From Gammaproteobacteria bacterium (GTDB lineage: Bacteria; Pseudomonadota; Gammaproteobacteria; JAADJB01), in assembly GCA_013151035.1 (NCBI GenBank), contig JAADJB010000041.1, forward strand, positions 3,253 to 67,252: a DNA stretch of 64,000 nucleotides, in the 5' to 3' direction. Position numbers and translations under genes: made by a program. Shown piece after piece: positions 1 through 64,000 of this stretch. Below the pieces are notes generated by a model, which saw only the letters and a list, made by a program, of their open reading frames with translations, was not told where the DNA came from and ran no database searches. Within the stretch, counting starts at the first letter, position 1; every line of letters begins with the position of its first letter.

Positions 1-1098
1 GGTGAAGCTCAGCGTATCCTTAACGGCATCAATATCAGAAACAACAAAGCCTCTGTATTCTTCTAAACCCTTAGATTCATCGAATAGATTAATACCTTTA
101 CCAATTTTCCGAACAATGCGTTTAATACCGTTGTTTTGTTTAATCTCAAATTCAACACGCGCCACAGGGGGCTTTGTAGACGAAACCTCAATGGATTGCA
201 GGTAGAGATAGGCATTAGTCCCACTTAATCCTTTAATCGATATTCCGCGTACAGCAATCTTTTTAACTAGCTTCTGGTTATAGGCATCCAGGGCATCAAG
301 GCGGTGTATCTTATTATGTTCTGTTCTATGTGTGGCGGAATATCGTAAAGTAAACAATGGCTCAAACTCAGCAAGAGATTCCATCGTTTTCTTGCCTTCC
401 ATTTTCTGTGGCTCATCCAGAATAAGTATCGGGCGGTTCTTTTTAATCACATCAATGGGGCGGCGAGATTGAAAATCATCAAGCTCCATATAAATACGGC
501 GCGCATCTTTACCGCGTGCTGCAAAGGCTTGCACGTTGATAACCATGACATTAATGCCTGCATCAGATGAATAGTTTTCAATCTCGTGAAGAGATTTTGA
601 ATTATAGATAAAAGCTTTGGCGCGTTTCCCATATTCTTCTAAAAAGTGATCTGCCATACCATCAAAGGATTGATAGACACCCTCACGAATAGCAATACTC
701 GGCACTACCACGATGAATTTATTCCAGCCGTAACGCTTGTTCATCTCGAACATGGTTTTAATGTAGCAATAGGTTTTCCCTGTTCCTGTTTCCATTTCTA
801 TATCGAGATTAATAGCGCAGGATTTTGTTTTCACTAACTCATCTGAAATAGGTAAGTTTTGCTTTTGCTGGACATTTTGAACATTGGTGAATATTTGTGC
901 AGGTATCAGCATGAGATCAGAGTTTTTAAACCCGTCAGTCAATATACTGGCTTGGCTTTGCCCCGTATCATCCACTTCCCGCCCCGGATCAATACGGTAC
1001 GACAAAGAAGAGAGCTTGGGTTGACCTGCAAAGCAATCTACCACAGCATCTACAGCCTCGGCTTGATAAGGAAGTTGCTTAAATTTTAGGTTCTTCAT
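1..1098 (-). CDS. Type III restriction endonuclease Res subunit (partial, N-terminal 366 residues)
   Basis: This is the motor and nuclease subunit of a type III restriction-modification system. It uses ATP to move on DNA and cuts unmethylated sites together with Mod. The reading frame stays open from ATG at 1098 to the window edge, so the C-terminal part, including the endonuclease domain, lies outside. Visible motifs are a Walker A METGTGKT at about residues 102-109, a DEPQ Walker B box at about 228-231 (the form usual in type III Res proteins) and a motif III RYSATH shortly after. ATG 1098 was chosen over ATG 1110 because AAGGA lies at the right distance before it. A 174-nt gap separates it from the upstream AlbA_2 gene, so it may be cotranscribed or have its own promoter. 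The visible part looks intact. Confidence 0.9.
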
Positions 1099-1248
1099 AC
1101 TATCCTTCATTTTTTAACCACGAAATACACGAAACACACCCCACAAATTTTCTTGGTTTTTTGAGCATTATCTGTCAAATCTTTCTCACTTTTACAGGCA
1201 TCTGTATCAATATTAATCTAATAACATCAATCAGTTAGAAACAACCCT

Positions 1249-1275
1249 TCTCAAATCTCTCTCAAATCTCTCTCA
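1249..1275. repeat. Short tandem repeat, 11-bp unit
   Basis: The 11-bp unit TCTCAAATCTC occurs twice in tandem with a third partial copy, running into the stop codon of the AlbA_2 gene. The rest of the 174-nt gap between the AlbA_2 gene and res is AT-rich, with no hairpin I can support. Confidence 0.7.
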
Positions 1276-2937
1276 TTTAACACGCGTTAACCGCCACTCT
1301 GGGGCAGCCTTTGAACCAGCATTATAAATAATGTCTGCCATTCGTAACTGCGTGAGAAGATGGCCAACTTTTGTTTTTTTCTGCTTATCACTTAAAACAT
1401 CACTGAGTTTTTCATACAGAATATCGTCAATCTCCTTTCTTGATGCTTTACTAAATTTTTCTAAATATTCAGTAATCAACTTTTTGTAATACCCATCACC
1501 CAACGAGCGAGTCCGAATATAATCTGCTTTACTAGAGGTCGCACTGGCAATACGCGCAGCAACATGAAGGTTTGGCTTACGCCCCTCAATCAACTTGTCT
1601 CGGCGCAGTTGTTTAATGACATCGTCTGAAATCTTTAGTTTCTTTTGCACTCGGTCAAGCGCCAAAACACTCTCGAAAGTTAATTTTTCTTCTTGCATCA
1701 GCAATTGACTGTAAGCAGGGTCTACAACCCCACCATGAAGAGTCAAGCTAACAGAGTTTGTATCAGACACATCATAATCTGGCATAGGTAAGTAACGTTC
1801 GGCTTGTTTGCTGTGCATTTGATGAATGCCATACCCCATCGTATCAATCATATTCAACTCAGCCATTGCCTGCACCAAAAAAGGATTACGGTAACGGTGT
1901 GGCGTTTTTTCATTCAGAATATAATCTTCGGGTTTACCTTCAAAAAAACTTCCCACATTTTCAAGAACGAGCCTATCGTTCTTCTCTGTCACAATAATAC
2001 GGCCATAAAGTGAATAGTCCTGGTGAGCGATACAGTTATGGAGTGCTTCTAGTACAATTTTCTGATCGTATTTTGAGACCTCATAAGGCAAAAGTTCATC
2101 AAATGGCAACAAACGAAGCTGAATATTGCGAATGCGTTGGTAGAGTAAAGACGTGTTCAACATAAATGGCAGGCTGAAATGCTCATAGGCTTGTTCCTCC
2201 CCTACAAGTTTCCATGTCATTTGTGCTGGATGTGGAGAAAGCAGGTACGCTGACTCTGGTTTGCCAAGCAACAGAATCGCCGTGCGCGTCATTTTTCCAC
2301 CCTGTGTTAACTTTGCACGGTCTAAAAATGTGCTATCAGACCATTCTTCCACTTCATCAGGAGTAAAACGGTTGGCATGTTTTAAAATAAAAGCGGCACG
2401 CGCCCTTTGTATAGCGACCGGATCTAAATCACCAAGGGAAGCGTTAGCTACAATTTGCGCCGACCAATCAGTAGCCAATGTTTGTTGACGTATGCTATCG
2501 AGTTTATCCAACCCAAGATTTGTTAGGCTCTCCCCTGCACGCGCATAATAATGCCCCTTCCATGCGATAGGCATACCTCGTGGCGCTGGTGGAATTTCGA
2601 ATAAAATGACGCGCCTGGCAGAAACATCTAATTCATGGATATGACGGAACGTGACACCAGGTGCTGTATTTTCAGCAATTTGCATTTTCAGACTTTGCAA
2701 ACGTTCTGGCTCAGGGCGATATCCTGTTCCTACCACCGTTCTTGATTCGTTATTAACGCCAAAAACAAGCCATGCTTTTTCAATGCCTCGCAAATTAGCT
2801 TCGTTAGACAGGGCAGAGAAATATTTCCCAATATCATTGGTGGAAAAGCCATCTCCTGCCTGCTTAAATTCCACCACTTCATTTTCCCAAGTGGCTATTA
2901 AGCTATCCAGCGTTGTCTGTAGATCGTTTGCGTTCAT
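1273..2937 (-). CDS. AlbA_2 (Schlafen-type) DNA-binding domain and RecG-like ATPase domain protein
   Basis: A 554-residue protein of the family often annotated as putative ATP-dependent DNA helicase or transcriptional regulator with an AlbA_2 domain. Residues about 18-140 match the AlbA_2 pattern (EVVEFKQAGDGFS, then AWLVFGVNN and a GHYYARAGESL stretch). Residues about 290-375 resemble the HATPase_c_4 module, with EALHNCIAHQDY and MGYGIHQM. The C-terminal part looks like winged-helix segments. It begins 18 nt after mod and precedes res, so it sits inside a restriction-modification operon. Such proteins are common accessory members of defence islands, but the biochemical role is not established from sequence. 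It could regulate the island or take part in defence. Confidence 0.85.
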   Translation of the reverse strand: MNANDLQTTLDSLIATWENEVVEFKQAGDGFSTNDIGKYFSALSNEANLRGIEKAWLVFGVNNESRTVVGTGYRPEPERLQSLKMQIAENTAPGVTFRHIHELDVSARRVILFEIPPAPRGMPIAWKGHYYARAGESLTNLGLDKLDSIRQQTLATDWSAQIVANASLGDLDPVAIQRARAAFILKHANRFTPDEVEEWSDSTFLDRAKLTQGGKMTRTAILLLGKPESAYLLSPHPAQMTWKLVGEEQAYEHFSLPFMLNTSLLYQRIRNIQLRLLPFDELLPYEVSKYDQKIVLEALHNCIAHQDYSLYGRIIVTEKNDRLVLENVGSFFEGKPEDYILNEKTPHRYRNPFLVQAMAELNMIDTMGYGIHQMHSKQAERYLPMPDYDVSDTNSVSLTLHGGVVDPAYSQLLMQEEKLTFESVLALDRVQKKLKISDDVIKQLRRDKLIEGRKPNLHVAARIASATSSKADYIRTRSLGDGYYKKLITEYLEKFSKASRKEIDDILYEKLSDVLSDKQKKTKVGHLLTQLRMADIIYNAGSKAAPEWRLTRVK

Positions 2938-2955
2938 GCTATATCCTTTATCTCC

Positions 2956-4899
2956 TTAAATTACCTTAATATCAGTTGCTGGTGATTTAAGTTTAAATAT
3001 TTGCTCGACATTGATTTTTACAGCATCACTGGTAAAGCCATCATCACGGAATACAACCCGTAAAGGTTGTTTTTCGGCAAGCTTTTTAACAAAGTCTTCG
3101 TTTATGTCTTTGTCAAAACAAGCTGCCAAAGCATTGCCATCCACAAAGAATACTTCCTTGCCATCAATTTCTTCTCGGTTAATGGGCATAGATAAATCCA
3201 CACCCCAATCTAGTAATATTTGGAACAGCAAGTCTTCTGAAGATCTGTCTGTTTTAATATTCCCAACCTGTTCTTCAAACATATCAGGGTGTGCTTCATC
3301 AGGGGATAAGGTGACATCAACCATGTTTGAGCTATCTATTTTGAAAACACGAAAACCTGTATCGAGGTTTTCTATGCCTTCTTTATCGATATTGTCTTCC
3401 TTGATTTTCTTTCCAGCACGACGAATACGTTCTTTTGATATTTCAGCGATATTTTTATAACCCGCGTTAAAGGCTTCGGACGTTTCATCGGTTTCTTCGG
3501 GAAGCTGCACAGAAATACATTTACGGCTTCCTCCATCCTCAGCATTAAGCTGCATGGTGGCGTGGGAAGTTGTCCCTGATCCAGTGAAGAAATCTAGTAC
3601 AAGATCCTCTTCTCTAGCACCAATTTGAATAAGTTTCTTAATCAAATCAACAGATTTCGGAAAACTCATTACAGCTGACCCAAGTAATTCCTTAATTATT
3701 TTTCTGCCATAGTCATTGTTAATTTTTTTATCTAACCACAGAGACTTAACTAATGTAGTTGCCGTTTTGCCATCTTCATCAAGCAAATAATCTTTACGAT
3801 AAACCCTCCAGCCATCTCCTGTTTTTTCAGCTATCAATAAATGGTTTTCTTTAACAACTTTTTCTTTCCCCCAAGTCCAACATGTTTTTACTCCGTCTGG
3901 CGTATCTGGCCATATTTCATCGACAAAAATGTCACTTTCTTCAAGGGAAACGTGACCTGTTAACTGTTCTATATATAAGGGATAATAAAGTTTTGGACGA
4001 GTCTTTGGATTAAACGCCTGATTCCGGTTTCTCAACCCAGTTAATCTATGTTGCCCGATATCGTCCGTCTTATTGTATTCCTTTACCATTCGACCTTCTT
4101 TTTGCATTCCAAAGATCGAATCTTCATTCATATAATCTTTCACAAAGACCAAAACTGTTTCATGTGTTTTTGCAATAAATTTATCAAGGTTTCTCCCCCG
4201 AGGATTAAGCTGGACAGAGATTTGAGCTACGAAGTTGGCTTCTCCAAATATTTCATCACAAAGTTTTTTTAAGTTTGATTGTTCATTATCATCAATGGAG
4301 ATGAAAATAACTCCATCATCGCGCAATAGGTTTCGAGCCAGTTTTAGTCTGGGATATACCATGGAAAGCCAATCAGAATGGTAACGACCATTGCTATCGG
4401 GATTAGCAACAAGACGGCCACCTTCTTCATCGCGCTGACCGGACGCTTCATCATATTCGCCTTTATCAACCGTAAAATTATCATTATAGATAAAATCATT
4501 ACCTGTATTGTAAGGCGGGTCGATATATATCATTTTGATTTTATCGAGGTAAGTTTCCTGCAATAGCTTTAATGCATCAAGATTATCGCCTTCAATAAAT
4601 ATATTCTTGGTGGTGTCGAAATCTACACTCTCATCACGACATGGGCGTAGAGTTTTTGAAATGGGCGTATTCGCTGTAACTAATGCTTCACGTTTGCCCG
4701 GCCAATTCAGGCTATAACGCTCCTGCTGACCTTCAACGATGGTATCGGAAAACTCTTGGCGCAGAGTATCAAAATCAATAGCGTATTCTAAATCGCCTTT
4801 GTCATTTTTCTTTTCAGTCACACAACTGGGAAATAATTCAGCTAGCCTGGCGATATTCTGAACAACAAAATTTTTGCTCTGCATTTTTAATTTATCCAT
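2956..4899 (-). CDS. Type III DNA methyltransferase Mod (site-specific adenine methylase)
   Basis: The 647-residue modification subunit provides sequence recognition and adenine-N6 methylation for the type III system. The order of motifs is that of a beta-class methylase: the catalytic DPPY box (YIDPPYNTGNDFIY) at residues about 125-138 comes before the S-adenosylmethionine-binding FTGSGTT at about 438-444. The region between them is probably the target recognition domain. The length is normal for Mod and I see no frameshift. Its ATG overlaps the stop of the KilA-N gene (TAATG), implying translational coupling. Downstream come the AlbA_2 gene and res. The target sequence cannot be read from the protein. 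Confidence 0.93.
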   Translation of the reverse strand: MDKLKMQSKNFVVQNIARLAELFPSCVTEKKNDKGDLEYAIDFDTLRQEFSDTIVEGQQERYSLNWPGKREALVTANTPISKTLRPCRDESVDFDTTKNIFIEGDNLDALKLLQETYLDKIKMIYIDPPYNTGNDFIYNDNFTVDKGEYDEASGQRDEEGGRLVANPDSNGRYHSDWLSMVYPRLKLARNLLRDDGVIFISIDDNEQSNLKKLCDEIFGEANFVAQISVQLNPRGRNLDKFIAKTHETVLVFVKDYMNEDSIFGMQKEGRMVKEYNKTDDIGQHRLTGLRNRNQAFNPKTRPKLYYPLYIEQLTGHVSLEESDIFVDEIWPDTPDGVKTCWTWGKEKVVKENHLLIAEKTGDGWRVYRKDYLLDEDGKTATTLVKSLWLDKKINNDYGRKIIKELLGSAVMSFPKSVDLIKKLIQIGAREEDLVLDFFTGSGTTSHATMQLNAEDGGSRKCISVQLPEETDETSEAFNAGYKNIAEISKERIRRAGKKIKEDNIDKEGIENLDTGFRVFKIDSSNMVDVTLSPDEAHPDMFEEQVGNIKTDRSSEDLLFQILLDWGVDLSMPINREEIDGKEVFFVDGNALAACFDKDINEDFVKKLAEKQPLRVVFRDDGFTSDAVKINVEQIFKLKSPATDIKVI

Positions 4900-5726
4900 T
4901 ATTGCTCTCCTTCCATCTTTTTAATGCTGCTGTCTGCTGTTAACAGGCGCATTTGATGGATAGCGGTTTTATTCAACAATTTTAATCGCTCAGCCTGCGC
5001 TAGTTCCTGCTGGATTAAATGGGCGTTGAGGTTTTCAAGGTTAGCCAGGCAAACTAATTGTGACATATTGGCAAAATCACGGATATTTCCTTTGTCATCA
5101 GGATGCACATCCCGCCATTGTTTTGCTGTTTTTCCAAAAAGAGCCATGTTCAAAAGGTCTGCTTCGATAGAATAGACCAGATTAACCTGCTGTTTGCTTA
5201 GCTCGGGTGGAATGAGGTTTTCTTTGATGGCATCGGTGTGAATACGGTAGTTGATTTTAGTTAAGTTGCGTTTTATATCCCAACCGAGTTGATTTTGTTC
5301 ATGCTTTTTAAAGCGTTGAAACTCTTTAATGAGATAGAGTTTAAATTCCACGGATACCCAGGAGGCAAATTCAAAGGCAATATCCTTGTGGGCGTAGGTT
5401 CCGCCATAGCGTCCAGATTTAGAAATAATACCTACTGCATGGGTGAGGTTGTGCCATTTGGTCGGGGTCATCACAAAAGCATTACTGCCAGCCTCGTTTT
5501 TAACCGCCTCGAATTCGACACGGTTAAAATCCGGATTATTCAAATGCTCCCATAGTCCAAGAAACTCTATGGTAAAACGGGTGCGCATCCAATTTTGAAT
5601 AATAAATCTCGGATCATCCGGATTTTTATGTTTAGCAATGTCAGTCAGTGAAATATAATCCTCTTTTTGCACGTTTTGTACACGGACAGTCTCACTTAGA
5701 ACCTGCATTTCCCTGTTTTTACCCAT
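4899..5726 (-). CDS. KilA-N domain protein within the restriction-modification operon
   Basis: A 275-residue protein with a KilA-N DNA-binding domain over roughly residues 20-140. Recognisable pieces are DYISLTDIAKHKNPDDPR, a central WHNLTHAVGI and the typical end GGTYAHKDIAFEFASW followed by FKLYLIKEFQRFK. KilA-N domains are common in phage regulators and antirepressors and also occur in type III restriction loci. The last 100 residues are helical and unassigned. It overlaps DUF4391 by 8 nt upstream and the mod start downstream, so it is surely part of the operon. A role in DNA recognition or control of the island is inference. Confidence 0.85.
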   Translation of the reverse strand: MGKNREMQVLSETVRVQNVQKEDYISLTDIAKHKNPDDPRFIIQNWMRTRFTIEFLGLWEHLNNPDFNRVEFEAVKNEAGSNAFVMTPTKWHNLTHAVGIISKSGRYGGTYAHKDIAFEFASWVSVEFKLYLIKEFQRFKKHEQNQLGWDIKRNLTKINYRIHTDAIKENLIPPELSKQQVNLVYSIEADLLNMALFGKTAKQWRDVHPDDKGNIRDFANMSQLVCLANLENLNAHLIQQELAQAERLKLLNKTAIHQMRLLTADSSIKKMEGEQ

Positions 5727-6390
5727 CTATCAAACTCCTTACTCCGGTCTTCAGCTCATTGAGTGTACGATTAAGCTCCACGCGTCGGTTAAATTGTTTT
5801 TCTCTATTCATGCGTACTTCCAACTTTTTAGCTTCTTTATCCTTAGCTATCACTTGCTCCATCCGTTCTATATGACTTTCTAAACTTTCATTCTCTCGCG
5901 GTTTTAATGGTATTAATTCACGCAGGATACGCTCATATAAAGTTGACAAGTTAAGCACCACAGGCAATTTTTGTCGCTCAATACCTGCTGGCAACCAATC
6001 TGTTTCAAAATATTCTTCACTTGTAACCCATTTGCTTGCATCTGCTTCGCCTGGGCGTTTGTATGTCGCAATCACTTTTATTTTATCTGCATAAGTTAGG
6101 TGAAATATAATTGGGTGCGCAATGGATTTATCAATACATCGTAAAATATTCACGTCTAAATTTTCTGTTTTTGAAACCACCTCAAAAACTTCTATTTCTT
6201 TAACCTTTTCTGTTTCAGATAAATTGGTTGTTTTCGGTGCGAGCTTATATTGCCAGATTATTTTCCCAACTTGCGATACGAACGCTTCCTGTATTTTACG
6301 ACTTGGCTTTACTCGATCATAAATCTTGTTTTTGGCGACTATACGACCAAACCCTGCCTGTTTTGGGTAGTCATATAATACGCTCATCAA
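5719..6390 (-). CDS. DUF4391 domain-containing protein
   Basis: A 223-residue protein of unknown function whose overall sequence matches DUF4391 (KNKIYDRVKPSRKIQEAFVS near the N-terminus, THE WLPAGIERQKLPVVLNL stretch in the middle and a charged, coiled-coil-like C-terminus with FNRRVELNRTLNELK). In other genomes this family lies between a large SNF2-like helicase and a type III mod/res pair, as here. The start codon overlaps the end of the helicase remnant by 4 nt (ATGA), a sign of translational coupling. Its function is not known; being kept with the helicase suggests it once served the same system. Confidence 0.82.
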   Translation of the reverse strand: MMSVLYDYPKQAGFGRIVAKNKIYDRVKPSRKIQEAFVSQVGKIIWQYKLAPKTTNLSETEKVKEIEVFEVVSKTENLDVNILRCIDKSIAHPIIFHLTYADKIKVIATYKRPGEADASKWVTSEEYFETDWLPAGIERQKLPVVLNLSTLYERILRELIPLKPRENESLESHIERMEQVIAKDKEAKKLEVRMNREKQFNRRVELNRTLNELKTGVRSLIDG

Positions 6391-7330
6391 ACCTTACCTT
6401 CCTGCACCACCAGAAAGTTAATCAGCTCAAAATCATCAAGCTCTGCAACCGTATCAATTAAAACGGTCGTGCGCTCACCGCTAAAGAGACTATCAATGTC
6501 CTTATCTTCATTGAGATCAATAATTGAGCCTATCGTCTCTTTCAGCAGACTTGAATAGGCACTCATATCTCGACCATCATCTGTTTCCTGATTAAACAGC
6601 CGACAAATATCATCCAGTGGTTTGCTTTGACCTTTGCAGGTGCTTCTTACTAAATCCAGAAGTTTTTTAATCTCACTGTGGTTTGCAATAATTTCACCAT
6701 CATTGGCAATATAAACCATATAGTACGGATGTAGGCGGTTATGCTGGTTGATATTGACGCTTTGATTACGATTACGAAGGGTAAAGATAACACCGGGATT
6801 TAATCCCTTGTCTGGTGTTGCGGGAACAACGGCGTGCATACCATTAGGGATGTTAGACATATCGCCGTGGTCTTTTATGTAACCTAAAAGATCCATACGG
6901 AAATCATTCAAGCCAAGGTCGGTTATGGATACCCCTGTTTTGAGGTCTTCCATTTCGATCACCTCTTCTTGCAGGCGTTTTAATTGGTCTTTGCGGTAAG
7001 AAACATCACTTGAGTCATTGTTTAATTGGGCATTGAGCGGGTTGTCATCTGCCGTTGCTGACATATCCGCAATAACCATGCGGCTTTCTACACGTTCTTT
7101 AAGGTTGATATATTCATCAAGTGAAATGTCAGGCCAATAATTCATGAGCTGGATAGTGGAATTGATAGAGCCGATACGATCAATCCGACCAAAACGCTGA
7201 ATGATGCGCACGGGGTTCCAAACGCGTATATAGAAAAGCATGAAGCTGCTATTTTCAGCTTTGAGCTTTTTTGTATTTCCTGCTTTATATTATCGCCAAG
7301 TAGATGATTTATATTGTCAATTATTTCCAT
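6387..7330 (-). pseudogene. SNF2-like helicase gene with large internal deletion (only the two ends remain)
   Basis: Two reading frames here are the ends of one gene. From ATG 7330 the frame reads about 37 residues typical of the N-terminus of defence-island helicases (IDNINHLLGDNIK, KLKIAASCFSIYAF), then shifts into unrelated residues and stops at 7142. From about 7225 a second frame carries helicase motif VI (NPVRIIQRFGRIDRIGS) and about 275 C-terminal residues ending at 6387. Everything between, including Walker A, the DEAD-type box and the other helicase motifs, is absent. The joint lies around 7215-7228 and is out of frame. The gene cannot make an active helicase. The downstream genes overlap it and remain intact, so the operon may still be expressed. 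Confidence 0.88.
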
Positions 7331-7338
7331 AGTTTCAC

Positions 7339-7521
7339 TTATGTCTTTATATCTGACATTACACCCTTGGTTAGTTTCTCTACTTCATCCTTTCGGAATC
7401 GCCAACTACCGCCCACCTTGAAGCCGGGAAGTTTACCCTCCGCCGCAAGGCGATAAGCTGTCTTCTCTGCTAGCTTTAAGTATTTGGCGACCTCTTTTAA
7501 GGTCAAAATTTCGTCTGTCAT
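7339..7521 (-). CDS. Excisionase/AlpA-type helix-turn-helix protein
   Basis: A 60-residue single-domain DNA-binding protein of the HTH_17 (excisionase, MerR-like) family. The pattern LTLKEVAKYLKL, then KTAYRLAAEGKLPGFKVGGS and WRFRKDEVEKL covers nearly the whole chain. ATG 7521 is preferred because AGGTG lies 9 nt before it; an in-frame start at 7578 would add an unrelated leader. It is the first gene of the island and ends 8 nt before the helicase remnant. It may control transcription of the operon or be a leftover recombination directionality factor. No integrase is in the window. Confidence 0.85.
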   Translation of the reverse strand: MTDEILTLKEVAKYLKLAEKTAYRLAAEGKLPGFKVGGSWRFRKDEVEKLTKGVMSDIKT

Positions 7522-7788
7522 CGTTTCTTTCACCTGAATACCAGATGAGAGAATAAAGGAAAATCGGGGGGTTAACAATATTCAATCAAAAGTAATCTTA
7601 TGATTAGTAAACACTTATATTAATTTGATCAAGCCGCACCGTATCGTTTAATACCACAAATAGAAATTCATTCACGGCATACACTTCAGAAACCCTCCAT
7701 TCCTATCCACCTTTAAGTATCGTTATTAACAAGATAAAAATTAAAATGAATTTGTATTCAACCCTCTCTCCCCGTATCCTGTATAACT

Positions 7789-8448
7789 ATGAATGAAACC
7801 AAGCTCAAGCCACGTATGGCAACCCGTTTCCGTAGTTATCTACCCATTGTGGTCGATATCGAGACCGCTGGCTTTAATGCCAAAACCGATGCTATGCTGG
7901 AATTTGCGGCGGTTATTATCAAGATGGATGAAAATGGCAAGCTCTATCGGGGTGCCACCCACTCTGCCCATATCGAGCCTTTTCCCGGTGCTAATCTAGA
8001 TCAAAAATCACTGGAATTCACGGGCATTGACCCCTTTCACCCCTTCCGTATGGCAAAACCCGAAGCCGATGCATTGCGTGCAATATTCCAGCCCATCCGC
8101 AAATCCATCAAGGATCAGGGCTGCACCCGCGCCATTATGGTGGCGCATAATCCAGCATTCGATATTGCCTTCCTCAACGCAGCCATAGAACGCAACCAGA
8201 TCAAACGCAGTCCCTTCCACCAGTTTAGTAGCTTTGATACCGCAACACTCGGTGGTCTGGCTTATGGACAAACTGTGCTGGCCAAGGTTGCCAAGGCGGC
8301 GGGGATGGAATGGGATAGTGAGCGCGCCCATTCTGCCGTTTATGATGCAGAACAGACTGCCGAGCTATTTTGTACCATTGTTAACCGTTGGGATAAAACC
8401 AATGACAGCGTACACCATGAAGGCCCCCGATTTGCCAACGAGGCCTAG
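7789..8448 (+). CDS. rnt: Ribonuclease T
   Basis: A 219-residue DEDD-family 3'-5' exoribonuclease that trims the 3' ends of tRNA and other stable RNAs. The sequence follows RNase T closely: VVDIETAGFNAKTDAMLEFA (exonuclease motif I), MVAHNPAFDIAFLNAA (motif II), SFDTATLGGLAYGQTVL, and AHSAVYDAEQTAELF (motif III with the catalytic His and Asp). There is no clear Shine-Dalgarno before ATG 7789, but the N-terminus has the length expected for the family. The gene lies just outside the defence island on the opposite strand. The 210-nt gap before it is AT-rich and shows no recognisable attachment site. Confidence 0.93.
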   Translation: MNETKLKPRMATRFRSYLPIVVDIETAGFNAKTDAMLEFAAVIIKMDENGKLYRGATHSAHIEPFPGANLDQKSLEFTGIDPFHPFRMAKPEADALRAIFQPIRKSIKDQGCTRAIMVAHNPAFDIAFLNAAIERNQIKRSPFHQFSSFDTATLGGLAYGQTVLAKVAKAAGMEWDSERAHSAVYDAEQTAELFCTIVNRWDKTNDSVHHEGPRFANEA

Positions 8449-8485
8449 CAAGTTGAATAAAACCTAATTGACAGGAAATAATAAT

Positions 8486-9049
8486 ATGTCCCTCTTCACT
8501 GAAAAAGCCGAACAGATTCGCCAGGCCCATGCCGGTCTCATCCATCGCGTTGTTATCGAATGCAACAACCCCGGTGCCGTCAATGACCTTGAATCCATCC
8601 TGAAAGAGGCTGAGGCCAATGAATGGAAAATACTGGTCATGCTAATTCGTAAGATCCTTAGTGGTGACCGTAATGAGACCCTGCTTCAAAACCTGGATGA
8701 AGAAGATCATATCATTATCAAATCCATTCTCAGTGGGCTACAGGATCCCGCCACACTGCCCGACCTGGATCAGAACATCAGCCCTGAACTGGCCGCACCG
8801 GGAATTGCCTCTATCGTCCATGCCGCACGCACAGGTAATGAGGGTGCTCTGCAACTCATTGGTCAAATGGCAACACAGATGTCTCATGCAGGTGGTGAGA
8901 TGGCGCGTATTGCGGCACTGGTACGCCCATTGGTAACGGGTGAACGTGATGAGGCGGTATTATGCAAAGGACTCAATGAGGATGGTAGCAAACTGGTTAA
9001 GCGTATCCTCGAAGAGCTACTAAAGCTTGAAGAGGCTGTAACCGAGTAA
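8486..9049 (+). CDS. Hypothetical protein with an internal duplication
   Basis: A 187-residue, mostly helical, acidic protein I cannot assign. ATG 8486 follows AGGA at good distance; a TTG 18 nt earlier is less likely. Two segments resemble one another: residues about 52-88 (MLIRKILSGDRNETLL, then NLDEEDHIIIKSIL) and about 145-180 (ALVRPLVTGERDEAVL, then GLNEDGSKLVKRIL). It therefore seems to have arisen by duplication of a roughly 80-residue unit. It has no signal peptide or membrane segment. It lies 37 nt after rnt and 9 nt before ppx, so cotranscription with ppx is likely. A link to polyphosphate metabolism is inferred only from position. Confidence 0.8.
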   Translation: MSLFTEKAEQIRQAHAGLIHRVVIECNNPGAVNDLESILKEAEANEWKILVMLIRKILSGDRNETLLQNLDEEDHIIIKSILSGLQDPATLPDLDQNISPELAAPGIASIVHAARTGNEGALQLIGQMATQMSHAGGEMARIAALVRPLVTGERDEAVLCKGLNEDGSKLVKRILEELLKLEEAVTE

Positions 9050-9058
9050 CCACGTTCG

Positions 9059-10576
9059 ATGTTTTTCAGAAAAAATAGCCTCTCCCAACCTCAGGTCATG
9101 GCCGCGATTGATCTGGGTTCCAATAGTTTTCACATGATTATCGTCCGGGTAACCGGGCAGGATATACAGGTCATTGATCGACTACGTGAGATGGTTCGCC
9201 TGGGTTCCGGCCTGGACAAACGCAACCGACTCAATGAAACAACACAGGTACGCGCACTCGAATGTCTGCAACGATTCGCTCAACGTCTGGCGGACATCCC
9301 CCCAGCCAATATTCGTATTGTCGGCACCAATACCCTGCGCAAGGCGATCAACGCTCAACAATTCCTCAGCCGTGCCGAGGCCACCCTCGGTCACTCCATT
9401 GATATTATTAATGGCATTGAAGAGGCGCGACTGATCTATCTCGGGGTTTCACATAATCTCCCGGAGGATGAAAAACGCCATCTAGTCATTGATATTGGTG
9501 GTGGCAGCACAGAATTAATCATCGGTGAACGCTTCAGACCCATCACCATGGAAAGCCTGTTTATGGGCTGCGTCAGTATGACAAAACGTTTCTTCAAAGA
9601 TGGCAAGATCAGCAAGAAACGCCTGCACAAAGCACATATACATGCACTACTCAAGCTGGAAGATATTCAGCAACAGTACTGTGATATTGGCTGGGATATT
9701 GCCATTGGTGCCTCAGGCAGTGCACGTGCTATTGCCGGGGTCATCAGTGCCGAGGAATGGTCAACAGAACATATCACCGCTAAATCACTCAGCAAGATGA
9801 AGGAACATATCCTTGCCTGTACACATATTGATGAACTGAAACTGAATGGTCTTGATGAGGATAGACAACCTGTCTTTGTCGGCGGTTATATCGTATTACA
9901 TGCCATCTTCGAGGCATTACACCTCAAGAAGATGATCGTCTCTGATGGTGCCTTACGCGAGGGATTGATCTTCGAGGCTCTGGGACGAATTAACCAGGAA
10001 GATGTACATCAACAAACCATTACCAATCTGTGTAAACGCTATCATATTGATGTTGAACATGCCGACTCAGTTGAACAAACCGCACTACAACTGCTTAATA
10101 GCACAGCTAAATCATGGCACTTGCAGGGTGAAGAACACCGTAATCTATTAGGGTGGGCTGCCCAACTACACGAGATGGGTCTGACCATTGCCCACTCCAG
10201 CTATCACAAGCACAGTGCCTACCTGGTTGAACACTCCAACATGCCCGCCTTTACACTCAAGGAACAACAGATCCTGGCACTCATAATTCGTTATCATCGT
10301 CGTAAGATAAACCCTGATGCCTTTGCCTCATTAGCGGACAAAAGTCATCATCCTATTATCTATTTGTGCATCCTGTTACGACTAGCCATTAAGTTTCAGC
10401 GCAGTCGATCACATCAACCGCTACCCAAGTTAACCATCGAGACAGAGGATAAAAAATTGACTCTAGGTATCCCTGCTGCCTGGATCGAGGAACATCCATT
10501 GACGATGACTGATCTTGAGCATGAAAAGGAATACCTGAAGAAGCTGGATTTCAAACTACGTTTGAAACCACAATAA
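9059..10576 (+). CDS. ppx: Exopolyphosphatase (Ppx/GppA family)
   Basis: A 505-residue enzyme that removes terminal phosphates from polyphosphate; close relatives hydrolyse pppGpp. The N-terminal actin-like fold shows the phosphate-1 loop AAIDLGSNSFHMIIVRV and the phosphate-2 motif VIDIGGGSTELIIGE at about residues 143-157. The C-terminal part, with RNLLGWAAQLHEMGL and IIRYHRRKINP, is the HD-like domain of the long Ppx form. The length agrees with Ppx of E. coli type. ppk1 and the PPK2 gene lie 1.4-5 kb downstream, so polyphosphate breakdown and synthesis are clustered. The Ppx and GppA activities cannot be separated with certainty by sequence; Ppx is favoured by context. Confidence 0.92.
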   Translation: MFFRKNSLSQPQVMAAIDLGSNSFHMIIVRVTGQDIQVIDRLREMVRLGSGLDKRNRLNETTQVRALECLQRFAQRLADIPPANIRIVGTNTLRKAINAQQFLSRAEATLGHSIDIINGIEEARLIYLGVSHNLPEDEKRHLVIDIGGGSTELIIGERFRPITMESLFMGCVSMTKRFFKDGKISKKRLHKAHIHALLKLEDIQQQYCDIGWDIAIGASGSARAIAGVISAEEWSTEHITAKSLSKMKEHILACTHIDELKLNGLDEDRQPVFVGGYIVLHAIFEALHLKKMIVSDGALREGLIFEALGRINQEDVHQQTITNLCKRYHIDVEHADSVEQTALQLLNSTAKSWHLQGEEHRNLLGWAAQLHEMGLTIAHSSYHKHSAYLVEHSNMPAFTLKEQQILALIIRYHRRKINPDAFASLADKSHHPIIYLCILLRLAIKFQRSRSHQPLPKLTIETEDKKLTLGIPAAWIEEHPLTMTDLEHEKEYLKKLDFKLRLKPQ

Positions 10577-10760
10577 AGTGTAAAAAAAACACTAAAACCA
10601 TAAATAGCTATAATTTCATTATAAAACAATGCATTATGATAACAATTTAATGTCTTTTATCATTAAGATATGTCGATATAGATTACACTTACTGAAAATC
10701 CTAATTTGATAAAATTATAAAAAAATAATAACCCATTGAAATAAAAGATAAAAAAATAAG

Positions 10761-10775
10761 TGGCATCAATAATGC
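10761..10775 (+). promoter_or_regulatory. Candidate sigma-54 (-24/-12) promoter for the PEP-CTERM gene
   Basis: TGGCATCAATAATGC fits the RpoN pattern TGGCAC-N5-TTGC: GG and GC are 12 nt apart, exactly the required phase. The predicted start is near 10787, about 68 nt before the ATG at 10855, which has a strong AAGGAGGG ribosome site. The surrounding 278-nt gap after ppx is very AT-rich and otherwise shows only a small hairpin after ppx (GTGTAAAAAAAACAC). PEP-CTERM genes in other bacteria are known to depend on the PrsK/PrsR system and RpoN, which makes the match more credible. Confidence 0.55.
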
Positions 10776-10854
10776 TAATAAAACCAGTAAGGGACTGTCG
10801 CATGACATAGAGAGGGTGGACTAATAACAACCTACTGCTAAGGAGGGATTCTCT

Positions 10855-11808
10855 ATGATATCTCAATTAACAAGTACCAAGGGCAAGACGCTATCTTGTC
10901 TTATCATCGCAGCAGGGATGTCGGCCACGTCATCTATTGCCTACGCTGTAGCCGCCCAACCCTATGTAACACCAAGACCTTCCGCAATACCAATGCCAGG
11001 TTTAAGCATTCCTGATCCAACGCAAGTTACCGGTAAAGAATACTCAAACAATACTGATGAAGACTTTATCGGAGTACCCGACCCCATGCAGGTCCTTAAC
11101 TGGGATGGTCTTGGCGGAGTCACAGATGGTGTTGATTTCGGCACTGAATACGAAGTTGATGCCATCGCCAATGCTGGTGATCTGCTATTTAACTCGGTTA
11201 TTAGCAATAACTCAGCATTGCTCTATTCAACAGCGGCTGATGGTAATATTTATTCTCACGGCATCACTGGCGCATCGGGTCTATGGGCAACTCCACCTGT
11301 AATTAATGCCAACCACGCCCCTTATGATGTTGATGGTCTGGAGGTCTGGGGTGCTGATCAGCCGGGTGACAGTGACCGTTATTCGATTGCAGGTGATCTT
11401 TTTGGCGAATCGGTCTATGACGCAGCGGGCATAGGTATCATATCAACTGTTGATATTGCAACGGCCATTGGAATACCCAGTATGTACGGTCAGGTCGATC
11501 TTGATGCCCTTATGTTCAATAGTACCGGCACCAATAGTTTCGATATACTATTCAGTATTGCACCTATCGCCGGAATATTTGACGGTGGTGAGATCTGGAC
11601 ATGGAGTAGTGGTGCCGCTGTAGCAGCCTTCCTGAATCAGGGGGGGCATGTATGGGATACAATACATTGTGTTGTATGTGAATACGACAGTGTAACTGAA
11701 AACATCAATGCACTGGAGGCAGTATCTTCAGTACCGGTACCCGCTGCGGTATGGCTATTCGGTTCCGGTCTGCTGGGTTTGATAGGTGTTGCCCGCAGGA
11801 AGAAATAA
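10855..11808 (+). CDS. PEP-CTERM (VPxPA variant) sorting-domain exported protein
   Basis: A 317-residue secreted protein. A signal peptide covers residues 1 to about 33 (a hydrophobic core LSCLIIAAGM and an end near AYAVAA). The C-terminus has the exosortase sorting signal: the motif VPVPAAVW, a hydrophobic helix LFGSGLLGLIG and the basic tail VARRKK. The body is rich in Gly, Asp, Asn and Ser and holds one WDTIHCVVCEYD segment with two cysteines. Such proteins are exported, processed by an exosortase and often associated with exopolysaccharide. The exosortase and PrsK/PrsR genes are not in this window. The body's specific function is unknown. Confidence 0.88.
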   Translation: MISQLTSTKGKTLSCLIIAAGMSATSSIAYAVAAQPYVTPRPSAIPMPGLSIPDPTQVTGKEYSNNTDEDFIGVPDPMQVLNWDGLGGVTDGVDFGTEYEVDAIANAGDLLFNSVISNNSALLYSTAADGNIYSHGITGASGLWATPPVINANHAPYDVDGLEVWGADQPGDSDRYSIAGDLFGESVYDAAGIGIISTVDIATAIGIPSMYGQVDLDALMFNSTGTNSFDILFSIAPIAGIFDGGEIWTWSSGAAVAAFLNQGGHVWDTIHCVVCEYDSVTENINALEAVSSVPVPAAVWLFGSGLLGLIGVARRKK

Positions 11809-11838
11809 CATTTAGAGCGGGTGTTGCTGACATAAGAA

Positions 11839-11871
11839 GGGGCGGGTACATCATACACCGCCCCTTTTTTT
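11839..11871 (+). terminator. Rho-independent terminator after the PEP-CTERM gene
   Basis: GGGGCGG at 11839-11845 pairs with CCGCCCC at 11858-11864, with a 12-nt loop, followed directly by seven T residues. Confidence 0.9.
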
Positions 11872-11883
11872 ACGCCTGATTTT

Positions 11884-11946
11884 TGGTGCGTGGTACGCAC
11901 CCTACCGAATGTGAAATTGTTTGGGTAGGGTGTGCATTGCGCACCA
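11884..11946. repeat. Dispersed inverted repeat, Family 1 (complete copy)
   Basis: The arm TGGTGCGTGGTACGCACC plus CTACC (11884-11906) and the arm GGTAGGGTGTGCATTGCGCA plus CCA (11924-11946) are imperfect inverted copies of 23 nt around a 17-nt spacer. Related arms occur at 16086-16108 and 17901-18007. A fragment of the same motif (GGCACCCTACT) continues to the ppk stop codon at 11968. Confidence 0.85.
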
Positions 11947-11967
11947 TTATTGGCGAAAAATGGCACC

Positions 11968-14043
11968 CTACTCGGGGACAATACCTGAATCAGCAGCTAG
12001 TTTATCTAACAAAATCATCTGTGCTGAACGCGGCTTCTGACTGCCCTGTTCAACCCGCTTGTACTCACCATCTGCCTGCAACTGCCAGGCCTGCATATTA
12101 TCCGACAGGAATGGCATCAATCCTTCCTTAATCACACGTTCCTTAAGCTTTTGATCCTCAATCGGGAAACACGCCTCAACACGGCTATACAGATTACGAT
12201 TCATCCAGTCGGCACTGGAGCAAAACACCAATGGGTCATCCTCGTTCTGAAAGTAAAATATACGCGTATGTTCAAGAAAACGTCCAACAATCGAACGCAC
12301 CTGGATATTCTCGGAAACCCCCGGCACCCCTGGACGTAAACAACAGATACCTCGCACAATCAGATCAATCTTCACGCCTGCCTGTGATGCCTCATACAAA
12401 GCACGAATAATTTTACCTTCCACGATGGCATTCAACTTGGCAATAATACGGGCGGGCTTACCGGCTTTGGCATTCGCTGTTTCAGTTTCAATCAGAGTGA
12501 TAATACCCTTGTGCAAGGTAAAGGGTGATTGTAACAACTTCTTCAACCGGGTCGCCTTGCCCAGACCTGTCAACTGCACAAATAAACGATGCACATCCTC
12601 AGCAATTGCCTTATCACAGGTCATCAAACCAAAATCGGTGTAAACCCTGGCAGTACCGGCATGATAGTTTCCGGTACCCAGATGCACATAGCGGCGGATA
12701 CTACGGCTCTCGCGCCGTACAATCAGCAACATCTTGGCATGAGTTTTATAACCGACAACTCCATACACTACATGCGCCCCGGCATCCTGCAAACGAGTGG
12801 CCAATTCAATATTAGCCGCTTCATCAAAACGCGCACGTAATTCAACAACAACGGTCACCTCTTTACCCGCCTTGGCGGCTTCCACCAGGGCATCCACCAG
12901 TGATGATTCATTACCCGCACGATACAAGGTTTGTTTGATCGCCAATACCTTCGGGTCATTGGCAGCCTGTCGCACCAGACTGATCACAGGTGCGAAAGAC
13001 TCATAGGGATGATGCAATAACAAGTCACCTTCTGTAATGGCTGCAAACAAATCCGTAGTCCCCTTAATCCTTTTATTAAACCCTGGTGTGAATGGTGCAT
13101 ATTGCAGATCGGGGCGTTCAATCAGACTTTGCATCTCCATCAATCGACTCAGATTAACCGGGCCATTGACCTGATAAAGATCATCCTCCTCCAACCTGAA
13201 TTTCTTCAACAGAAAGCGAGCCATCTCATCATCACAATTATCCGCCACCTCAAGCCGGACGGCATCGGTTAAGCGCCGTGATGTCAATTCACCCTTGATC
13301 GCCATCATCAGATCATCAACATATTCTTCCACAAACAGGTCACTATCACGCGTCACCCGAAATTGATAACAACCAATGACATTCATACCCGGAAATAATT
13401 CACTGGCATGGGCATGAATAATTGAGCTTAAAAACACATAGCTATCCGATTCTGCAATATCCCCTGGTATACGAATCAGACGCGGCAAACTACGCGGCGC
13501 ATGCACGATAGCGATACGCGAATCACGCCCAAAGGCATCCTTGCCTTCCAGTGAGATGATAAAGTTGAGACTCTTGTTTACCACCCGTGGAAACGGGTGT
13601 GCTGGATCCAGCCCAAGAGGACTCAACACCGGCAACAATTCATTATTAAAGTAACGTTTGATCCATGCCGTCTGTTTTTCGTCCCATTGTGAACGACGCA
13701 GAAAATGAATATCCTGTTTTGCCAGCGCCGGGATCAACTCCTCATTCCACACCCGATATTGCTCATCCATCAAGGCATGCGCTTCTTTACTGATTTGTTG
13801 CAGTGATTGCTCCGGTGTTAATTCATCGGCATCACCACTCCCGGACTCAAGCATGGCGCGATGTTTTAAACCAGCGACCCGAATCTGAAAAAACTCATCC
13901 AGATTGCTGCTCAGAATACATAAAAACCGCAGACGTTCCAGCAATGGCACTGACTCATCTCTTGCCTGCTGCAACACCCGTTTCTGGAATTGCAGCACAC
14001 TGAGTTCACGATTGATATAAAGATCCGGGTTCTTCAAAGTCAT
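11968..14043 (-). CDS. ppk: Polyphosphate kinase 1
   Basis: A 691-residue enzyme that reversibly makes polyphosphate from ATP. Family features in order are the N-terminal YINRELSVLQFQKRVLQQA and LRFLCILSSNLDEFFQIRVA, then VVELRARFDEAANI and GYKTHAKMLLIVRRE with the catalytic histidine. The second phospholipase-D-like half follows with RSIVGRFLEHTRIFYF and SSADWMNRNLYSRVEACFP. The length and motifs indicate a full enzyme. It is divergent from the PPK2 gene, with an 82-nt shared promoter region. Its TAG stop lies inside a GTAGGGTG motif matching the adjacent repeat. No convincing Pho box is visible upstream. Confidence 0.96.
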   Translation of the reverse strand: MTLKNPDLYINRELSVLQFQKRVLQQARDESVPLLERLRFLCILSSNLDEFFQIRVAGLKHRAMLESGSGDADELTPEQSLQQISKEAHALMDEQYRVWNEELIPALAKQDIHFLRRSQWDEKQTAWIKRYFNNELLPVLSPLGLDPAHPFPRVVNKSLNFIISLEGKDAFGRDSRIAIVHAPRSLPRLIRIPGDIAESDSYVFLSSIIHAHASELFPGMNVIGCYQFRVTRDSDLFVEEYVDDLMMAIKGELTSRRLTDAVRLEVADNCDDEMARFLLKKFRLEEDDLYQVNGPVNLSRLMEMQSLIERPDLQYAPFTPGFNKRIKGTTDLFAAITEGDLLLHHPYESFAPVISLVRQAANDPKVLAIKQTLYRAGNESSLVDALVEAAKAGKEVTVVVELRARFDEAANIELATRLQDAGAHVVYGVVGYKTHAKMLLIVRRESRSIRRYVHLGTGNYHAGTARVYTDFGLMTCDKAIAEDVHRLFVQLTGLGKATRLKKLLQSPFTLHKGIITLIETETANAKAGKPARIIAKLNAIVEGKIIRALYEASQAGVKIDLIVRGICCLRPGVPGVSENIQVRSIVGRFLEHTRIFYFQNEDDPLVFCSSADWMNRNLYSRVEACFPIEDQKLKERVIKEGLMPFLSDNMQAWQLQADGEYKRVEQGSQKPRSAQMILLDKLAADSGIVPE

Positions 14044-14125
14044 TACTATTAATCCTGCTATTACTTACTATCCTGATAAATGTGTATAGTATATACCTGA
14101 ACACAGACAAAGCTAAGGATACATT

Positions 14126-15625
14126 ATGTTTGAAGTAGCGGAGTTAACTCACAAGGTAAACAAGGCGGATTATCAAGCACAACTACCCGCACTTCGAACA
14201 GCATTACTCGAGGCACAAGCAGCCCTGAAGGATGTCGACTTTCCCGTTATCATTCTCATCTCAGGCGTTGATGGCGCGGGTAAGGGAGAGACCGTCAATA
14301 TCCTCAATGAGTGGATGGATCCACGTTATATCCGTGCCTTCTCCTTCGGCCCGGAGAGCGATGAAGAACGTGAACGACCCGAGTTCTGGCGTTACTGGCG
14401 TTCCTTACCACCGAAGGGACATATCGGTCTCTATGTCGGTTCATGGTATAGCAAGCCCATCGCCGAATGTGCCCGCAAGGAATTGTCCCTAGCCGACTTT
14501 GATGCCAACCTCAAACGCATTCGTGCCTTTGAAAGCATGTTGGTAGAAGATGGTGCGTTGATCATCAAGTTCTGGCTTCATCTTAGTGAAGAGGCGCAAA
14601 AAAAGCGCCTGGATAAACTGAAAAAAAATCCTGAGACAAGTTGGCGTGTAACCCAACAGGATCTACACCATCTAAAGACCTATAAAAAATTTGCCACTAT
14701 CGCTGAACGTTCTCTGCGAGAGACCAGCACAGGTGCAGCACCCTGGGTAATTCTTGATGGCAGAGATGCCCGTTACCGTAGCCTGACGGTTGGTCAACAC
14801 GTGCTTGAAAGAATCAATCAACATTTAACTGATAACACATTAGAAGAAAAAGCCCCTGCTCAACCTCACCTGAGACCCATTGTACCATCCCCTGTCGATC
14901 ATCAGAATATCAGCGTACTGGGTGCATTGAACCTTGATCAGACCTATACCAAGAAAGAATACAGTGAACTTCTGGCTCGCTACCAGGCACAGGCAGGCAA
15001 ACTAACCCGCAAAGCTATTGAACAGAAGGTTTCCACCATCATGCTATTTGAGGGCTGGGATGCTGCTGGTAAAGGTGGACTGATCAGGCGTTTTATTCAA
15101 CCCATGGATGCACGCCACTATCAGGTCATTCCCATCGCTGCTCCCACCGATGAAGAAGCGGCTCACCATTATCTATGGCGTTTCTGGCGGCACATCCCGC
15201 GTGCAGGGGACATCACCTTCTATGATCGTAGCTGGTATGGTCGTGTACTGGTAGAGCGTGTTGAGGGCTTTAGTTCACAGAAAGTGTGGATGCGAGGCTA
15301 TTCCGAGATTAATGATTTTGAGGAACAACTCACTGAAAGAGGTATTCTATTACTTAAATTCTGGGTTCATATCAGCAAGGAAGAACAACTAATACGTTTT
15401 AAGGCGAGAGAGAAAATCCCGTTTAAAAAATACAAGATCACAGAAGAGGATTATCGCAACAGAGAACAATGGGATGCCTACGAACATGCCGTTAACGATA
15501 TGGTCGAGCGCACCAGTACCGAATATGCCCCCTGGCACCTTATTGCGGGCAATGACAAACGCTTTGCCCGCATCAAGGCACTCAAGATTTATTGCAAACA
15601 GTTGGAAAAAATCCTAAAGAATTAA
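14126..15625 (+). CDS. pap: Polyphosphate:AMP phosphotransferase (double-domain PPK2, class II)
   Basis: A 499-residue protein of two tandem PPK2 domains; the family transfers phosphate from polyphosphate to AMP, giving ADP. Domain 1 (about 10-240) has Walker A GVDGAGKGE and the lid region HIGLYVGSWYSKPI. Domain 2 (about 265-495) has GWDAAGKGG, then DARHYQVIPIAAPTDEEAAH and FYDRSWYGRVLVERVEGF. Domain 2 keeps the canonical DRSWYGR, while domain 1 has GSWYSKP at the same place. This agrees with the known pattern in which the C-terminal domain is the main active one. It faces away from ppk1 and precedes the convergent grxD. With PPK1 and Ppx it completes a polyphosphate module. Confidence 0.93.
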   Translation: MFEVAELTHKVNKADYQAQLPALRTALLEAQAALKDVDFPVIILISGVDGAGKGETVNILNEWMDPRYIRAFSFGPESDEERERPEFWRYWRSLPPKGHIGLYVGSWYSKPIAECARKELSLADFDANLKRIRAFESMLVEDGALIIKFWLHLSEEAQKKRLDKLKKNPETSWRVTQQDLHHLKTYKKFATIAERSLRETSTGAAPWVILDGRDARYRSLTVGQHVLERINQHLTDNTLEEKAPAQPHLRPIVPSPVDHQNISVLGALNLDQTYTKKEYSELLARYQAQAGKLTRKAIEQKVSTIMLFEGWDAAGKGGLIRRFIQPMDARHYQVIPIAAPTDEEAAHHYLWRFWRHIPRAGDITFYDRSWYGRVLVERVEGFSSQKVWMRGYSEINDFEEQLTERGILLLKFWVHISKEEQLIRFKAREKIPFKKYKITEEDYRNREQWDAYEHAVNDMVERTSTEYAPWHLIAGNDKRFARIKALKIYCKQLEKILKN

Positions 15626-15633
15626 GAGCACCA

Positions 15634-15975
15634 CTAGGCATCAGCCTTGGCGGCATCGGCCTTAGCAGTAGCGGCTTCCATCATCTTCTTCAGTTCACCA
15701 CTCTCATGCAATTCAAGGGTAATATCACAGCCGCCAATCAACTCACCATCAATATAGACCTGGGGAAAGGTGGGCCAATCAGCATAACGTGGCAGATTCT
15801 GAAATACTTCAGGATCAGCCAGTATATTGACATAGGCAAATGGCACACCACAGGCCTGCATTGCCTGTGAGGTACGACTGGAATAACCACATTGTGGCAT
15901 TTGAGGGGTTCCCTTCATAAAGACAATAATCGGGGTGCCTTCAACGGCCTCTTTAATACGTTCTAATACATCCAT
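15634..15975 (-). CDS. grxD: Monothiol glutaredoxin, Grx4 type
   Basis: A 113-residue monothiol glutaredoxin; the family carries Fe-S clusters to target proteins and works with BolA partners. The sequence shows TPIIVFMKGTPQMPQCGYSS at the active site, then FAYVNIL, WPTFPQVYIDGELIGGCDI and an Ala/Lys-rich tail. The active site reads CGYS rather than the usual CGFS; the neighbouring family motifs (KGTP, WPTFPQ, GGCDI) are kept, so the identity is firm. It converges on pap with 8 nt between stop codons. No partner gene is adjacent. Confidence 0.94.
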   Translation of the reverse strand: MDVLERIKEAVEGTPIIVFMKGTPQMPQCGYSSRTSQAMQACGVPFAYVNILADPEVFQNLPRYADWPTFPQVYIDGELIGGCDITLELHESGELKKMMEAATAKADAAKADA

Positions 15976-16032
15976 AACAACTCAACCTTACTTGGTTCAA
16001 AAAATAATCTGCGCGTAGGATAACTGATTTCA

Positions 16033-16070
16033 ATACCATACAGCAATACCCCACAAGAGAGGTATGGTAT
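16033..16070. other. Inverted repeat in the grxD/asnB-like interval
   Basis: ATACCATAC (16033-16041) and GTATGGTAT (16062-16070) are perfect inverted 9-mers with a 20-nt loop. They lie upstream of grxD and downstream of the asnB-like gene. A terminator or protein-binding site is possible; there is no T-run. Confidence 0.45.
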
Positions 16071-16085
16071 CCATTGATGGATTAA

Positions 16086-16108
16086 TGGTGCGTGGTACGC
16101 ACCCTACC
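16086..16108. repeat. Family 1 repeat arm overlapping the asnB-like stop codon
   Basis: TGGTGCGTGGTACGCACC plus CTACC is identical to the left arm at 11884. Only one arm is present. On the minus strand its GGTAGGG contains the TAG that ends the asnB-like gene (stop codon 16104-16106). Confidence 0.85.
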
Positions 16109-17885
16109 TGCACCCATCCACATTTTGTTGTAGCCAATACTCCAACAAAGCCAGATGCCACAACTTACTGCCCTGAATACGTGTCATATATCGCTCAGGG
16201 TCAGCCAGCATCTTGTCCACATAAGGCCGTTGATAGATCCCGCGTTCCCGACAGGCACTGGAGTTCAATATGTCCTGCATAAAATCATAGAATTCCCCAC
16301 GCACATACTTTAATGCCGGCACCGGGAAATAACCCTTAGGTCGATCAATCACCGCATCCGGCAAAATGCCACGAGCGATAGATTTAAGGATATGTTTGCC
16401 GCCTGACTTAAACTTGTACTGTGGCGGCATACTCGCCACCAGCTCCACCAAATTCTGATCCAGAAAAGGTACCCGTGCCTCTAACCCCCAGGCCATCGTC
16501 ATATTATCCACGCGCTTAACCGGATCATCGACAATCAGGGTGGTCACATCAAAACGCAACACCTGATCAATAAATTCATCGGCATCGGGCAACCCCAAAC
16601 GTTCTGCAACTAATTGAGCGGTATAATCCTCACCTTGCAGATCAGGATGAATCATTGACAAATATTCATCATGGTCACGATCAAAATAGTGCTGACGAAA
16701 GCGTTCCAACGGTGAACCATTGCTCTCATTCATCCTTTGATACCAGAAATAACCGCCAAACACCTCATCGGCTCCCTGCCCACTCTGCACCACCTTGACC
16801 TCACTGGAGACCTGTTCAGCCAACAGATAAAAAGCCACCGCATCCTGACCCACCATAGGTTCAGCCATCTGGGTAACGGCCTCAGGCAAACGCCGCAGCA
16901 CCTCATTATTCGGAATACGATATTTACAATGGCGAGTACCATAATAGTCGACTACCTGATCCGAAAACTCGAATTCACTACCCGCCTCCTCCGGCATATC
17001 TTCAAAACCCACCGAGAAGGTACGCAAATCCGATACACCCGCCTCAGCCAGTAGTGCCACCAGTAGACTGGAATCCAACCCCCCCGACAACAACACGCCT
17101 ACCGGCACATCGGCAATCGCCCGACGACGTTTCACAGCCGACAACAGCGATTCCCTGATTGCCTCAATCCATTCCCCTTCACTCATTGACTGCTGTGGAC
17201 GCTGCGCCTTGAGTCGCCAGTAACATCGTTTATCTTCTCGACCATCGACAAACACAGTCATGCTATGACCCGGTTCCAATTTACGAATCCCTTGCATCAG
17301 GGTGCGTGGTGCAGGCACCACGGCATGCAAGGAAAAATGATGGTGCAATGCCATCGAATCAATCGCCGTATCGATCCCGGTCGTTGCCAACAATGCCTGT
17401 GTATTAGAGGCAAAACGTATAAATTGATCGTTCTTACTGTAATAAAAGGGCTTGATGCCAAAACGATCCCGCGCCATAAACAGACACTGACGTTTAACAT
17501 CCCAGAGGGCAAAGGCAAACATCCCGTGCAGACGTTTAACACAGTCCTCACCCCAGGCAGCATAGGCCTTAATGATGACCTCGGAATCCCCGTGTGAAAA
17601 AAAGTGATAACCCAGGCCCTGGAGTTCTTCACGTAGCTCGGGGTAGTTATAGATAGTACCATTAAATACCAAGGTCAAATTCAGACCACTATCGACCATC
17701 GGTTGATTAGCATGTGAAGACAGATCGATAATGGCCAGACGCCGATGCCCCAACGCCACCGGTCCATCACTATGCACACCCTCATGATCCGGCCCACGTC
17801 TTGCCAGCAACGGCATCATCCGCGCAACTATCGACAGATCCGATGTCGTACCATCCAGTCTTAATTCACCACATATTCCACACAT
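16104..17885 (-). CDS. Asparagine synthase-like amidotransferase, probably N-acetylglutaminylglutamine amidotransferase
   Basis: A 593-residue two-domain protein: an N-terminal class II glutamine amidotransferase (catalytic Cys2 in MCGICGE, then RRGPDHEG, GHRRLAIIDLS and FNGTIYNYPELREEL) and a C-terminal ATP-pyrophosphatase synthase domain (PVGVLLSGGLDSSLLVAL at about 256-273, then GQGADEVFGGY). Length and details such as HHHFSLHAVVPAPRTLMQGI fit the subfamily making N-acetylglutaminylglutamine amide, an osmoprotectant dipeptide. The usual partner (the GNAT/ligase gene ngg) is not in the window, so asparagine synthetase remains an alternative. The stop TAG is supplied by a Family 1 repeat, and another copy lies just upstream of the start. 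Confidence 0.85.
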   Translation of the reverse strand: MCGICGELRLDGTTSDLSIVARMMPLLARRGPDHEGVHSDGPVALGHRRLAIIDLSSHANQPMVDSGLNLTLVFNGTIYNYPELREELQGLGYHFFSHGDSEVIIKAYAAWGEDCVKRLHGMFAFALWDVKRQCLFMARDRFGIKPFYYSKNDQFIRFASNTQALLATTGIDTAIDSMALHHHFSLHAVVPAPRTLMQGIRKLEPGHSMTVFVDGREDKRCYWRLKAQRPQQSMSEGEWIEAIRESLLSAVKRRRAIADVPVGVLLSGGLDSSLLVALLAEAGVSDLRTFSVGFEDMPEEAGSEFEFSDQVVDYYGTRHCKYRIPNNEVLRRLPEAVTQMAEPMVGQDAVAFYLLAEQVSSEVKVVQSGQGADEVFGGYFWYQRMNESNGSPLERFRQHYFDRDHDEYLSMIHPDLQGEDYTAQLVAERLGLPDADEFIDQVLRFDVTTLIVDDPVKRVDNMTMAWGLEARVPFLDQNLVELVASMPPQYKFKSGGKHILKSIARGILPDAVIDRPKGYFPVPALKYVRGEFYDFMQDILNSSACRERGIYQRPYVDKMLADPERYMTRIQGSKLWHLALLEYWLQQNVDGCR

Positions 17886-17900
17886 AAATTATCCTAGTGT

Positions 17901-18007
17901 TGGTGCGTAATACGCACCCTACCAATTACACTCATCATCATTTTCTTACGGCCGGTAGGGTGCGCACTGCGCACCAACATCCTTTGGTGCGTAATACGCA
18001 CCCTACC
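17901..18007. repeat. Family 1 repeat cluster, three arms
   Basis: Three arms fill the gap between hyuB and the asnB-like gene. 17901-17923 reads TGGTGCGTAATACGCACC plus CTACC. 17954-17976 is the inverted arm starting GGTAGGGTGCGCACTGCGCA. 17985-18007 is identical to the first arm. On the minus strand the last arm contains the TAG stop of hyuB (18003-18005). The two outer arms can each pair with the middle one, so alternative hairpins are possible. Confidence 0.88.
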
Positions 18008-19538
18008 CCCAGCCACCGCCACCCGGAGTTTCAATCAACAGACGCGCACCCTTATCAACCTTAATACTCACCTTAGCAGGCAACTCAACACCATCCAGCA
18101 AATTAACACCCACCTGACCTGCCTCACCACCCTGTAACCCCCAGGGCGAGTAGCGTCGACGTTCGGTTAACAGCGTTAACTGTGCGGGTTGTAAAAACTC
18201 ATACTCACGCACCAGTCCATCGCCGCCCCGATGTTGCCCCACACCACCTGATCCCCGGCGTAACTGATAACGCCATACCCGTAAAGGATAATTCATCTCC
18301 AGCACCTCAATCGGGGTATTCAGGGTATTGGTCATGTGCGTTTGTACCGCACTCGGACCACTGGCATTCGGCCCTGCCCCCATGCCGCCACCCAGAGTCT
18401 CATAATAGTCCCAATTAACATTATCACTACGCATGCCCATCGCCAGGTTATTCATCGTACCCTGACTTGCCGCCGGGATACGTTCAGGGATTGCCTGCGC
18501 CAGCGCGCCCAATACAACATCAACAATACGACTACTCGTTTCTACATTACCCGCCGTCACCGCAGCAGGATAACGCGCATTAACCAGACTCCCTTCCGTT
18601 GCCTTGATATCAATAGCACGAAAGCTACCCGCGCAGGCCGGGGTATAGGCTGGCATCAAACAACGAAAGACGTAATAAACCGCTGCGGCAGCCACTGACA
18701 GTGGACAATTAATATTACCGGCTACCTGCTGACTGGTCCCCGAAAAATCCACACCAATCCGTCCATCACTAATATTAATTGTTACCTCTATGCTCAGATC
18801 CTGATTGCCCATACCATCATCTTCCATCACATCACTGAAGACATAACAACCATCAGGGATGGTCGATAGACTATGACAGGCAAGGCGTTCCCCGTAGTCA
18901 TTAAGGGCATCCAGTGATTGCTGATATGGCTTATTGCCCAGTCCTGTAATCAAGCTGGACAGACGTTTAACACCGGCACGGTTGGCACTGATCTGGGCAG
19001 AAAAATCTGCCGCAGCCAGTTCAGGGTTACTGGTCGCTAAAGTAATTTTATCAAACAAGGGCTGATTCAAGACCCCCGCATGCAACAACAAAGCAGGAGA
19101 AATAACGATCCCCTCCTCATGCAATGAACAAGAGATCGGCATCGAACCGGGTGTGCTAGCACCAATATCAGCGTGATGCGCCCGATTAGCAACAAAGCCC
19201 TGACATATTCCATCAATAAACACTGGGGCAACCAGTGTAACATCGGGCAGATGCGTCCCACCCTGAAAGGGGTCATTCACAATCAACATATCGCCCTCAG
19301 CCCATTCAACAGCACGCACCAGCCCCACCATAGCATAGGCCATACTGCCCAGGTGAACCGGAATATGCGCCGCCTGGGCACACAGACTACCCTCCATATC
19401 AAAGACTGCCGTGGAGAAATCCAGCCTGTCCTTAATATTCGGTGAGACAGATGTTTGACGCAGCACCTCACCCATCTCATCACAGATAGCGGCAATACGA
19501 TTGGAGAATATACTCAGTGCAACAGGGTTTAAGGTCAT
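18003..19538 (-). CDS. hyuB: Hydantoinase B / oxoprolinase family protein
   Basis: A 511-residue protein of the HyuB family, the beta subunit type of ATP-dependent hydantoinases, 5-oxoprolinases and acetone carboxylase relatives. Family features are DRLDFSTAVFDMEGSLCAQA, NDPFQGGTHLPDVTLVAPVF, ANRAHHADIGASTPGSMP near the N-terminus and YETLGGGMGAGPNASGPSAV plus a Gly-rich RRGSGGVGQHRGGDG later. HyuA, the usual partner that carries the ATPase domain, is not adjacent on either side. It could act with a HyuA encoded elsewhere. The substrate is unknown. The gene ends inside a Family 1 repeat. Confidence 0.88.
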   Translation of the reverse strand: MTLNPVALSIFSNRIAAICDEMGEVLRQTSVSPNIKDRLDFSTAVFDMEGSLCAQAAHIPVHLGSMAYAMVGLVRAVEWAEGDMLIVNDPFQGGTHLPDVTLVAPVFIDGICQGFVANRAHHADIGASTPGSMPISCSLHEEGIVISPALLLHAGVLNQPLFDKITLATSNPELAAADFSAQISANRAGVKRLSSLITGLGNKPYQQSLDALNDYGERLACHSLSTIPDGCYVFSDVMEDDGMGNQDLSIEVTINISDGRIGVDFSGTSQQVAGNINCPLSVAAAAVYYVFRCLMPAYTPACAGSFRAIDIKATEGSLVNARYPAAVTAGNVETSSRIVDVVLGALAQAIPERIPAASQGTMNNLAMGMRSDNVNWDYYETLGGGMGAGPNASGPSAVQTHMTNTLNTPIEVLEMNYPLRVWRYQLRRGSGGVGQHRGGDGLVREYEFLQPAQLTLLTERRRYSPWGLQGGEAGQVGVNLLDGVELPAKVSIKVDKGARLLIETPGGGGWG

Positions 19539-19686
19539 GGCATTATTTTACTCGTAATCGCAGGTTTCTTAAATCAATATGAGAATTTTATTGGAGTTTA
19601 CAGCCTGATTACGTTAGAATATTACCTTACAAGATTACTAGGTCTTTATTTTTACGATAGACCCCAACATAACGGAGATAGAACAC

Positions 19687-19764
19687 GTGAACCCATTAGC
19701 ATCCATATCAGGAACCATTATCGCAGGACTGATTGTTGCCGTAATTATCGCACTGGTACTTTAA
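19687..19764 (+). CDS. Small predicted membrane peptide (25 residues)
   Basis: A GTG-started frame of 25 residues, preceded by GGAG 9 nt upstream. Apart from the first eight residues it is one hydrophobic helix (GTIIAGLIVAVIIALVL). It lies 54 nt before the PuuD-like membrane protein in the same direction, and the rest of the 280-nt gap shows no other frame. It may be a small partner subunit of that protein or an unrelated small membrane protein. There is no family match I recognise. Confidence 0.5.
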   Translation: MNPLASISGTIIAGLIVAVIIALVL

Positions 19765-19818
19765 ACACATCATTTAAACCTTAAAAATCAACTTATTATA
19801 TTAATATCAGGAGAAAAT

Positions 19819-20322
19819 ATGAATCTTTTGGAAATCGAAGTCTGGCTACATGTAATGGCCGGCATCACCTGGATTGGTCTACTTTACTACTTTAATTTCA
19901 TTCAGGTGCCTGCCATGGCAGCAGCCCTGGCTGACAAAGATGGCCCCGGACCCGCTGCCATTGCCAAATATATTGCCCCGCGTGCCTTGCTGTGGTTCCG
20001 TTGGTCAGCACTGGTTACCTGGCTCACAGGCGCAGCTGCACTGGAAGGTGTTGGCGTAGGCTTTATGAATGCGTTCACCTTCAATGGCGATGTTAGTACC
20101 ATTGTTATCGGAATCGGCGCATGGCTGGGTACCATCATGCTATTCAATGTATGGGTTCTGATCTGGCCTAACCAGAAGAAGATACTGGGCATGGTTGCAG
20201 CAAGCGATGAAGAAAAGGCTCGGGCTAAGGCCGTTGCCTTTGCCGCATCGCGTACCAACACCCTGTTGTCCATCCCTATGTTAATGTGCATGACAGGTTT
20301 TGCCCACGGTTTACCTTTCTAG
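19819..20322 (+). CDS. Urate hydroxylase PuuD-like membrane domain protein
   Basis: A 167-residue integral membrane protein with about four hydrophobic helices. It resembles the N-terminal membrane part of PuuD (urate oxidase N-terminal family): EVWLHVMAGITWIGLLYYFN, FRWSALVTWLTGAAAL, IGIGAWLGTIMLFNVWVLIW and a conserved WPNQKKILG. The histidines and tryptophans in the first helix may bind haem, as proposed for the family. The cytochrome c domain of true PuuD is absent, and no purine-degradation genes are nearby, so urate oxidation is doubtful. A strong ribosome site (AGGAG) precedes ATG 19819 and a terminator follows. Confidence 0.8.
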   Translation: MNLLEIEVWLHVMAGITWIGLLYYFNFIQVPAMAAALADKDGPGPAAIAKYIAPRALLWFRWSALVTWLTGAAALEGVGVGFMNAFTFNGDVSTIVIGIGAWLGTIMLFNVWVLIWPNQKKILGMVAASDEEKARAKAVAFAASRTNTLLSIPMLMCMTGFAHGLPF

Positions 20323-20338
20323 ATTAACCGGGGACAAA

Positions 20339-20374
20339 AAAAGGGGGCAGACCTAAGGTCTGCCCCCTTTTTTT
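20339..20374. terminator. Bidirectional terminator, Family 2 palindrome
   Basis: GGGGGCAGACCT (20343-20354) and AGGTCTGCCCCC (20356-20367) form a perfect 12-bp stem, with A-rich sequence on the left and a T-run on the right. It serves the PuuD-like gene and the convergent GGDEF-EAL gene. The core is the Family 2 palindrome with one symmetrical base change. Confidence 0.92.
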
Positions 20375-20382
20375 ATTTTTTA

Positions 20383-23343
20383 TTATCTACGATCCCTTAA
20401 CAATGCTTCAAGATCAGCAGCCGGTACTGGCAAGCTATATAAATATCCCTGCATGCAATAGCAATCATGCTGCAATAAAAATTCTTTTTGTTGCTCTGTT
20501 TCCACACCCTCTGCAATAACCGCCAACCCCATATTCTGTGCCAGGGAAATTACTGTTTTTACGATCACCACATCGTCATCATCATCGGGCAAACCATGAA
20601 TAAACAGCTGATCAATCTTTAACTTATCAATCGGTAAACGCTTGAGCTGGGACAAGGATGAATAGCCGGTACCAAAATCATCAATCGCCAGACCCACACC
20701 TAATTCCTTTATTTCTCCCAGCCGCTGTATCAGCGTATCAGAGTTTTCCATCACCTGACCTTCGGTAACCTCCAACTCAATCCATTGTGGCTGACACCCC
20801 GTATCATTTAATAACTGCTGTATACCTTCAACAAAAAATTCCTTCTGTAGCTGTTTCATCGAGACATTAAGTGCCAATACCCCTGGGTTCAAACCCTCTT
20901 CATACCAGATTCTGAACTGCGTCATTGCTGTCGTCATTACCCAATGGTCCATTGGAATGATCAGGCCCGTATCTTCTGCAAAAGATAAAAATTTGGAAGG
21001 TGAAAGCAGCCCCATATCCGGGTGAATCCATCGAACCAGCGCCTCCATACCAATAAAGTGTCCTGTTCGAACATCCACCTGCGGTTGATAATGCACAATA
21101 AATTCTTTTTTCTCCAAGGCATTACGGAAACTGGCATTCATCACGATGCGTTCAAAGGCTTTCTCGGTCATCAAGCGGGTATAAAACTGGTAGGTATTTC
21201 GACCATCATCCTTGGCTTGATACATTGCCGCATCAGCATTCTTCAGTAATACCTCTGATGAGTAACCATCATCCGGGTAAATCGCAACACCAACACTCAA
21301 AGTAATATAAAAAGGTTGATGAAATAGTTCAATAGGCTCTTCCATCGCCTTCAATAAAGTCTGCGTAATTTCTACCACCACATCATTATCAGAAATCTGA
21401 TCCAGAATAATAGTAAATTCATCACCACCAAGACGAGCAATCGAATCCGTTTGACGAATCTTCCCTTGTAAACGCCGCGCGACCTCTACCAGTAATTGAT
21501 CCCCCGCCTTATGCCCCATTGAATCATTAACCCCTTTGAAATGATCCAGATCAATAAACAAAACAGCCACTTTAGTCTTGTGACGTTGCGCCTGTTTAAT
21601 CGCCTGATTAAGACGATCATCAAATAAGACCCGATTGGGTAAGCGAGTCAGCGCATCATAGTGTGCATAATAATGAAGTTTATCCTTCTGCGCACTTAAT
21701 TCTTCCTGTACCAGACGTCGTTTCTTAATCTCCAGTGAGAGTGAAATCGCATTAACAACGGAGCGAGCAAACTCCTGTTCATCAGACTCCCAATGTCTAA
21801 CCTCCCCGGTTTTTTCATAACAGATAATACCCAAAGGCTGGCCATCATGAACAATAGGCAAGGTTAATATTGAATAGATATCAAAGGGTTTAAAATGACC
21901 TTCATTCAACTCACAACTACGCACATCATCCCGGGCATTATCAATAACCAGAATATCCCGATCCTGAATCGCCTGAAAATATTTCGGGCAATCATCTCTA
22001 TTCAGGACCAAACCACTCTCGTGCTTACGCAACTGGCTTAAATAGAGGTTCACACAAGAAAGTTTTGTTTGATCATCATTAAACAACCAGACACTGACCC
22101 GCTCCACATGCAAGGCCCTGGCTGACAACTCGGTTGCCTTCTTAATGGTCAGACTATCATCCTGATAATTGACCCTGGACCATTCCAGCAAGGCCTGCTG
22201 ATAATCAATTTTTCTATTTAATACATGTTGCACATTGAGGATATTCTCATTAACCACCTTGGCCATAACCGCTATTTCATCACGCCCTTCCACAACAATG
22301 GGGCGCGCCATCTTTTTTTCCTGATTAAGATAACGAAAGAAATCCAGCAAGCCTTCCTGAAACGAGGTAATCACTGAGGATATTGAGCGGGCAATCCCGA
22401 TACCAAAGAACAAACCCAACAAAATCGCCACCACGCTCACTAAAGACACAATCAACGCAATACTGTTACGTTTATTCGCCATGTGCTCAAGTGATGTTCT
22501 AGCGGCATAAATCGCACTAACAACCACATCATTCCCCAGGCGTTCCATCCGCGGTAAGACTTCGACAACCAACTGCTGATTGATATCAACCCATGACAAC
22601 ATAGCCTGTTCATATTTACCAGCAGACACGTAGAACATATTCAGTTTATCAAGCTCAAATGACTGATCAGACATCTTCTTGAGACGAAGCCATTCGCTCA
22701 TCATAAAGGCATAATCCCTTATAAAGTCATCAAGAATAATCTCATCAGGACTTAGCAGGTATTTTTTTTCATGTAATCGAGTGACATAAGTATACTGCCA
22801 GATATTGGAACCATTATTAATCTTCTCAATGGTTTTCTGGGTTAGGTCTTTTTTAATCTCAACTCGTTTAGATTCCACGTATTGTTGAATTTGCCAGGTA
22901 ATATATTCACCCTCGGCTGCCAGTGTATTTGCCTGCGTATTCAAATTTGTTAATAATGAAACAGCACGTAAATAGAGTGCCTTGTATTGATTCGTTGATT
23001 GACGCGTCTGTTGTATATGACTCGGCGGAAGACCGCCCTCATTCACCTCATCCAGGGTCTGGTAGATATCATCAATATACTGCAAGGCCTTTTCGTAAGA
23101 CTGATTAGCCACTTCAAGGTCATAGATAGAGCCATTGGCATTCAATCGATAGTTTTGTTCTTCCAATATTAGTTTATTGGTATAACGTTCAATCTTGGTC
23201 GCCACCATCATGCTATCCAGTTCAGCACGAATCATATTCAAGCCATCATTGGATACGAAAGACAATATCAATGAGGCAACAACACCCAAAGATGCCAATA
23301 GATAGGTTCGAGTTCTAATCGATAGTTGATTGGTAATATTCAT
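20383..23343 (-). CDS. Membrane sensor with GAF, GGDEF and EAL domains
   Basis: A 986-residue c-di-GMP enzyme. It starts with a membrane helix (YLLASLGVVASLILSFV), a long periplasmic helical sensor region to about residue 295, a second helix (IALIVSLVSVVAILLGLFFG) and a HAMP-like linker. A GAF domain follows (about 375-545). The GGDEF domain has the intact RLGGDEF and an RQTD inhibitory site five residues before it, so cyclase activity and product inhibition are both possible. The EAL domain keeps GMEALVRW, LNVSMKQL, IDDFGTGYSSL and AEGVET, the residues expected in an active phosphodiesterase. It is monocistronic and ends at a shared terminator. Confidence 0.93.
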   Translation of the reverse strand: MNITNQLSIRTRTYLLASLGVVASLILSFVSNDGLNMIRAELDSMMVATKIERYTNKLILEEQNYRLNANGSIYDLEVANQSYEKALQYIDDIYQTLDEVNEGGLPPSHIQQTRQSTNQYKALYLRAVSLLTNLNTQANTLAAEGEYITWQIQQYVESKRVEIKKDLTQKTIEKINNGSNIWQYTYVTRLHEKKYLLSPDEIILDDFIRDYAFMMSEWLRLKKMSDQSFELDKLNMFYVSAGKYEQAMLSWVDINQQLVVEVLPRMERLGNDVVVSAIYAARTSLEHMANKRNSIALIVSLVSVVAILLGLFFGIGIARSISSVITSFQEGLLDFFRYLNQEKKMARPIVVEGRDEIAVMAKVVNENILNVQHVLNRKIDYQQALLEWSRVNYQDDSLTIKKATELSARALHVERVSVWLFNDDQTKLSCVNLYLSQLRKHESGLVLNRDDCPKYFQAIQDRDILVIDNARDDVRSCELNEGHFKPFDIYSILTLPIVHDGQPLGIICYEKTGEVRHWESDEQEFARSVVNAISLSLEIKKRRLVQEELSAQKDKLHYYAHYDALTRLPNRVLFDDRLNQAIKQAQRHKTKVAVLFIDLDHFKGVNDSMGHKAGDQLLVEVARRLQGKIRQTDSIARLGGDEFTIILDQISDNDVVVEITQTLLKAMEEPIELFHQPFYITLSVGVAIYPDDGYSSEVLLKNADAAMYQAKDDGRNTYQFYTRLMTEKAFERIVMNASFRNALEKKEFIVHYQPQVDVRTGHFIGMEALVRWIHPDMGLLSPSKFLSFAEDTGLIIPMDHWVMTTAMTQFRIWYEEGLNPGVLALNVSMKQLQKEFFVEGIQQLLNDTGCQPQWIELEVTEGQVMENSDTLIQRLGEIKELGVGLAIDDFGTGYSSLSQLKRLPIDKLKIDQLFIHGLPDDDDDVVIVKTVISLAQNMGLAVIAEGVETEQQKEFLLQHDCYCMQGYLYSLPVPAADLEALLRDRR

Positions 23344-23428
23344 AGCATTTAAGTTCAGAAAACTCCCTGTGTAAAATCCATTTATTCACGCATCATCAGG
23401 CAAGTAGTGAACCTGTAGACGGGCAAAA

Positions 23429-23469
23429 GTGACATAGGTCAATTTTTTAATTAAAAGACATTTTATAAC
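23429..23469 (+). promoter_or_regulatory. Candidate FNR/ANR-dependent promoter for ccoN
   Basis: GTGACATAGGTCAA (23429-23442) resembles the FNR site TTGAT-N4-ATCAA, with both TGA/TCA half-site cores conserved. A TATAAC box lies at 23464-23469. This puts the site centre about 41 nt before the expected start at 23476-23477, the geometry of a class II FNR-activated promoter. cbb3 operons are commonly oxygen-regulated this way. The leader to ccoN would be about 170 nt. Confidence 0.45.
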
Positions 23470-23500
23470 AATAATTTCTGATAGAATATATCCTTCTGTG

Positions 23501-23526
23501 GGTCGATGACATCGTTCAAATCGACC
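23501..23526. other. Inverted repeat in the ccoN leader
   Basis: GGTCGAT (23501-23507) and ATCGACC (23520-23526) are perfect inverted 7-mers with a 12-nt loop, lying in the presumed ccoN leader. It could be an operator or an RNA hairpin. The rest of the 23344-23645 interval shows only AT-rich promoter-like sequence. Confidence 0.4.
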
Positions 23527-23645
23527 GACACACCATAACCAAAGCTCACTATTTGTAACTATAAAGGAATATTTGACTAAATTGTACGCTATTTCTGCAT
23601 ACATTGATGTCGACAATTCCCACAACAAACTTAAGGAGACTACTA

Positions 23646-25079
23646 GTGGCAACAGCACAGGTAGAAACTAGATATGATTTTGATGTCGTACGCTGGTTCA
23701 GCGTAGCAGCAGTCATATATCTCGTGGTTGGCACCCTTATTGGCTTGCTAATTGCTTCCCAACTCGCCTGGCCAGTGCTCAACTTTGATATTGCCGAGTT
23801 AAGCTTTGGTCGCCTGCGTCCACTGCATACCAATGCCGTCATCTTTGCCTTTGGTGGTTGTACCTTGATGGCAACCGCCTTCTATACCGTACAACGTACC
23901 TGCGGTACCAATCTTTGGAGTAACAAGATGGCCTGGTTCACCTTCTGGGGCTGGAATCTGGTTATTGTCTCTGCGGTTATAACCCTGCCACTGGGTCTAA
24001 CTTCAGGCAAGGAATATGCCGAGCTGGAATGGCCAATTGATATTCTGATCGCTGTTGTCTGGCTAACATTCTCGCTCAACTTTGCAATGACCATTGCTAA
24101 AAGGACAACCTCTCACATCTACGTTTCCAACTGGTTTTTCCTCAGTATGATGGTGATGATTACCTATCTGCATGTCATCAACAGTCTCGCCATCCCGGTC
24201 TCTATGTTCAAGTCCTATTCCATCTTTTCTGGTGTGCAGGATGCCATGATACAGTGGTGGTGGGGACATAATGCGGTAGGTTTCTACCTGACGGCTGGTT
24301 TCCTGGGTATTATGTATTACTTCGTGCCCAAACAGGCCAACCGTCCAATTTTCTCTTACCGTCTGTCCGTCATCCATTTCTGGGCTCTGTCTTTTGGTTA
24401 TGTATGGCTGGGTGCACATCACCTGCAATATACCGCATTGCCTGACTGGACGGGATCGATTGGTGCGGCCGTATCACTGGCGATGATTATTCCATCCTGG
24501 GGTGGCGCCATCAACGGCATGATGACCTTGTCAGGTGCCTGGGACAAGCTACGTACCGACTATGTATTACGCTTTTTGATTATGTCGCTGGCCTTCTACG
24601 CCATGTCCACCTTTGAAGGACCGGTAATGGCTGCCAAGACCGTCAATGCCTTGTCTCATTACACTGACTGGACCATTGGCCATGTACATTCTGGTGCCCT
24701 CGGTTGGGTGGCTATGGTTGCCGCCGGTGCCTTATATCACATGATAATGAAGCTATGGGATACCGAGATGTATAGCAAGAGCCTGGTTAATCTACACTTT
24801 TGGCTCGCGACCATTGGTACCGTTGTCTACATCACAGCTATGTGGGTATCCGGTATTATGCAGGGTCTGATGTGGCGTGATTACACCGAGTTTGGAACGC
24901 TCACCTATACCTTTGCTGAATCGGTAGCAGCGATGCATCCCTACTACGCCATGCGTGCAGCAGGTGGAGCTATTTACTGGCTCGGTGGTGCGGTCATGTT
25001 ATACAACACCATTATGACCATTCGTCAGGCATCTGCTCAGCCACGCATCAACGCGGCAACAGCAACGGCCCAGGCTTAA
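23646..25079 (+). CDS. ccoN: cbb3-type cytochrome c oxidase subunit I
   Basis: The 477-residue catalytic subunit of the high-affinity cbb3 oxidase, with about twelve membrane helices; it holds haem b, haem b3 and CuB. Family residues include [37 protein letters not shown] (ligand histidine), [20 protein letters not shown] (the HH pair) and the late [14 protein letters not shown] with the haem-binding histidines. GTG 23646 is chosen because AAGGAG ends 7 nt before it; an upstream in-frame ATG would add a leader covering the ribosome site. It is the first gene of ccoNOQP. Confidence 0.97.
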
Positions 25080-25094
25080 TGAGGAGTTAAATCA

Positions 25095-25808
25095 ATGTCT
25101 GATAAATATCATTCAACAAAATTTCAGGACAAGATTGAACGTAATGTCTTTATTATGTTCATTATGCTGGCGGTTTTGCTCTCAGTCGGTGGACTGGTTG
25201 AGATCGTCCCTTTGTTCTATCTAAAGGATACGATGGAACATAACAAGTATCCCGAGATCATGTGGGACAGACAGGCGGGGCAACCACTGTCCGACTGGCA
25301 GGCAGGCGACGGCGTTAGACCTTATACGGCACTGGAGCTCTCCGGTCGTGAGATCTATATCCGGGAGGGTTGCTACCTTTGTCATTCCCAGATGATTCGT
25401 CCATTCCGTGATGAGAATGAACGTTACGGTCATTATTCACTCGCATCAGAGTCTATGTATGACCACCCGTTCCAGTGGGGATCAAAGCGTACCGGGCCTG
25501 ATCTGGCTCGTGTGGGTGGCAAGTATTCCGATGAATGGCATCGCCAGCACATGACCGCTCCTCGCTCAATGGTGCCTGAGTCTGTGATGCCGAACTATCC
25601 CTGGTTGGCAAAGAACAAGGTTGATCCTGACAGTGCTACAGCCAATATGAAAGGCATGCGCATCGTGGGTGTCCCTTATACCAAGGCCGACATCAAGGCA
25701 GGTGCTGCCGAGGTCCGAGGCAAGACAGAACTGGAGGCGATAATCGCCTACCTGCAAGTACTCGGTACTATGGTTAAATTTGATGAGAAGATTAACTATC
25801 GTGACTGA
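25095..25808 (+). CDS. ccoO: cbb3-type cytochrome c oxidase subunit II (mono-haem cytochrome c)
   Basis: A 237-residue membrane-anchored cytochrome c. An N-terminal helix ([20 protein letters not shown]) precedes the periplasmic domain with one haem motif CYLCHSQ, followed by [19 protein letters not shown] and a distal Met in [10 protein letters not shown]. It passes electrons from CcoP to CcoN. It is 15 nt after ccoN with GAGGAG as ribosome site, and its end overlaps ccoQ by 8 nt. Confidence 0.96.
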
Positions 25809-26007
25809 TTTAAAAGACTACTTACACACCGACTGGGCCTCCATGACAGTCAATGACTGGATTGGCGTGACGATGACTGTTGTTGTCTTCATCATGATGA
25901 TTTGGGCATACGTTTATACCTTCCACCCCAAAAACCGTGACAGACTGGAAGCACAACGCTACATACCATTCGAAGAAGATGATTTCCGTAATGGAGAAGA
26001 AAAATGA
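25801..26007 (+). CDS. ccoQ: cbb3-type oxidase subunit CcoQ
   Basis: A 68-residue single-helix protein ([21 protein letters not shown]) ending in a charged cytoplasmic tail. CcoQ stabilises the cbb3 complex. GTG 25801 is used, which overlaps the end of ccoO by 8 nt; longer starts would extend into ccoO. Its stop overlaps the ccoP start by 4 nt (ATGA), so the four subunit genes are translationally coupled. Confidence 0.9.
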
Positions 26008-26846
26008 GTGAAAAGAATCCGTTCCCTAATGAGAAAAATTCCGGGCATGTCTGGGATGACAATTTACGCGAACTATTAAATGAGCCTCCTACCTGGTGGC
26101 GCATCGGCTTCCATCTGAGCTGGATCCTGGTGATTGTCTACACCTTGGTATACCCTTCCTGGCCGATGCTGACGACTCATTACAAGGGTATGACCGGCTG
26201 GACATCCATCGGTGAATATCGAGAAGACATGAAGGATCTTAAAAAAATACGCGCCAAATATGAGGATAAGCTACCCAATATGTCAGCGGCTGCCATTCTT
26301 GCCGATGAGGAACTATCCAACTACTCAGTTTCTGCTGCCAAGGTACTATTCGGCGATAATTGCTCTGCCTGTCATGGTGCCGGTGGTTCAGGTAACATCG
26401 ACTATCCAATACTGGCCGATGATGACTGGCTATACGGTGGCACCATCGAAAATATAGTACAAACCATCAGCTATGGTCGTAAGGGCTTCATGACCGCACA
26501 GGCTAGCACCTTGTCTGAAACAGAAATTGATGAGCTGGCCACTGCCATTTACAGTGGTAACCCAACATCAACATCCCTGTTTACAGAAAAGGCCTGTTTC
26601 GCCTGTCATGGAATGGATGCCAAGGGTATGCACGCCATGGGTTCTGCTAATCTGACCGATGGTATCTGGCGTTTTGCAGCAAAGGATCAGCTTGCCAGCA
26701 TCAAATACACCATTAAACACGGTATCAACGATACCAGCGACCCCAAGACACGTAATGCAGAGATGCCCGTATTTGGTAGTAAGCTGGACGAAAATGATAT
26801 CAAGAAACTAGCAGTATACGTCCACAAGCTCGGTGGTGGTCAATAA
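26004..26846 (+). CDS. ccoP: cbb3-type oxidase subunit III (di-haem cytochrome c)
   Basis: A 280-residue electron-entry subunit. It has an N-terminal cytoplasmic part, one strong membrane helix (GFHLSWILVIVYTLVYPSW) and two cytochrome c domains with CSACHG at about residues 125-130 and CFACHG at about 203-208. Distal methionines are probably in GFMTAQ and AEMPVFG. The length and order agree with CcoP, including the KYDxxxPxM-like linker. A hairpin region follows and separates it from ccoG. Confidence 0.96.
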   Translation: MSEKNPFPNEKNSGHVWDDNLRELLNEPPTWWRIGFHLSWILVIVYTLVYPSWPMLTTHYKGMTGWTSIGEYREDMKDLKKIRAKYEDKLPNMSAAAILADEELSNYSVSAAKVLFGDNCSACHGAGGSGNIDYPILADDDWLYGGTIENIVQTISYGRKGFMTAQASTLSETEIDELATAIYSGNPTSTSLFTEKACFACHGMDAKGMHAMGSANLTDGIWRFAAKDQLASIKYTIKHGINDTSDPKTRNAEMPVFGSKLDENDIKKLAVYVHKLGGGQ

Positions 26847-26860
26847 GCACTCGGTGTAAG

Positions 26861-26884
26861 CCGGGTTAGCATAACGTAACCCGG
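26861..26884. repeat. Hairpin CCGGGTTA/TAACCCGG
   Basis: CCGGGTTA (26861-26868) and TAACCCGG (26877-26884) form a perfect 8-bp stem just after ccoP. Its sequence is like common dispersed intergenic palindromes, but no second copy is present in this window. Confidence 0.6.
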
Positions 26885-26907
26885 TAGCTGTTCATCAACA
26901 TCGTAAA

Positions 26908-26937
26908 ACAAGATCGGGGCTTCGGCCCCATTCTTGT
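26908..26937 (+). terminator. UUCG-loop hairpin after ccoNOQP
   Basis: ACAAGA (26908-26913) pairs with TCTTGT (26932-26937), and GGGGC/GCCCC encloses a TTCG tetraloop inside. It is very stable but the T-run is weak, so it may end or attenuate ccoNOQP transcription before ccoG. Confidence 0.6.
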
Positions 26938-26992
26938 CTATTAGCACTTACTAATATATAATATTGCCTTCTGGTCGAGGCAAGGAATATTA

Positions 26993-28411
26993 ATGGCAAC
27001 TGCCAAAAAAAACCAGCAAGATCAAGAAAGCATTGATAAGCTATACGAAGAATCTATCCACTGGCATGTCAATACGGGTGATGAGACGATTCATGCCAAA
27101 CGCGTCCCGGGAATCTTTCGCAACCTGAAACATGTCGGCATTATGACATGGGTCATCTTCTTCTTTGGACCTTACCTGCGCTGGAATGGACGGCAGGCTA
27201 TCACCTTTGATATTCCTAATCGCCAATTTCATTTCTTTGACATCACCATTCTGCCCCAGGATGTATGGATGTTATCTCTGGTTTTATTATTCCTTGCGAT
27301 CTTACTCGCCGTCGTCACCTCAGTAGCAGGACGTGTATTCTGCGGCTATTTCTGTTTCCAAACCGTCTGGACCGACATGTTCACCTGGATTGAAGAGAAA
27401 TTGGAAGGTAATCCGGGGCAACGCCGTAAACTGGAGAAGAAACCTTTTCTACAACGCAAGCTACACATCAAGGCACTGAAACATAGTATCTGGATCCTGA
27501 TGGGAATGCTCAATGGTATTACTTTCACATTATGGTTTGGAGATGCCTTTGATATCTGGATTCAATTTCTAACCCTCAAGGCGACACCGATTGCGTGGAC
27601 GGCAGTTGCCACCTTTGCTATTTTCACCTATCTGTTTGCTGGATTTATGCGTGAGCAGGTCTGCCTATGGTTATGTCCCTATGCACGAATTCAGGGTGTT
27701 ATGCTGGATACCAGCACCATTCTTCCCACCTACGATTTCCATCGAGGCGAACCCAGGGGACATCTTAAAAAAGGTTCTTCAAATAATGACCAGGGCGATT
27801 GTGTCAGTTGCAATCAATGTCTCGCCGTTTGTCCAACAGGGATTGATATTCGTGATGGACAACAAGAAGGTTGTATCACCTGCGGCCTATGCATTGATGC
27901 CTGTAATCTGGTTATGGACAAAATAGATAAACCCCGCGGACTCATTCGTTACATGTCACTGGATGAGCTGGAAGGACAGGAGTTGAGGCCACTATACAAA
28001 CGTCCACGCCCCATCATTTATGCCCTGATTATGTCAATCGCTCTGGCGGGTATAATCTATGGACTAACGCACCTGGGCTCACTGGAATTACGGGTTATTC
28101 ACGAGAGACAACCCCTATTCGTCACCCTGAGTAGTGGTGAGATACAAAACAGATATGAATTGAAAATCCTCAACAAAACTGAAAAAAGAATGTATATTGA
28201 GGTGCAGGCAAGTGGTATCGATGGTATGAAAATTCACGGCAATGAAAAGATATTCTCAGCCAAACCGGGGAGATTAACCAGTCATACCCTCTTTATCAAG
28301 GTCGCTAAAAATAATTTGATAAAGCATCGTCAAACGGTCAACATCGTGGTTACAGACCGTGACAACAAAGAACATAGCGCAAGCTATGACAGCATGTTCT
28401 TTAGCCCATAG
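26993..28411 (+). CDS. ccoG: Cytochrome c oxidase accessory protein CcoG (Fe-S, cupric reductase type)
   Basis: A 472-residue polytopic membrane protein with a cytoplasmic ferredoxin-like domain, needed for copper supply in cbb3 assembly. Visible are about five helices, the motif GRVFCGYFCFQTVWTDMFTW, REQVCLWLCPYARIQGVMLD and two 4Fe-4S motifs (CVSCNQCLAVCPTGIDI and CITCGLCIDACNLVM), then a periplasmic Ig-like C-terminal domain. A small hairpin (TTGCCT/AGGCAA, 26964-26983) lies just before the start and touches the ribosome site AAGGAA. It opens the ccoGHIS group, 147 nt after ccoP. Confidence 0.95.
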   Translation: MATAKKNQQDQESIDKLYEESIHWHVNTGDETIHAKRVPGIFRNLKHVGIMTWVIFFFGPYLRWNGRQAITFDIPNRQFHFFDITILPQDVWMLSLVLLFLAILLAVVTSVAGRVFCGYFCFQTVWTDMFTWIEEKLEGNPGQRRKLEKKPFLQRKLHIKALKHSIWILMGMLNGITFTLWFGDAFDIWIQFLTLKATPIAWTAVATFAIFTYLFAGFMREQVCLWLCPYARIQGVMLDTSTILPTYDFHRGEPRGHLKKGSSNNDQGDCVSCNQCLAVCPTGIDIRDGQQEGCITCGLCIDACNLVMDKIDKPRGLIRYMSLDELEGQELRPLYKRPRPIIYALIMSIALAGIIYGLTHLGSLELRVIHERQPLFVTLSSGEIQNRYELKILNKTEKRMYIEVQASGIDGMKIHGNEKIFSAKPGRLTSHTLFIKVAKNNLIKHRQTVNIVVTDRDNKEHSASYDSMFFSP

Positions 28412-28427
28412 CCAGTAAGGTATTATT

Positions 28428-28949
28428 ATGTCTAATTCAGAACCTTTTTTCTCACAATCCAGCAAACAGGCCTTGCGCAATCCCTGGGTCATTGGCTGGC
28501 TGGGTATTTTATTACTGGTACTTATCGTTAACGCCGCTTTTATTATTACCGCTTTTATGACCAACCCAGGGCTGGTTGAAAAAGACTATTACGAAAAAGG
28601 TCAAGATTACGAAAAGACCATACGTACCCGCATGGCCAATAAAAAACGTCTGGCATGGGATATTGATATTAAATATCCTGCACAACTCATCATGGATCGT
28701 GCCACCACTATCCATGTGAATATTCTGGATAAAGAAGGTCACCCACTAGATGCACATAATGTTGTTTTATCCGCTTATCGTCCCTCTGATGCACAAGCAG
28801 ACTTTAGCCACGAGATGATAAATATCAGTAGCGGACGTTTTGTTGTCACAGTAAAATTCCCGCTTAAAGGAGTGTGGGATATCAAGGCAACGGTACGTGC
28901 AAACGAAGATAGTCTGGATATACAACATCGCATCCATGTAACCGGTTAG
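28428..28949 (+). CDS. ccoH: FixH/CcoH family assembly protein
   Basis: A 173-residue protein with one N-terminal membrane helix (WLGILLLVLIVNAAFIITAFM), the family motif NPGLVEKDYYEKGQDYEKT and a periplasmic beta-sandwich domain ending in VKFPLKGVWDIKATVRA. CcoH/FixH takes part in assembly and copper loading of cbb3 oxidase. It lies 16 nt after ccoG and 4 nt before ccoI. Confidence 0.93.
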   Translation: MSNSEPFFSQSSKQALRNPWVIGWLGILLLVLIVNAAFIITAFMTNPGLVEKDYYEKGQDYEKTIRTRMANKKRLAWDIDIKYPAQLIMDRATTIHVNILDKEGHPLDAHNVVLSAYRPSDAQADFSHEMINISSGRFVVTVKFPLKGVWDIKATVRANEDSLDIQHRIHVTG

Positions 28950-28953
28950 CGCC

Positions 28954-31470
28954 ATGTCCAACCAGCCTTGCTATCATTGCGGGCTTCCCGTCCCGGCTGA
29001 ATCATCCATCCACGCAGACATTGATAATCATCGTCGTGCATTCTGTTGTATTGGATGCCAATCGGTCTGTGAGACCATCTATGCAGCAGGATTGCAAGGG
29101 TTTTATCAACGCACCCCGGATGGGCTATTATTAGCGCCTCCACCCAACCTGCCACAGGATCTCGAAGTCTTTGACCTGGATGAGGTGCAAGAGGAATACG
29201 CCTATCATCATTCCGATCAGGATCAGGGTGACATCCGTTCCATTCATTTACTGGTTGAAGGGATACACTGTGCTGCCTGTGTATGGTTGATAGAACGTAG
29301 CCTGCAATCCACACCCGGAATCATCAGGGCAGCAGTTAATCTCTCGGGGAAAAGGCTACACCTTGAGTGGGATAACCAGAGCATTCAGCTTTCCAGTGTA
29401 ATACAACAGCTGGGAGAAATTGGTTATAGTGCCATCCCCTTTGATCCCGAGATCGCCGATCACGCCATAAAAAAACAAAATCGCAGCTTATTATTTCGCA
29501 TGGCATTCGCTGGATTCACCATGATGAATCTGCTGTGGATATCTATTGCACTCTATTCCGGAGCTGATCGAGGAGAATTCCGTGAGATGTTTCACTGGAT
29601 AGGTTTTAGCTTGGCCACACCCACCCTGCTCTATTCCGGCTGGCCCTTTTTAAAGGCCGCCTGGCGTGGTCTGCAACAACTCCACCTGACGATGGATCTG
29701 CCCATTGCGATTGGTGCAACAACAACCTGGGCTTATTCCAGCTATATCACCTTTTCAGGATCAATCCAGGGCGATGTCTATTTTGACACCGTAGTCAATT
29801 TTATCTTTGTGATTCTGATCGGGCGTTATCTGGAAGCCATCTCAAAACGACAGGCGGTCTCTGCCACTCAACGCCTAATGGATCTGCAACCTCGCATAGC
29901 CACTCGCATTGAAAACAATGAAGAACACATCATCCCTGTCAGACGACTTGAAATTGAGGATACTATCTTAGTTAAGCCCGGTTACAAGATCCCGGCGGAT
30001 GGCATTATTATCAAAGGAAGCAGTCGTATTGATGAGTCAATGTTAAATGGAGAATCCAATCCGGTTACCCGTATACAAGGTGACACAGTATCTGCCGGCA
30101 CTGTCAATATACACAACCCCCTGTTTATACAAGTCACTGCCACTCTGAAAAACACGGCACTGGGACGCATCATACATCTGGTGGAAGAGGCACAGGCATC
30201 TAAGGCACCGATACAGTGCATGGCTGATCGTATCGTCCCCTGGTTTGTTGCTATCACCTTGAGCCTTGCTGCCCTGAGCTTTACCTTCTGGTTCTCACAG
30301 GGCATGGAACAGGCGTTAATGACGGCTACTGCCGTATTAATTATCACCTGCCCCTGCGCCTTTGGTCTGGCGACACCAATGTCCATTGCCGTTGCCTCCG
30401 GTCAAGGTGCACAACATGGCATCCTCATCAAGACCGGTGCCGTACTTGAAACCCTGTCCAATATCCAGCATTTTGTCTTTGACAAGACAGGCACTCTGAC
30501 GCAAGGCCGAATGAAAGTCACTAAAATACAACTGGTGAAAAACCATGATCGTCGACGACTATTAAGTCAAATCGCAGCTGTTGAACGTCACTCTGAACAT
30601 CCCATAGCCAAAGCGATTGTAGCCGCTGCTAATGATGAAGGTATCCCGTACCTTAATATCAAGGTCGACGATATCACTAATACACCCGGTTCAGGGATAC
30701 AAGCACAGCTTTACTCTGAATTGGGGATGGGGACAGACCTAAGGTCAGTCCCCAATGCAGCCCCCGGTTCCATCGTGGTCTCTATCGGTCATAGCCTGTG
30801 GCTACAACGACAAGGGGTCAGCCTTGATAATGAGCTTTTAGCCCATGCTGAAAAATGGGAAGGCAATGCCATATCACCGGTACATATCGCCATTAATAAA
30901 CAACACATAGCCGTGTTAGGTATTGCCGATCAATTAAGAGAGGATGCCCCCGCCCTGATTGCTTCGCTCCATCAAGCCAACATTAAAACCACTATGTTAA
31001 CGGGTGACAAACAAAGGGTTGCCGAGGCAATCGCCAGCGAAATAGGGAATATAACCGTTATTGCCGAGGTTTTACCCGAAGACAAGTACCGGATCATACA
31101 AACCTTGCAGCAACAGGATGGCAGTGTAGCAATGGTTGGTGATGGCATTAATGATGCCCCCGCATTGATGCAGGCTGATGTCGGAATCGCCATTGGTTCG
31201 GGGACGGATGTATCCATAGAAAATGCCGATATTGTACTTATCAATGATGAACTTGAAAAGATACACCTCGCCGCAAGACTATCACGTCGCACCATAAAAA
31301 CCATCCATCAAAACATTGGCATATCCATCATCTATAATATTATTATGGTTCCCTTGGCGATGGCAGGGTTCATCACACCCCTGATCGCAGCCATCAGTAT
31401 GCCCATTAGCTCACTACTGGTGATTGCCAATGCCGCCAGGATTCGCACTGTATTTAAAAAGGTCAAATAA
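28954..31470 (+). CDS. ccoI: Copper-exporting P1B-type ATPase for cbb3 assembly
   Basis: An 838-residue CcoI/FixI-type ATPase that moves Cu(I) outward for the oxidase. Order of features: N-terminal CYHCG and CCIGCQ cysteine pairs (metal-binding domain), HMA motif GIHCAACVW at about 102-110, eight helices, transport motif CPCAFGLATP at about 466, phosphorylation site DKTGTLT at about 510, TGDKQR at about 685 and GDGINDAP at about 729. Residues about 589-601 (ELGMGTDLRSVPN) are encoded by an inserted Family 2 palindrome in the nucleotide-binding domain. The frame stays open, so the protein should still be made. Confidence 0.95.
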   Translation: MSNQPCYHCGLPVPAESSIHADIDNHRRAFCCIGCQSVCETIYAAGLQGFYQRTPDGLLLAPPPNLPQDLEVFDLDEVQEEYAYHHSDQDQGDIRSIHLLVEGIHCAACVWLIERSLQSTPGIIRAAVNLSGKRLHLEWDNQSIQLSSVIQQLGEIGYSAIPFDPEIADHAIKKQNRSLLFRMAFAGFTMMNLLWISIALYSGADRGEFREMFHWIGFSLATPTLLYSGWPFLKAAWRGLQQLHLTMDLPIAIGATTTWAYSSYITFSGSIQGDVYFDTVVNFIFVILIGRYLEAISKRQAVSATQRLMDLQPRIATRIENNEEHIIPVRRLEIEDTILVKPGYKIPADGIIIKGSSRIDESMLNGESNPVTRIQGDTVSAGTVNIHNPLFIQVTATLKNTALGRIIHLVEEAQASKAPIQCMADRIVPWFVAITLSLAALSFTFWFSQGMEQALMTATAVLIITCPCAFGLATPMSIAVASGQGAQHGILIKTGAVLETLSNIQHFVFDKTGTLTQGRMKVTKIQLVKNHDRRRLLSQIAAVERHSEHPIAKAIVAAANDEGIPYLNIKVDDITNTPGSGIQAQLYSELGMGTDLRSVPNAAPGSIVVSIGHSLWLQRQGVSLDNELLAHAEKWEGNAISPVHIAINKQHIAVLGIADQLREDAPALIASLHQANIKTTMLTGDKQRVAEAIASEIGNITVIAEVLPEDKYRIIQTLQQQDGSVAMVGDGINDAPALMQADVGIAIGSGTDVSIENADIVLINDELEKIHLAARLSRRTIKTIHQNIGISIIYNIIMVPLAMAGFITPLIAAISMPISSLLVIANAARIRTVFKKVK
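30721..30755. repeat. Family 2 palindrome inside the ccoI coding sequence
   Basis: GGGGACAGACCT (30729-30740) and AGGTCAGTCCCC (30742-30753) form an inverted repeat with one A/A mismatch, with extra TTGGGG/CCCCAA at the edges. It matches the palindromes at 20343 and 31685. It is in frame with ccoI and adds about 12 residues. Confidence 0.9.
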
Positions 31471-31472
31471 AA

Positions 31473-31676
31473 ATGGATGTCATTTATACATTAATCCCCG
31501 TCATGATCCTGATCGGGCTGATTTTAGTCGGACTTCTGATCTGGTCGGTAAAACGCGGGCAATACGATGATCTGGAAGGCGATGGTCATCGTATTCTGAT
31601 GGACGATGATGACCCACAGCCACTCAACAATAAAAAAGAAACTCGCTCCTGGCCCGACGCCGATGATCATGACTAG
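31473..31676 (+). CDS. ccoS: cbb3-type oxidase assembly protein CcoS
   Basis: A 67-residue protein with one N-terminal helix (LIPVMILIGLILVGLLIWSV), the family motif KRGQYDDLEGDGHRIL and an acidic tail. CcoS is required for cofactor insertion into cbb3 oxidase. It begins 2 nt after ccoI and ends the cluster. Confidence 0.94.
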   Translation: MDVIYTLIPVMILIGLILVGLLIWSVKRGQYDDLEGDGHRILMDDDDPQPLNNKKETRSWPDADDHD

Positions 31677-31684
31677 AGGGTAAC

Positions 31685-31709
31685 GGGGACAGACTTGAAG
31701 TCTGTCCCC
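31685..31709. terminator. Family 2 palindrome between convergent genes
   Basis: GGGGACAGACTT and AAGTCTGTCCCC form a perfect 12-bp stem with a central G. It lies between ccoS and the convergent gene at 31720, where a bidirectional terminator is expected, although the flanking T-runs are short. Confidence 0.75.
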
Positions 31710-31719
31710 TTGCAGCCCA

Positions 31720-32376
31720 CTACTTTAATGGTTCACTAACCCGTGCAAAATCCTTGGGTGGGAGGTACTGCAGTACCACTTTACCATTGTCCGATAACAG
31801 AATATCCAGCCCCTTCTTAGGATAGAGCCAGTGCGTTGCCTGCGCCTTTTCCTCAACTACCCGGCTTGCGGGTTCACCAAAACGTTGTAGCAATAAATCA
31901 GCATTCAGACCAGCACCTGGGAGGTAGGTCACTGAGGCAACAGGTTGACGATAAATCCATTCAATATCAGCACTGCTCAGCGTAACCTTTCGCTCCCCAC
32001 CCTCTCCTTTTGCGATACGTTCCCCGCGCGCATAGATCGCATCCAGTTCAGCATTATTAACATCAATAACGACAATCACTTTAGCCCTGATTTCCGATAA
32101 CAAAACCCTATCAAAATAGGCCTCGACGACCCTATCACCCGTCTCGGTAACAAACATGGTGATCGCGGCAGGCTCCTTAAATTGATTTTCAAACTGCCGT
32201 AAACTGGACTCGCCAATAACCAGACCAAAGACCCGGGTCAAACCATTGCTGGTAAGTTCTATCTGCCATGGCAGATTTTCCCGAACATTATGTTCTCGCC
32301 TCGGCATTGATAATGCCAACACTAGAATCAGCAAAGAACCCAAAATGACACCAGGAAGAATCCAGCGTTGATTCAT
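31720..32376 (-). CDS. Conserved-type hypothetical membrane-anchored protein
   Basis: A 218-residue protein with an N-terminal membrane anchor or uncleaved signal (WILPGVILGSLLILVLAL), followed by a soluble, probably periplasmic domain. The second half contains IYRQPVASVTYLPGAGLNAD and RFGEPASRVVEEKAQATHWL, which looks like a two-lobed alpha/beta fold. I do not recognise the family. It starts directly after its upstream partner at 32377, with no gap, so the two form a two-gene operon. It converges on ccoS. Confidence 0.8.
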   Translation of the reverse strand: MNQRWILPGVILGSLLILVLALSMPRREHNVRENLPWQIELTSNGLTRVFGLVIGESSLRQFENQFKEPAAITMFVTETGDRVVEAYFDRVLLSEIRAKVIVVIDVNNAELDAIYARGERIAKGEGGERKVTLSSADIEWIYRQPVASVTYLPGAGLNADLLLQRFGEPASRVVEEKAQATHWLYPKKGLDILLSDNGKVVLQYLPPKDFARVSEPLK

Positions 32377-32895
32377 TTAAAATGACTCCTGTTTTTTTAT
32401 TGATTTCGGTTCGGGATAAATCGCCAGCAAGCTAACGGGTAATCGTCCCGTTTTAGCCTGATGCATACCATCAGACTCCATCACAATCAGCACTAGAATC
32501 GAAAACATTCCAGGCAAAAAAGCAATACCGCCAATGGCATAATGTCCCGGCCGCAACAAGGCTATATCACCACCCGCCGATAAAACTAACAATATCACTA
32601 CCAGTAATACAGCCAGTATCATGCCCACAAAAAAACGACTACGCCGGGCACATAATTGCCAATGACACATAACAAACCAGGATGGATTCTGCCTTTCTTT
32701 TTTTGCCCGAAACAAAAGATAACCTAATACCAGAAAAGAGATCGCCGGAGTGACCAGCGCCAACAGCGGATAGCCCTTGAACATACCCAATAGTCCGACA
32801 AATAACAGGATATGATTGGTTACAAGATTAATCAGGAAAAGCTCATGCGGCAAACGTGCCTGTCTGGACTCGGATTCAGGGATGATATAATGCAT
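32377..32895 (-). CDS. Hypothetical integral membrane protein
   Basis: A 172-residue protein with four or five predicted helices (FLINLVTNHILLFVGLLGMF, LLALVTPAISFLVLGYLLF, FFVGMILAVLLVVILLVLSA, GIAFLPGMFSILVLIVM). A basic loop with WQLCARRSRF lies in the middle and there is a hydrophilic tail. There is no motif for a known transporter or enzyme. It is cotranscribed with the anchored protein at 31720, suggesting a shared envelope role of unknown kind. The 143-nt gap to argD is a divergent promoter region. Confidence 0.78.
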   Translation of the reverse strand: MHYIIPESESRQARLPHELFLINLVTNHILLFVGLLGMFKGYPLLALVTPAISFLVLGYLLFRAKKERQNPSWFVMCHWQLCARRSRFFVGMILAVLLVVILLVLSAGGDIALLRPGHYAIGGIAFLPGMFSILVLIVMESDGMHQAKTGRLPVSLLAIYPEPKSIKKQESF

Positions 32896-33038
32896 AATGA
32901 TGCGAAATTATAACACAGACAAAAAATACCTGGATTTGTACTTTTTCATCATTTAATGTTATATTTCCTCCTTGTGAGCGGCTCTCTTCAGGGCTGCTTT
33001 TTGTTTTTAGCAGTAATTTAAAGAAAATAAGACACGTT

Positions 33039-34217
33039 ATGGATAATTTTTTAATGTCCAATTACCGGCCTCTAGATATATCTTTTGCACGAGGTGAAGG
33101 GGCATGGCTCTGGGATCAATCCGGTGAACGCTATCTGGATGCCCTCTGTGGCATCGGGGTAACAGGTCTGGGTCACGCTCATCCAGCCATCACTCAAGCT
33201 ATCTGTGAACAGGCAGGTCAGCTTATCCACACCTCCAATATATATAACATCAATAAACAACAACAACTTGCTGAGAAACTGGCTCTCATATCAGGCATGT
33301 CGCGCACATTTTTCTGTAACTCCGGAGCCGAGGCCAATGAGGCTGCGATCAAACTGGCGCGTCTGCACGGTCATCAAAAGGACATCTCAGAACCAAGAAT
33401 CATTGTCACCGAAGGCAGTTTTCATGGCCGCACCATGGCGACATTAACCGCCACCGGCAACAGAAAGGTGCAAGCTGGGTTTGAACCACTGGTACAAGGC
33501 TTTATACGGGTGCCTTATAATGACCTGGAGGCAATAAAAACCGTTGCCGAAGAACACAATGATATTAGTGCCATCCTGGTGGAGCCGATACAGGGCGAAG
33601 GCGGCATACAAATTCCTGATGCCGATTATCTCACGGAGATAGGTCAGTTATGCAAGCAGAATAACTGGTTATTCATGCTGGATGAAGTACAGACCGGCAT
33701 GGGTAGAACCGGCAACTGGTTTGCCTTCCAACAACAGGATCTGTTACCCGATGTTGTCACTCTGGCAAAAGGTCTGGGTAACGGCGTACCTATTGGCGCC
33801 TGTCTTGCCAGCGGCCCGGCTGCTGACCTGTTTCAACCAGGACATCATGGTTCGACCTTTGGTGGCAATCCCCTGGTCTGCAATACTGCTCTTGCTGTTA
33901 TTAACACCATTGAACAGGATAAACTGTTACCACGCATCAGCCAATTGAACGACATATTATTACAGGGTCTGCAACAAAAAATCGGCACCATGGATGCCGT
34001 AATATCGATACGTGGACAAGGGCTTATGCTGGCAATAGAACTGGATCGGCCCTGCACCGAACTCGTCTCTCATGCACTGAAGCTAGGCCTATTAATCAAC
34101 GTAACCACAGAAAACGTTATTCGACTGCTGCCACCCTTCATCCTGAACGATGAGCAGGCAGAGGATATTATTAACATCATAAATGACCTGGTAAGGTCTT
34201 TTCTTGAGGAGTCGTAG
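33039..34217 (+). CDS. argD: Acetylornithine aminotransferase
   Basis: A 392-residue class III PLP aminotransferase of arginine biosynthesis, converting N-acetylglutamate semialdehyde to N-acetylornithine. Typical pieces are ALCGIGVTGLGHAHPAI, FFCNSGAEANEAAIKLAR, GSFHGRTMATLTATGN, ILVEPIQGEGGI, MLDEVQTGMGRTG and the PLP lysine in TLAKGLGNGVPIGA. ATG 33039 is used; ATG 33054 is an in-frame alternative. argF follows after 28 nt, so the two arginine genes form an operon. Confidence 0.94.
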   Translation: MDNFLMSNYRPLDISFARGEGAWLWDQSGERYLDALCGIGVTGLGHAHPAITQAICEQAGQLIHTSNIYNINKQQQLAEKLALISGMSRTFFCNSGAEANEAAIKLARLHGHQKDISEPRIIVTEGSFHGRTMATLTATGNRKVQAGFEPLVQGFIRVPYNDLEAIKTVAEEHNDISAILVEPIQGEGGIQIPDADYLTEIGQLCKQNNWLFMLDEVQTGMGRTGNWFAFQQQDLLPDVVTLAKGLGNGVPIGACLASGPAADLFQPGHHGSTFGGNPLVCNTALAVINTIEQDKLLPRISQLNDILLQGLQQKIGTMDAVISIRGQGLMLAIELDRPCTELVSHALKLGLLINVTTENVIRLLPPFILNDEQAEDIINIINDLVRSFLEES

Positions 34218-34245
34218 ACAATAGTATTGTTGTCTCACAGTCATT

Positions 34246-35151
34246 ATGTCCGCACGTCATTTTCTAACATTACTGGATCTATCCAGCACCGAGCTAAACG
34301 CACTGATTCAACGCGCCATTGAATTAAAGGCCTGGCTGAAAGAAGGAAAGAGTCACACGCCTTTTGCCGGAAAAACTCTGGCGATGATTTTTGAAAAATC
34401 ATCGACCCGCACTCGGGTCTCATTTGAGGCGGGTATGACTCAACTCGGTGGTCATGCCATATTCCTGTCACCCAGGGACACCCAACTCGGTCGTGGTGAA
34501 CCCATTGAAGACAGTTCCAGGGTGCTATCACGGTTAAGCGATATCATCATGATTCGAACCTTTGAACATGACAAGATTGAACGCTTTGCTGAATACTCCA
34601 GTGTCCCGGTCATCAATGCACTGACGGATCTATATCACCCCTGCCAGCTCCTCGCCGATATGCAAACCTATGTTGAACATCGAGGTTCTATCCAGGGTCG
34701 AACAGTAAGTTGGATTGGTGACGGCAACAATATGTGTCATTCCTATATTAATGCCGCCCGCCAGTTTGACTTTAAACTAAATATTGCCTGCCCTGATGGC
34801 TATCAACCGGATCACAATATCGTGGCGGCGGCAGGTGAGCGGGTATCCATTACCAACACGCCCCTTGAGGCAACGATAGGTGCTGACCTTGTCGTGACTG
34901 ACGTGTGGGCGAGTATGGGACAGGAAGAAGAACAAAAAATTCGTGGACGCGCCTTTGCTGATTTTATGGTCAATGACAAATTGATGTCTGTTGCTGCTGA
35001 TAATGCCCTGTTTATGCATTGCCTGCCAGCTCATCGAGGTGAAGAGGTCTCAGCATCCGTCATTGATGGACAACAGAGCGTGGTCTGGGATGAGGCAGAA
35101 AACCGCATCCATGCACAAAAGGCCTTGCTGGAATTTTTGCTTTGCTCATAA
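34246..35151 (+). CDS. argF: Ornithine carbamoyltransferase
   Basis: A 301-residue enzyme joining carbamoyl phosphate and ornithine to citrulline. It has the carbamoyl-phosphate motif [12 protein letters not shown], the [12 protein letters not shown] box, [11 protein letters not shown] and the ornithine-binding [13 protein letters not shown]. The length is normal. It is the second gene after argD. The 208 nt after it are AT-rich with no clear terminator. Confidence 0.96.
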
Positions 35152-35359
35152 TGAAATAAAAACAATTATATTCAATAAGATACAGAACGTCTTAAGCAAA
35201 GATTCCCTAAGCATATTACCCTCAACCAAAATGATTCTGGATAATTGATGTTTGCATTAAACATCAATGCGTTATATATTCAAAAGAACAAAAAAACAAA
35301 CCAATCATGGAACGATTAAAAACATTCATTCTGGCAAATATGGGGGGGCGGAGTTAATA

Positions 35360-35671
35360 ATGTCCAGAGATCATCGTTGGAGTATACGTAAAAATGTTGG
35401 GATGGATGTCACGCTTCATTCAACACAAACCCATTCTGTTCGTGGCAGACTAATTAACGCTAGCCTGGAAGGTATGCTGATTCAACCTGACCAATCCTGC
35501 TTCGCCAAAGATACTGATCTTGAGGTCAGTTTTACCATGCCAGGTAAAAATGAGAGCCACCATCGAGTGCGCGCACATGTCGTCCATAATGGTATTCATG
35601 GTATAGGCTTGATGCTAAAACATATGTGTCATACTGATATCCATGCCATGCAACAACTCGTCAGACCATGA
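35360..35671 (+). CDS. PilZ domain protein
   Basis: A 103-residue single-domain PilZ protein, a c-di-GMP receptor type. The N-terminus shows a basic patch ([20 protein letters not shown]) in place of a classic RxxxR, then [13 protein letters not shown] for the usual D/NxSxxG, and a beta-barrel ending in [15 protein letters not shown] 35360, preceded by GCGGAG, is preferred over in-frame starts up to 35267. It overlaps the next gene by 4 nt (ATGA), so it is coupled with the MetOD1 protein and the GGDEF-EAL enzyme. Binding of c-di-GMP is likely but the second basic residue pair should be checked. Confidence 0.82.
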
Positions 35672-36192
35672 ACAAACAGCAGAAAACAGCAGAACTTACC
35701 CTCCCCATTGAACGCGATCTCTTTCTTCGCAATCTATTACGTGAACTTTCAGGAACCCTGGAAGAAGTGATTGGTCTTGATGAGGCCTCTGGCTTCATTA
35801 GTATTGTTGGGCAACGTATTGGTGACTGGATAAATACAGAATATCGCAAGGCACTTGATACAGAATTACTTCCCCCTGATCAGATTGCAGCGATACTCAT
35901 TGACCTGAAGAGTCGTATTGAGGGTGAGTTTTACCTGATTAAAGAAGATGAAGAGAAAATTGTTTTAGGCAATCATCGTTGTCCCTTTGGTGAAAAAATA
36001 CTAGGCCGCCCATCTCTGTGTATGATGACTTCTAATGTCTTCGGCACCATTACCGCAGAAAATCTGGGCTATGCCAAGGTATGCCTGAATGCCACCATTT
36101 CCCAGGGTGCACCTGAATGCAGAGTAACTATTTATAAAGAGGACAGCAATGCTGCAGAAGAGGCCGATGGTCGTGAGTATTACAAGGGCTAA
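35668..36192 (+). CDS. Methanogen output domain 1 (MetOD1)-type protein
   Basis: A 174-residue protein resembling MetOD1-containing proteins of signalling systems. The N-terminal part has [20 protein letters not shown]; the C-terminal part has the cysteine-bearing pattern [19 protein letters not shown], then [18 protein letters not shown]. The four cysteines (in CPFG, LCMM, VCLN and ECRV) may bind a metal or cluster, though this is inference. It sits between a PilZ gene (4-nt overlap) and a GGDEF-EAL gene (9 nt), which strongly suggests it senses something for c-di-GMP signalling. Confidence 0.72.
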
Positions 36193-36201
36193 CACGGCTT
36201 A

Positions 36202-38298
36202 ATGAATATAGAAGACTTCCTACAACTCACAGATACACTGCCCGAGGCACTAATCCTTTTTGATATATCAGGGACCATCCTGGCAGCCAATCGCAAAGCT
36301 TCTCGATTTATAGAGGCCTCACCTGAGCAGTTAAAGAATAGGCCCCTTATTGATCTTCTCAATAACTCAGCAACCGGTCTGCAAGACTGCATACGTCTCT
36401 GTAGCCGCAGCCGGGCACCCATCCCTATATCCCTGAAATGGAAACATATCGCATCTGAAAAGCAATCAAACATTCAGTGCCAGGGGTTTTTATTAAAACC
36501 TGCCAGCCCGGAAGAAAAGGCATGGTTGGTGTTGCGTTGCATTATTGGTTATTCCATCACACGTCAGTTTATTGATCTTACTTCTGAGATTAATCGTCAC
36601 AAAAATATCCTGCGCAAGCTGGAACAAAACCGAAAAATCCTTGAACAGGAACGTGAAAAGGCCATAGTAACTTTACATTCTATTGGCGATGCTGTCATCA
36701 CCACAGATGCCCAAGGTAATGTCGAATATCTCAACCCCATTGCGGAACAATTAACCGGATGGAAAAATGACACAGCGGCAGGTCAAACGATTGAGACCGT
36801 ATTCAACATTATCAATGAAGTTACCCGTCAACCCGCACTGCACCCGGTAAGACATTGCCTAACCGAAGGTCGTATTGTTGGTCTGGCTAATCATACCGCT
36901 CTTATATCGCGTAATGGCGATGAATATGTCATTGAGGATTCAGCCGCCCCGATACGCGATCGTTATAAAAACATAATGGGTATTGTCCTTGTCTTCAGGG
37001 ATGTGACCGGGGATCGTCTGGCAAAAAGACAAATGGAATACCTGGTTCAACATGATTCCCTGACTGGTCTGAAAAACCGTTACGTGTTTGAGCAGCAACT
37101 AAAACAAACCGTTAATAGTGCATCGCGTGGCAAGCATAGCGCAGCATTACTCTATATTGATCTCGATCAGTTCAAAATAATAAATGATACCGCAGGTCAT
37201 GCCGCTGGAGATGAATTACTAATAGAAATGGCTCGACGTTTCAACGAACGAACCCGCCAGGGCGACATCCTGGCACGCCTGGGCGGCGATGAATTTGGTG
37301 TCATCCTTGATGACATCAAGGCCAATCAGTTACAGGAGATTGCCGAATCCTATTGCCATGCATTAAAAGGCTTTAAATTTCAATGGCATGGTAACAAATA
37401 TGAGGTTACCTGCAGTATTGGCTGTATTATTATTGACCAGAACATAAGAACACCCGCCGAAGCACTTAGACAATGTGATATTGCCTGCTACGTTGCCAAA
37501 CAAAAAGGTCGTAATTGTAACCACATCTATAGTAAGGAGGATGAGAGCAAGGTTTCTACTCTGGGAGAAATAACGGTTGTCAATGAAATCAAGGCAGCCC
37601 TGGAAGAGAATCGTTTTATCCTCTATTTCCAACCCATCAGGCATCTAGGTGATAGCACGATCGTAATGCATGAAACTTTGCTACGACTGCAACAAAAAGA
37701 TAAAACAATAACAACACCCGGTAACTTCATCCCGGTTGCCGAACGTTATGGACTCATGACACAGGTTGACACCTGGGTCATTACACAAGCCATAGAGCGA
37801 CTAACAGATCAATCTAAAGAGAACCCTATTGATCATCTTACCGTCAACCTTTCTGGCGGGTCTATTGGTGACAATACAATTCTGAAGATCATCAAGTCCT
37901 TTGCCGAGAAAAACCCCTCTGCAGCACAACGCCTGATTATAGAGATAACCGAGACAGCGGCTGTGACACACCTTGATAAGGCCAGTCTATTTATCAAAGA
38001 ACTCCGAAAACTAGGTATTCGTTTTGCCCTCGATGATTTTGGCACCGGTTTTAGTTCCTTTAATTACCTGAAACATCTGCCAGTGGACATCATCAAGATT
38101 GATGGCACCTTTGTCCGTGATATCGCTAACGACCCAGTGGATCTGGCGATGGTGCGTTCCATTAACCATATTGCACATTCCCTGAACAAAACAACCATTG
38201 CCGAGTTTGTCGAAAACCAGGACATACTGGATGCTCTGGAATCAATCGGCATCGATATGGTGCAGGGTTATTTTATCGGCATGCCCGAACCACTATAA
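36202..38298 (+). CDS. PAS-GGDEF-EAL c-di-GMP enzyme (soluble)
   Basis: A 698-residue cytoplasmic protein with no membrane helix. It has a first PAS-like domain (about 8-110), a coiled-coil linker, a second PAS domain (about 153-270; [20 protein letters not shown]), a GGDEF domain with intact RLGGDEF and RQGD inhibitory site, and an EAL domain. The signature reads HETLLRL in place of EAL; the catalytic Glu is kept, along with [31 protein letters not shown] and AEFVEN. Both activities are possible. It is the last gene of the PilZ-MetOD1 cassette and overlaps the convergent uvrB by 6 nt. Confidence 0.92.
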
Positions 38299-40299
38299 GG
38301 TCAATTCCAGTTCACGAATATGATGAATCTGATCCCGTAAGCGGGCGGCATCTTCAAATGCCAGATTACTGGCATGATCATGCATCTGCTTCTCCAGCAT
38401 CTTGATCTTCTGTTGAATCTGTTGCGGTGACATCCGCGCATATTCAATCTGTTCTTCAGCAATCCTGGCAAACTGTTTAGCACTCTGCCTTGAGCCACCA
38501 CCAACAACCTGTAACATATCATCAATCGATTTATTAATGGTCTGTGGTGTAATCCCGTGCTTTTTATTATGCGCCGTCTGTTTGACACGGCGGCGATCGG
38601 TCTCATCCATCGCCCTGCGCATTGACCCTGTAATCTTGTTACCATAAAGAATGGCCTTGCCATGCAGATTACGTGCTGCCCTGCCAATGGTTTGTATCAG
38701 AGAACGATCCGAACGCAGGAAGCCTTCCTTATCGGCATCAAAGATTGCCACCAGTGATACCTCGGGCATATCCAAGCCTTCTCTGAGCAGGTTAATCCCA
38801 ACCAACACATCAAACTTACCCAGACGTAGATCACGGATAATCTCTACTCGCTCAACAGTATCAATATCAGAATGAAGATAACGCACACGAATACCATGCT
38901 CACTCAGATAATCGGTAAGATCCTCAGACATGCGTTTGGTCAGGGTGGTAATCAGAACACGTTCATTATCAGCAACCCGGCTATGAATCTCTGACATCAC
39001 GTCATCGACCTGGCTATCAGCAGGACGCACCTCAATGGCGGGATCAATCAGACCCGTTGGCCTAACAACCTGCTCCACCACCCGCCCGGAATGTTCATGC
39101 TCATAGCGCCCCGGAGTGGCAGAGACATAAATGCACTGAGGTGCCAGACGGGTAAATTCATCAAAGCGCATGGGACGATTATCTAATGCCGAAGGCAGAC
39201 GAAAACCGTATTCGACCAAATTCATCTTACGCGAATAATCTCCCTTATACATACCCCCAAGTTGCGGCACGGTGACATGTGACTCATCAATCACCAACAG
39301 AGCATTCTCCGGCAGATAATCAAACAAGGTCGGGGGGGCCTCCCCTGCCGCACGACCAGACAGGTAACGGGAGTAATTCTCAATGCCATTACAATAGCCT
39401 AGCTCCAGCATCATTTCCATATCAAACAAGGTACGCTGTTCCAGGCGTTGAGCCTCCACCAGCTTATCCATATCACGCAGTTGTTGTAGTCGCTCCTTGA
39501 GCTCATCACGGATATAATCAACCGCCTTTAACACCTTCTCTCTGGGGGTGACATAGTGGCTCTTGGGATAGATTGTGATGCGAGGGATGCGGCGCAAGAC
39601 CTCACCGGTCAAGGGATCAAACCAGGATAGGCCTTCAATTTCGTCATCAAATAGCTCAACCCGTAGCGCCTCATTTTCAGAGTCAGCTGGAAAGATATCC
39701 AGGATTTCACCGCGTACCCGATAGGTGCCACGTTGCAAATCAGTATCATTACGGGTGTATTGTAGCTCCGCCAGGCGCCGCAGAATCTTGCGTTGATCCA
39801 CCTGCTCGCCCTGAACCAGGTGCAACACCATACTCAGATAGGAGCGGGGGTCACCCAGACCATAGATAGCCGAGACCGTAGCAACAATGATTGCATCCTT
39901 ACGTTCCAGCAGGGACTTGGTTGCCGATAATCGCATCTGTTCAATATGTTCATTAATCGAAGCATCTTTCTCAATATAGGTATCCGAGGAAGGGACATAG
40001 GCCTCAGGCTGATAATAGTCATAATAAGAAACAAAATATTCCACTGCATTATGTGGAAAAAAGGACTTCATCTCACCATAGAGCTGTGCTGCCAGGGTCT
40101 TGTTTGGTGCCAGCACCAGGGTCGGACGTTGCACATGGTTAATCACATGCGCAATCGAAAAGGTCTTGCCTGATCCGGTCACGCCCAATAAGGTCTGATG
40201 CGCCAAACCCGCTTCCAGGCCCTCAATCAAACCTTTAATTGCAACAGGCTGATCACCTGCCGGTGTCATTGATGTATCAATTTGAAATAACTTGCTCAT
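38293..40299 (-). CDS. uvrB: Excinuclease ABC subunit B
   Basis: A 668-residue damage-recognition helicase of nucleotide excision repair. It has Walker [13 protein letters not shown] near residue 40, the beta-hairpin region [21 protein letters not shown], motif [11 protein letters not shown] and a C-terminal UVR motif with [20 protein letters not shown]. The length and order are standard. It is a single-gene unit; the aminotransferase gene diverges from it. Confidence 0.98.
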
Positions 40300-40401
40300 T
40301 TATAAACACTGTAATTAATTATAAAAAATGATTCTGCAATCAATAAAATTCAAGTATTATTGATTGCAATAAAACCGATTCTCAAAAACAGGGCATATTA
40401 C

Positions 40402-41601
40402 TTGAAAAACCTACCCTTATCCGGACGTGTACAACGCATCAAACCCTCCCCTACCCTGGCTATTACAGCACGCGCTGCTGAATTACGCGCTGCTGGACAA
40501 GATGTTATTGGTCTTGGTGCTGGAGAACCCGATTTTGATACCCCTGACCATATCAAGGCAGCAGCAATACAGGCTATCAATGATGGCTTCACCAAATATA
40601 CCGCAGTGGATGGAACCGCCTCACTCAAGCAGGCCATTATAACCAAATTCAGCCAGGATAATGGCCTTCAATACACCCCGCAACAGATTCTGGTCTCCTG
40701 TGGTGGTAAACAAAGCTTTTATAACCTGGTACAGGCCCTGTTAAACCCCGGCGATGAAGTCATCATCCCCGCACCCTACTGGGTATCCTATCCTGATATG
40801 GTGCGTCTTGCCGATGGTGAGGCCGTTATTCTACTCGCTGGAATCGAGCAAGACTTCAAGATCAGCCCACAACAACTTGAGGCCTCGATTACCGACCAGA
40901 CTCGCCTGTTTGTCATCAACAGTCCATCTAATCCCAGCGGTGTTGCCTATCGCCGGAGTGAGCTTGAAGCCCTGGGCGAGGTACTACGCCGTTACCCCAA
41001 AGTGCTGATTGCCAGCGATGACATGTATGAACATATCTGGTGGAAGGATGAACCCTTTAGTAACATACTGAATGCCTGCCCCGACCTGTATGACCGCACC
41101 ATCGTCATGAATGGTGTCTCCAAGGTCTATGCCATGACCGGCTGGCGTATTGGCTACGCAGGCGGCCCTGCCACGCTTATTCAGGCAATGAAAAAGGTAC
41201 AGTCACAAAGCACTTCCAATCCAGCCTCAATCTCACAGGTTGCCGCTCAGGCAGCACTCGAAGGCGATCAATCCTGTGTCCAGGTAATGTGCAAGGCCTT
41301 TAAGCAACGTCATGATTATGTCCTCAAGGCATTAAACAAGATGGAAGGCGTTCATTGCCTACCCAGTGATGGCACCTTTTATGCCTTCCCGGATATGAAT
41401 CCATTAATTGAACAACTCGATGGCATCAGCAATGACGTCGATCTGGCTGAGGCCATACTCAATGATGTCGGTGTCGCACTGGTGCCGGGATCAGCATTTG
41501 GCAGTAATGGGCACATGCGTCTGTCCTTTGCCACCTCATTAGAGGCTCTACAGGATGCCTTACAACGAATTAATCGCTTTATCGAACAGCGATCGAGATA
41601 A
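40402..41601 (+). CDS. aspC: PLP-dependent aspartate-type aminotransferase
   Basis: A class I aminotransferase of about 399 residues (subgroup I-gamma/Ib, like the thermostable aspartate aminotransferases). It has RVQRIKPSPTLAITARAAEL, VIGLGAGEPDFDTPDHIKAA, SPSNPSGVAYRRSELEAL, SDDMYEHIWW and the PLP lysine region MNGVSKVYAMTGWRIGYAGG. No ATG precedes the conserved start; TTG 40402, preceded by CAGGG, gives the usual N-terminus, while TTG 40360 would add 14 residues. It probably transfers amino groups between aspartate and 2-oxoglutarate; substrate breadth is unknown. Confidence 0.88.
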   Translation: MKNLPLSGRVQRIKPSPTLAITARAAELRAAGQDVIGLGAGEPDFDTPDHIKAAAIQAINDGFTKYTAVDGTASLKQAIITKFSQDNGLQYTPQQILVSCGGKQSFYNLVQALLNPGDEVIIPAPYWVSYPDMVRLADGEAVILLAGIEQDFKISPQQLEASITDQTRLFVINSPSNPSGVAYRRSELEALGEVLRRYPKVLIASDDMYEHIWWKDEPFSNILNACPDLYDRTIVMNGVSKVYAMTGWRIGYAGGPATLIQAMKKVQSQSTSNPASISQVAAQAALEGDQSCVQVMCKAFKQRHDYVLKALNKMEGVHCLPSDGTFYAFPDMNPLIEQLDGISNDVDLAEAILNDVGVALVPGSAFGSNGHMRLSFATSLEALQDALQRINRFIEQRSR

Positions 41602-41643
41602 ATAGTATTCAGGGAACACACAAAGACTCAGGGAGGAGTCAAT

Positions 41644-42189
41644 ATGCCACATCATCAACACCATCAACGGGCTGTCAGCCTGATTGAGCTATTAATCACC
41701 ATTATCATCCTTGCTATCCTCACTGGTTGGGGCGCTAGTAGCTACACTCAAATTCTACATAACACCCGTATGCGTACCAGCGTTGCAGACTTTCATAGCA
41801 GCCTGCAATACGCCCGGAGTAGCGCGATACGACTGGCATCCTATGTCATCCTCTGCCCTAGCCGGGATCAACAATATTGCAACAATACCAGTGACTGGAG
41901 CAACGGCTGGATTGTGTTCCATGACCTCAACTACAATCGAATACGCGAGACCGATGAAGATATATTACATACCGATAACGCCCTGCCCGAAAACATCTTC
42001 ATGCGTTCCAGTAGCGGCCGAAAACGCATACGCTTTCGCCCCTCAGGCATGAGCTATGGTGCCAACAGCTCCTTTACCTTTTGTGATCGTTCATTACAAA
42101 CTGAACCACGCGTGATCTGCCTGTCTAATAGCGGCCGCGCACGTATCACCGATAAACGCTGTAATGGGGCAAAGATTGGATGTCCCTGA
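41644..42189 (+). CDS. GspH/FimT-type pseudopilin
   Basis: A 181-residue minor pilin-like protein. The type III signal reads QRAVSLIELLITIIILAILT: a short basic leader, then the methylated-helix motif with Glu at position 5 of the mature chain; the cleavage residue before VSLIELL is Ala where Gly is usual. The C-terminal domain is rich in Arg, Ser and Asn with four cysteines, typical of GspH/FimT proteins that bind DNA or start pilus assembly. A ribosome site (GGAGG) precedes ATG 41644. It stands alone, without other pilin genes nearby. Confidence 0.87.
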   Translation: MPHHQHHQRAVSLIELLITIIILAILTGWGASSYTQILHNTRMRTSVADFHSSLQYARSSAIRLASYVILCPSRDQQYCNNTSDWSNGWIVFHDLNYNRIRETDEDILHTDNALPENIFMRSSSGRKRIRFRPSGMSYGANSSFTFCDRSLQTEPRVICLSNSGRARITDKRCNGAKIGCP

Positions 42190-42261
42190 TGAAACTGAGG
42201 TACAGATAAGGATTAATTTTAAAAAATTATGATTTAGTCATCAATTTACCACCTAAATCTA

Positions 42262-42290
42262 TTGCCGATAACGCCATAATCCAGTATTAT
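42262..42290 (+). promoter_or_regulatory. Sigma-70 promoter of tRNA-Asn
   Basis: TTGCCG (42262-42267) and TATTAT (42285-42290) are separated by exactly 17 nt. A GC-rich discriminator (CTCGACCTCG) follows, as in stringently controlled stable-RNA promoters. The expected start is about 15 nt before the tRNA. Confidence 0.7.
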
Positions 42291-42312
42291 CTCGACCTCG
42301 CAAGAGCGCAAT

Positions 42313-42388
42313 TCCCTGATAGCTCAGTTGGTAGAGCAAATGACTGTTAATCATTGGGTCCGTGGTTCGAGTCCACGTCAGGGAGCCA
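42313..42388 (+). tRNA. tRNA-Asn (anticodon GTT)
   Basis: A complete 76-nt cloverleaf. Acceptor stem TCCCTGA pairs with TCAGGGA, followed by discriminator G and encoded CCA. The D-loop has AGCTCAGTTGGTAGAGCA, the anticodon loop has CTGTTAA with GTT, and the T-arm has GGTTCGAGTCC. No integrated element adjoins its 3' end. Confidence 0.97.
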
Positions 42389-42396
42389 TACAAAAC

Positions 42397-42425
42397 AAAG
42401 GCTTAGCATTTCGCTAGGCCTTTTC
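42397..42425 (+). terminator. Terminator of tRNA-Asn
   Basis: AAAGGCTTAGC (42397-42407) pairs with GCTAGGCCTTT (42413-42423), with one wobble pair and a 5-nt loop, then T residues. Confidence 0.85.
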
Positions 42426-42532
42426 TAATGGTACCACTGTTAGAATTGCCACTTTGAGTATAGGCTTATAAATTAAAGTGTCAGGATGATTCAGCAGGTA
42501 ACATCTTGGCATTTACCCATTGGATACTTTTA

Positions 42533-43159
42533 TTAGCTTGCAGTTGGAGAAAGTATAATAGCGGCATTTAAACCATCCACAAGCATTTGCACTCCTATTA
42601 CCGTTAAAATAAGCCCCATTAAGCGAGTAATTATTCCAAGCCCACTCTCACCTACTGCAGAGAGTATTTTCGAGCTAAATATAAAACAAAAAAAGGTGAT
42701 AACACATAACACCGCAAATGAAAAAATTGTAACGACAACTTCCATCCACCCTCCAGTCGCCGAATAATTCATAGCCGTTGCTATCGTTCCCGGCCCCGCA
42801 AGCAAAGGAACGGCCAAAGGCGAGACCGCTATATTGGCATCAGATCCATCTTCAACCGTATGTAACTTTGAGTTTGTACCCTTAAGCATATGGTATCCGA
42901 TAAGAAACACCAGGACACCTCCAGCGATTCGTAGTGCGGGAAGGGTTATTCCAAACAGATGAAAAATCAACTTCCCTAAAACTGCAAATAGTAAAATAAC
43001 CACGAAAGTTATAATTAGAGCCTTTATTGCAATTTTTCGCTGCTCGCTTTTATTTCTGTCACCCACCAATCCAAGGAAGACCGTTGTGTTTGCAATTGGA
43101 TTCATAATTGCAAAAAAGGCCATAAAAACCGATATAACATGCCCTAATAATGGGTTCAT
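42533..43159 (-). CDS. MarC family (NAAT) membrane protein
   Basis: A 208-residue protein with six membrane helices, typical of MarC/UPF0056. Landmarks are AFFAIMNPIANTTVFLGLVG near the N-terminus, GGVLVFLIGYHML and the signature AVPLLAGPGTIATAM around residues 115-130, with a final helix GLILTVIGVQMLVDGL. The transport substrate of this family is not settled. It is transcribed toward the tRNA gene as a single unit and lies 49 nt downstream of mtnA on the same strand, so it could be read through from mtnA. Confidence 0.9.
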   Translation of the reverse strand: MNPLLGHVISVFMAFFAIMNPIANTTVFLGLVGDRNKSEQRKIAIKALIITFVVILLFAVLGKLIFHLFGITLPALRIAGGVLVFLIGYHMLKGTNSKLHTVEDGSDANIAVSPLAVPLLAGPGTIATAMNYSATGGWMEVVVTIFSFAVLCVITFFCFIFSSKILSAVGESGLGIITRLMGLILTVIGVQMLVDGLNAAIILSPTAS

Positions 43160-43208
43160 CTTGCCCTCACTTTCATTATTCTATCCCATCTTAACCCCAC
43201 TACATTGA

Positions 43209-44252
43209 TCAGGATAACATCAATGCCTTCATCTTCTCCGCATCGGGTCGTTCCACCACTCCCTTCTCGGTCACGATCACATCCACCAGGGTAGCCGGGG
43301 TCATATCAAAGGCAGGGTTCCATGCCTCAGCCCCGGTAGCGGCAATCACTTGTCCAGCGGCCTGTAACACTTCATCGGATGCCCGTTGCTCAATGGGGAT
43401 CTCATCGCCATGCGGTAAGCTCATATCAATCGTTGAGGTTGGTGCCACCACCATAAACTTTACCCCATGATGACGTGCCAGGATCGCCAGGGAATAGGTG
43501 CCGATCTTGTTGGCCACATCACCATTACCGGCAATGCGATCCGAACCGACAACTATCCATTGAACTTTACTCTGCCGCATCAGATGCGCGGCAGCACTAT
43601 CTGCTAACAGGGTTACCGGGATACGCTCATGCACCATCTCCCAGGCGGTCAATCGAGCCCCTTGTAACCAGGGTCGGGTCTCATCCGCATAGACCCGTTG
43701 TAAACCACCCCGCTCCCAGGCCGCTCGAATCACACCCAGGGCAGTACCATACCCTCCCGTTGCCAGTGCTCCGGCATTACAGTGCGTTAATACTGCAGAA
43801 CTATCACCCAGCACATCAGCACCCAATTGTCCCATGCGATAATTAGCCTCAATATCCTCATCATGAATCGCTTGTGCCTCAGCCAATAAAACAGGCACAG
43901 GATTGCCCCCGATGGCATCAAATAAAGCCGACATACGTTTAATTGCCCAGAATAGATTCACCGCCGTTGGCCTGGACTGTGATAACAGCTTAAGATCATC
44001 CTCGACCCATTGCCGCCAACAAGAGGGATCTTGCTCATAACGCACACGCGCCGCAATCACCACCCCGAAGGCAGCGGTAATACCAATCGCCGGTGCACCA
44101 CGCACCACCATGTCACGAATCGCATTCGTCACCGCAGTAAGCGTCGTCAACGTCAGCCATTCCTCAGACTGCGGCAGGCGTCGCTGATCCAGCAGATGCA
44201 GCGCATCGTCCTTCCAGATTATCGGTCGAATGGTGTCATACGCCTGCTTCAT
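43209..44252 (-). CDS. mtnA: S-methyl-5-thioribose-1-phosphate isomerase
   Basis: A 347-residue enzyme of the methionine salvage pathway, converting methylthioribose-1-phosphate to methylthioribulose-1-phosphate. Family motifs are [37 protein letters not shown] with the active-site Cys, [40 protein letters not shown] and a terminal [20 protein letters not shown]. It is divergent from mtaD, which handles the same metabolite, with 287 nt between them. That gap holds an imperfect Family 2 palindrome and repeat debris. Confidence 0.95.
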
Positions 44253-44360
44253 ATATACCGTACCTTTTGTGCATTATCTGTAGGTTGATGGACTTATGGG
44301 GACAGTATACCTATTCCCCTTTTACGAGCACGTTCGGTTGAGGTTCGTGGAACTCTTCGA

Positions 44361-44393
44361 GGGGACACAGCAGATAAAGCCTGCTATGTCCCC
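44361..44393. repeat. Decayed Family 2 palindrome in the mtnA/mtaD gap
   Basis: GGGGACACAGCAG (44361-44373) and CTGCTATGTCCCC (44381-44393) form a hairpin with one mismatch. Nearby fragments TGGGGACAG (44297) and CGGGGACATAAC (about 44442) look like further remnants. Nothing else in 44253-44539 could be identified beyond AT-rich sequence before mtaD. Confidence 0.65.
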
Positions 44394-44539
44394 GGCCTGT
44401 GCCAGCCTAAAATCATACACCTACCCGCATCACATTGAACCGGGGACATAACTGACCGTACAGACCAATATAATAATGTAGCGCAATATAATAAATTCAA
44501 GTAATCTGATTATCCCTTATTCATCGAATACATACCACT

Positions 44540-45850
44540 ATGCAAGTCAACACACTGATTCACGCACGCTGGATTATCCCGGTTGAACCGGATGACCGAG
44601 TACTGGAACACCATAGCCTAGCCATCAAGGACGGACGTATTGTCGCCATCATCCCAAGTCAGGAGGCACGCGAACAATACCAGGCCGACACCACTATTGA
44701 ACTCAACGATCACGCCCTGATCCCTGGCCTGATCAATGCCCACACCCATGCTGCAATGAACCTGTTGCGCGGTCTCGCCGATGACCTGCCACTGATGGAC
44801 TGGTTAAATAAGCATATCTGGCCAGCCGAATCGCGCTGGGTTAATGAGGAGTTTGTACTTGATGGCAGTGAGCTAGCCATTGCCGAGATGTTACGCAGTG
44901 GCACCACCTGCTTTAATGACATGTACTTCTTCCCCAATATCACTGCACGGGTAGCGGCACAGGCGGGTATCCGCGCTATGGTCGGTCTGATCGTACTGGA
45001 TTTCCCGACAATATGGGCAGAGGATGCCGACCAGTACATTGAAAAAGGTTTACAGGTGTTTGACCAATATAAGGATGACAACCTGATCCATACCGCCTTC
45101 GCACCCCATGCACCCTATACTGTATCCGACCAACCACTGCAACGCATCCAGACCCTGGCCGATGAACTCAATATCCCGTTACATATACACCTGCATGAGA
45201 CCATTAGCGAGATACAACATTCACTGGAACATTACCAGCAACGACCACTCGCTCGATTACAACAACTGGGATTAGTTTCACCACAGTTGATCGCGGTACA
45301 CATGACCCAGCTTGAAGAGGATGAAATCACCTTAATGACTGATTATCAGGCTCACGTTGTTCACTGCCCAGAGTCCAACCTTAAACTCGCCAGTGGATTC
45401 TGTCCGTTACAAAAATTAATCAAGGCCGGGGTCAATGTGGCATTAGGAACCGATGGTGCTGCCAGCAACAATGACCTCGATATGCTTTCCGAGATGCGTA
45501 GTGCTGCACTATTGGCCAAGGGCGTTGCCAACGATGCCAGTGCGGTACCCGCCCATCAGGCCCTGCGCATGGCAACCATCAATGGTGCCCGCGCACTGGG
45601 GCTGGATCAGGAGATTGGTTCATTGGAATGTGGCAAGTGGGCTGATATCACTGCCATTCAACTCGATGATATTGAAACCGGGCCGGTATACAACCCGATA
45701 TCACAGTTGGTCTATGCGGCTAGTCGGGACAAGGTTAGTGATGTCTGGGTCAACGGCAAACACCTGTTAAAAGAACGTCAGCTAACCACTCTGAACAGCG
45801 ATAAAATAATACACAAGGCACGGGCATGGCGTGATAAAATCGCTCAATGA
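44540..45850 (+). CDS. mtaD: 5-methylthioadenosine/S-adenosylhomocysteine deaminase
   Basis: A 436-residue amidohydrolase of the TRZ/ATZ type. It carries the metal-binding [19 protein letters not shown] (HxH), the PHAPYTVSD histidine, HLHETISEI, an HMTQLEEDE segment and [15 protein letters not shown] with the catalytic Asp. It deaminates methylthioadenosine and S-adenosylhomocysteine to the inosine compounds. It overlaps ubiG by 4 nt and heads the mtaD-ubiG-mupP operon; linking SAM-by-product removal with a SAM-dependent methylase is a known arrangement. Confidence 0.92.
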
Positions 45851-46560
45851 ACGAACAAACCACGCACAATGTCGACCCGGAAGAAGTCGCCAAGTTTGAG
45901 GCTATGGCCTCACGCTGGTGGGATAAAGAAAGTGAATTCAAACCCCTGCATGACATCAACCCTCTGCGTCTTGATTTTATCGATCAACACGCGAATGGAA
46001 TTGAACATAAAAAAGTCATCGACGTTGGCTGTGGTGGCGGCATCTTGTCTGAATCTATGGCTCTACGCGGTGCCCAGGTCACCGGTATTGACATGGGTAA
46101 GTCACCACTCACCGTAGCGCGTCTGCATCAGATCGAAACCGGGGTTGAGGTCGACTATCAACAAACCACTGCCGAGGCCTTTGCCAGCGATCATCCACAA
46201 CATTTCGACGTCGTCAGTTGTATGGAAATGCTAGAACATGTCCCTGACCCTGCCTCGGTTATCCAGGCCTGTTCACAAATGACAAAACCCGGCGGCAGGA
46301 TATTCTTCTCCACCATTAACCGTAATCCAAAGGCCTATATGCTAGCGATTATTGGTGCCGAATATATCCTCGGTATGCTCCCTAAGGGCACCCATGACTA
46401 CAGCAAATTTATTCAGCCATCTGAACTTGATCGTTGGGCTCGCGAGGCAGGGCTACAACTAGAAAAACTTGCTGGCATGACCTACAACCCGCTTACACGG
46501 GAATACAAGATTGAACACAATGTGGATGTAAACTATCTTGTCTGTTACCGCAAAGACTAA
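45847..46560 (+). CDS. ubiG: Ubiquinone biosynthesis O-methyltransferase
   Basis: A 237-residue SAM-dependent enzyme catalysing both O-methylations of ubiquinone synthesis. Landmarks are [20 protein letters not shown], the SAM site [39 protein letters not shown] and [20 protein letters not shown]. The start overlaps the mtaD stop by 4 nt, and the end overlaps the next gene by 23 nt, so the three genes are tightly coupled. Confidence 0.96.
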
Positions 46561-47218
46561 CATCAAGACCGTTCTGTTCGATCTGGATGGTACCTTGCTT
46601 GATACCGCACCGGATCTCGCCTTCGCCCTCAACCAGTTGCGGGCAGAACGGCAGCTACCTACATTGGCTTTTGACAAAATCCGTCCACTGGTCTCTCACG
46701 GTGGTGCCGCCCTGATCCGGGGTGGTCTTGATATGAATGAGACAGACCCTGAGTTTGAGCCTTGTCGCCAGCGCCTACTGGATATCTACCAGGACAATCT
46801 GATCAATAAAACCCGCTTATTTCAAGATATGGACAAGGTATTAAACGCACTGGAAAACGCGCAAATAAAATGGGGGGTCGTCACCAATAAACCCGCTCGT
46901 TTCACCTTACCTATTATGCGGGGTCTGCAACTCGATAGCCGTGCCAGCAGCATTGTCTGTGGTGACACTCTGAATCGTAACAAACCTCATCCAGATCCGA
47001 TACTACTGGCCTGCCAACAAAGTGATAGTACACATACAGAGTGCGTCTACATTGGTGATGCCCAACGTGATATTGAGGCAGGAAGAAACGCCAATATGCC
47101 TACCCTGGTAGCGTTGTTTGGTTATCTAGATAAAGATGATCAACCGGATACCTGGCAAGCAGATGGCATGTTAAACACCCCATTGGACATCCTTGACTGG
47201 TTACAAATCAAGGCATAA
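46538..47218 (+). CDS. mupP: HAD phosphatase, probably N-acetylmuramic acid 6-phosphate phosphatase MupP
   Basis: A 226-residue HAD-superfamily enzyme of the Gph/MupP type with the nucleophile motif [20 protein letters not shown], motif [10 protein letters not shown] and motif [20 protein letters not shown]. In Pseudomonas the gene between ubiG and yciK is mupP, which acts in peptidoglycan recycling; here the position after ubiG is the same, so MupP is preferred over phosphoglycolate phosphatase. The start is TTG 46538, inside ubiG; no ATG fits before the conserved motif. Confidence 0.8.
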
Positions 47219-47220
47219 AT

Positions 47221-48075
47221 ATGCATAAGCAACGCATAAAAGAGTCTTACCAATGGTGTCAGGATCAGGCCCGTAATCATTATGAAAACTTCCCGGTCGC
47301 CTCTATATTATTACCAAAAAAACTACGCAGACCCATATCAGCAATCTATACCTTTGCGCGCTGTGCAGATGATATTGTGGATGAAGGTAATGATAACTGT
47401 CAGCAAAGAACCTACAAGATTGACCAGATGCAGATCCAGTTAGAAGAGATCAAACAAGGGAAACCGCAACAGGAAATGCTCTTTATTGCATTGGCTGATA
47501 GCATTAATCAACATCAACTTCCCATCAGCCTGTTCCATGATCTACTCGATGCCTTCCGTCAGGACATTAACAAAACCCGTTATCAGAATTATATCGAGGT
47601 AATAGATTATTGCCGCCGCTCAGCCAACCCCATTGGACGACTTATGCTGCACCTCCATCAGCAGGCCAGCCCGCAAAACCTGGTCTGTTCTGATGCTATC
47701 TGTAGTGCCTTACAGCTCATCAACTTTATGCAAGATATCCACGATGATTTATATGATCGTAACCGTATCTATCTACCACAAGAAGAGATGGAACACTGCC
47801 GCGTTACCGAAGACATGCTTATCAATCAGCAAAGCAATCACTCCATGCACAAGTTATTAACCCTACAATATAATCGAATTCAGCAACTACTGGAGACAGG
47901 AAAACCACTGCTCAATAAACTGCATGGCCGCTTTGGGCTGGAAATTCGCCTGATTTATGCCGGTGGCAGCTGCATATTCAACCATCTACACCGACAGAAA
48001 GCCAACCTCTTTAGCCAACCCCGACTCAAAGCGAGTGATTGGGGATGGATGATATGGCATGCAATAACGGTATAA
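47221..48075 (+). CDS. hpnC: Squalene synthase HpnC (hydroxysqualene synthase)
   Basis: A 284-residue trans-isoprenyl diphosphate synthase-like protein. It holds the two aspartate-rich regions of the squalene/phytoene synthase family: FARCADDIVDEGND and FMQDIHDDLYDRNRIYLP. In the three-enzyme route HpnC turns presqualene diphosphate into hydroxysqualene. It starts 2 nt after mupP, 18 nt before hpnD, with hpnE next, so hpnCDE is one operon. The hopanoid cyclase (shc/hpnF) is not in the window. Confidence 0.93.
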   Translation: MHKQRIKESYQWCQDQARNHYENFPVASILLPKKLRRPISAIYTFARCADDIVDEGNDNCQQRTYKIDQMQIQLEEIKQGKPQQEMLFIALADSINQHQLPISLFHDLLDAFRQDINKTRYQNYIEVIDYCRRSANPIGRLMLHLHQQASPQNLVCSDAICSALQLINFMQDIHDDLYDRNRIYLPQEEMEHCRVTEDMLINQQSNHSMHKLLTLQYNRIQQLLETGKPLLNKLHGRFGLEIRLIYAGGSCIFNHLHRQKANLFSQPRLKASDWGWMIWHAITV

Positions 48076-48093
48076 AAAAGCTACACTACCCCT

Positions 48094-48987
48094 ATGACAC
48101 CTGACGAGTATTGCGCACAAAAAACCATCAATAGTGGCTCCAGTTTTTATTATAGTTTTCGCTTTCTTCCCTCGAAACAAAGGCAAGCCATCATGAGCTT
48201 GTATGCTTTTTGCCGTGAGGTGGATGATATTGTCGATGAATATAATGAAATTGAGATTGCACGCAAAAAACTCGACTGGTGGCGACAGGAGATTGAAGCG
48301 CTGTATCAAGACCAGGGACAACACCCCGTTACCCAGGCCATGCACAAGGTGTTCATAAATAAGCCGCAGTGTAAACAATATCTACTTGAGCTCATTCAGG
48401 GTATGGAGATGGATCTCGATATCAATCGTTATCACACCTTTGATGAGCTGTATCAATACTGTTATCGCGCTGCCAGCACGGTAGGCCTGCTGGCCGCAGA
48501 GATATTCGGTTTCAAGCATCCGGAAACACGCGAATACGCTATCAAACTAGGCATATCTCTGCAACTAACAAATATTATCCGTGATGTACGCGAGGATGCC
48601 GCACGCAACCGCATCTATCTGCCTGCGGATGAACTGGCACGCTTCCATGTCACAGAAGATGACATTCTTAATTACCGCAACACCCCGGAACTACAATCCC
48701 TGCTGGCATTTCAGGCGCAACGTGTCGTACAATTTCACCATGAGGCAATGACCTCACTGGCAACAACGGATCGCTATGCACAACGCACTGGGCTTATTAT
48801 GGCCGCCATCTATCTATCGACTCTCAAGGAGATAGAACTCGATGGTTTCCAGGTCATGAAACACAAGATACGGCTAACCCCGCTCCGCAAGATATGGATT
48901 GCCTGGCGCACGGCCTGGCAGGAAAGACGTTACCACAAAAACAACCACTACCCCGAGATCGCTTCCCATGCCGAAAACCAGAAATAA
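48094..48987 (+). CDS. hpnD: Presqualene diphosphate synthase HpnD
   Basis: A 297-residue enzyme joining two farnesyl diphosphates to presqualene diphosphate. It has YSFRFLPSKQRQAIMSLYAF, the aspartate motif CREVDDIVDEY, YCYRAASTVGLLAAEIFGF and the second motif LTNIIRDVREDAARNRIYLP. It overlaps hpnE by 20 nt. The length is typical of HpnD. Confidence 0.95.
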   Translation: MTPDEYCAQKTINSGSSFYYSFRFLPSKQRQAIMSLYAFCREVDDIVDEYNEIEIARKKLDWWRQEIEALYQDQGQHPVTQAMHKVFINKPQCKQYLLELIQGMEMDLDINRYHTFDELYQYCYRAASTVGLLAAEIFGFKHPETREYAIKLGISLQLTNIIRDVREDAARNRIYLPADELARFHVTEDDILNYRNTPELQSLLAFQAQRVVQFHHEAMTSLATTDRYAQRTGLIMAAIYLSTLKEIELDGFQVMKHKIRLTPLRKIWIAWRTAWQERRYHKNNHYPEIASHAENQK

Positions 48988-50320
48988 AACCAAGCCCGTT
49001 TGTGTCGGTATTATCGGTGGTGGCTGGGCCGGACTAACCACAGCGGTTGAACTCGCCAGCAATGGCATGAAACCCATTGTCATTGAATCTGCTCGCCAAC
49101 TTGGTGGACGCGCACGCTGTGTGAAATTCAATGATCTACGTGTTGATAATGGCCAGCATCTACTCACCGGGGCCTGTAGCACTCTGCTTAATACACTGGA
49201 TACCATTGGCATCAATGAAGAGGATGTCTTTCAACGGGAGCCACTCCAACTGCTGGTTAACGCGAGTAACAATGAATATCTAAAACTATCCACGCCATCG
49301 CTACCGGCACCTTTTCATCTGCTGATCGGGATGCTCTCAGCCAGGGGCATATCGCTACTGGAACGCGTTCAGTTATTACGCTTCGGCAGCCGGATTGTAC
49401 AGGATAAGATTGCATTGGAAACGGATGTTAGCGTGCAGGCATTACTCCTTGCACAAAAACAGTCCGCTCGACTGGTACGTCTGCTATGGGAACCTCTCGC
49501 CATTGCCATCCTCAATACTCCGATCAAAGATGCCTCGGCACGTATCTTTATCAAGGTTTTGCAGGAAAGTTTTAGCGGTGCTGCCAGCAATACTGAATTT
49601 CTGTTTCCATCGGTTGATCTTAGTCGGCTATTCCCAATCCATGCGCTGGATTACATCGAACAAAACAATGGCAAGATCATACTCAGTGAGCGTGTCTCAC
49701 AGATCGACCAGCATGAAGAATATTCTTTTAGCTTGCATACCAACAAACAGGTTATAGCTTGCGATCATATCGTCATTGCTACTTCACCGGACAATAGCAA
49801 ACGATTACTGGAAAACTTCCCGCGCATGAACCCAAGCTCTGAGCGGATTGGTCAACTGGGTAACCTGCCTATTTGCACCATCTATCTGCGTTATCCTACT
49901 GACATAAAACTCTCCACCACAATGATCGGATTATTGTATGGTCACAGCCAGTGGGTTATTGACCGTGCCGTATCAGGACAACCAGGACTCATGTCAGTTG
50001 TAATCAGTGGGCCAGGAAGTCACATGGAACTGGATCCCGATGAATTGGGCAAGATCATCAGCCAGGAGATTGCCGAGCAGTTCCCGCTATGGCCAGCCCC
50101 GTTGGAGATTATGGTCATTCGTGATAAAAGAGCTACCTTTGCAGCCACTACTGGCGTTGATCAAATTCGTCCAAAAAATAAAACCGCAATCAGTGGGCTC
50201 TGGCTAGCCGGTGATTACACCGATACAGGGTTGCCTTCTACCCTGGAAGGGGCCATGCGGAGTGGTAGCCAATGCGCACAACAGCTTATTGATACCCTGA
50301 AACCCATACATCCTATATAA
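48968..50320 (+). CDS. hpnE: Hydroxysqualene dehydroxylase HpnE
   Basis: A 450-residue FAD enzyme that reduces hydroxysqualene to squalene. The N-terminal dinucleotide-binding motif is GIIGGGWAGLTTAVELAS, followed by ESARQLGGRARCVKFNDLRV and DNGQHLLTGAC. The C-terminal FAD motif is GLWLAGDYTDTGLPSTLEGA. ATG 48968 is chosen because it lies directly before the conserved core; an upstream in-frame start at 48899 would add a non-conserved leader read from hpnD sequence. It ends hpnCDE, with yciK 8 nt later. Confidence 0.93.
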   Translation: MPKTRNKTKPVCVGIIGGGWAGLTTAVELASNGMKPIVIESARQLGGRARCVKFNDLRVDNGQHLLTGACSTLLNTLDTIGINEEDVFQREPLQLLVNASNNEYLKLSTPSLPAPFHLLIGMLSARGISLLERVQLLRFGSRIVQDKIALETDVSVQALLLAQKQSARLVRLLWEPLAIAILNTPIKDASARIFIKVLQESFSGAASNTEFLFPSVDLSRLFPIHALDYIEQNNGKIILSERVSQIDQHEEYSFSLHTNKQVIACDHIVIATSPDNSKRLLENFPRMNPSSERIGQLGNLPICTIYLRYPTDIKLSTTMIGLLYGHSQWVIDRAVSGQPGLMSVVISGPGSHMELDPDELGKIISQEIAEQFPLWPAPLEIMVIRDKRATFAATTGVDQIRPKNKTAISGLWLAGDYTDTGLPSTLEGAMRSGSQCAQQLIDTLKPIHPI

Positions 50321-50328
50321 TACAGTTC

Positions 50329-51081
50329 ATGAAAATACCTGAAAACTGGAAACCACAAGAAAACTATCTAAGCGAACATGTCATCCTGGTAACAGGAGCA
50401 GCACTCGGTATTGGTCGCGCGGTATCATTGGCACTAGCGGCTCATGGTGCCACCATCATCTTGCTGGATAAAGACATCCCCGGTCTGGAATCTATTTATG
50501 ACGAGATCGAGCAGGCGGGTTATCCCAAACCCGCTATCTATCCAATCAACCTTGAAGGGGCAACTCCAACCGATTACCAGACACTGGCCGACACCTTGAA
50601 GGAAGAGTTCGGACGACTGGATGGTCTATTACACAATGCCGCTCACCTGAGCGCACTGACACCTATCGAGCACCTTGAGGTTGAGGAGTGGTATCAATCC
50701 CTGCAAGTCAACCTGAGTGCGCCATTATTACTCACCCAAGCCTGCCTGGAACTATTAAAAGCCACCAAAGACAGCAGCATCCTGTTTACCAGTGATGCCA
50801 TGGCCAGCAAAGGTCGCGCCTATTGGGGGGGCTATGGAATTGCCAAGGCGGGGATTGAAAACCTGAGTCAGATACTGGCCGATGAACTGGAAGAAAACAC
50901 CAGCGTTCGGGTCAACACTATCAATCCCGGCATCGTCCATACTCGCCTACGCGTTCAGGTCTATCCGGGTGAAGACTCCAGCACTCTGAGCAAACCAGAG
51001 GATGTTGTTATGCCCTATCTTTATCTATTCGGTTCGGATAGCAGAGATATTAACGGGCAACGTTTTGAGGCACAGGGATAA
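50329..51081 (+). CDS. yciK: YciK-type short-chain dehydrogenase/reductase
   Basis: A 250-residue SDR oxidoreductase. It has the cofactor motif VTGAALGIGRAVSLALAAHG, the NAAHLSAL (NNAG-type) segment, the YGIAKAGIENL active-site Tyr-Lys and a late INPGIVHTRLRVQVYPGED. The overall match is to YciK, whose substrate is unknown. In Pseudomonas-type genomes it directly follows ubiG-mupP; here hpnCDE lie between. Confidence 0.9.
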   Translation: MKIPENWKPQENYLSEHVILVTGAALGIGRAVSLALAAHGATIILLDKDIPGLESIYDEIEQAGYPKPAIYPINLEGATPTDYQTLADTLKEEFGRLDGLLHNAAHLSALTPIEHLEVEEWYQSLQVNLSAPLLLTQACLELLKATKDSSILFTSDAMASKGRAYWGGYGIAKAGIENLSQILADELEENTSVRVNTINPGIVHTRLRVQVYPGEDSSTLSKPEDVVMPYLYLFGSDSRDINGQRFEAQG

Positions 51082-51089
51082 AAAACAGC

Positions 51090-51560
51090 GTGCCAACGGT
51101 CTATTTCGAAGGTCCTTTTTGCAACCTGAAAATCATTCAGAAAAATAACACCCTTCATTACATTGATTTCGTCAGTCAGAGCGATGCACTTCAAACCACC
51201 CACGATCAACTACTCAAAGAAACCTTGAAACAGATCCGACAATACCTAAAAAACGCAGACTTCCCCTTTGATTTACCAATAAGCCCACAAGGCACGGAGT
51301 TCCAGCATAGAGTATGGGCTGCCCTGCAAAAAATACCCGTTGGCAAGGTTAAGACCTACGGTGAACTTGCAAAGGAACTACATAGCTCACCTCGGGCAAT
51401 AGGCAATGCCTGCCGCAGAAACCCCATCCCGCTGATTATTCCCTGCCATCGAGTCATATCCGCGCAAGGTATCGGCGGCTTTGCAGGACAGACGCAAGGA
51501 AGCAGGATCACCATAAAACAACAACTGCTACACCATGAAGGGGTTAATCCATTATATTGA
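51090..51560 (+). CDS. ogt: Methylated-DNA-protein cysteine methyltransferase
   Basis: A 156-residue suicide repair protein that removes methyl groups from O6-methylguanine. It has the DNA-binding helix-turn-helix region (TYGELAKELHSSPRAIGNAC) with the arginine finger and the active site IPCHRVIS. The start is GTG 51090, 8 nt after yciK, so it may be cotranscribed. Its end overlaps the convergent thioredoxin-fold gene by 17 nt. Confidence 0.93.
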   Translation: MPTVYFEGPFCNLKIIQKNNTLHYIDFVSQSDALQTTHDQLLKETLKQIRQYLKNADFPFDLPISPQGTEFQHRVWAALQKIPVGKVKTYGELAKELHSSPRAIGNACRRNPIPLIIPCHRVISAQGIGGFAGQTQGSRITIKQQLLHHEGVNPLY

Positions 51561-52569
51561 CATGGATACCCTTAGCTTCCAGTGCATCCGCCCGTGTTTG
51601 TATGTAACGTTGAAAACTGGGTTCAGTCTTATAGGCTCCGGATAACACATAATCCATTGAAGACTGTAGATGAAAGGACTTTAAATAGGCCTCAGTTCTA
51701 AATACTTCTAAACCCTGACGATCAAAGAAAAGCATACTAGGGGCATACTTCACATCGAGTTGCCGCGCCCAATCAACGACACTCATCTCACGACCATTAC
51801 GCAGGCGAATCATCTCCTCAGACCACATATCCAGCAACATCACATCAAACTGTTTAAATAAAGACACACTCTCCTTGCGTTGCAGGATATCCCCATGCAA
51901 CTCATCACAGGGACTACAATCACGCTGTTCAAACAACACCAGCAATGGTTTACTGGTGCGCTTACCCAGATCATATGGTGGCAATAAATAACGATCATCA
52001 TGGTACAACTCACCCGTTGACGGCAATGGATTTAATGCACTAAAGTAATCACGAAAACCTTGTTTCTGCCAATACCCACCAGCAACATAATCCAGCACGG
52101 CACGAAATTTATGCGGTGGATAATAACCATTCATGCGCATCACTGGCCGACCATCCTTATTCAAAAAGATCAATGTCGGTGTAAACATCACTCTGGCACT
52201 CTTGGCAAACTCTTTCTCCGTCGTCTCGTTTCCCTGTAGATCAATCACATCCTTATCACCCCATAGATTAATCGCAATCACATCAAACTTCTGTTGTGTG
52301 AATTCAGCAATCTCACGCAAACTAAAATTCACCTCTAGTAATTTTTTACAATAAGGGCAACCGTCCTGATAGAAATAAAGCAATACCTGTTTACCCGCCT
52401 GATCCGCCTCAGCCACATCCTCCTTCAAATCCAGAAAAGACAGTTTGAACCACTCAGGTTGCTCATGATAACCAGGGTTCACCAACCCCTCATCAAGCGT
52501 CTCCTCTGCATTGACAGAGTACGGCAGCATCCACATCAACAATATATATACAAAAAGGTTTTTCATCAC
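51544..52569 (-). CDS. Exported protein with two thioredoxin-like domains
   Basis: A 341-residue secreted protein. The signal peptide is residues 1 to about 21 (FVYILLMWMLPYSVNAEE). Domain 1 (about 40-170) resembles SoxW/DsbE-like thioredoxins with QVLLYFYQDGCPYCKKLLEV. Domain 2 (about 200-330) repeats the fold with PLLVLFEQRDCSPCDELHGD. Two different redox sites (CPYC and CSPC) suggest a relay or a disulfide reductase in the periplasm. The ATG start at 52569 has weak ribosome-site support. No sox genes are in the window, so a specific sulfur role is unproven. Confidence 0.85.
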   Translation of the reverse strand: MMKNLFVYILLMWMLPYSVNAEETLDEGLVNPGYHEQPEWFKLSFLDLKEDVAEADQAGKQVLLYFYQDGCPYCKKLLEVNFSLREIAEFTQQKFDVIAINLWGDKDVIDLQGNETTEKEFAKSARVMFTPTLIFLNKDGRPVMRMNGYYPPHKFRAVLDYVAGGYWQKQGFRDYFSALNPLPSTGELYHDDRYLLPPYDLGKRTSKPLLVLFEQRDCSPCDELHGDILQRKESVSLFKQFDVMLLDMWSEEMIRLRNGREMSVVDWARQLDVKYAPSMLFFDRQGLEVFRTEAYLKSFHLQSSMDYVLSGAYKTEPSFQRYIQTRADALEAKGIHVNIMD

Positions 52570-52805
52570 AATTCACGCCTCTAACCAATAGCAACACTGA
52601 TAACCATACTACAACACTAGGACTTTGCACGAAAAACCACTACAGCATCCGGATAATACAGGCATGCAAGAAAATGCCAGGGCGGTAAACTTTTTCCGTC
52701 ACAACAATAAAACAAGGCTCTAATAATCGGCAAAAAAATGACGCGTATAAAAATTAATATATTTAATGATATGATTATAAAGGATAAAAAAAATAATCTT
52801 CGTAT

Positions 52806-52820
52806 TGGCATGATTATCGC
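52806..52820 (+). promoter_or_regulatory. Candidate sigma-54 promoter for the diguanylate cyclase gene
   Basis: TGGCATGATTATCGC matches the -24/-12 pattern with GG and GC 12 nt apart; 12 of 15 or more positions agree depending on the consensus used. The predicted start near 52832 is 26 nt before ATG 52858, with AGGAGA as ribosome site between. The remaining part of the 288-nt gap (52570-52857) is AT-rich, with a GGCAT/ATGCC inverted repeat around 52660-52680. Confidence 0.55.
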
Positions 52821-52857
52821 ATAAGTGATAACAGCAAATAAACTCAGGAGAGACAAC

Positions 52858-53760
52858 ATGGCAGGTTCATTACATAGCATTGAAGGATCAATGGCACGAC
52901 GTGACCGACGTCGGTCACGAACCCCCTATCCCTATGTTTCGGATGATTCATTCAATATTACGCTTGCCTTGCAGGAAACTCTGGATATTGAACAGATTAT
53001 TGAAATATTCCATGAGCATGCAAACACACATGTAAGCCATGATGCCCTTGAATATCATAATCCCGAACTGAATATTGATATCAAGGCGGGAACGCCTGCC
53101 AACCATGCCTGTACTTATCATCTCAACCTGGGCAATAAACCCATGGGACGACTGGTATTCAAGAGACGCAAACGCTTCGTTGAAGAGGATCATGAGCAAC
53201 TGGAAAACATATTATCCAGCTTGCTCTATCCTTTGCGTAATGCCCTGCAATACAATGAGGCATTGCAACTGGCTCAAAAAGATCCCCTGACAGGCACATT
53301 TAATCGCGCCACCCTGGATGACTCAATACAACGAGAGATCAATACAGCCCGGCGCCACAACACCCCTTTATCAATGATTATGCTGGATATTGATCACTTT
53401 AAAGGCATCAATGATAACTACGGTCACAGTATTGGCGATCAGGCATTAAAAAGCGTTGCCAATGCCGCACAAGAATGTATCCGTAATACCGATATGTTGT
53501 TCCGCTATGGTGGTGAAGAGTTTCTCATTGTGGCACGTAATACTGATTACGAAGGTTGCCAACAACTTGCCGAACGTATCCGTCAACAGATAGAACAAGA
53601 CAAATGTGTTATTGCAGGAAACACCATCAATGTCACGGCTAGTTTGGGCATCAGCACGCTGAATAAGGAAGATACTCAAGATACATTGTTTTCACGCACG
53701 GATACGGCACTCTACCAGGCAAAAAACAATGGTCGAAATCAAGTGCGGGGACTGGACTAA
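52858..53760 (+). CDS. Diguanylate cyclase with N-terminal sensor domain
   Basis: A 300-residue cytoplasmic protein. The N-terminal half (about 20-135) resembles a small GAF-like domain, and the C-terminal GGDEF domain carries the active motif RYGGEEFLIVA with an RNTD inhibitory site five residues before it. DIDHFKGINDNYGHSIGDQAL is the metal-binding part. No EAL domain is present, so it should only synthesise c-di-GMP. ATG 52858 follows AGGAGA, and a candidate sigma-54 promoter lies just upstream. Confidence 0.92.
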   Translation: MAGSLHSIEGSMARRDRRRSRTPYPYVSDDSFNITLALQETLDIEQIIEIFHEHANTHVSHDALEYHNPELNIDIKAGTPANHACTYHLNLGNKPMGRLVFKRRKRFVEEDHEQLENILSSLLYPLRNALQYNEALQLAQKDPLTGTFNRATLDDSIQREINTARRHNTPLSMIMLDIDHFKGINDNYGHSIGDQALKSVANAAQECIRNTDMLFRYGGEEFLIVARNTDYEGCQQLAERIRQQIEQDKCVIAGNTINVTASLGISTLNKEDTQDTLFSRTDTALYQAKNNGRNQVRGLD

Positions 53761-53799
53761 ACACTCTTACAAAGACGACACAGACCGGGAGCAGAAGAT

Positions 53800-53937
53800 A
53801 TGCGGCAAATAAAACAAACAGCTTTCACAGACTGGCTTTACTCGACAGTGTTGCTTGGCGTGAAAGACAATCAGGGCATGAAATTTATTAAAGACCGCTA
53901 CATCCCGATCAAGCCCCTGCTCAAAAAAGCCTCTTAG
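53800..53937 (+). CDS. Small hypothetical protein (45 residues)
   Basis: An ATG-started frame with GGGAG 8 nt upstream. It codes for a basic, soluble-looking peptide with a short amphipathic stretch (FTDWLYSTVLLGVKDN) and a Lys-rich end. It lies 39 nt after the diguanylate cyclase and its last 17 nt overlap the convergent TauE/SafE gene. I recognise no family. The good ribosome site is the main support. Confidence 0.5.
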   Translation: MRQIKQTAFTDWLYSTVLLGVKDNQGMKFIKDRYIPIKPLLKKAS

Positions 53938-54604
53938 TATGGATTATCAGGTGTAACCAGGGCAGGATAAGGGTTAGCAAACCAAGGATAATAATCAGAG
54001 CACCGGCCAGGATGCGTAATTGCCGTCCTTGTAGGAAACGAATAACTCTCTGTCCCAGTAAACCGGTGAACAACATCACGGGAAGAGTACCCACACCAAA
54101 GGCCAACATCAATAAACCCGAGTGTTGCCAATTGGCCGCCAACAAAGCCCAACTCAAGGTGGTATAAACCAGACCACAGGGCAATAAACCCCATATCAAG
54201 CCCAGACCCATTGCCTGGATCATATTGTTTGCCGGTAAAACCTTACGCGTCAGCGGCTGTACACATCGCCAAAGCCCGGCTGCCATAGCCTCAATACGGG
54301 TTAAACCCATCCACCATTGCATCATATACAGCCCCATAGCAATCATCAATAAACCCGCCAGGGTTCTGAAAAGAGGCCCCGCCAAGGGAGATAATTGGGT
54401 AAGCTGATCACCAAAAAAACCCAATAATATACCGAGGGAGGTATAGGTCAGGATTCGCCCCAGATTATAGGCCAGCAATAAAGACCAGCGCGGTGATGAT
54501 TGCCCCATACTGAGTAAGGCACTAACACCACCACACATACCGATACAGTGGGTGTTCCCCAACAGGCCGATTAGTAGTGCTGCTGAGAGGGTTAACTCAT
54601 TCAT
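53921..54604 (-). CDS. TauE/SafE-like (UreH-type) membrane protein
   Basis: A 227-residue polytopic protein with about six helices. The N-terminal motif LLGNTHCIGMCGGVSALLS is typical of the cysteine-containing SafE/UreH-like family often found beside cbb3 oxidase genes, and WGLLPCGLVYTTLSWALLAA repeats the family pattern in the second half. The paired Cys-Gly motifs suggest metal (Cu or Ni) handling or transport, but the family is poorly tested. Here it is about 22 kb from the cco cluster and transcribed alone. Confidence 0.85.
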   Translation of the reverse strand: MNELTLSAALLIGLLGNTHCIGMCGGVSALLSMGQSSPRWSLLLAYNLGRILTYTSLGILLGFFGDQLTQLSPLAGPLFRTLAGLLMIAMGLYMMQWWMGLTRIEAMAAGLWRCVQPLTRKVLPANNMIQAMGLGLIWGLLPCGLVYTTLSWALLAANWQHSGLLMLAFGVGTLPVMLFTGLLGQRVIRFLQGRQLRILAGALIIILGLLTLILPWLHLIIHTKRLF

Positions 54605-54632
54605 GAAAAAGGTCCGTGGTACGTTCTACCTT

Positions 54633-54663
54633 GGGGACAGAGCCCAAAACCGGCTCTGTCCCC
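54633..54663. terminator. Family 2 palindrome between the SafE-like gene and rluB
   Basis: GGGGACAGAGCC (54633-54644) and GGCTCTGTCCCC (54652-54663) form a perfect 12-bp stem with a 7-nt loop. It lies just after the 3' end of rluB and before the SafE-like gene start region. Termination of rluB is plausible although the T-run is missing. Confidence 0.65.
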
Positions 54664-54683
54664 AGTTTGTGCCATCCACTGGG

Positions 54684-55511
54684 TTAACGTTTATGGGGAC
54701 GTCTTGAGGTCATCTTACGGCGTGTTCTATCATCTACTTGACGACCTTTCATACCCGGTTTCGCCCGCACATCATCTAGCCCGACCGAGCGACGTAGACG
54801 GTTAACTGATGCCATGGGCAGATAATCAAAACGCCCCATACGCAGATCCCTGGGCAGCCCCTCAGACCCATAACGGATACGGATTAATCGACTGACCTGA
54901 ATCCCCTGAGATTCCCACAAACGTCGCACCACTCGATTACGACCTTCTCTCAGAATGACATGATACCAGTGATTGGCACCGGTACCGCCCGCCTCCTTGA
55001 TCATATCAAAGTGTGCCATGCCACCCTCAAGCTCAACCCCCGCACGCATATTCTTCAATAGCTCAGGATCAATCTCACCCAACACACGCACGGCATATTC
55101 ACGATCAATTTCACTGGAGGGATGCATCAACTTATTCGCCAGTTCACCGTCATTGGTAAATAACAGAATGCCCGAGGTATTCACATCCAGTCGACCGACC
55201 GAGACCCAACGCCCCGGACGCAGACGCGGCAGATTTTCAAATACCGTAGGACGACCCTCTGGATCATTACGGGTACAGAATTCACCTTCAGGCTTATGGT
55301 ATACCAGCACCTTGCATTCAATCTCATCATCCTTACCAGGGATACGCAGATCACGACCATCCAGACGGATACGTTCATTCCCTTCAACCTTGATACCTGG
55401 TTGAGCCAACACACCATTGACCGTAATCCGGCCCTCAGCAATCCACTCCTCCACCTTACGCCTGGAGGCGATACCTGCATTTGCCAATACTTTTTGTAAC
55501 CGATCTGCCAT
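54684..55511 (-). CDS. rluB: 23S rRNA pseudouridine synthase RluB
   Basis: A 275-residue enzyme modifying 23S rRNA (position 2605 in E. coli numbering). An S4 domain at the N-terminus (RLQKVLANAGIASRRKVEEW) precedes the catalytic domain with GRLDVNTSGILLFTNDGELA (catalytic Asp) and GRNRVVRRLWESQGIQVSRL. The basic C-terminal tail is typical. It is the last gene of the rluB-scp-trpS block but is separated from scpB by 250 nt that hold Structured repeat copy 1. Confidence 0.95.
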   Translation of the reverse strand: MADRLQKVLANAGIASRRKVEEWIAEGRITVNGVLAQPGIKVEGNERIRLDGRDLRIPGKDDEIECKVLVYHKPEGEFCTRNDPEGRPTVFENLPRLRPGRWVSVGRLDVNTSGILLFTNDGELANKLMHPSSEIDREYAVRVLGEIDPELLKNMRAGVELEGGMAHFDMIKEAGGTGANHWYHVILREGRNRVVRRLWESQGIQVSRLIRIRYGSEGLPRDLRMGRFDYLPMASVNRLRRSVGLDDVRAKPGMKGRQVDDRTRRKMTSRRPHKR

Positions 55512-55633
55512 CTCTATTTATTCCTACCATTCACAATTGTCGGGTTCCCTAAAGGATTTGGATTTCCAATCCGTCACGCTACGCTCAATTTTTCAAGAGC
55601 TCTGACCCCTTGATTTCATCCAGTTTACTACAA

Positions 55634-55747
55634 GAGTTATGAAGTGTTTATCTTTGTCAGAGACCGTCAGCCGCAGGGATGCGGCTGTCGAGCCTACATG
55701 GACGTATTCACGGCGTGTCTCTGAGAAAGATAAACACTTCATGACTC
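55634..55747 (+). repeat. Structured repeat Family 3, copy 1
   Basis: A 66-nt core (55658-55723) begins CAGAGACCGTCAGCCGC and ends TTCACGGCGTGTCTCTG. It contains the hairpin CAGCCGC/GCGGCTG with a 6-nt loop and is closed by CAGAGAC/GTCTCTG. It is enclosed by arms GAGTTATGAAGTGTTTATCT plus TT (55634-55655) and the inverse at 55726-55747, which pair over 22 nt with one mismatch. The copy lies 3' of scpB. Its core is shared with copies at 62443 and 63175; its arms are not. Confidence 0.93.
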
Positions 55748-55761
55748 AAACTCAAAACCGC

Positions 55762-56427
55762 CTAATGCAAGGTATCCGTCTGTTCCACGTCATCACCCTC
55801 AGCCAATGGCACCACAACACCGGCATCCTCTTCATCACTCCCGGCATCAACCTCTTCTTGCCTGGGTTCCAGATCCAGCACTGCATTAATACTACCAATA
55901 TCACGCAACTCTGCCAGACTGGGGAGATCTTCCAGACCTTTAAGATTAAAGTCATCCAGAAAATCCCGCGCCGTGGCATACATCGCCGGACGACCCGGTA
56001 CATCTCTATGTCCAACAATCCTGACCCACTCACGTTCCATCAAGGTCTTCATAATGGATGAGGAAACACTGACACCACGCACCTCTTCAATCTCGGCACG
56101 CGTAATCGGTTGCCGGTAGGCAATCAGACCCAGCGTCTCAAGCAAGGCACGCGAATATTTCTGTGGCCGTTCTTCCCACAAGCGTGAGATCCAGGGAGCC
56201 AGATCACTATTCACCTGAATACGATAACCACTAGATACCTGCATGAGCCTGATACCTCGACCCTCGTATTCAAGTTGTAATTGATCCAACACCAACTGCA
56301 ACCGTTCCTTATCCGGACGTTGATCCAGATCGAACAAAGCCATCAGGTCATCCATCTTGAGCGCATGCCCCGCTGCCAACAAAGCCGCTTCCACAATATT
56401 CTTTAATTCAGATTCATTCATCGTCAC
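55762..56427 (-). CDS. scpB: Segregation and condensation protein B
   Basis: A 221-residue kleisin-associated protein of the SMC-ScpAB complex, which organises the chromosome. It has the tandem winged-helix pattern with LKNIVEAALLAAGHALKMDD, SRALLETLGLIAYRQPITRA and IEEVRGVSVSSSIMKTLMER. The acidic C-terminal tail is typical. It overlaps scpA by 14 nt. Confidence 0.95.
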   Translation of the reverse strand: MTMNESELKNIVEAALLAAGHALKMDDLMALFDLDQRPDKERLQLVLDQLQLEYEGRGIRLMQVSSGYRIQVNSDLAPWISRLWEERPQKYSRALLETLGLIAYRQPITRAEIEEVRGVSVSSSIMKTLMEREWVRIVGHRDVPGRPAMYATARDFLDDFNLKGLEDLPSLAELRDIGSINAVLDLEPRQEEVDAGSDEEDAGVVVPLAEGDDVEQTDTLH

Positions 56428-57289
56428 TTGTCATCTCTATCTTGTCACTATCATTAGCGTCATCTTCAATAGTGCCCCCTGCTGCCTTCACGTAGATCGG
56501 GGCAAAGGGTTCGGACTGCACCATCTCCAACATAGAACCCTTAATCAATTCCAGTATCGCCAGTAGACTCACCACCACACCCATACGCCCTTCTTCAACC
56601 GTAAATAGCGTGGTAAATTCAGTAAACTTATCGGCATTAATCGAGCCCAGGATATTAGACATCCGCTCACGCACCGACAATGCCTCACGTTGAATATGAT
56701 GATGCGAAAACATTTCGGCACGTTTCATCACCTGCTGTACCGCTAACAATAACTCACGCAGACTGACCTGTGGCAAGGCACGCGCCTCATGTGCATTGTC
56801 CGGTGCCTCGGCATGGGTTAAAAACACATCCCTGCCCACACGCGGCAAGGCATCCAGATCCTCTGCTGCCTGTTTGTAGCGTTCATACTCCTGTAAACGA
56901 CGCACCAGCTCGGCACGCGGATCACCCTCATCCGGCTCATCACTAACAGGGCGAGGCAATAACAGGCGTGATTTAATCTCTGCCAGCATCGCCGCCATCA
57001 CTAGATATTCCGCCGCTATCTCCAGCTTTAACTCATCCATCAAGCCAATATAATCCATATATTGCTTGGTAATCTTAGCTAACGAAATATCGAGAACATT
57101 CAGATTCTGACGTTTAATCAGATAAAGCAAAAGATCCAACGGCCCTTCAAAGGCCTCCAGAATAATCTCCAGCGCATCCGGCGGGATATAAAGATCCTGC
57201 GGTAGCTCGGTAACCGCTTCACCCTGCACGATGGCAAAGGGCATCTCAGCCTGCTTATTTAATTCACTTGATGTCAGATCATTTTCCAT
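56414..57289 (-). CDS. scpA: Segregation and condensation protein A
   Basis: A 291-residue kleisin subunit bridging SMC heads. Characteristic parts are ILEAFEGPLDLLLYLIKRQN, ITKQYMDYIGLMDELKLEIA, AEYLVMAAMLAEIKSRLLLP and, near the end, VVSLLAILELIKGSMLEMVQ. It starts 10 nt after trpS and overlaps scpB, so all are in one operon. Confidence 0.95.
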   Translation of the reverse strand: MENDLTSSELNKQAEMPFAIVQGEAVTELPQDLYIPPDALEIILEAFEGPLDLLLYLIKRQNLNVLDISLAKITKQYMDYIGLMDELKLEIAAEYLVMAAMLAEIKSRLLLPRPVSDEPDEGDPRAELVRRLQEYERYKQAAEDLDALPRVGRDVFLTHAEAPDNAHEARALPQVSLRELLLAVQQVMKRAEMFSHHHIQREALSVRERMSNILGSINADKFTEFTTLFTVEEGRMGVVVSLLAILELIKGSMLEMVQSEPFAPIYVKAAGGTIEDDANDSDKIEMTSDDE

Positions 57290-57299
57290 AAGGAACCTG

Positions 57300-58511
57300 T
57301 TAACGGTAATTCAGGCCCATCGCCTGTCGTACTTCATCCAGGGTCGTGCGTGCGACCTCACGCGCAGCCTCTGCACCTTCCTCAAGGATATTACGCACAA
57401 TACGTGGATCAGATTCATACTCAGCTGCACGTTCATGAATCGGTTTCAGCTCAACTGTCACTGCATCAATAATGGGCTGTTTGCAATCGAGGCAACCAAT
57501 ACCGGCGGTCGTGCAACCCTCCTGCACCCATTGCTTAACCTCATCATCACTATACACCTGATGCAGATCCCACACCGGGCACTTAGCCGGATCACCCGGA
57601 TCCGTGCGTCGAACCCGTGCCGGATCGGTTGGCATGGTACGCAGCTTGCGATCCACCTCAGCAAGATCCTCACGTAGAAAAATGGTATTACCATAAGACT
57701 TGGACATCTTGCGCCCATCCAGCCCCGGCATTTTTGATGCCGGTGTTAACAGTGCCTGGGGTTCTGGCAGGATAATACGCCCAACGCCTTCCAGATAACC
57801 CGTTAGCCGTTCACGATCACCCAGTGACAGGTTCTGCTGATCAGCAACCAGGACACGACCAATCTCAAGTGCTTCTTCTTCACCTTTCTCCTGAAAACGT
57901 TTCCTCAGACTCTTGTATAACTTGGCATTCTTCTTGCCCATCTTCTTGATCGCATCCTCTGCATTGCGCTCAAAATCAGGCTCACGACCATACAGATGAT
58001 TAAAACGTCTAGCGACCTCACGCGTCAGTTCCACATGCGCCACCTGATCGGCACCAACAGGTACTTGACCCGCTTTATAGATCAGGATATCCGCACTCTG
58101 TAACAAGGGATAACCCAAAAAACCATAGGTTGCCAGATCCTTTTCACGCAACTGTTCCTGCTGATCCTTGTAACTAGGCACACGTTCCAACCATCCCAAT
58201 GGTGTGGACATCGACAATAATAGATGCAATTCAGCGTGTTCCGGCACCTGCGACTGAATAAACAGATGCGCCATATTAGGGTTCACACCCACAGCCAGCC
58301 AATCCACCACCATATCCCAGATACTTTGATTGATAATCGAAGGATCTTCATAGTGTGTTGTCAGGGCATGCCAGTCGGCAACAAAAAAGAAGCAATCGTA
58401 CTCCTGCTGCAACGTCACCCAGTTCTTTAAGACCCCGTGATAATGCCCCAGATGCAGCCGCCCGGTTGGTCGCATGCCTGATAATACCCGTAAATTTTGA
58501 CTCGCATTCAA
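57300..58511 (-). CDS. trpS: Tryptophan-tRNA ligase
   Basis: A 403-residue class I aminoacyl-tRNA synthetase charging tRNA-Trp. It has the HIGH-type motif GRLHLGHYHGVL at about residues 17-28 and the KMSKS motif GRKMSKSYGNTIFL. It is longer than the roughly 330-residue E. coli enzyme, with an insertion between the two motifs (EDAIKKMGKKNAKLYKSLRK), a length form known in pseudomonads. It lies 9 nt after the M50 peptidase gene. Confidence 0.95.
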   Translation of the reverse strand: MNASQNLRVLSGMRPTGRLHLGHYHGVLKNWVTLQQEYDCFFFVADWHALTTHYEDPSIINQSIWDMVVDWLAVGVNPNMAHLFIQSQVPEHAELHLLLSMSTPLGWLERVPSYKDQQEQLREKDLATYGFLGYPLLQSADILIYKAGQVPVGADQVAHVELTREVARRFNHLYGREPDFERNAEDAIKKMGKKNAKLYKSLRKRFQEKGEEEALEIGRVLVADQQNLSLGDRERLTGYLEGVGRIILPEPQALLTPASKMPGLDGRKMSKSYGNTIFLREDLAEVDRKLRTMPTDPARVRRTDPGDPAKCPVWDLHQVYSDDEVKQWVQEGCTTAGIGCLDCKQPIIDAVTVELKPIHERAAEYESDPRIVRNILEEGAEAAREVARTTLDEVRQAMGLNYR

Positions 58512-58520
58512 TGTGTTTAC

Positions 58521-59189
58521 CTATGTTCCAAATATCATATATAACAAGTTCTGTAACAAACTAACCACCGGTAATAAAATCTTTGCTAACAGCCCTGTTG
58601 CTATTAAGCCAATCAGGATAAAGAAACCATAAGGTTCAACCCTTGCCAGCTTCCAGGCCCAAGGGCCCGGCAACAACCCCGTCAGGATACGACCACCATC
58701 CAGTGGCGGGATGGGCAATAGATTCAGCACCATCAATACCAGGTTGACGGATATACCAATCTGCGCCATCAGGATCATAGGGCGCGAATACCAGAGTGCC
58801 TCATGACCAAGAACCAGACCCAACTTGAGTATCATTGCCCAACCAATCGCCATCAGCAGATTAGCAAATGGCCCGGCAAAGGCAACCAATGCCATATCCC
58901 GTTTCGGATTATGTAGATTCTGCCAGGTCACCGGCACCGGTTTGGCCCAACCAAAGACAAAGGAGTGCCCCAGCTGTGAACTCAACAACAGTAATGATGC
59001 AGGCACCAAGATAGTTCCCACTAGATCAATATGCTTCAGTGGATTCAAGGTCAAACGGCCCAGCATCAGCGCAGTCTTGTCACCCAGCCGCGCAGCCACC
59101 CAGCCATGCGCCACCTCATGCACCGTAATGGCAAATAATAAGGGCAGAATCGCTATCGAGATATATTGAATCGTAGACAGACCTAACAT
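58521..59189 (-). CDS. Site-2 protease family (M50) membrane metalloprotein
   Basis: A 222-residue integral membrane protein with the zinc motif HEVAHGW in the first helix and the second metal motif NLLPIPPLDGGRIL, matching the S2P-M50-like family without PDZ domain. About six helices are visible. Whether it is an active intramembrane protease is unknown. ATG 59189 is chosen: a longer in-frame start at 59291 would overlap yciO by 68 nt and add a non-hydrophobic leader. It belongs to the yciO-trpS-scp block. Confidence 0.9.
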   Translation of the reverse strand: MLGLSTIQYISIAILPLLFAITVHEVAHGWVAARLGDKTALMLGRLTLNPLKHIDLVGTILVPASLLLLSSQLGHSFVFGWAKPVPVTWQNLHNPKRDMALVAFAGPFANLLMAIGWAMILKLGLVLGHEALWYSRPMILMAQIGISVNLVLMVLNLLPIPPLDGGRILTGLLPGPWAWKLARVEPYGFFILIGLIATGLLAKILLPVVSLLQNLLYMIFGT

Positions 59190-59223
59190 GACGGCATTAT
59201 ACCCTGACAAATCACTCGAAGTC

Positions 59224-59847
59224 TCATACAAATCCTTCCGTAGAACCACAACCCTGACGAATGATTTGTGGCACATCATCAACAAAATCAATCACTGTGC
59301 TTGCCTCATAGCCACAATGTCCGGCATCAATCACCAGGTCTACCTCATGTTCCAGTCGTTCCCTGATCTCATGGGCATCAACCTCGGGCCCCTCGGCACC
59401 CGGCAGAATCAAGGTGGTGCTCATAATAGGTTCCTGCAATTCATCCAGTAAGGCATGGGCAACAGGATGATCCGGCACACGGATACCGATGGTCTTGCGT
59501 TTGGCGTGTAACAGGCGTTTAGGCACCTCATTGGTCGCCTTGAAGATGAAGGTATAAGGCCCCGGTGTATGCGCCTTTAATAGACGATAGGCGGAATTAT
59601 TAACACGCGCATAGGTCGAAATCTCGGATAAATCCCGACACACCAGGGTAAAGTTATGGCGATCATTCAACTGCCTAATACGACGAATACGTTCCATGCC
59701 ACGCTTGTCGCCCAAATGACAACCCAGCGCATAACTGGAGTCGGTGGGATAGGCAATCACTGCTCCATCATGGCGTAACATCTCAACCGCCCGACGAATC
59801 AATCGTAGCTGCGGGTTTTCAGGGTGCACTTCAAAATACTGACTCAT
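59224..59847 (-). CDS. yciO: YciO/Sua5 family threonylcarbamoyl-AMP synthase-like protein
   Basis: A 207-residue protein of the YrdC/Sua5/YciO fold. It shows GAVIAYPTDSSYALGCHLGD, RIRQLNDRHNFTLVCRDLSE, TPGPYTFIFKATNEVP and KTIGIRVPDHPVAHALL. The pattern is nearer to YciO than to TsaC; a role in tRNA t6A formation is possible but not certain for this branch. It overlaps rnm by 4 nt. Confidence 0.9.
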   Translation of the reverse strand: MSQYFEVHPENPQLRLIRRAVEMLRHDGAVIAYPTDSSYALGCHLGDKRGMERIRRIRQLNDRHNFTLVCRDLSEISTYARVNNSAYRLLKAHTPGPYTFIFKATNEVPKRLLHAKRKTIGIRVPDHPVAHALLDELQEPIMSTTLILPGAEGPEVDAHEIRERLEHEVDLVIDAGHCGYEASTVIDFVDDVPQIIRQGCGSTEGFV

Positions 59848-60725
59848 AGCACAACCGCAGGCTGTTGTATCACTGCAGGCAACAACGATGACCAGACTTC
59901 ATGTTCCCACACAGGCTGGCAACTCGCAGGAATGGTTTGCAATCGTCCCATCTTCAGCCAGGCATTCTCCGGACCATGATAATCACTACCACGCGAGGCC
60001 AATAGATGCTGTGTTTGAGCCCGTTTACTCATGTGCTCAATCTCATCGCGCGTCGGATTACCCGACACCACTTCCATAGCCACTCCACCCAATTCCTTGA
60101 ATTCACCCAGTAACAATTTCAGTTTAGTGGCGGTAAAACGATAACGCGCTGGATGTGCCACGACAGCAATACCCCCGGCCGCCTTAATCCAGCGCAAGGT
60201 ATCTTCAAGGCTCGCCCACTGCCCATTCACATAACCCGGTTTGTTATGCACCAGAAAACGTTTGAAGACCTCACGCATATCTCGTGCATACTCTTTTTCA
60301 ATCAAAAATTTAGCAAAATGCACACGACCAATAATACTGCCGGTAGCATATACCTGCGCACCCTCGTAGGCATCAGGGATACCCGCCTTGTGCAGACGTT
60401 TGGCAATTTCCTGCGCGCGCCATATCCTGAATTCACGCAGCCCACTTAGACCCTGTTGCAATATTTCATTATCCACTTGCGCCAACAGACCCACAATATG
60501 AATCGTATATTTATTCCAGCTCACCGAGATTTCCACACCATTGATCAGGCTGATCCCGACACGCGCTGCTTCCAATCCAGCCTCAGCCAAACCATCCGTG
60601 GTGTCGTGATCCGTTAACGCCAACACATCCACCCCGGATTGATGGGCATGACGAACCAGCTCCGACGGGCTTAGGCTGCCATCCGAGATGATCGAATGGC
60701 TATGTAGATCATAATGTAAACTCAT
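59844..60725 (-). CDS. rnm: PHP-domain phosphoesterase RNase AM / YciV
   Basis: A 293-residue PHP-family phosphatase/exonuclease. Metal-binding motifs are DLHSHSIISDGSLSPSELV, VLALTDHDTTDGLAEAG, NGVEISVSW, VAHPARYRFT and RGSDYHGPENAW. The E. coli relative trims 5' ends of small structured RNAs and hydrolyses 3',5'-nucleoside bisphosphates. It is the first gene of the block running to rluB. Only 23 nt separate it from the GMC oxidoreductase upstream, which may be read through. Confidence 0.92.
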   Translation of the reverse strand: MSLHYDLHSHSIISDGSLSPSELVRHAHQSGVDVLALTDHDTTDGLAEAGLEAARVGISLINGVEISVSWNKYTIHIVGLLAQVDNEILQQGLSGLREFRIWRAQEIAKRLHKAGIPDAYEGAQVYATGSIIGRVHFAKFLIEKEYARDMREVFKRFLVHNKPGYVNGQWASLEDTLRWIKAAGGIAVVAHPARYRFTATKLKLLLGEFKELGGVAMEVVSGNPTRDEIEHMSKRAQTQHLLASRGSDYHGPENAWLKMGRLQTIPASCQPVWEHEVWSSLLPAVIQQPAVVL

Positions 60726-60748
60726 GGGTGATATTGTAACGTAATTAG

Positions 60749-62419
60749 CTATACCCGCGCCTTGATAATATCGGCGACCCGGAATGCATTAGCGTAAATA
60801 GTCCAGGTATAGGGCACACTGCCACCGGTTGGCATAAAACTACCATCGGTTACATAGACATTATCGACATCATGGATACGACAATCCTTGTCCAGTACCG
60901 AGATCTTTGGATCATGGCCAAAACGACAGCCCCCTGCCACCAGATTAGGCGTTGGGGTACCACTAACACTATAACGAATATTATCGGCATGCATTGCCTC
61001 CATCACACCGACGGCCTTTTGTGATAAAAACTCACCCACTTTCAAATCCTGTTGGTGATAGCCAATACGCACCCTGGCAACCGGGCTACCCCACTTATCT
61101 TTCACTTGATGATCCAGGCTGACAAAACAATTATCCGTCGGCAACCAGTCATTAAACACCTCAAACCTTAGATCCTGTGTGGTAGTAAAGGTGCTTTTCA
61201 AGCGTTGCTTCAGAGCCTTCCCCCAGACCAGACCATTATCATCAAAGGGTAACCCCATGGCCCTGCCCATCGGGCCGGGGTGACGCAACAGGAAGTCAAT
61301 GGTGCCGCCCTTCACCCTGCCACCCATGAATTCATCATCAATAAAATACCAATCCTGTAAACCCCGGTTAACAAAAGGCCCGCGTGTGTTCATCGCCTCC
61401 GCCATTATCTTGTCCATCTTGCCGTAGGTGAATTCACCAGTACCCGCTCCACCGGCAGAAAACAATAGATTCTTGCCCAGTTGTTGATAGCGATTACCCA
61501 GCCCATCGGGGTGCCGTTCACCGACAGATGCCAACAACAGACGGCTGCTTTCAATCGCATGGCAGGCGACCACAAACACCTTGGCAGAGAGTGTTGTGCG
61601 CTTATTATGTTTATCAACATATTCCACCGAAACCACCTTACCCGCACTATTACTAATCAACCGAGTCACCTTTGATTCTGGCTGAATTTTACAATAACCC
61701 GTTTTCAGCGCACGATTAAGCAGGGCCGCGCGTGAACTGCCCTTAGCCCCGGAGTGACAACCATAACTGCCACAGAAACCCGAATACTCACAACCACGAC
61801 GATCCTTATCCGAAACCGACAATATTGCCCGTGGTGTACGCAAGGCATGATAACCGAGCGATTCACAGGCATTATCAATCATTGATACGATGGGATGTTC
61901 CCGCGTTGGCGGATAAGGGAAATCAGCACTTGAACGAGGCTCCAGCAAAGGATGTCTTTGCACCTGCCCTGAGATGCCCACCTCCAATTCAACTTTGCTA
62001 TACCAAGGCTCCATATCCTCATAGCTAATCGGCCAGTCAGCAACATTAGCCCCCTCTATCGGGCCAAATTCAGAACGCAGATAAAAATCCTGTGGCTTAA
62101 GGCGATAAAAAAAACCACTCATCAGATTACTAGCACCGCCCACCAGACTGCCATTCCAGAAACTCCAACCCGATTCCGAACCCGCCTCAGCGTGCCAGTC
62201 ACCCATCTCATCCATTTCTTCAATGACATGCTGTTCATCACGTAGATCAGGGGTATAGGCATTATGAATATAACTGGCAAGGTCATCCTTGGCAAAATCA
62301 CCCTCATTCAACCAATAACCCTTCTCCAGCACCAGAACCGACTTACCCGCCTTGGCACACTCAAGGGCAACAGGGCCGCCGCCAGCACCACTACCAATGA
62401 CAATGACATCGTAATCCAT
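60749..62419 (-). CDS. GMC family oxidoreductase (gluconate 2-dehydrogenase flavoprotein type)
   Basis: A 556-residue FAD enzyme. It has the dinucleotide-binding motif VIVIGSGAGGGPVALECAKA, GASNLMSGFFYRLKPQDF, the CHAIESSRLLLAS segment, GGCRFGHDPKISVLDKDCRI and the GMC C-terminal box VTDGSFMPTGGSVPYTWTIY. Such proteins oxidise alcohols or sugars and often pass electrons to a cytochrome. The small subunit gene lies upstream at 62586, separated by Structured repeat copy 2. The gene pair interrupts the usual nearness of rnm and yciB. Confidence 0.9.
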   Translation of the reverse strand: MDYDVIVIGSGAGGGPVALECAKAGKSVLVLEKGYWLNEGDFAKDDLASYIHNAYTPDLRDEQHVIEEMDEMGDWHAEAGSESGWSFWNGSLVGGASNLMSGFFYRLKPQDFYLRSEFGPIEGANVADWPISYEDMEPWYSKVELEVGISGQVQRHPLLEPRSSADFPYPPTREHPIVSMIDNACESLGYHALRTPRAILSVSDKDRRGCEYSGFCGSYGCHSGAKGSSRAALLNRALKTGYCKIQPESKVTRLISNSAGKVVSVEYVDKHNKRTTLSAKVFVVACHAIESSRLLLASVGERHPDGLGNRYQQLGKNLLFSAGGAGTGEFTYGKMDKIMAEAMNTRGPFVNRGLQDWYFIDDEFMGGRVKGGTIDFLLRHPGPMGRAMGLPFDDNGLVWGKALKQRLKSTFTTTQDLRFEVFNDWLPTDNCFVSLDHQVKDKWGSPVARVRIGYHQQDLKVGEFLSQKAVGVMEAMHADNIRYSVSGTPTPNLVAGGCRFGHDPKISVLDKDCRIHDVDNVYVTDGSFMPTGGSVPYTWTIYANAFRVADIIKARV

Positions 62420-62442
62420 ATTTTATCGCTCCGTTAACTCAA

Positions 62443-62556
62443 GAGACAGGGATTGCTCTTCTCGAACAGAGACCGTCAGCCGCATGGACGCGGCTGTCGA
62501 GCCACCATGGATGGTTTCACGGCGTGTCTCTGTTCGAGAAGAGCAACCCCTGTCTC
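62443..62556 (+). repeat. Structured repeat Family 3, copy 2
   Basis: The same 66-nt core (62467-62532) is enclosed by its own arms. GAGACAGGGATTGCTCTTCT plus CGAA (62443-62466) pairs with 62533-62556. With the closing CAGAGAC/GTCTCTG the stem is 31 nt long with one A/G difference. It lies between two partner genes read from the other strand (gluconate-dehydrogenase-like small subunit and GMC enzyme). Confidence 0.93.
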
Positions 62557-62585
62557 GAACCAACCAGGCATAATTACAGTTAAAA

Positions 62586-63152
62586 TCACTCATTGTAATC
62601 CCGTTTTTGATAAGCCAACTTATAAAACAAATTTCTCTCCGTTGGTGTAGGAAAACCCGGCTGATGCTGCAACCATTCCCAACCCACAGCATTGGCATTA
62701 CCGCCATAAACAGGATCACTCAACAAGGCTTCCAGAATATAACGCAGTTGCAAACCCAACCATCGATACCCCGCCCGACTACCCTCAATCCTACGTAGCA
62801 CCCTTTCCTTTTTATCCACATCAAGGGTAATAAAGTCCTGTGCATAGAACTCCCTCGCCATCCCGTTTAACCAACCCTCACCCTGCTCAATAAATGCAGC
62901 TTCATCTTTATCAGCCCCCGGACGCTGAAGCATATTCTTCAAATAGCTAATGGCATGAATATCGTAGGCACCCGGTGAATCCGCATCCGCAGGAAACAAA
63001 TGTTCCTGCACCGCAGCAATGGTTCGCCATGGCTCAGCCAGAACAGCCTTATCAAGTGGTGTTTGTCGTAATACAGCCAGACTACCCAGCGGGTAACTCA
63101 CACTCATACCGGCTAATAACACTAAAAATTCACGACGATTTATAATAGACAC
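62586..63152 (-). CDS. Gluconate 2-dehydrogenase subunit 3 family protein (Tat-exported)
   Basis: A 188-residue protein with a Tat-type signal (INRREFLVLLAGMSVSYPLG) and the helical small-subunit domain, including TIAAVQEHLFPADADSPGA and the C-terminal DPVYGGNANAVGWEWLQHQP. This subunit is needed for export and activity of the GMC flavoprotein, whose gene follows. The substrate cannot be stated. Structured repeats lie on both sides of the gene (copies 2 and 3). Confidence 0.88.
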   Translation of the reverse strand: MSIINRREFLVLLAGMSVSYPLGSLAVLRQTPLDKAVLAEPWRTIAAVQEHLFPADADSPGAYDIHAISYLKNMLQRPGADKDEAAFIEQGEGWLNGMAREFYAQDFITLDVDKKERVLRRIEGSRAGYRWLGLQLRYILEALLSDPVYGGNANAVGWEWLQHQPGFPTPTERNLFYKLAYQKRDYNE

Positions 63153-63174
63153 CCATTACCCCACTAAAATGGTA

Positions 63175-63292
63175 GAGGATGGCGGAGTGCCTATCTTTAG
63201 CAGAGACCGTCAGCCGCATGGACGCGGCCGTCGAGCCTACAGGAATATATTCACGGCGTGTCGATGATAAAGATAGGCACCCTGCCATCCTC
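63175..63292 (+). repeat. Structured repeat Family 3, copy 3
   Basis: The 66-nt core (63201-63266) has lost part of its closing stem (GTCGATG in place of GTCTCTG) but is still enclosed by arms of its own: GAGGATGGCGGAGTGCCTAT plus CTTTA (63175-63199) pairs with 63268-63292 over 25 nt with two differences. It lies in the divergent gap before yciB. The rest of that gap (63293-63418) shows only promoter-like AT-rich sequence. Confidence 0.92.
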
Positions 63293-63418
63293 AAATACAC
63301 TCCAAAGTATAAGCCAAAAGTATGCCTACAATCTCAAATCAGGTAAGATAGCCCCTTTAATAGACTAAACTAAGGACAATCACCCTGCCATACAGGGACT
63401 GATATAGATCAAAACTCA

Positions 63419-63994
63419 ATGAAATTTCTGTTCGACTTTTTCCCCATCCTACTATTTTTTGCCGCCTACAAGATCTATGGTATCTATGCTGCAACTGCAA
63501 CCGCCATCGCCGCCACCTTTTTGCAAGTCGGCTTGTACTGGCTCAAGAATCGCAGTTTTGAGAAATCACACCTCATTACATTGACCATCATCGTTATCTT
63601 TGGTGGTGCTACCCTTTACCTGCATGACCCACTATTTATCAAATGGAAGCCCACAGTAGCCTACTGGTTATTTGCCATCACCTTTATTGGCAGCCAGTTT
63701 ATTGGTGAAAAGCCCCTGATTAAACGCATGATGGGACACGCCATCAGTGTACCTGATATCATCTGGACTCGACTCAACATCACCTGGGCTCTATTTTTTA
63801 TTGCCATGGGTCTGGTTAATCTCTATGTTGCATACAACTATGATGAAGACACTTGGGTTAATTTCAAGTTGTTTGGGTTAATGGGAATCACCCTGCTTTT
63901 TGTACTTGCCCAGGGTTTATATCTTTCACGTTACATGGAAGATGAAGATGAAGATGATGAAAACGAAAAAGAAAAGATTAAAGAGGAATCCTGA
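63419..63994 (+). CDS. yciB: Inner membrane-spanning protein YciB (septation protein A family)
   Basis: A 191-residue protein with five membrane helices. The family pattern includes MKFLFDFFPILLFFAAYKIY, AATFLQVGLYWLKNRSFEKS, FIKWKPTVAYWLFAITFIGS and RLNITWALFFIAMGLVNLYV. YciB interacts with cell-elongation and division proteins and helps keep envelope integrity. An unusually acidic and Lys-rich tail follows the last helix (about 18 residues, mostly Glu, Asp and Lys). Its stop overlaps the next ATG. Confidence 0.93.
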   Translation: MKFLFDFFPILLFFAAYKIYGIYAATATAIAATFLQVGLYWLKNRSFEKSHLITLTIIVIFGGATLYLHDPLFIKWKPTVAYWLFAITFIGSQFIGEKPLIKRMMGHAISVPDIIWTRLNITWALFFIAMGLVNLYVAYNYDEDTWVNFKLFGLMGITLLFVLAQGLYLSRYMEDEDEDDENEKEKIKEES

Positions 63995-64000
63995 TGTTAT
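63994..64000 (+). CDS. Start of next gene, possibly yciI (partial)
   Basis: An ATG overlapping the yciB stop (TGATG) begins a frame reading Met-Leu and the first base of a Tyr-type codon before the window ends. YciI proteins commonly start MLY and follow yciB in gammaproteobacteria. Only two codons are visible, so this rests on position. Confidence 0.3.

Follow-up and report, generated by a model that had tools for sequence, protein, structure and literature searches.

A probable in-frame insertion of a TIR-type palindrome at a turn of the copper ATPase CcoI, and related insertions in a gammaproteobacterial genome

The ccoI locus and the palindrome within it

The window analysed here (the whole stretch of 64,000 nt) carries ccoI and, inside this gene, a palindrome with several relatives elsewhere in the same stretch (Table 1). 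The domain matches of the encoded protein (E1-E2_ATPase, Hydrolase, HMA and ATPase-cat_bd, along with TIGR01525/TIGR01511) identify a P1B-type ATPase with a CcoI-type N-terminal metal-binding domain. A CcoG/CcoH-like pair is encoded upstream and a CcoS-like ORF downstream; the names of the ccoG/ccoH/ccoI/ccoS type are given here from gene order and sequence, in keeping with the known layout of cbb3 clusters.

The core palindrome is self-complementary except for one A:A mismatch, and the expected number of matches of this type in shuffled window sequence is 0. After discounting the 6-nt tandem repeat on its left side (GGGGAT GGGGAC), the symmetric unit is ATTGGGGACAGACCTAAGGTCAGTCCCCAAT, and the extended palindrome, treated as single-strand DNA, folds at -11.6 kcal/mol (z -2.7). 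The palindrome leaves two of three reading frames open. As the preliminary description of this DNA had claimed, the palindrome lies in frame within ccoI and leaves the frame unbroken.

Table 1. Coordinates of ccoI, its extra segment and the palindromes discussed (window positions, or positions in other stretches of the genome)
Feature	Position	Strand	Description
ccoI	28954..31470	+	copper/cation-translocating P-type ATPase, cbb3 oxidase cluster; single open frame, 838 aa
Extra codons (n=18)	30712..30765	+	YSELGMGTDLRSVPNAAP, residues 587-604; not present in any homologue; edges accurate to within a few codons
Core palindrome, 25 nt	30729..30753	.	GGGGACAGACCTAAGGTCAGTCCCC; TIR-type repeat, in the ccoI frame (M)GTDLRSVP
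Extended palindrome	30720..30756	.	A/T extension (ATT...AAT); left arm with a tandem duplication of 6 nt, GGGGAT/GGGGAC
Intergenic copy, 25-nt palindrome family	20343..20367	.	
Intergenic copy	31685..31709	.	just past the ccoS-like ORF, 956 bp downstream of the ccoI copy
31-nt stem variant	54633..54663	.	GGGGACAGAGCCCAAAACCGGCTCTGTCCCC; outside any ORF of at least 100 aa
Decayed member	44361..44393	.	longer stem variant
PurD in-frame palindrome	L105:3402-3426 (C50)		+7 residues
TilS in-frame sister-family doublet	L146:1501-1565 (C10)		encodes NQGVRALENMNIGSRLRIKSSDPLI
YeaD-TtcA frame	L096:1286-3148 (C4)	minus	621 aa
RoxA-DUF2238 frame	L163:892-2817 (C25)	minus	642 aa

An extra segment in CcoI and its structural position

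CcoI was aligned with ten homologues taken from the class and from genome contigs (51-66% identity). All of them lack 18 residues at this site and have a 3-residue turn (DGK, DGQ, EGK and similar) there: relatives read VDGQKISLG, VEGKWVLAG and similar, and CcoI here reads LYSELGMGTDLRSVPNAAPGSIVVSIG. No segment similar to the 18 residues was found in any of the ten aligned homologues, and the solved CopA structures likewise are without it. The alignment of relatives thus confirms the extra segment that had been described, and palindrome-free homologues with the same segment were looked for among them and did not occur; its size, however, had been put too low (35 nt, about 12 residues), given that the alignments indicate 54 nt. 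The evidence for the insertion is this comparison with homologues at most 66% identical, from outside the genus and family.

The gain of 54 nt is a multiple of three and exceeds the 25-nt core. About half of the extra sequence (29 of the 54 nt) falls outside this core, comprising the duplication GGGGAT before GGGGAC, the A/T stretches that lengthen the stem, and flanks without a recognised source, and this portion speaks against an origin by transposition. We also considered that the insert might represent a longer element with the 31-nt subfamily flanks (TGGTACGTGCTYGA...), and rejected this because the ccoI flanks score no higher than shuffles.

The site lies between the GxG motif (G579, G581) and a strand ending in (I/V)G (G612), and the insert takes the place of a beta-hairpin turn within the nucleotide-binding domain. 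These glycines act in ATP binding in P1B ATPases. In an AlphaFold2 model built from seven sequences (mean pLDDT 51.7, poor outside the N/P domain and notably in the membrane part), the blocks of the nucleotide-binding domain mostly have pLDDT values of 74-88, and residues 590-604, flanked by strands 581-588 and 607-612, fall below 50. Modelling of the loop, which the preliminary description had proposed, therefore yields an inserted segment that looks like a floppy, unstructured loop placed on a turn.

The vicinity of the GxG motif of the ATP site, together with the intact reading frame and the presence of a second copy just behind the ccoS-like gene, could suggest that the insert is useful, either as a loop that tunes CcoI or as an mRNA hairpin that adjusts how ccoI and the ccoS-like gene are translated. 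We consider this very unlikely: the modelled segment is unstructured, and the repeats present in unrelated proteins give differing peptides, which argues against a selected peptide (see below). Even less credible is a chance resemblance in native protein sequence or an assembly error, notwithstanding that the draft genome is in 54 contigs and that the closest homologues compared are from outside the genus and family. Chance is opposed by the absence of matches expected in shuffles and of the segment in the ten homologues, and is excluded by the size of the palindrome family; the flanks of the insertion belong to one gene, so that a chimeric join is unlikely for ccoI, as it is for purD and tilS.

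The palindrome family in the genome

The pattern GGGGRCAGACYTNARGTCWGYCCCC matches 27 places per strand with up to 3 mismatches in the 2.40 Mb genome, and the reversed pattern, used as a control, has 0 matches in the same genome, so the proposed membership of the ccoI palindrome in a repeat family (hereafter family 2) is well founded; about 30 related copies are present genome-wide. Of the relatives originally listed in the window, the 25-nt family truly includes the two at 20343 and 31685. The one at 54633 and, in decayed form, the one at 44361 represent instead a related variant with a longer stem (GGGGACAGAGCC...GGCTCTGTCCCC). A wide distribution of the palindrome was considered and rejected, given that it is found in 3 of the 369 genomes of the class and is numerous only here, with one copy in each of the other two.

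The peptide G(T/A)DLRSVP, searched as degenerate codons, matches the genome only at palindrome copies, which, ccoI excepted, are outside recognisable genes. The search for GTDLRSVP in other proteins suggested in the preliminary description accordingly returned palindrome copies, with a recognisable gene for ccoI only, and a search of the available literature found no paper that names this peptide. Selection on the peptide was also entertained, as the ccoI copy departs from the consensus by a synonymous TCT -> TCA change and the copies at C14:10761 and C34:46798 keep G(T/A)DLRSVP with silent changes, but neither of the latter is in frame in a gene, and this possibility was dismissed.

The ccoI copy and the copy at 31685 have a common right flank, TGCAGCCC. 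Along with the 6-nt tandem duplication in the left arm and the 29 extra nt beyond the core, this same-side flank would fit an origin of the ccoI palindrome by replication slippage, template switching or gene conversion, for example, from the downstream copy. Yet the two copies differ at 4 of 25 positions in the core, an 8-mer in common carries little weight in a family of some 30 copies and may be due to chance, and the family is dispersed and tied to a transposase, so that we regard such an origin as rather unlikely.

Two further features of these repeats were observed. The 31-33-nt variant often comes with a conserved outer flank (TGGTACGT[GT]CT...; at L201, L205, L208, L210, L211 and L103), which suggests a larger repeat unit, and in L005 (C23:94510-94600) and L064 (C40:27033-27118), family 2 palindromes are nested in the loops between the arms of doublets of a sister family. 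The window also contains three 121-nt elements (55631-55751, 62440-62560 and 63174-63294) that are 71-74% alike and whose terminal arms of 31-33 nt vary between copies while still being self-complementary; these look like another short mobile or structured repeat.

Transposases and the class of the element

The genome encodes three Y1 transposases, each bounded by its own repeat, and one fragment (PF01797). The gene on C14, with a PF01797 score over the cut-off, is bounded by inverted AAACCGGGGACAGACCACGGTTT ... AAACCGTGGTCTGTCCCCGGTTT with the repeat motif GGGGACAGACCACGGTTT, that on C21 by AAGGGGTCAGAGCTCTTGAAA, and that on C23 by GGTGCG...CGCACCCTACC; the fourth PF01797 match is a truncated piece at the end of contig C31, with no such palindrome in the adjoining 600 bases read. 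Against the RAYT family model NF047646 (cut-off 80 bits), the C23 protein scores 185, and the C14 and C21 proteins, at 70.7 and about 71 bits, respectively, remain below the cut-off. By these scores and PF01797, the C14 transposase belongs to the Y1/IS200-like superfamily and is distinct from a typical RAYT.

In a gapped search, the C14 ends were found joined without the gene (GGGGACAGACCACGGTTT...AAACCGTGGTCTGTCCCC) on C10 and C14, with a close variant on C22. These joined-end palindromes of 43-47 nt are scattered, and shorter forms, including the 25-nt one, were found as well. The whole C14 arm is matched in the 43-47-nt palindromes, whereas the 25-nt core matches the C14 ends over the outer 11 nt (GGGGACAGACC) only, which weighs against a link with C14.

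Di Nocera et al. (PMC3733652) gave the name TIRYT to transposases that have terminal inverted repeats on either side, and the motif GGGGWSAS is common to some of these, though not to all. Most described TIRYTs fall in one subclass according to a later study (PMC6006769), their TIR repeats being probably its subclass 2.1. The motif fits both GGGGACAG of the ccoI family and GGGGTCAG of the sister family (AGGGGTCAGAGCTCTTGAAA), which has its own transposase. Given this fit and the repeats with the same motif that bound the C14 Y1 gene, we classify the ccoI repeat as TIR-type; a conserved GTAG or CGTC tag at the foot of the stem was not found in the listed palindrome copies. From these sequence comparisons, we infer that the ccoI palindrome may have been mobilised by the C14 transposase.

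By the scenario that we favour with good confidence, a TIRYT-type palindrome inserted at the CcoI turn, kept the frame, added a loop and was tolerated. A non-autonomous element, formed when the two terminal inverted repeats of a Y1/HUH tyrosine transposase are joined to each other, would have inserted in ccoI at the beta-hairpin turn of the nucleotide-binding domain; given two open frames of three, a gain divisible by three and a site at a variable turn, the CcoI frame would be kept, a flexible 18-residue loop gained, and selection would be tolerant. The transposition is supported by similar in-frame insertions in PurD and TilS.

In-frame copies in other genes and apparent gene fusions

In PurD, where a relative reads GLPESDSEESKVFHAGT and the protein here GLPESGDRPPVCPPGDCKVFHAGT, the gain is seen in comparison with nine relatives (for one of which it is 6 residues) and with solved PurD structures. 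The TilS insert is located in the linker before the substrate-binding domain, making it approximately 8-10 residues longer than in most relatives. Two other frames run across repeats at gene junctions. On C4, YeaD (aldose-epimerase/mutarotase-like) continues through YGIEGLGTDFKSVSESKSVPRVV into a TtcA-like tRNA thiolase, the junction being a family 2 palindrome with a partial second copy; from the palindrome up to the conserved TtcA start, the frame contains none of the codons ATG, GTG and TTG, and TtcA is a separate frame in all three aligned relatives. On C25, a RoxA-like JmjC oxygenase is linked to a DUF2238 membrane protein by way of a AGGGGTCAGAGCTCTTGAAA-family doublet. Judged from the draft assembly, both are apparent gene fusions at repeats. 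In a separate observation, a sister-family doublet at L161:1501-1542 (C25:4110-4151) reads in frame into a CobS-like N-terminus, with a possible TTG start inside the palindrome.

In a census of the stretches around repeats, with site counts and calls of copies internal in a real gene made by eye from ORF lists and hence approximate, internal in-frame copies amount to 3 of 31 sites for family 2 and two doublets among 39 half-sites for the sister family, with no clear case among 164 sites of family 1; for family 2 alone against family 1, Fisher p is 0.004. Family 1 itself (GGTGCG...CGCACCCTACC) is REPIN-like, occurs in the window at 11878, 16080, 17895 and 17979 and at about 160 more sites in the genome, is hardly ever in genes, unlike the two TIR-type families, and likely has the C23 RAYT as its partner.

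The encoded peptides differ by copy, with GTDLRSVP in ccoI, GDRPPVCPP in purD and LGTDFKSVS on C4 (read from the other strand), and QGVRALEN, IKGSELLK and IKSSDPL in the sister family, so that no single peptide is being spread. With peptides that differ, a position at a turn and low confidence in the model, tolerance is more likely than function, and we infer that the loop is neutral and brings no benefit; most likely, the insertion is a tolerated selfish element.

Relation to known systems and implications

In-frame palindromic insertions are known from Rickettsia, as stated in a review (PMC10969869), and this part of the preliminary description stands. Its characterisation of such insertions as unusual here has to be qualified: GTAG/CGTC REPs in frame in several other bacteria, including in genes for RNA modification and repair, were catalogued in 2013 (PMC3733652), and the present genome holds four more in-frame cases. 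Like the RPEs of Rickettsia, the repeats studied here enter unrelated protein genes (ccoI, PurD, TilS) in frame and the extra peptide is tolerated; RPEs, as described in PMC10969869, are about 150 bp long, encode a conserved peptide and have nearly half of their copies in genes, whereas here the repeats are 25-65 nt and the peptides vary.

The likeness to the GTAG/CGTC REPs of 'REP-decorated proteins' (Di Nocera et al. 2013, PMC3733652) consists in short palindromes in unrelated protein genes that add residues, but the repeats here are of TIR type and without the GTAG/CGTC tag, whereas the intragenic repeats in the tables of that work are GTAG and CGTC ones; the words 'fusion' and 'fused' do not occur in its main text. 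The TIRYT TIRs (TIRtrons; PMC3733652) share more with the repeats here, with GGGGWSAS, inverted repeats around a Y1 gene and dispersed TIR copies, some self-complementary, although the 25-nt palindrome retains just the outer 11 nt per end; in-gene copies of TIR-type repeats are not mentioned in the available portions of PMC3733652 and PMC6006769. With REPINs/RAYTs (PMC3116915), the common feature is the dispersal of palindromes by a resident tyrosine transposase, and family 1 with the C23 transposase fits this scheme; the ccoI repeat, however, is not of family 1, for which clear gene insertions are lacking in the census. The ccoI case is a known sort of accident, here involving a TIR-type element.

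Beyond the Rickettsia elements and the GTAG/CGTC REPs, TIR-type hairpins of TIRYT transposases too can insert in frame in coding sequence, with tolerance where the site is a turn of the protein. The ccoI case alone is of moderate interest and gains more when set within the pattern seen across the genome, in which gene fusions may have a part, five in-frame cases in one genome allowing comparison. More out of the ordinary are the junction fusions, and we propose, tentatively and with more doubt than assent, that in this lineage outside Rickettsiales, palindromes of the two TIRYT families have served as in-frame linkers that fused genes (YeaD-TtcA, RoxA-DUF2238), in addition to adding loops in CcoI, PurD and TilS. 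If the junction cases are true single proteins, hairpins can fuse genes, providing a simple route to new multidomain proteins, and hairpin transposition would then be a recurrent source of gene fusion in a bacterium outside Rickettsiales.
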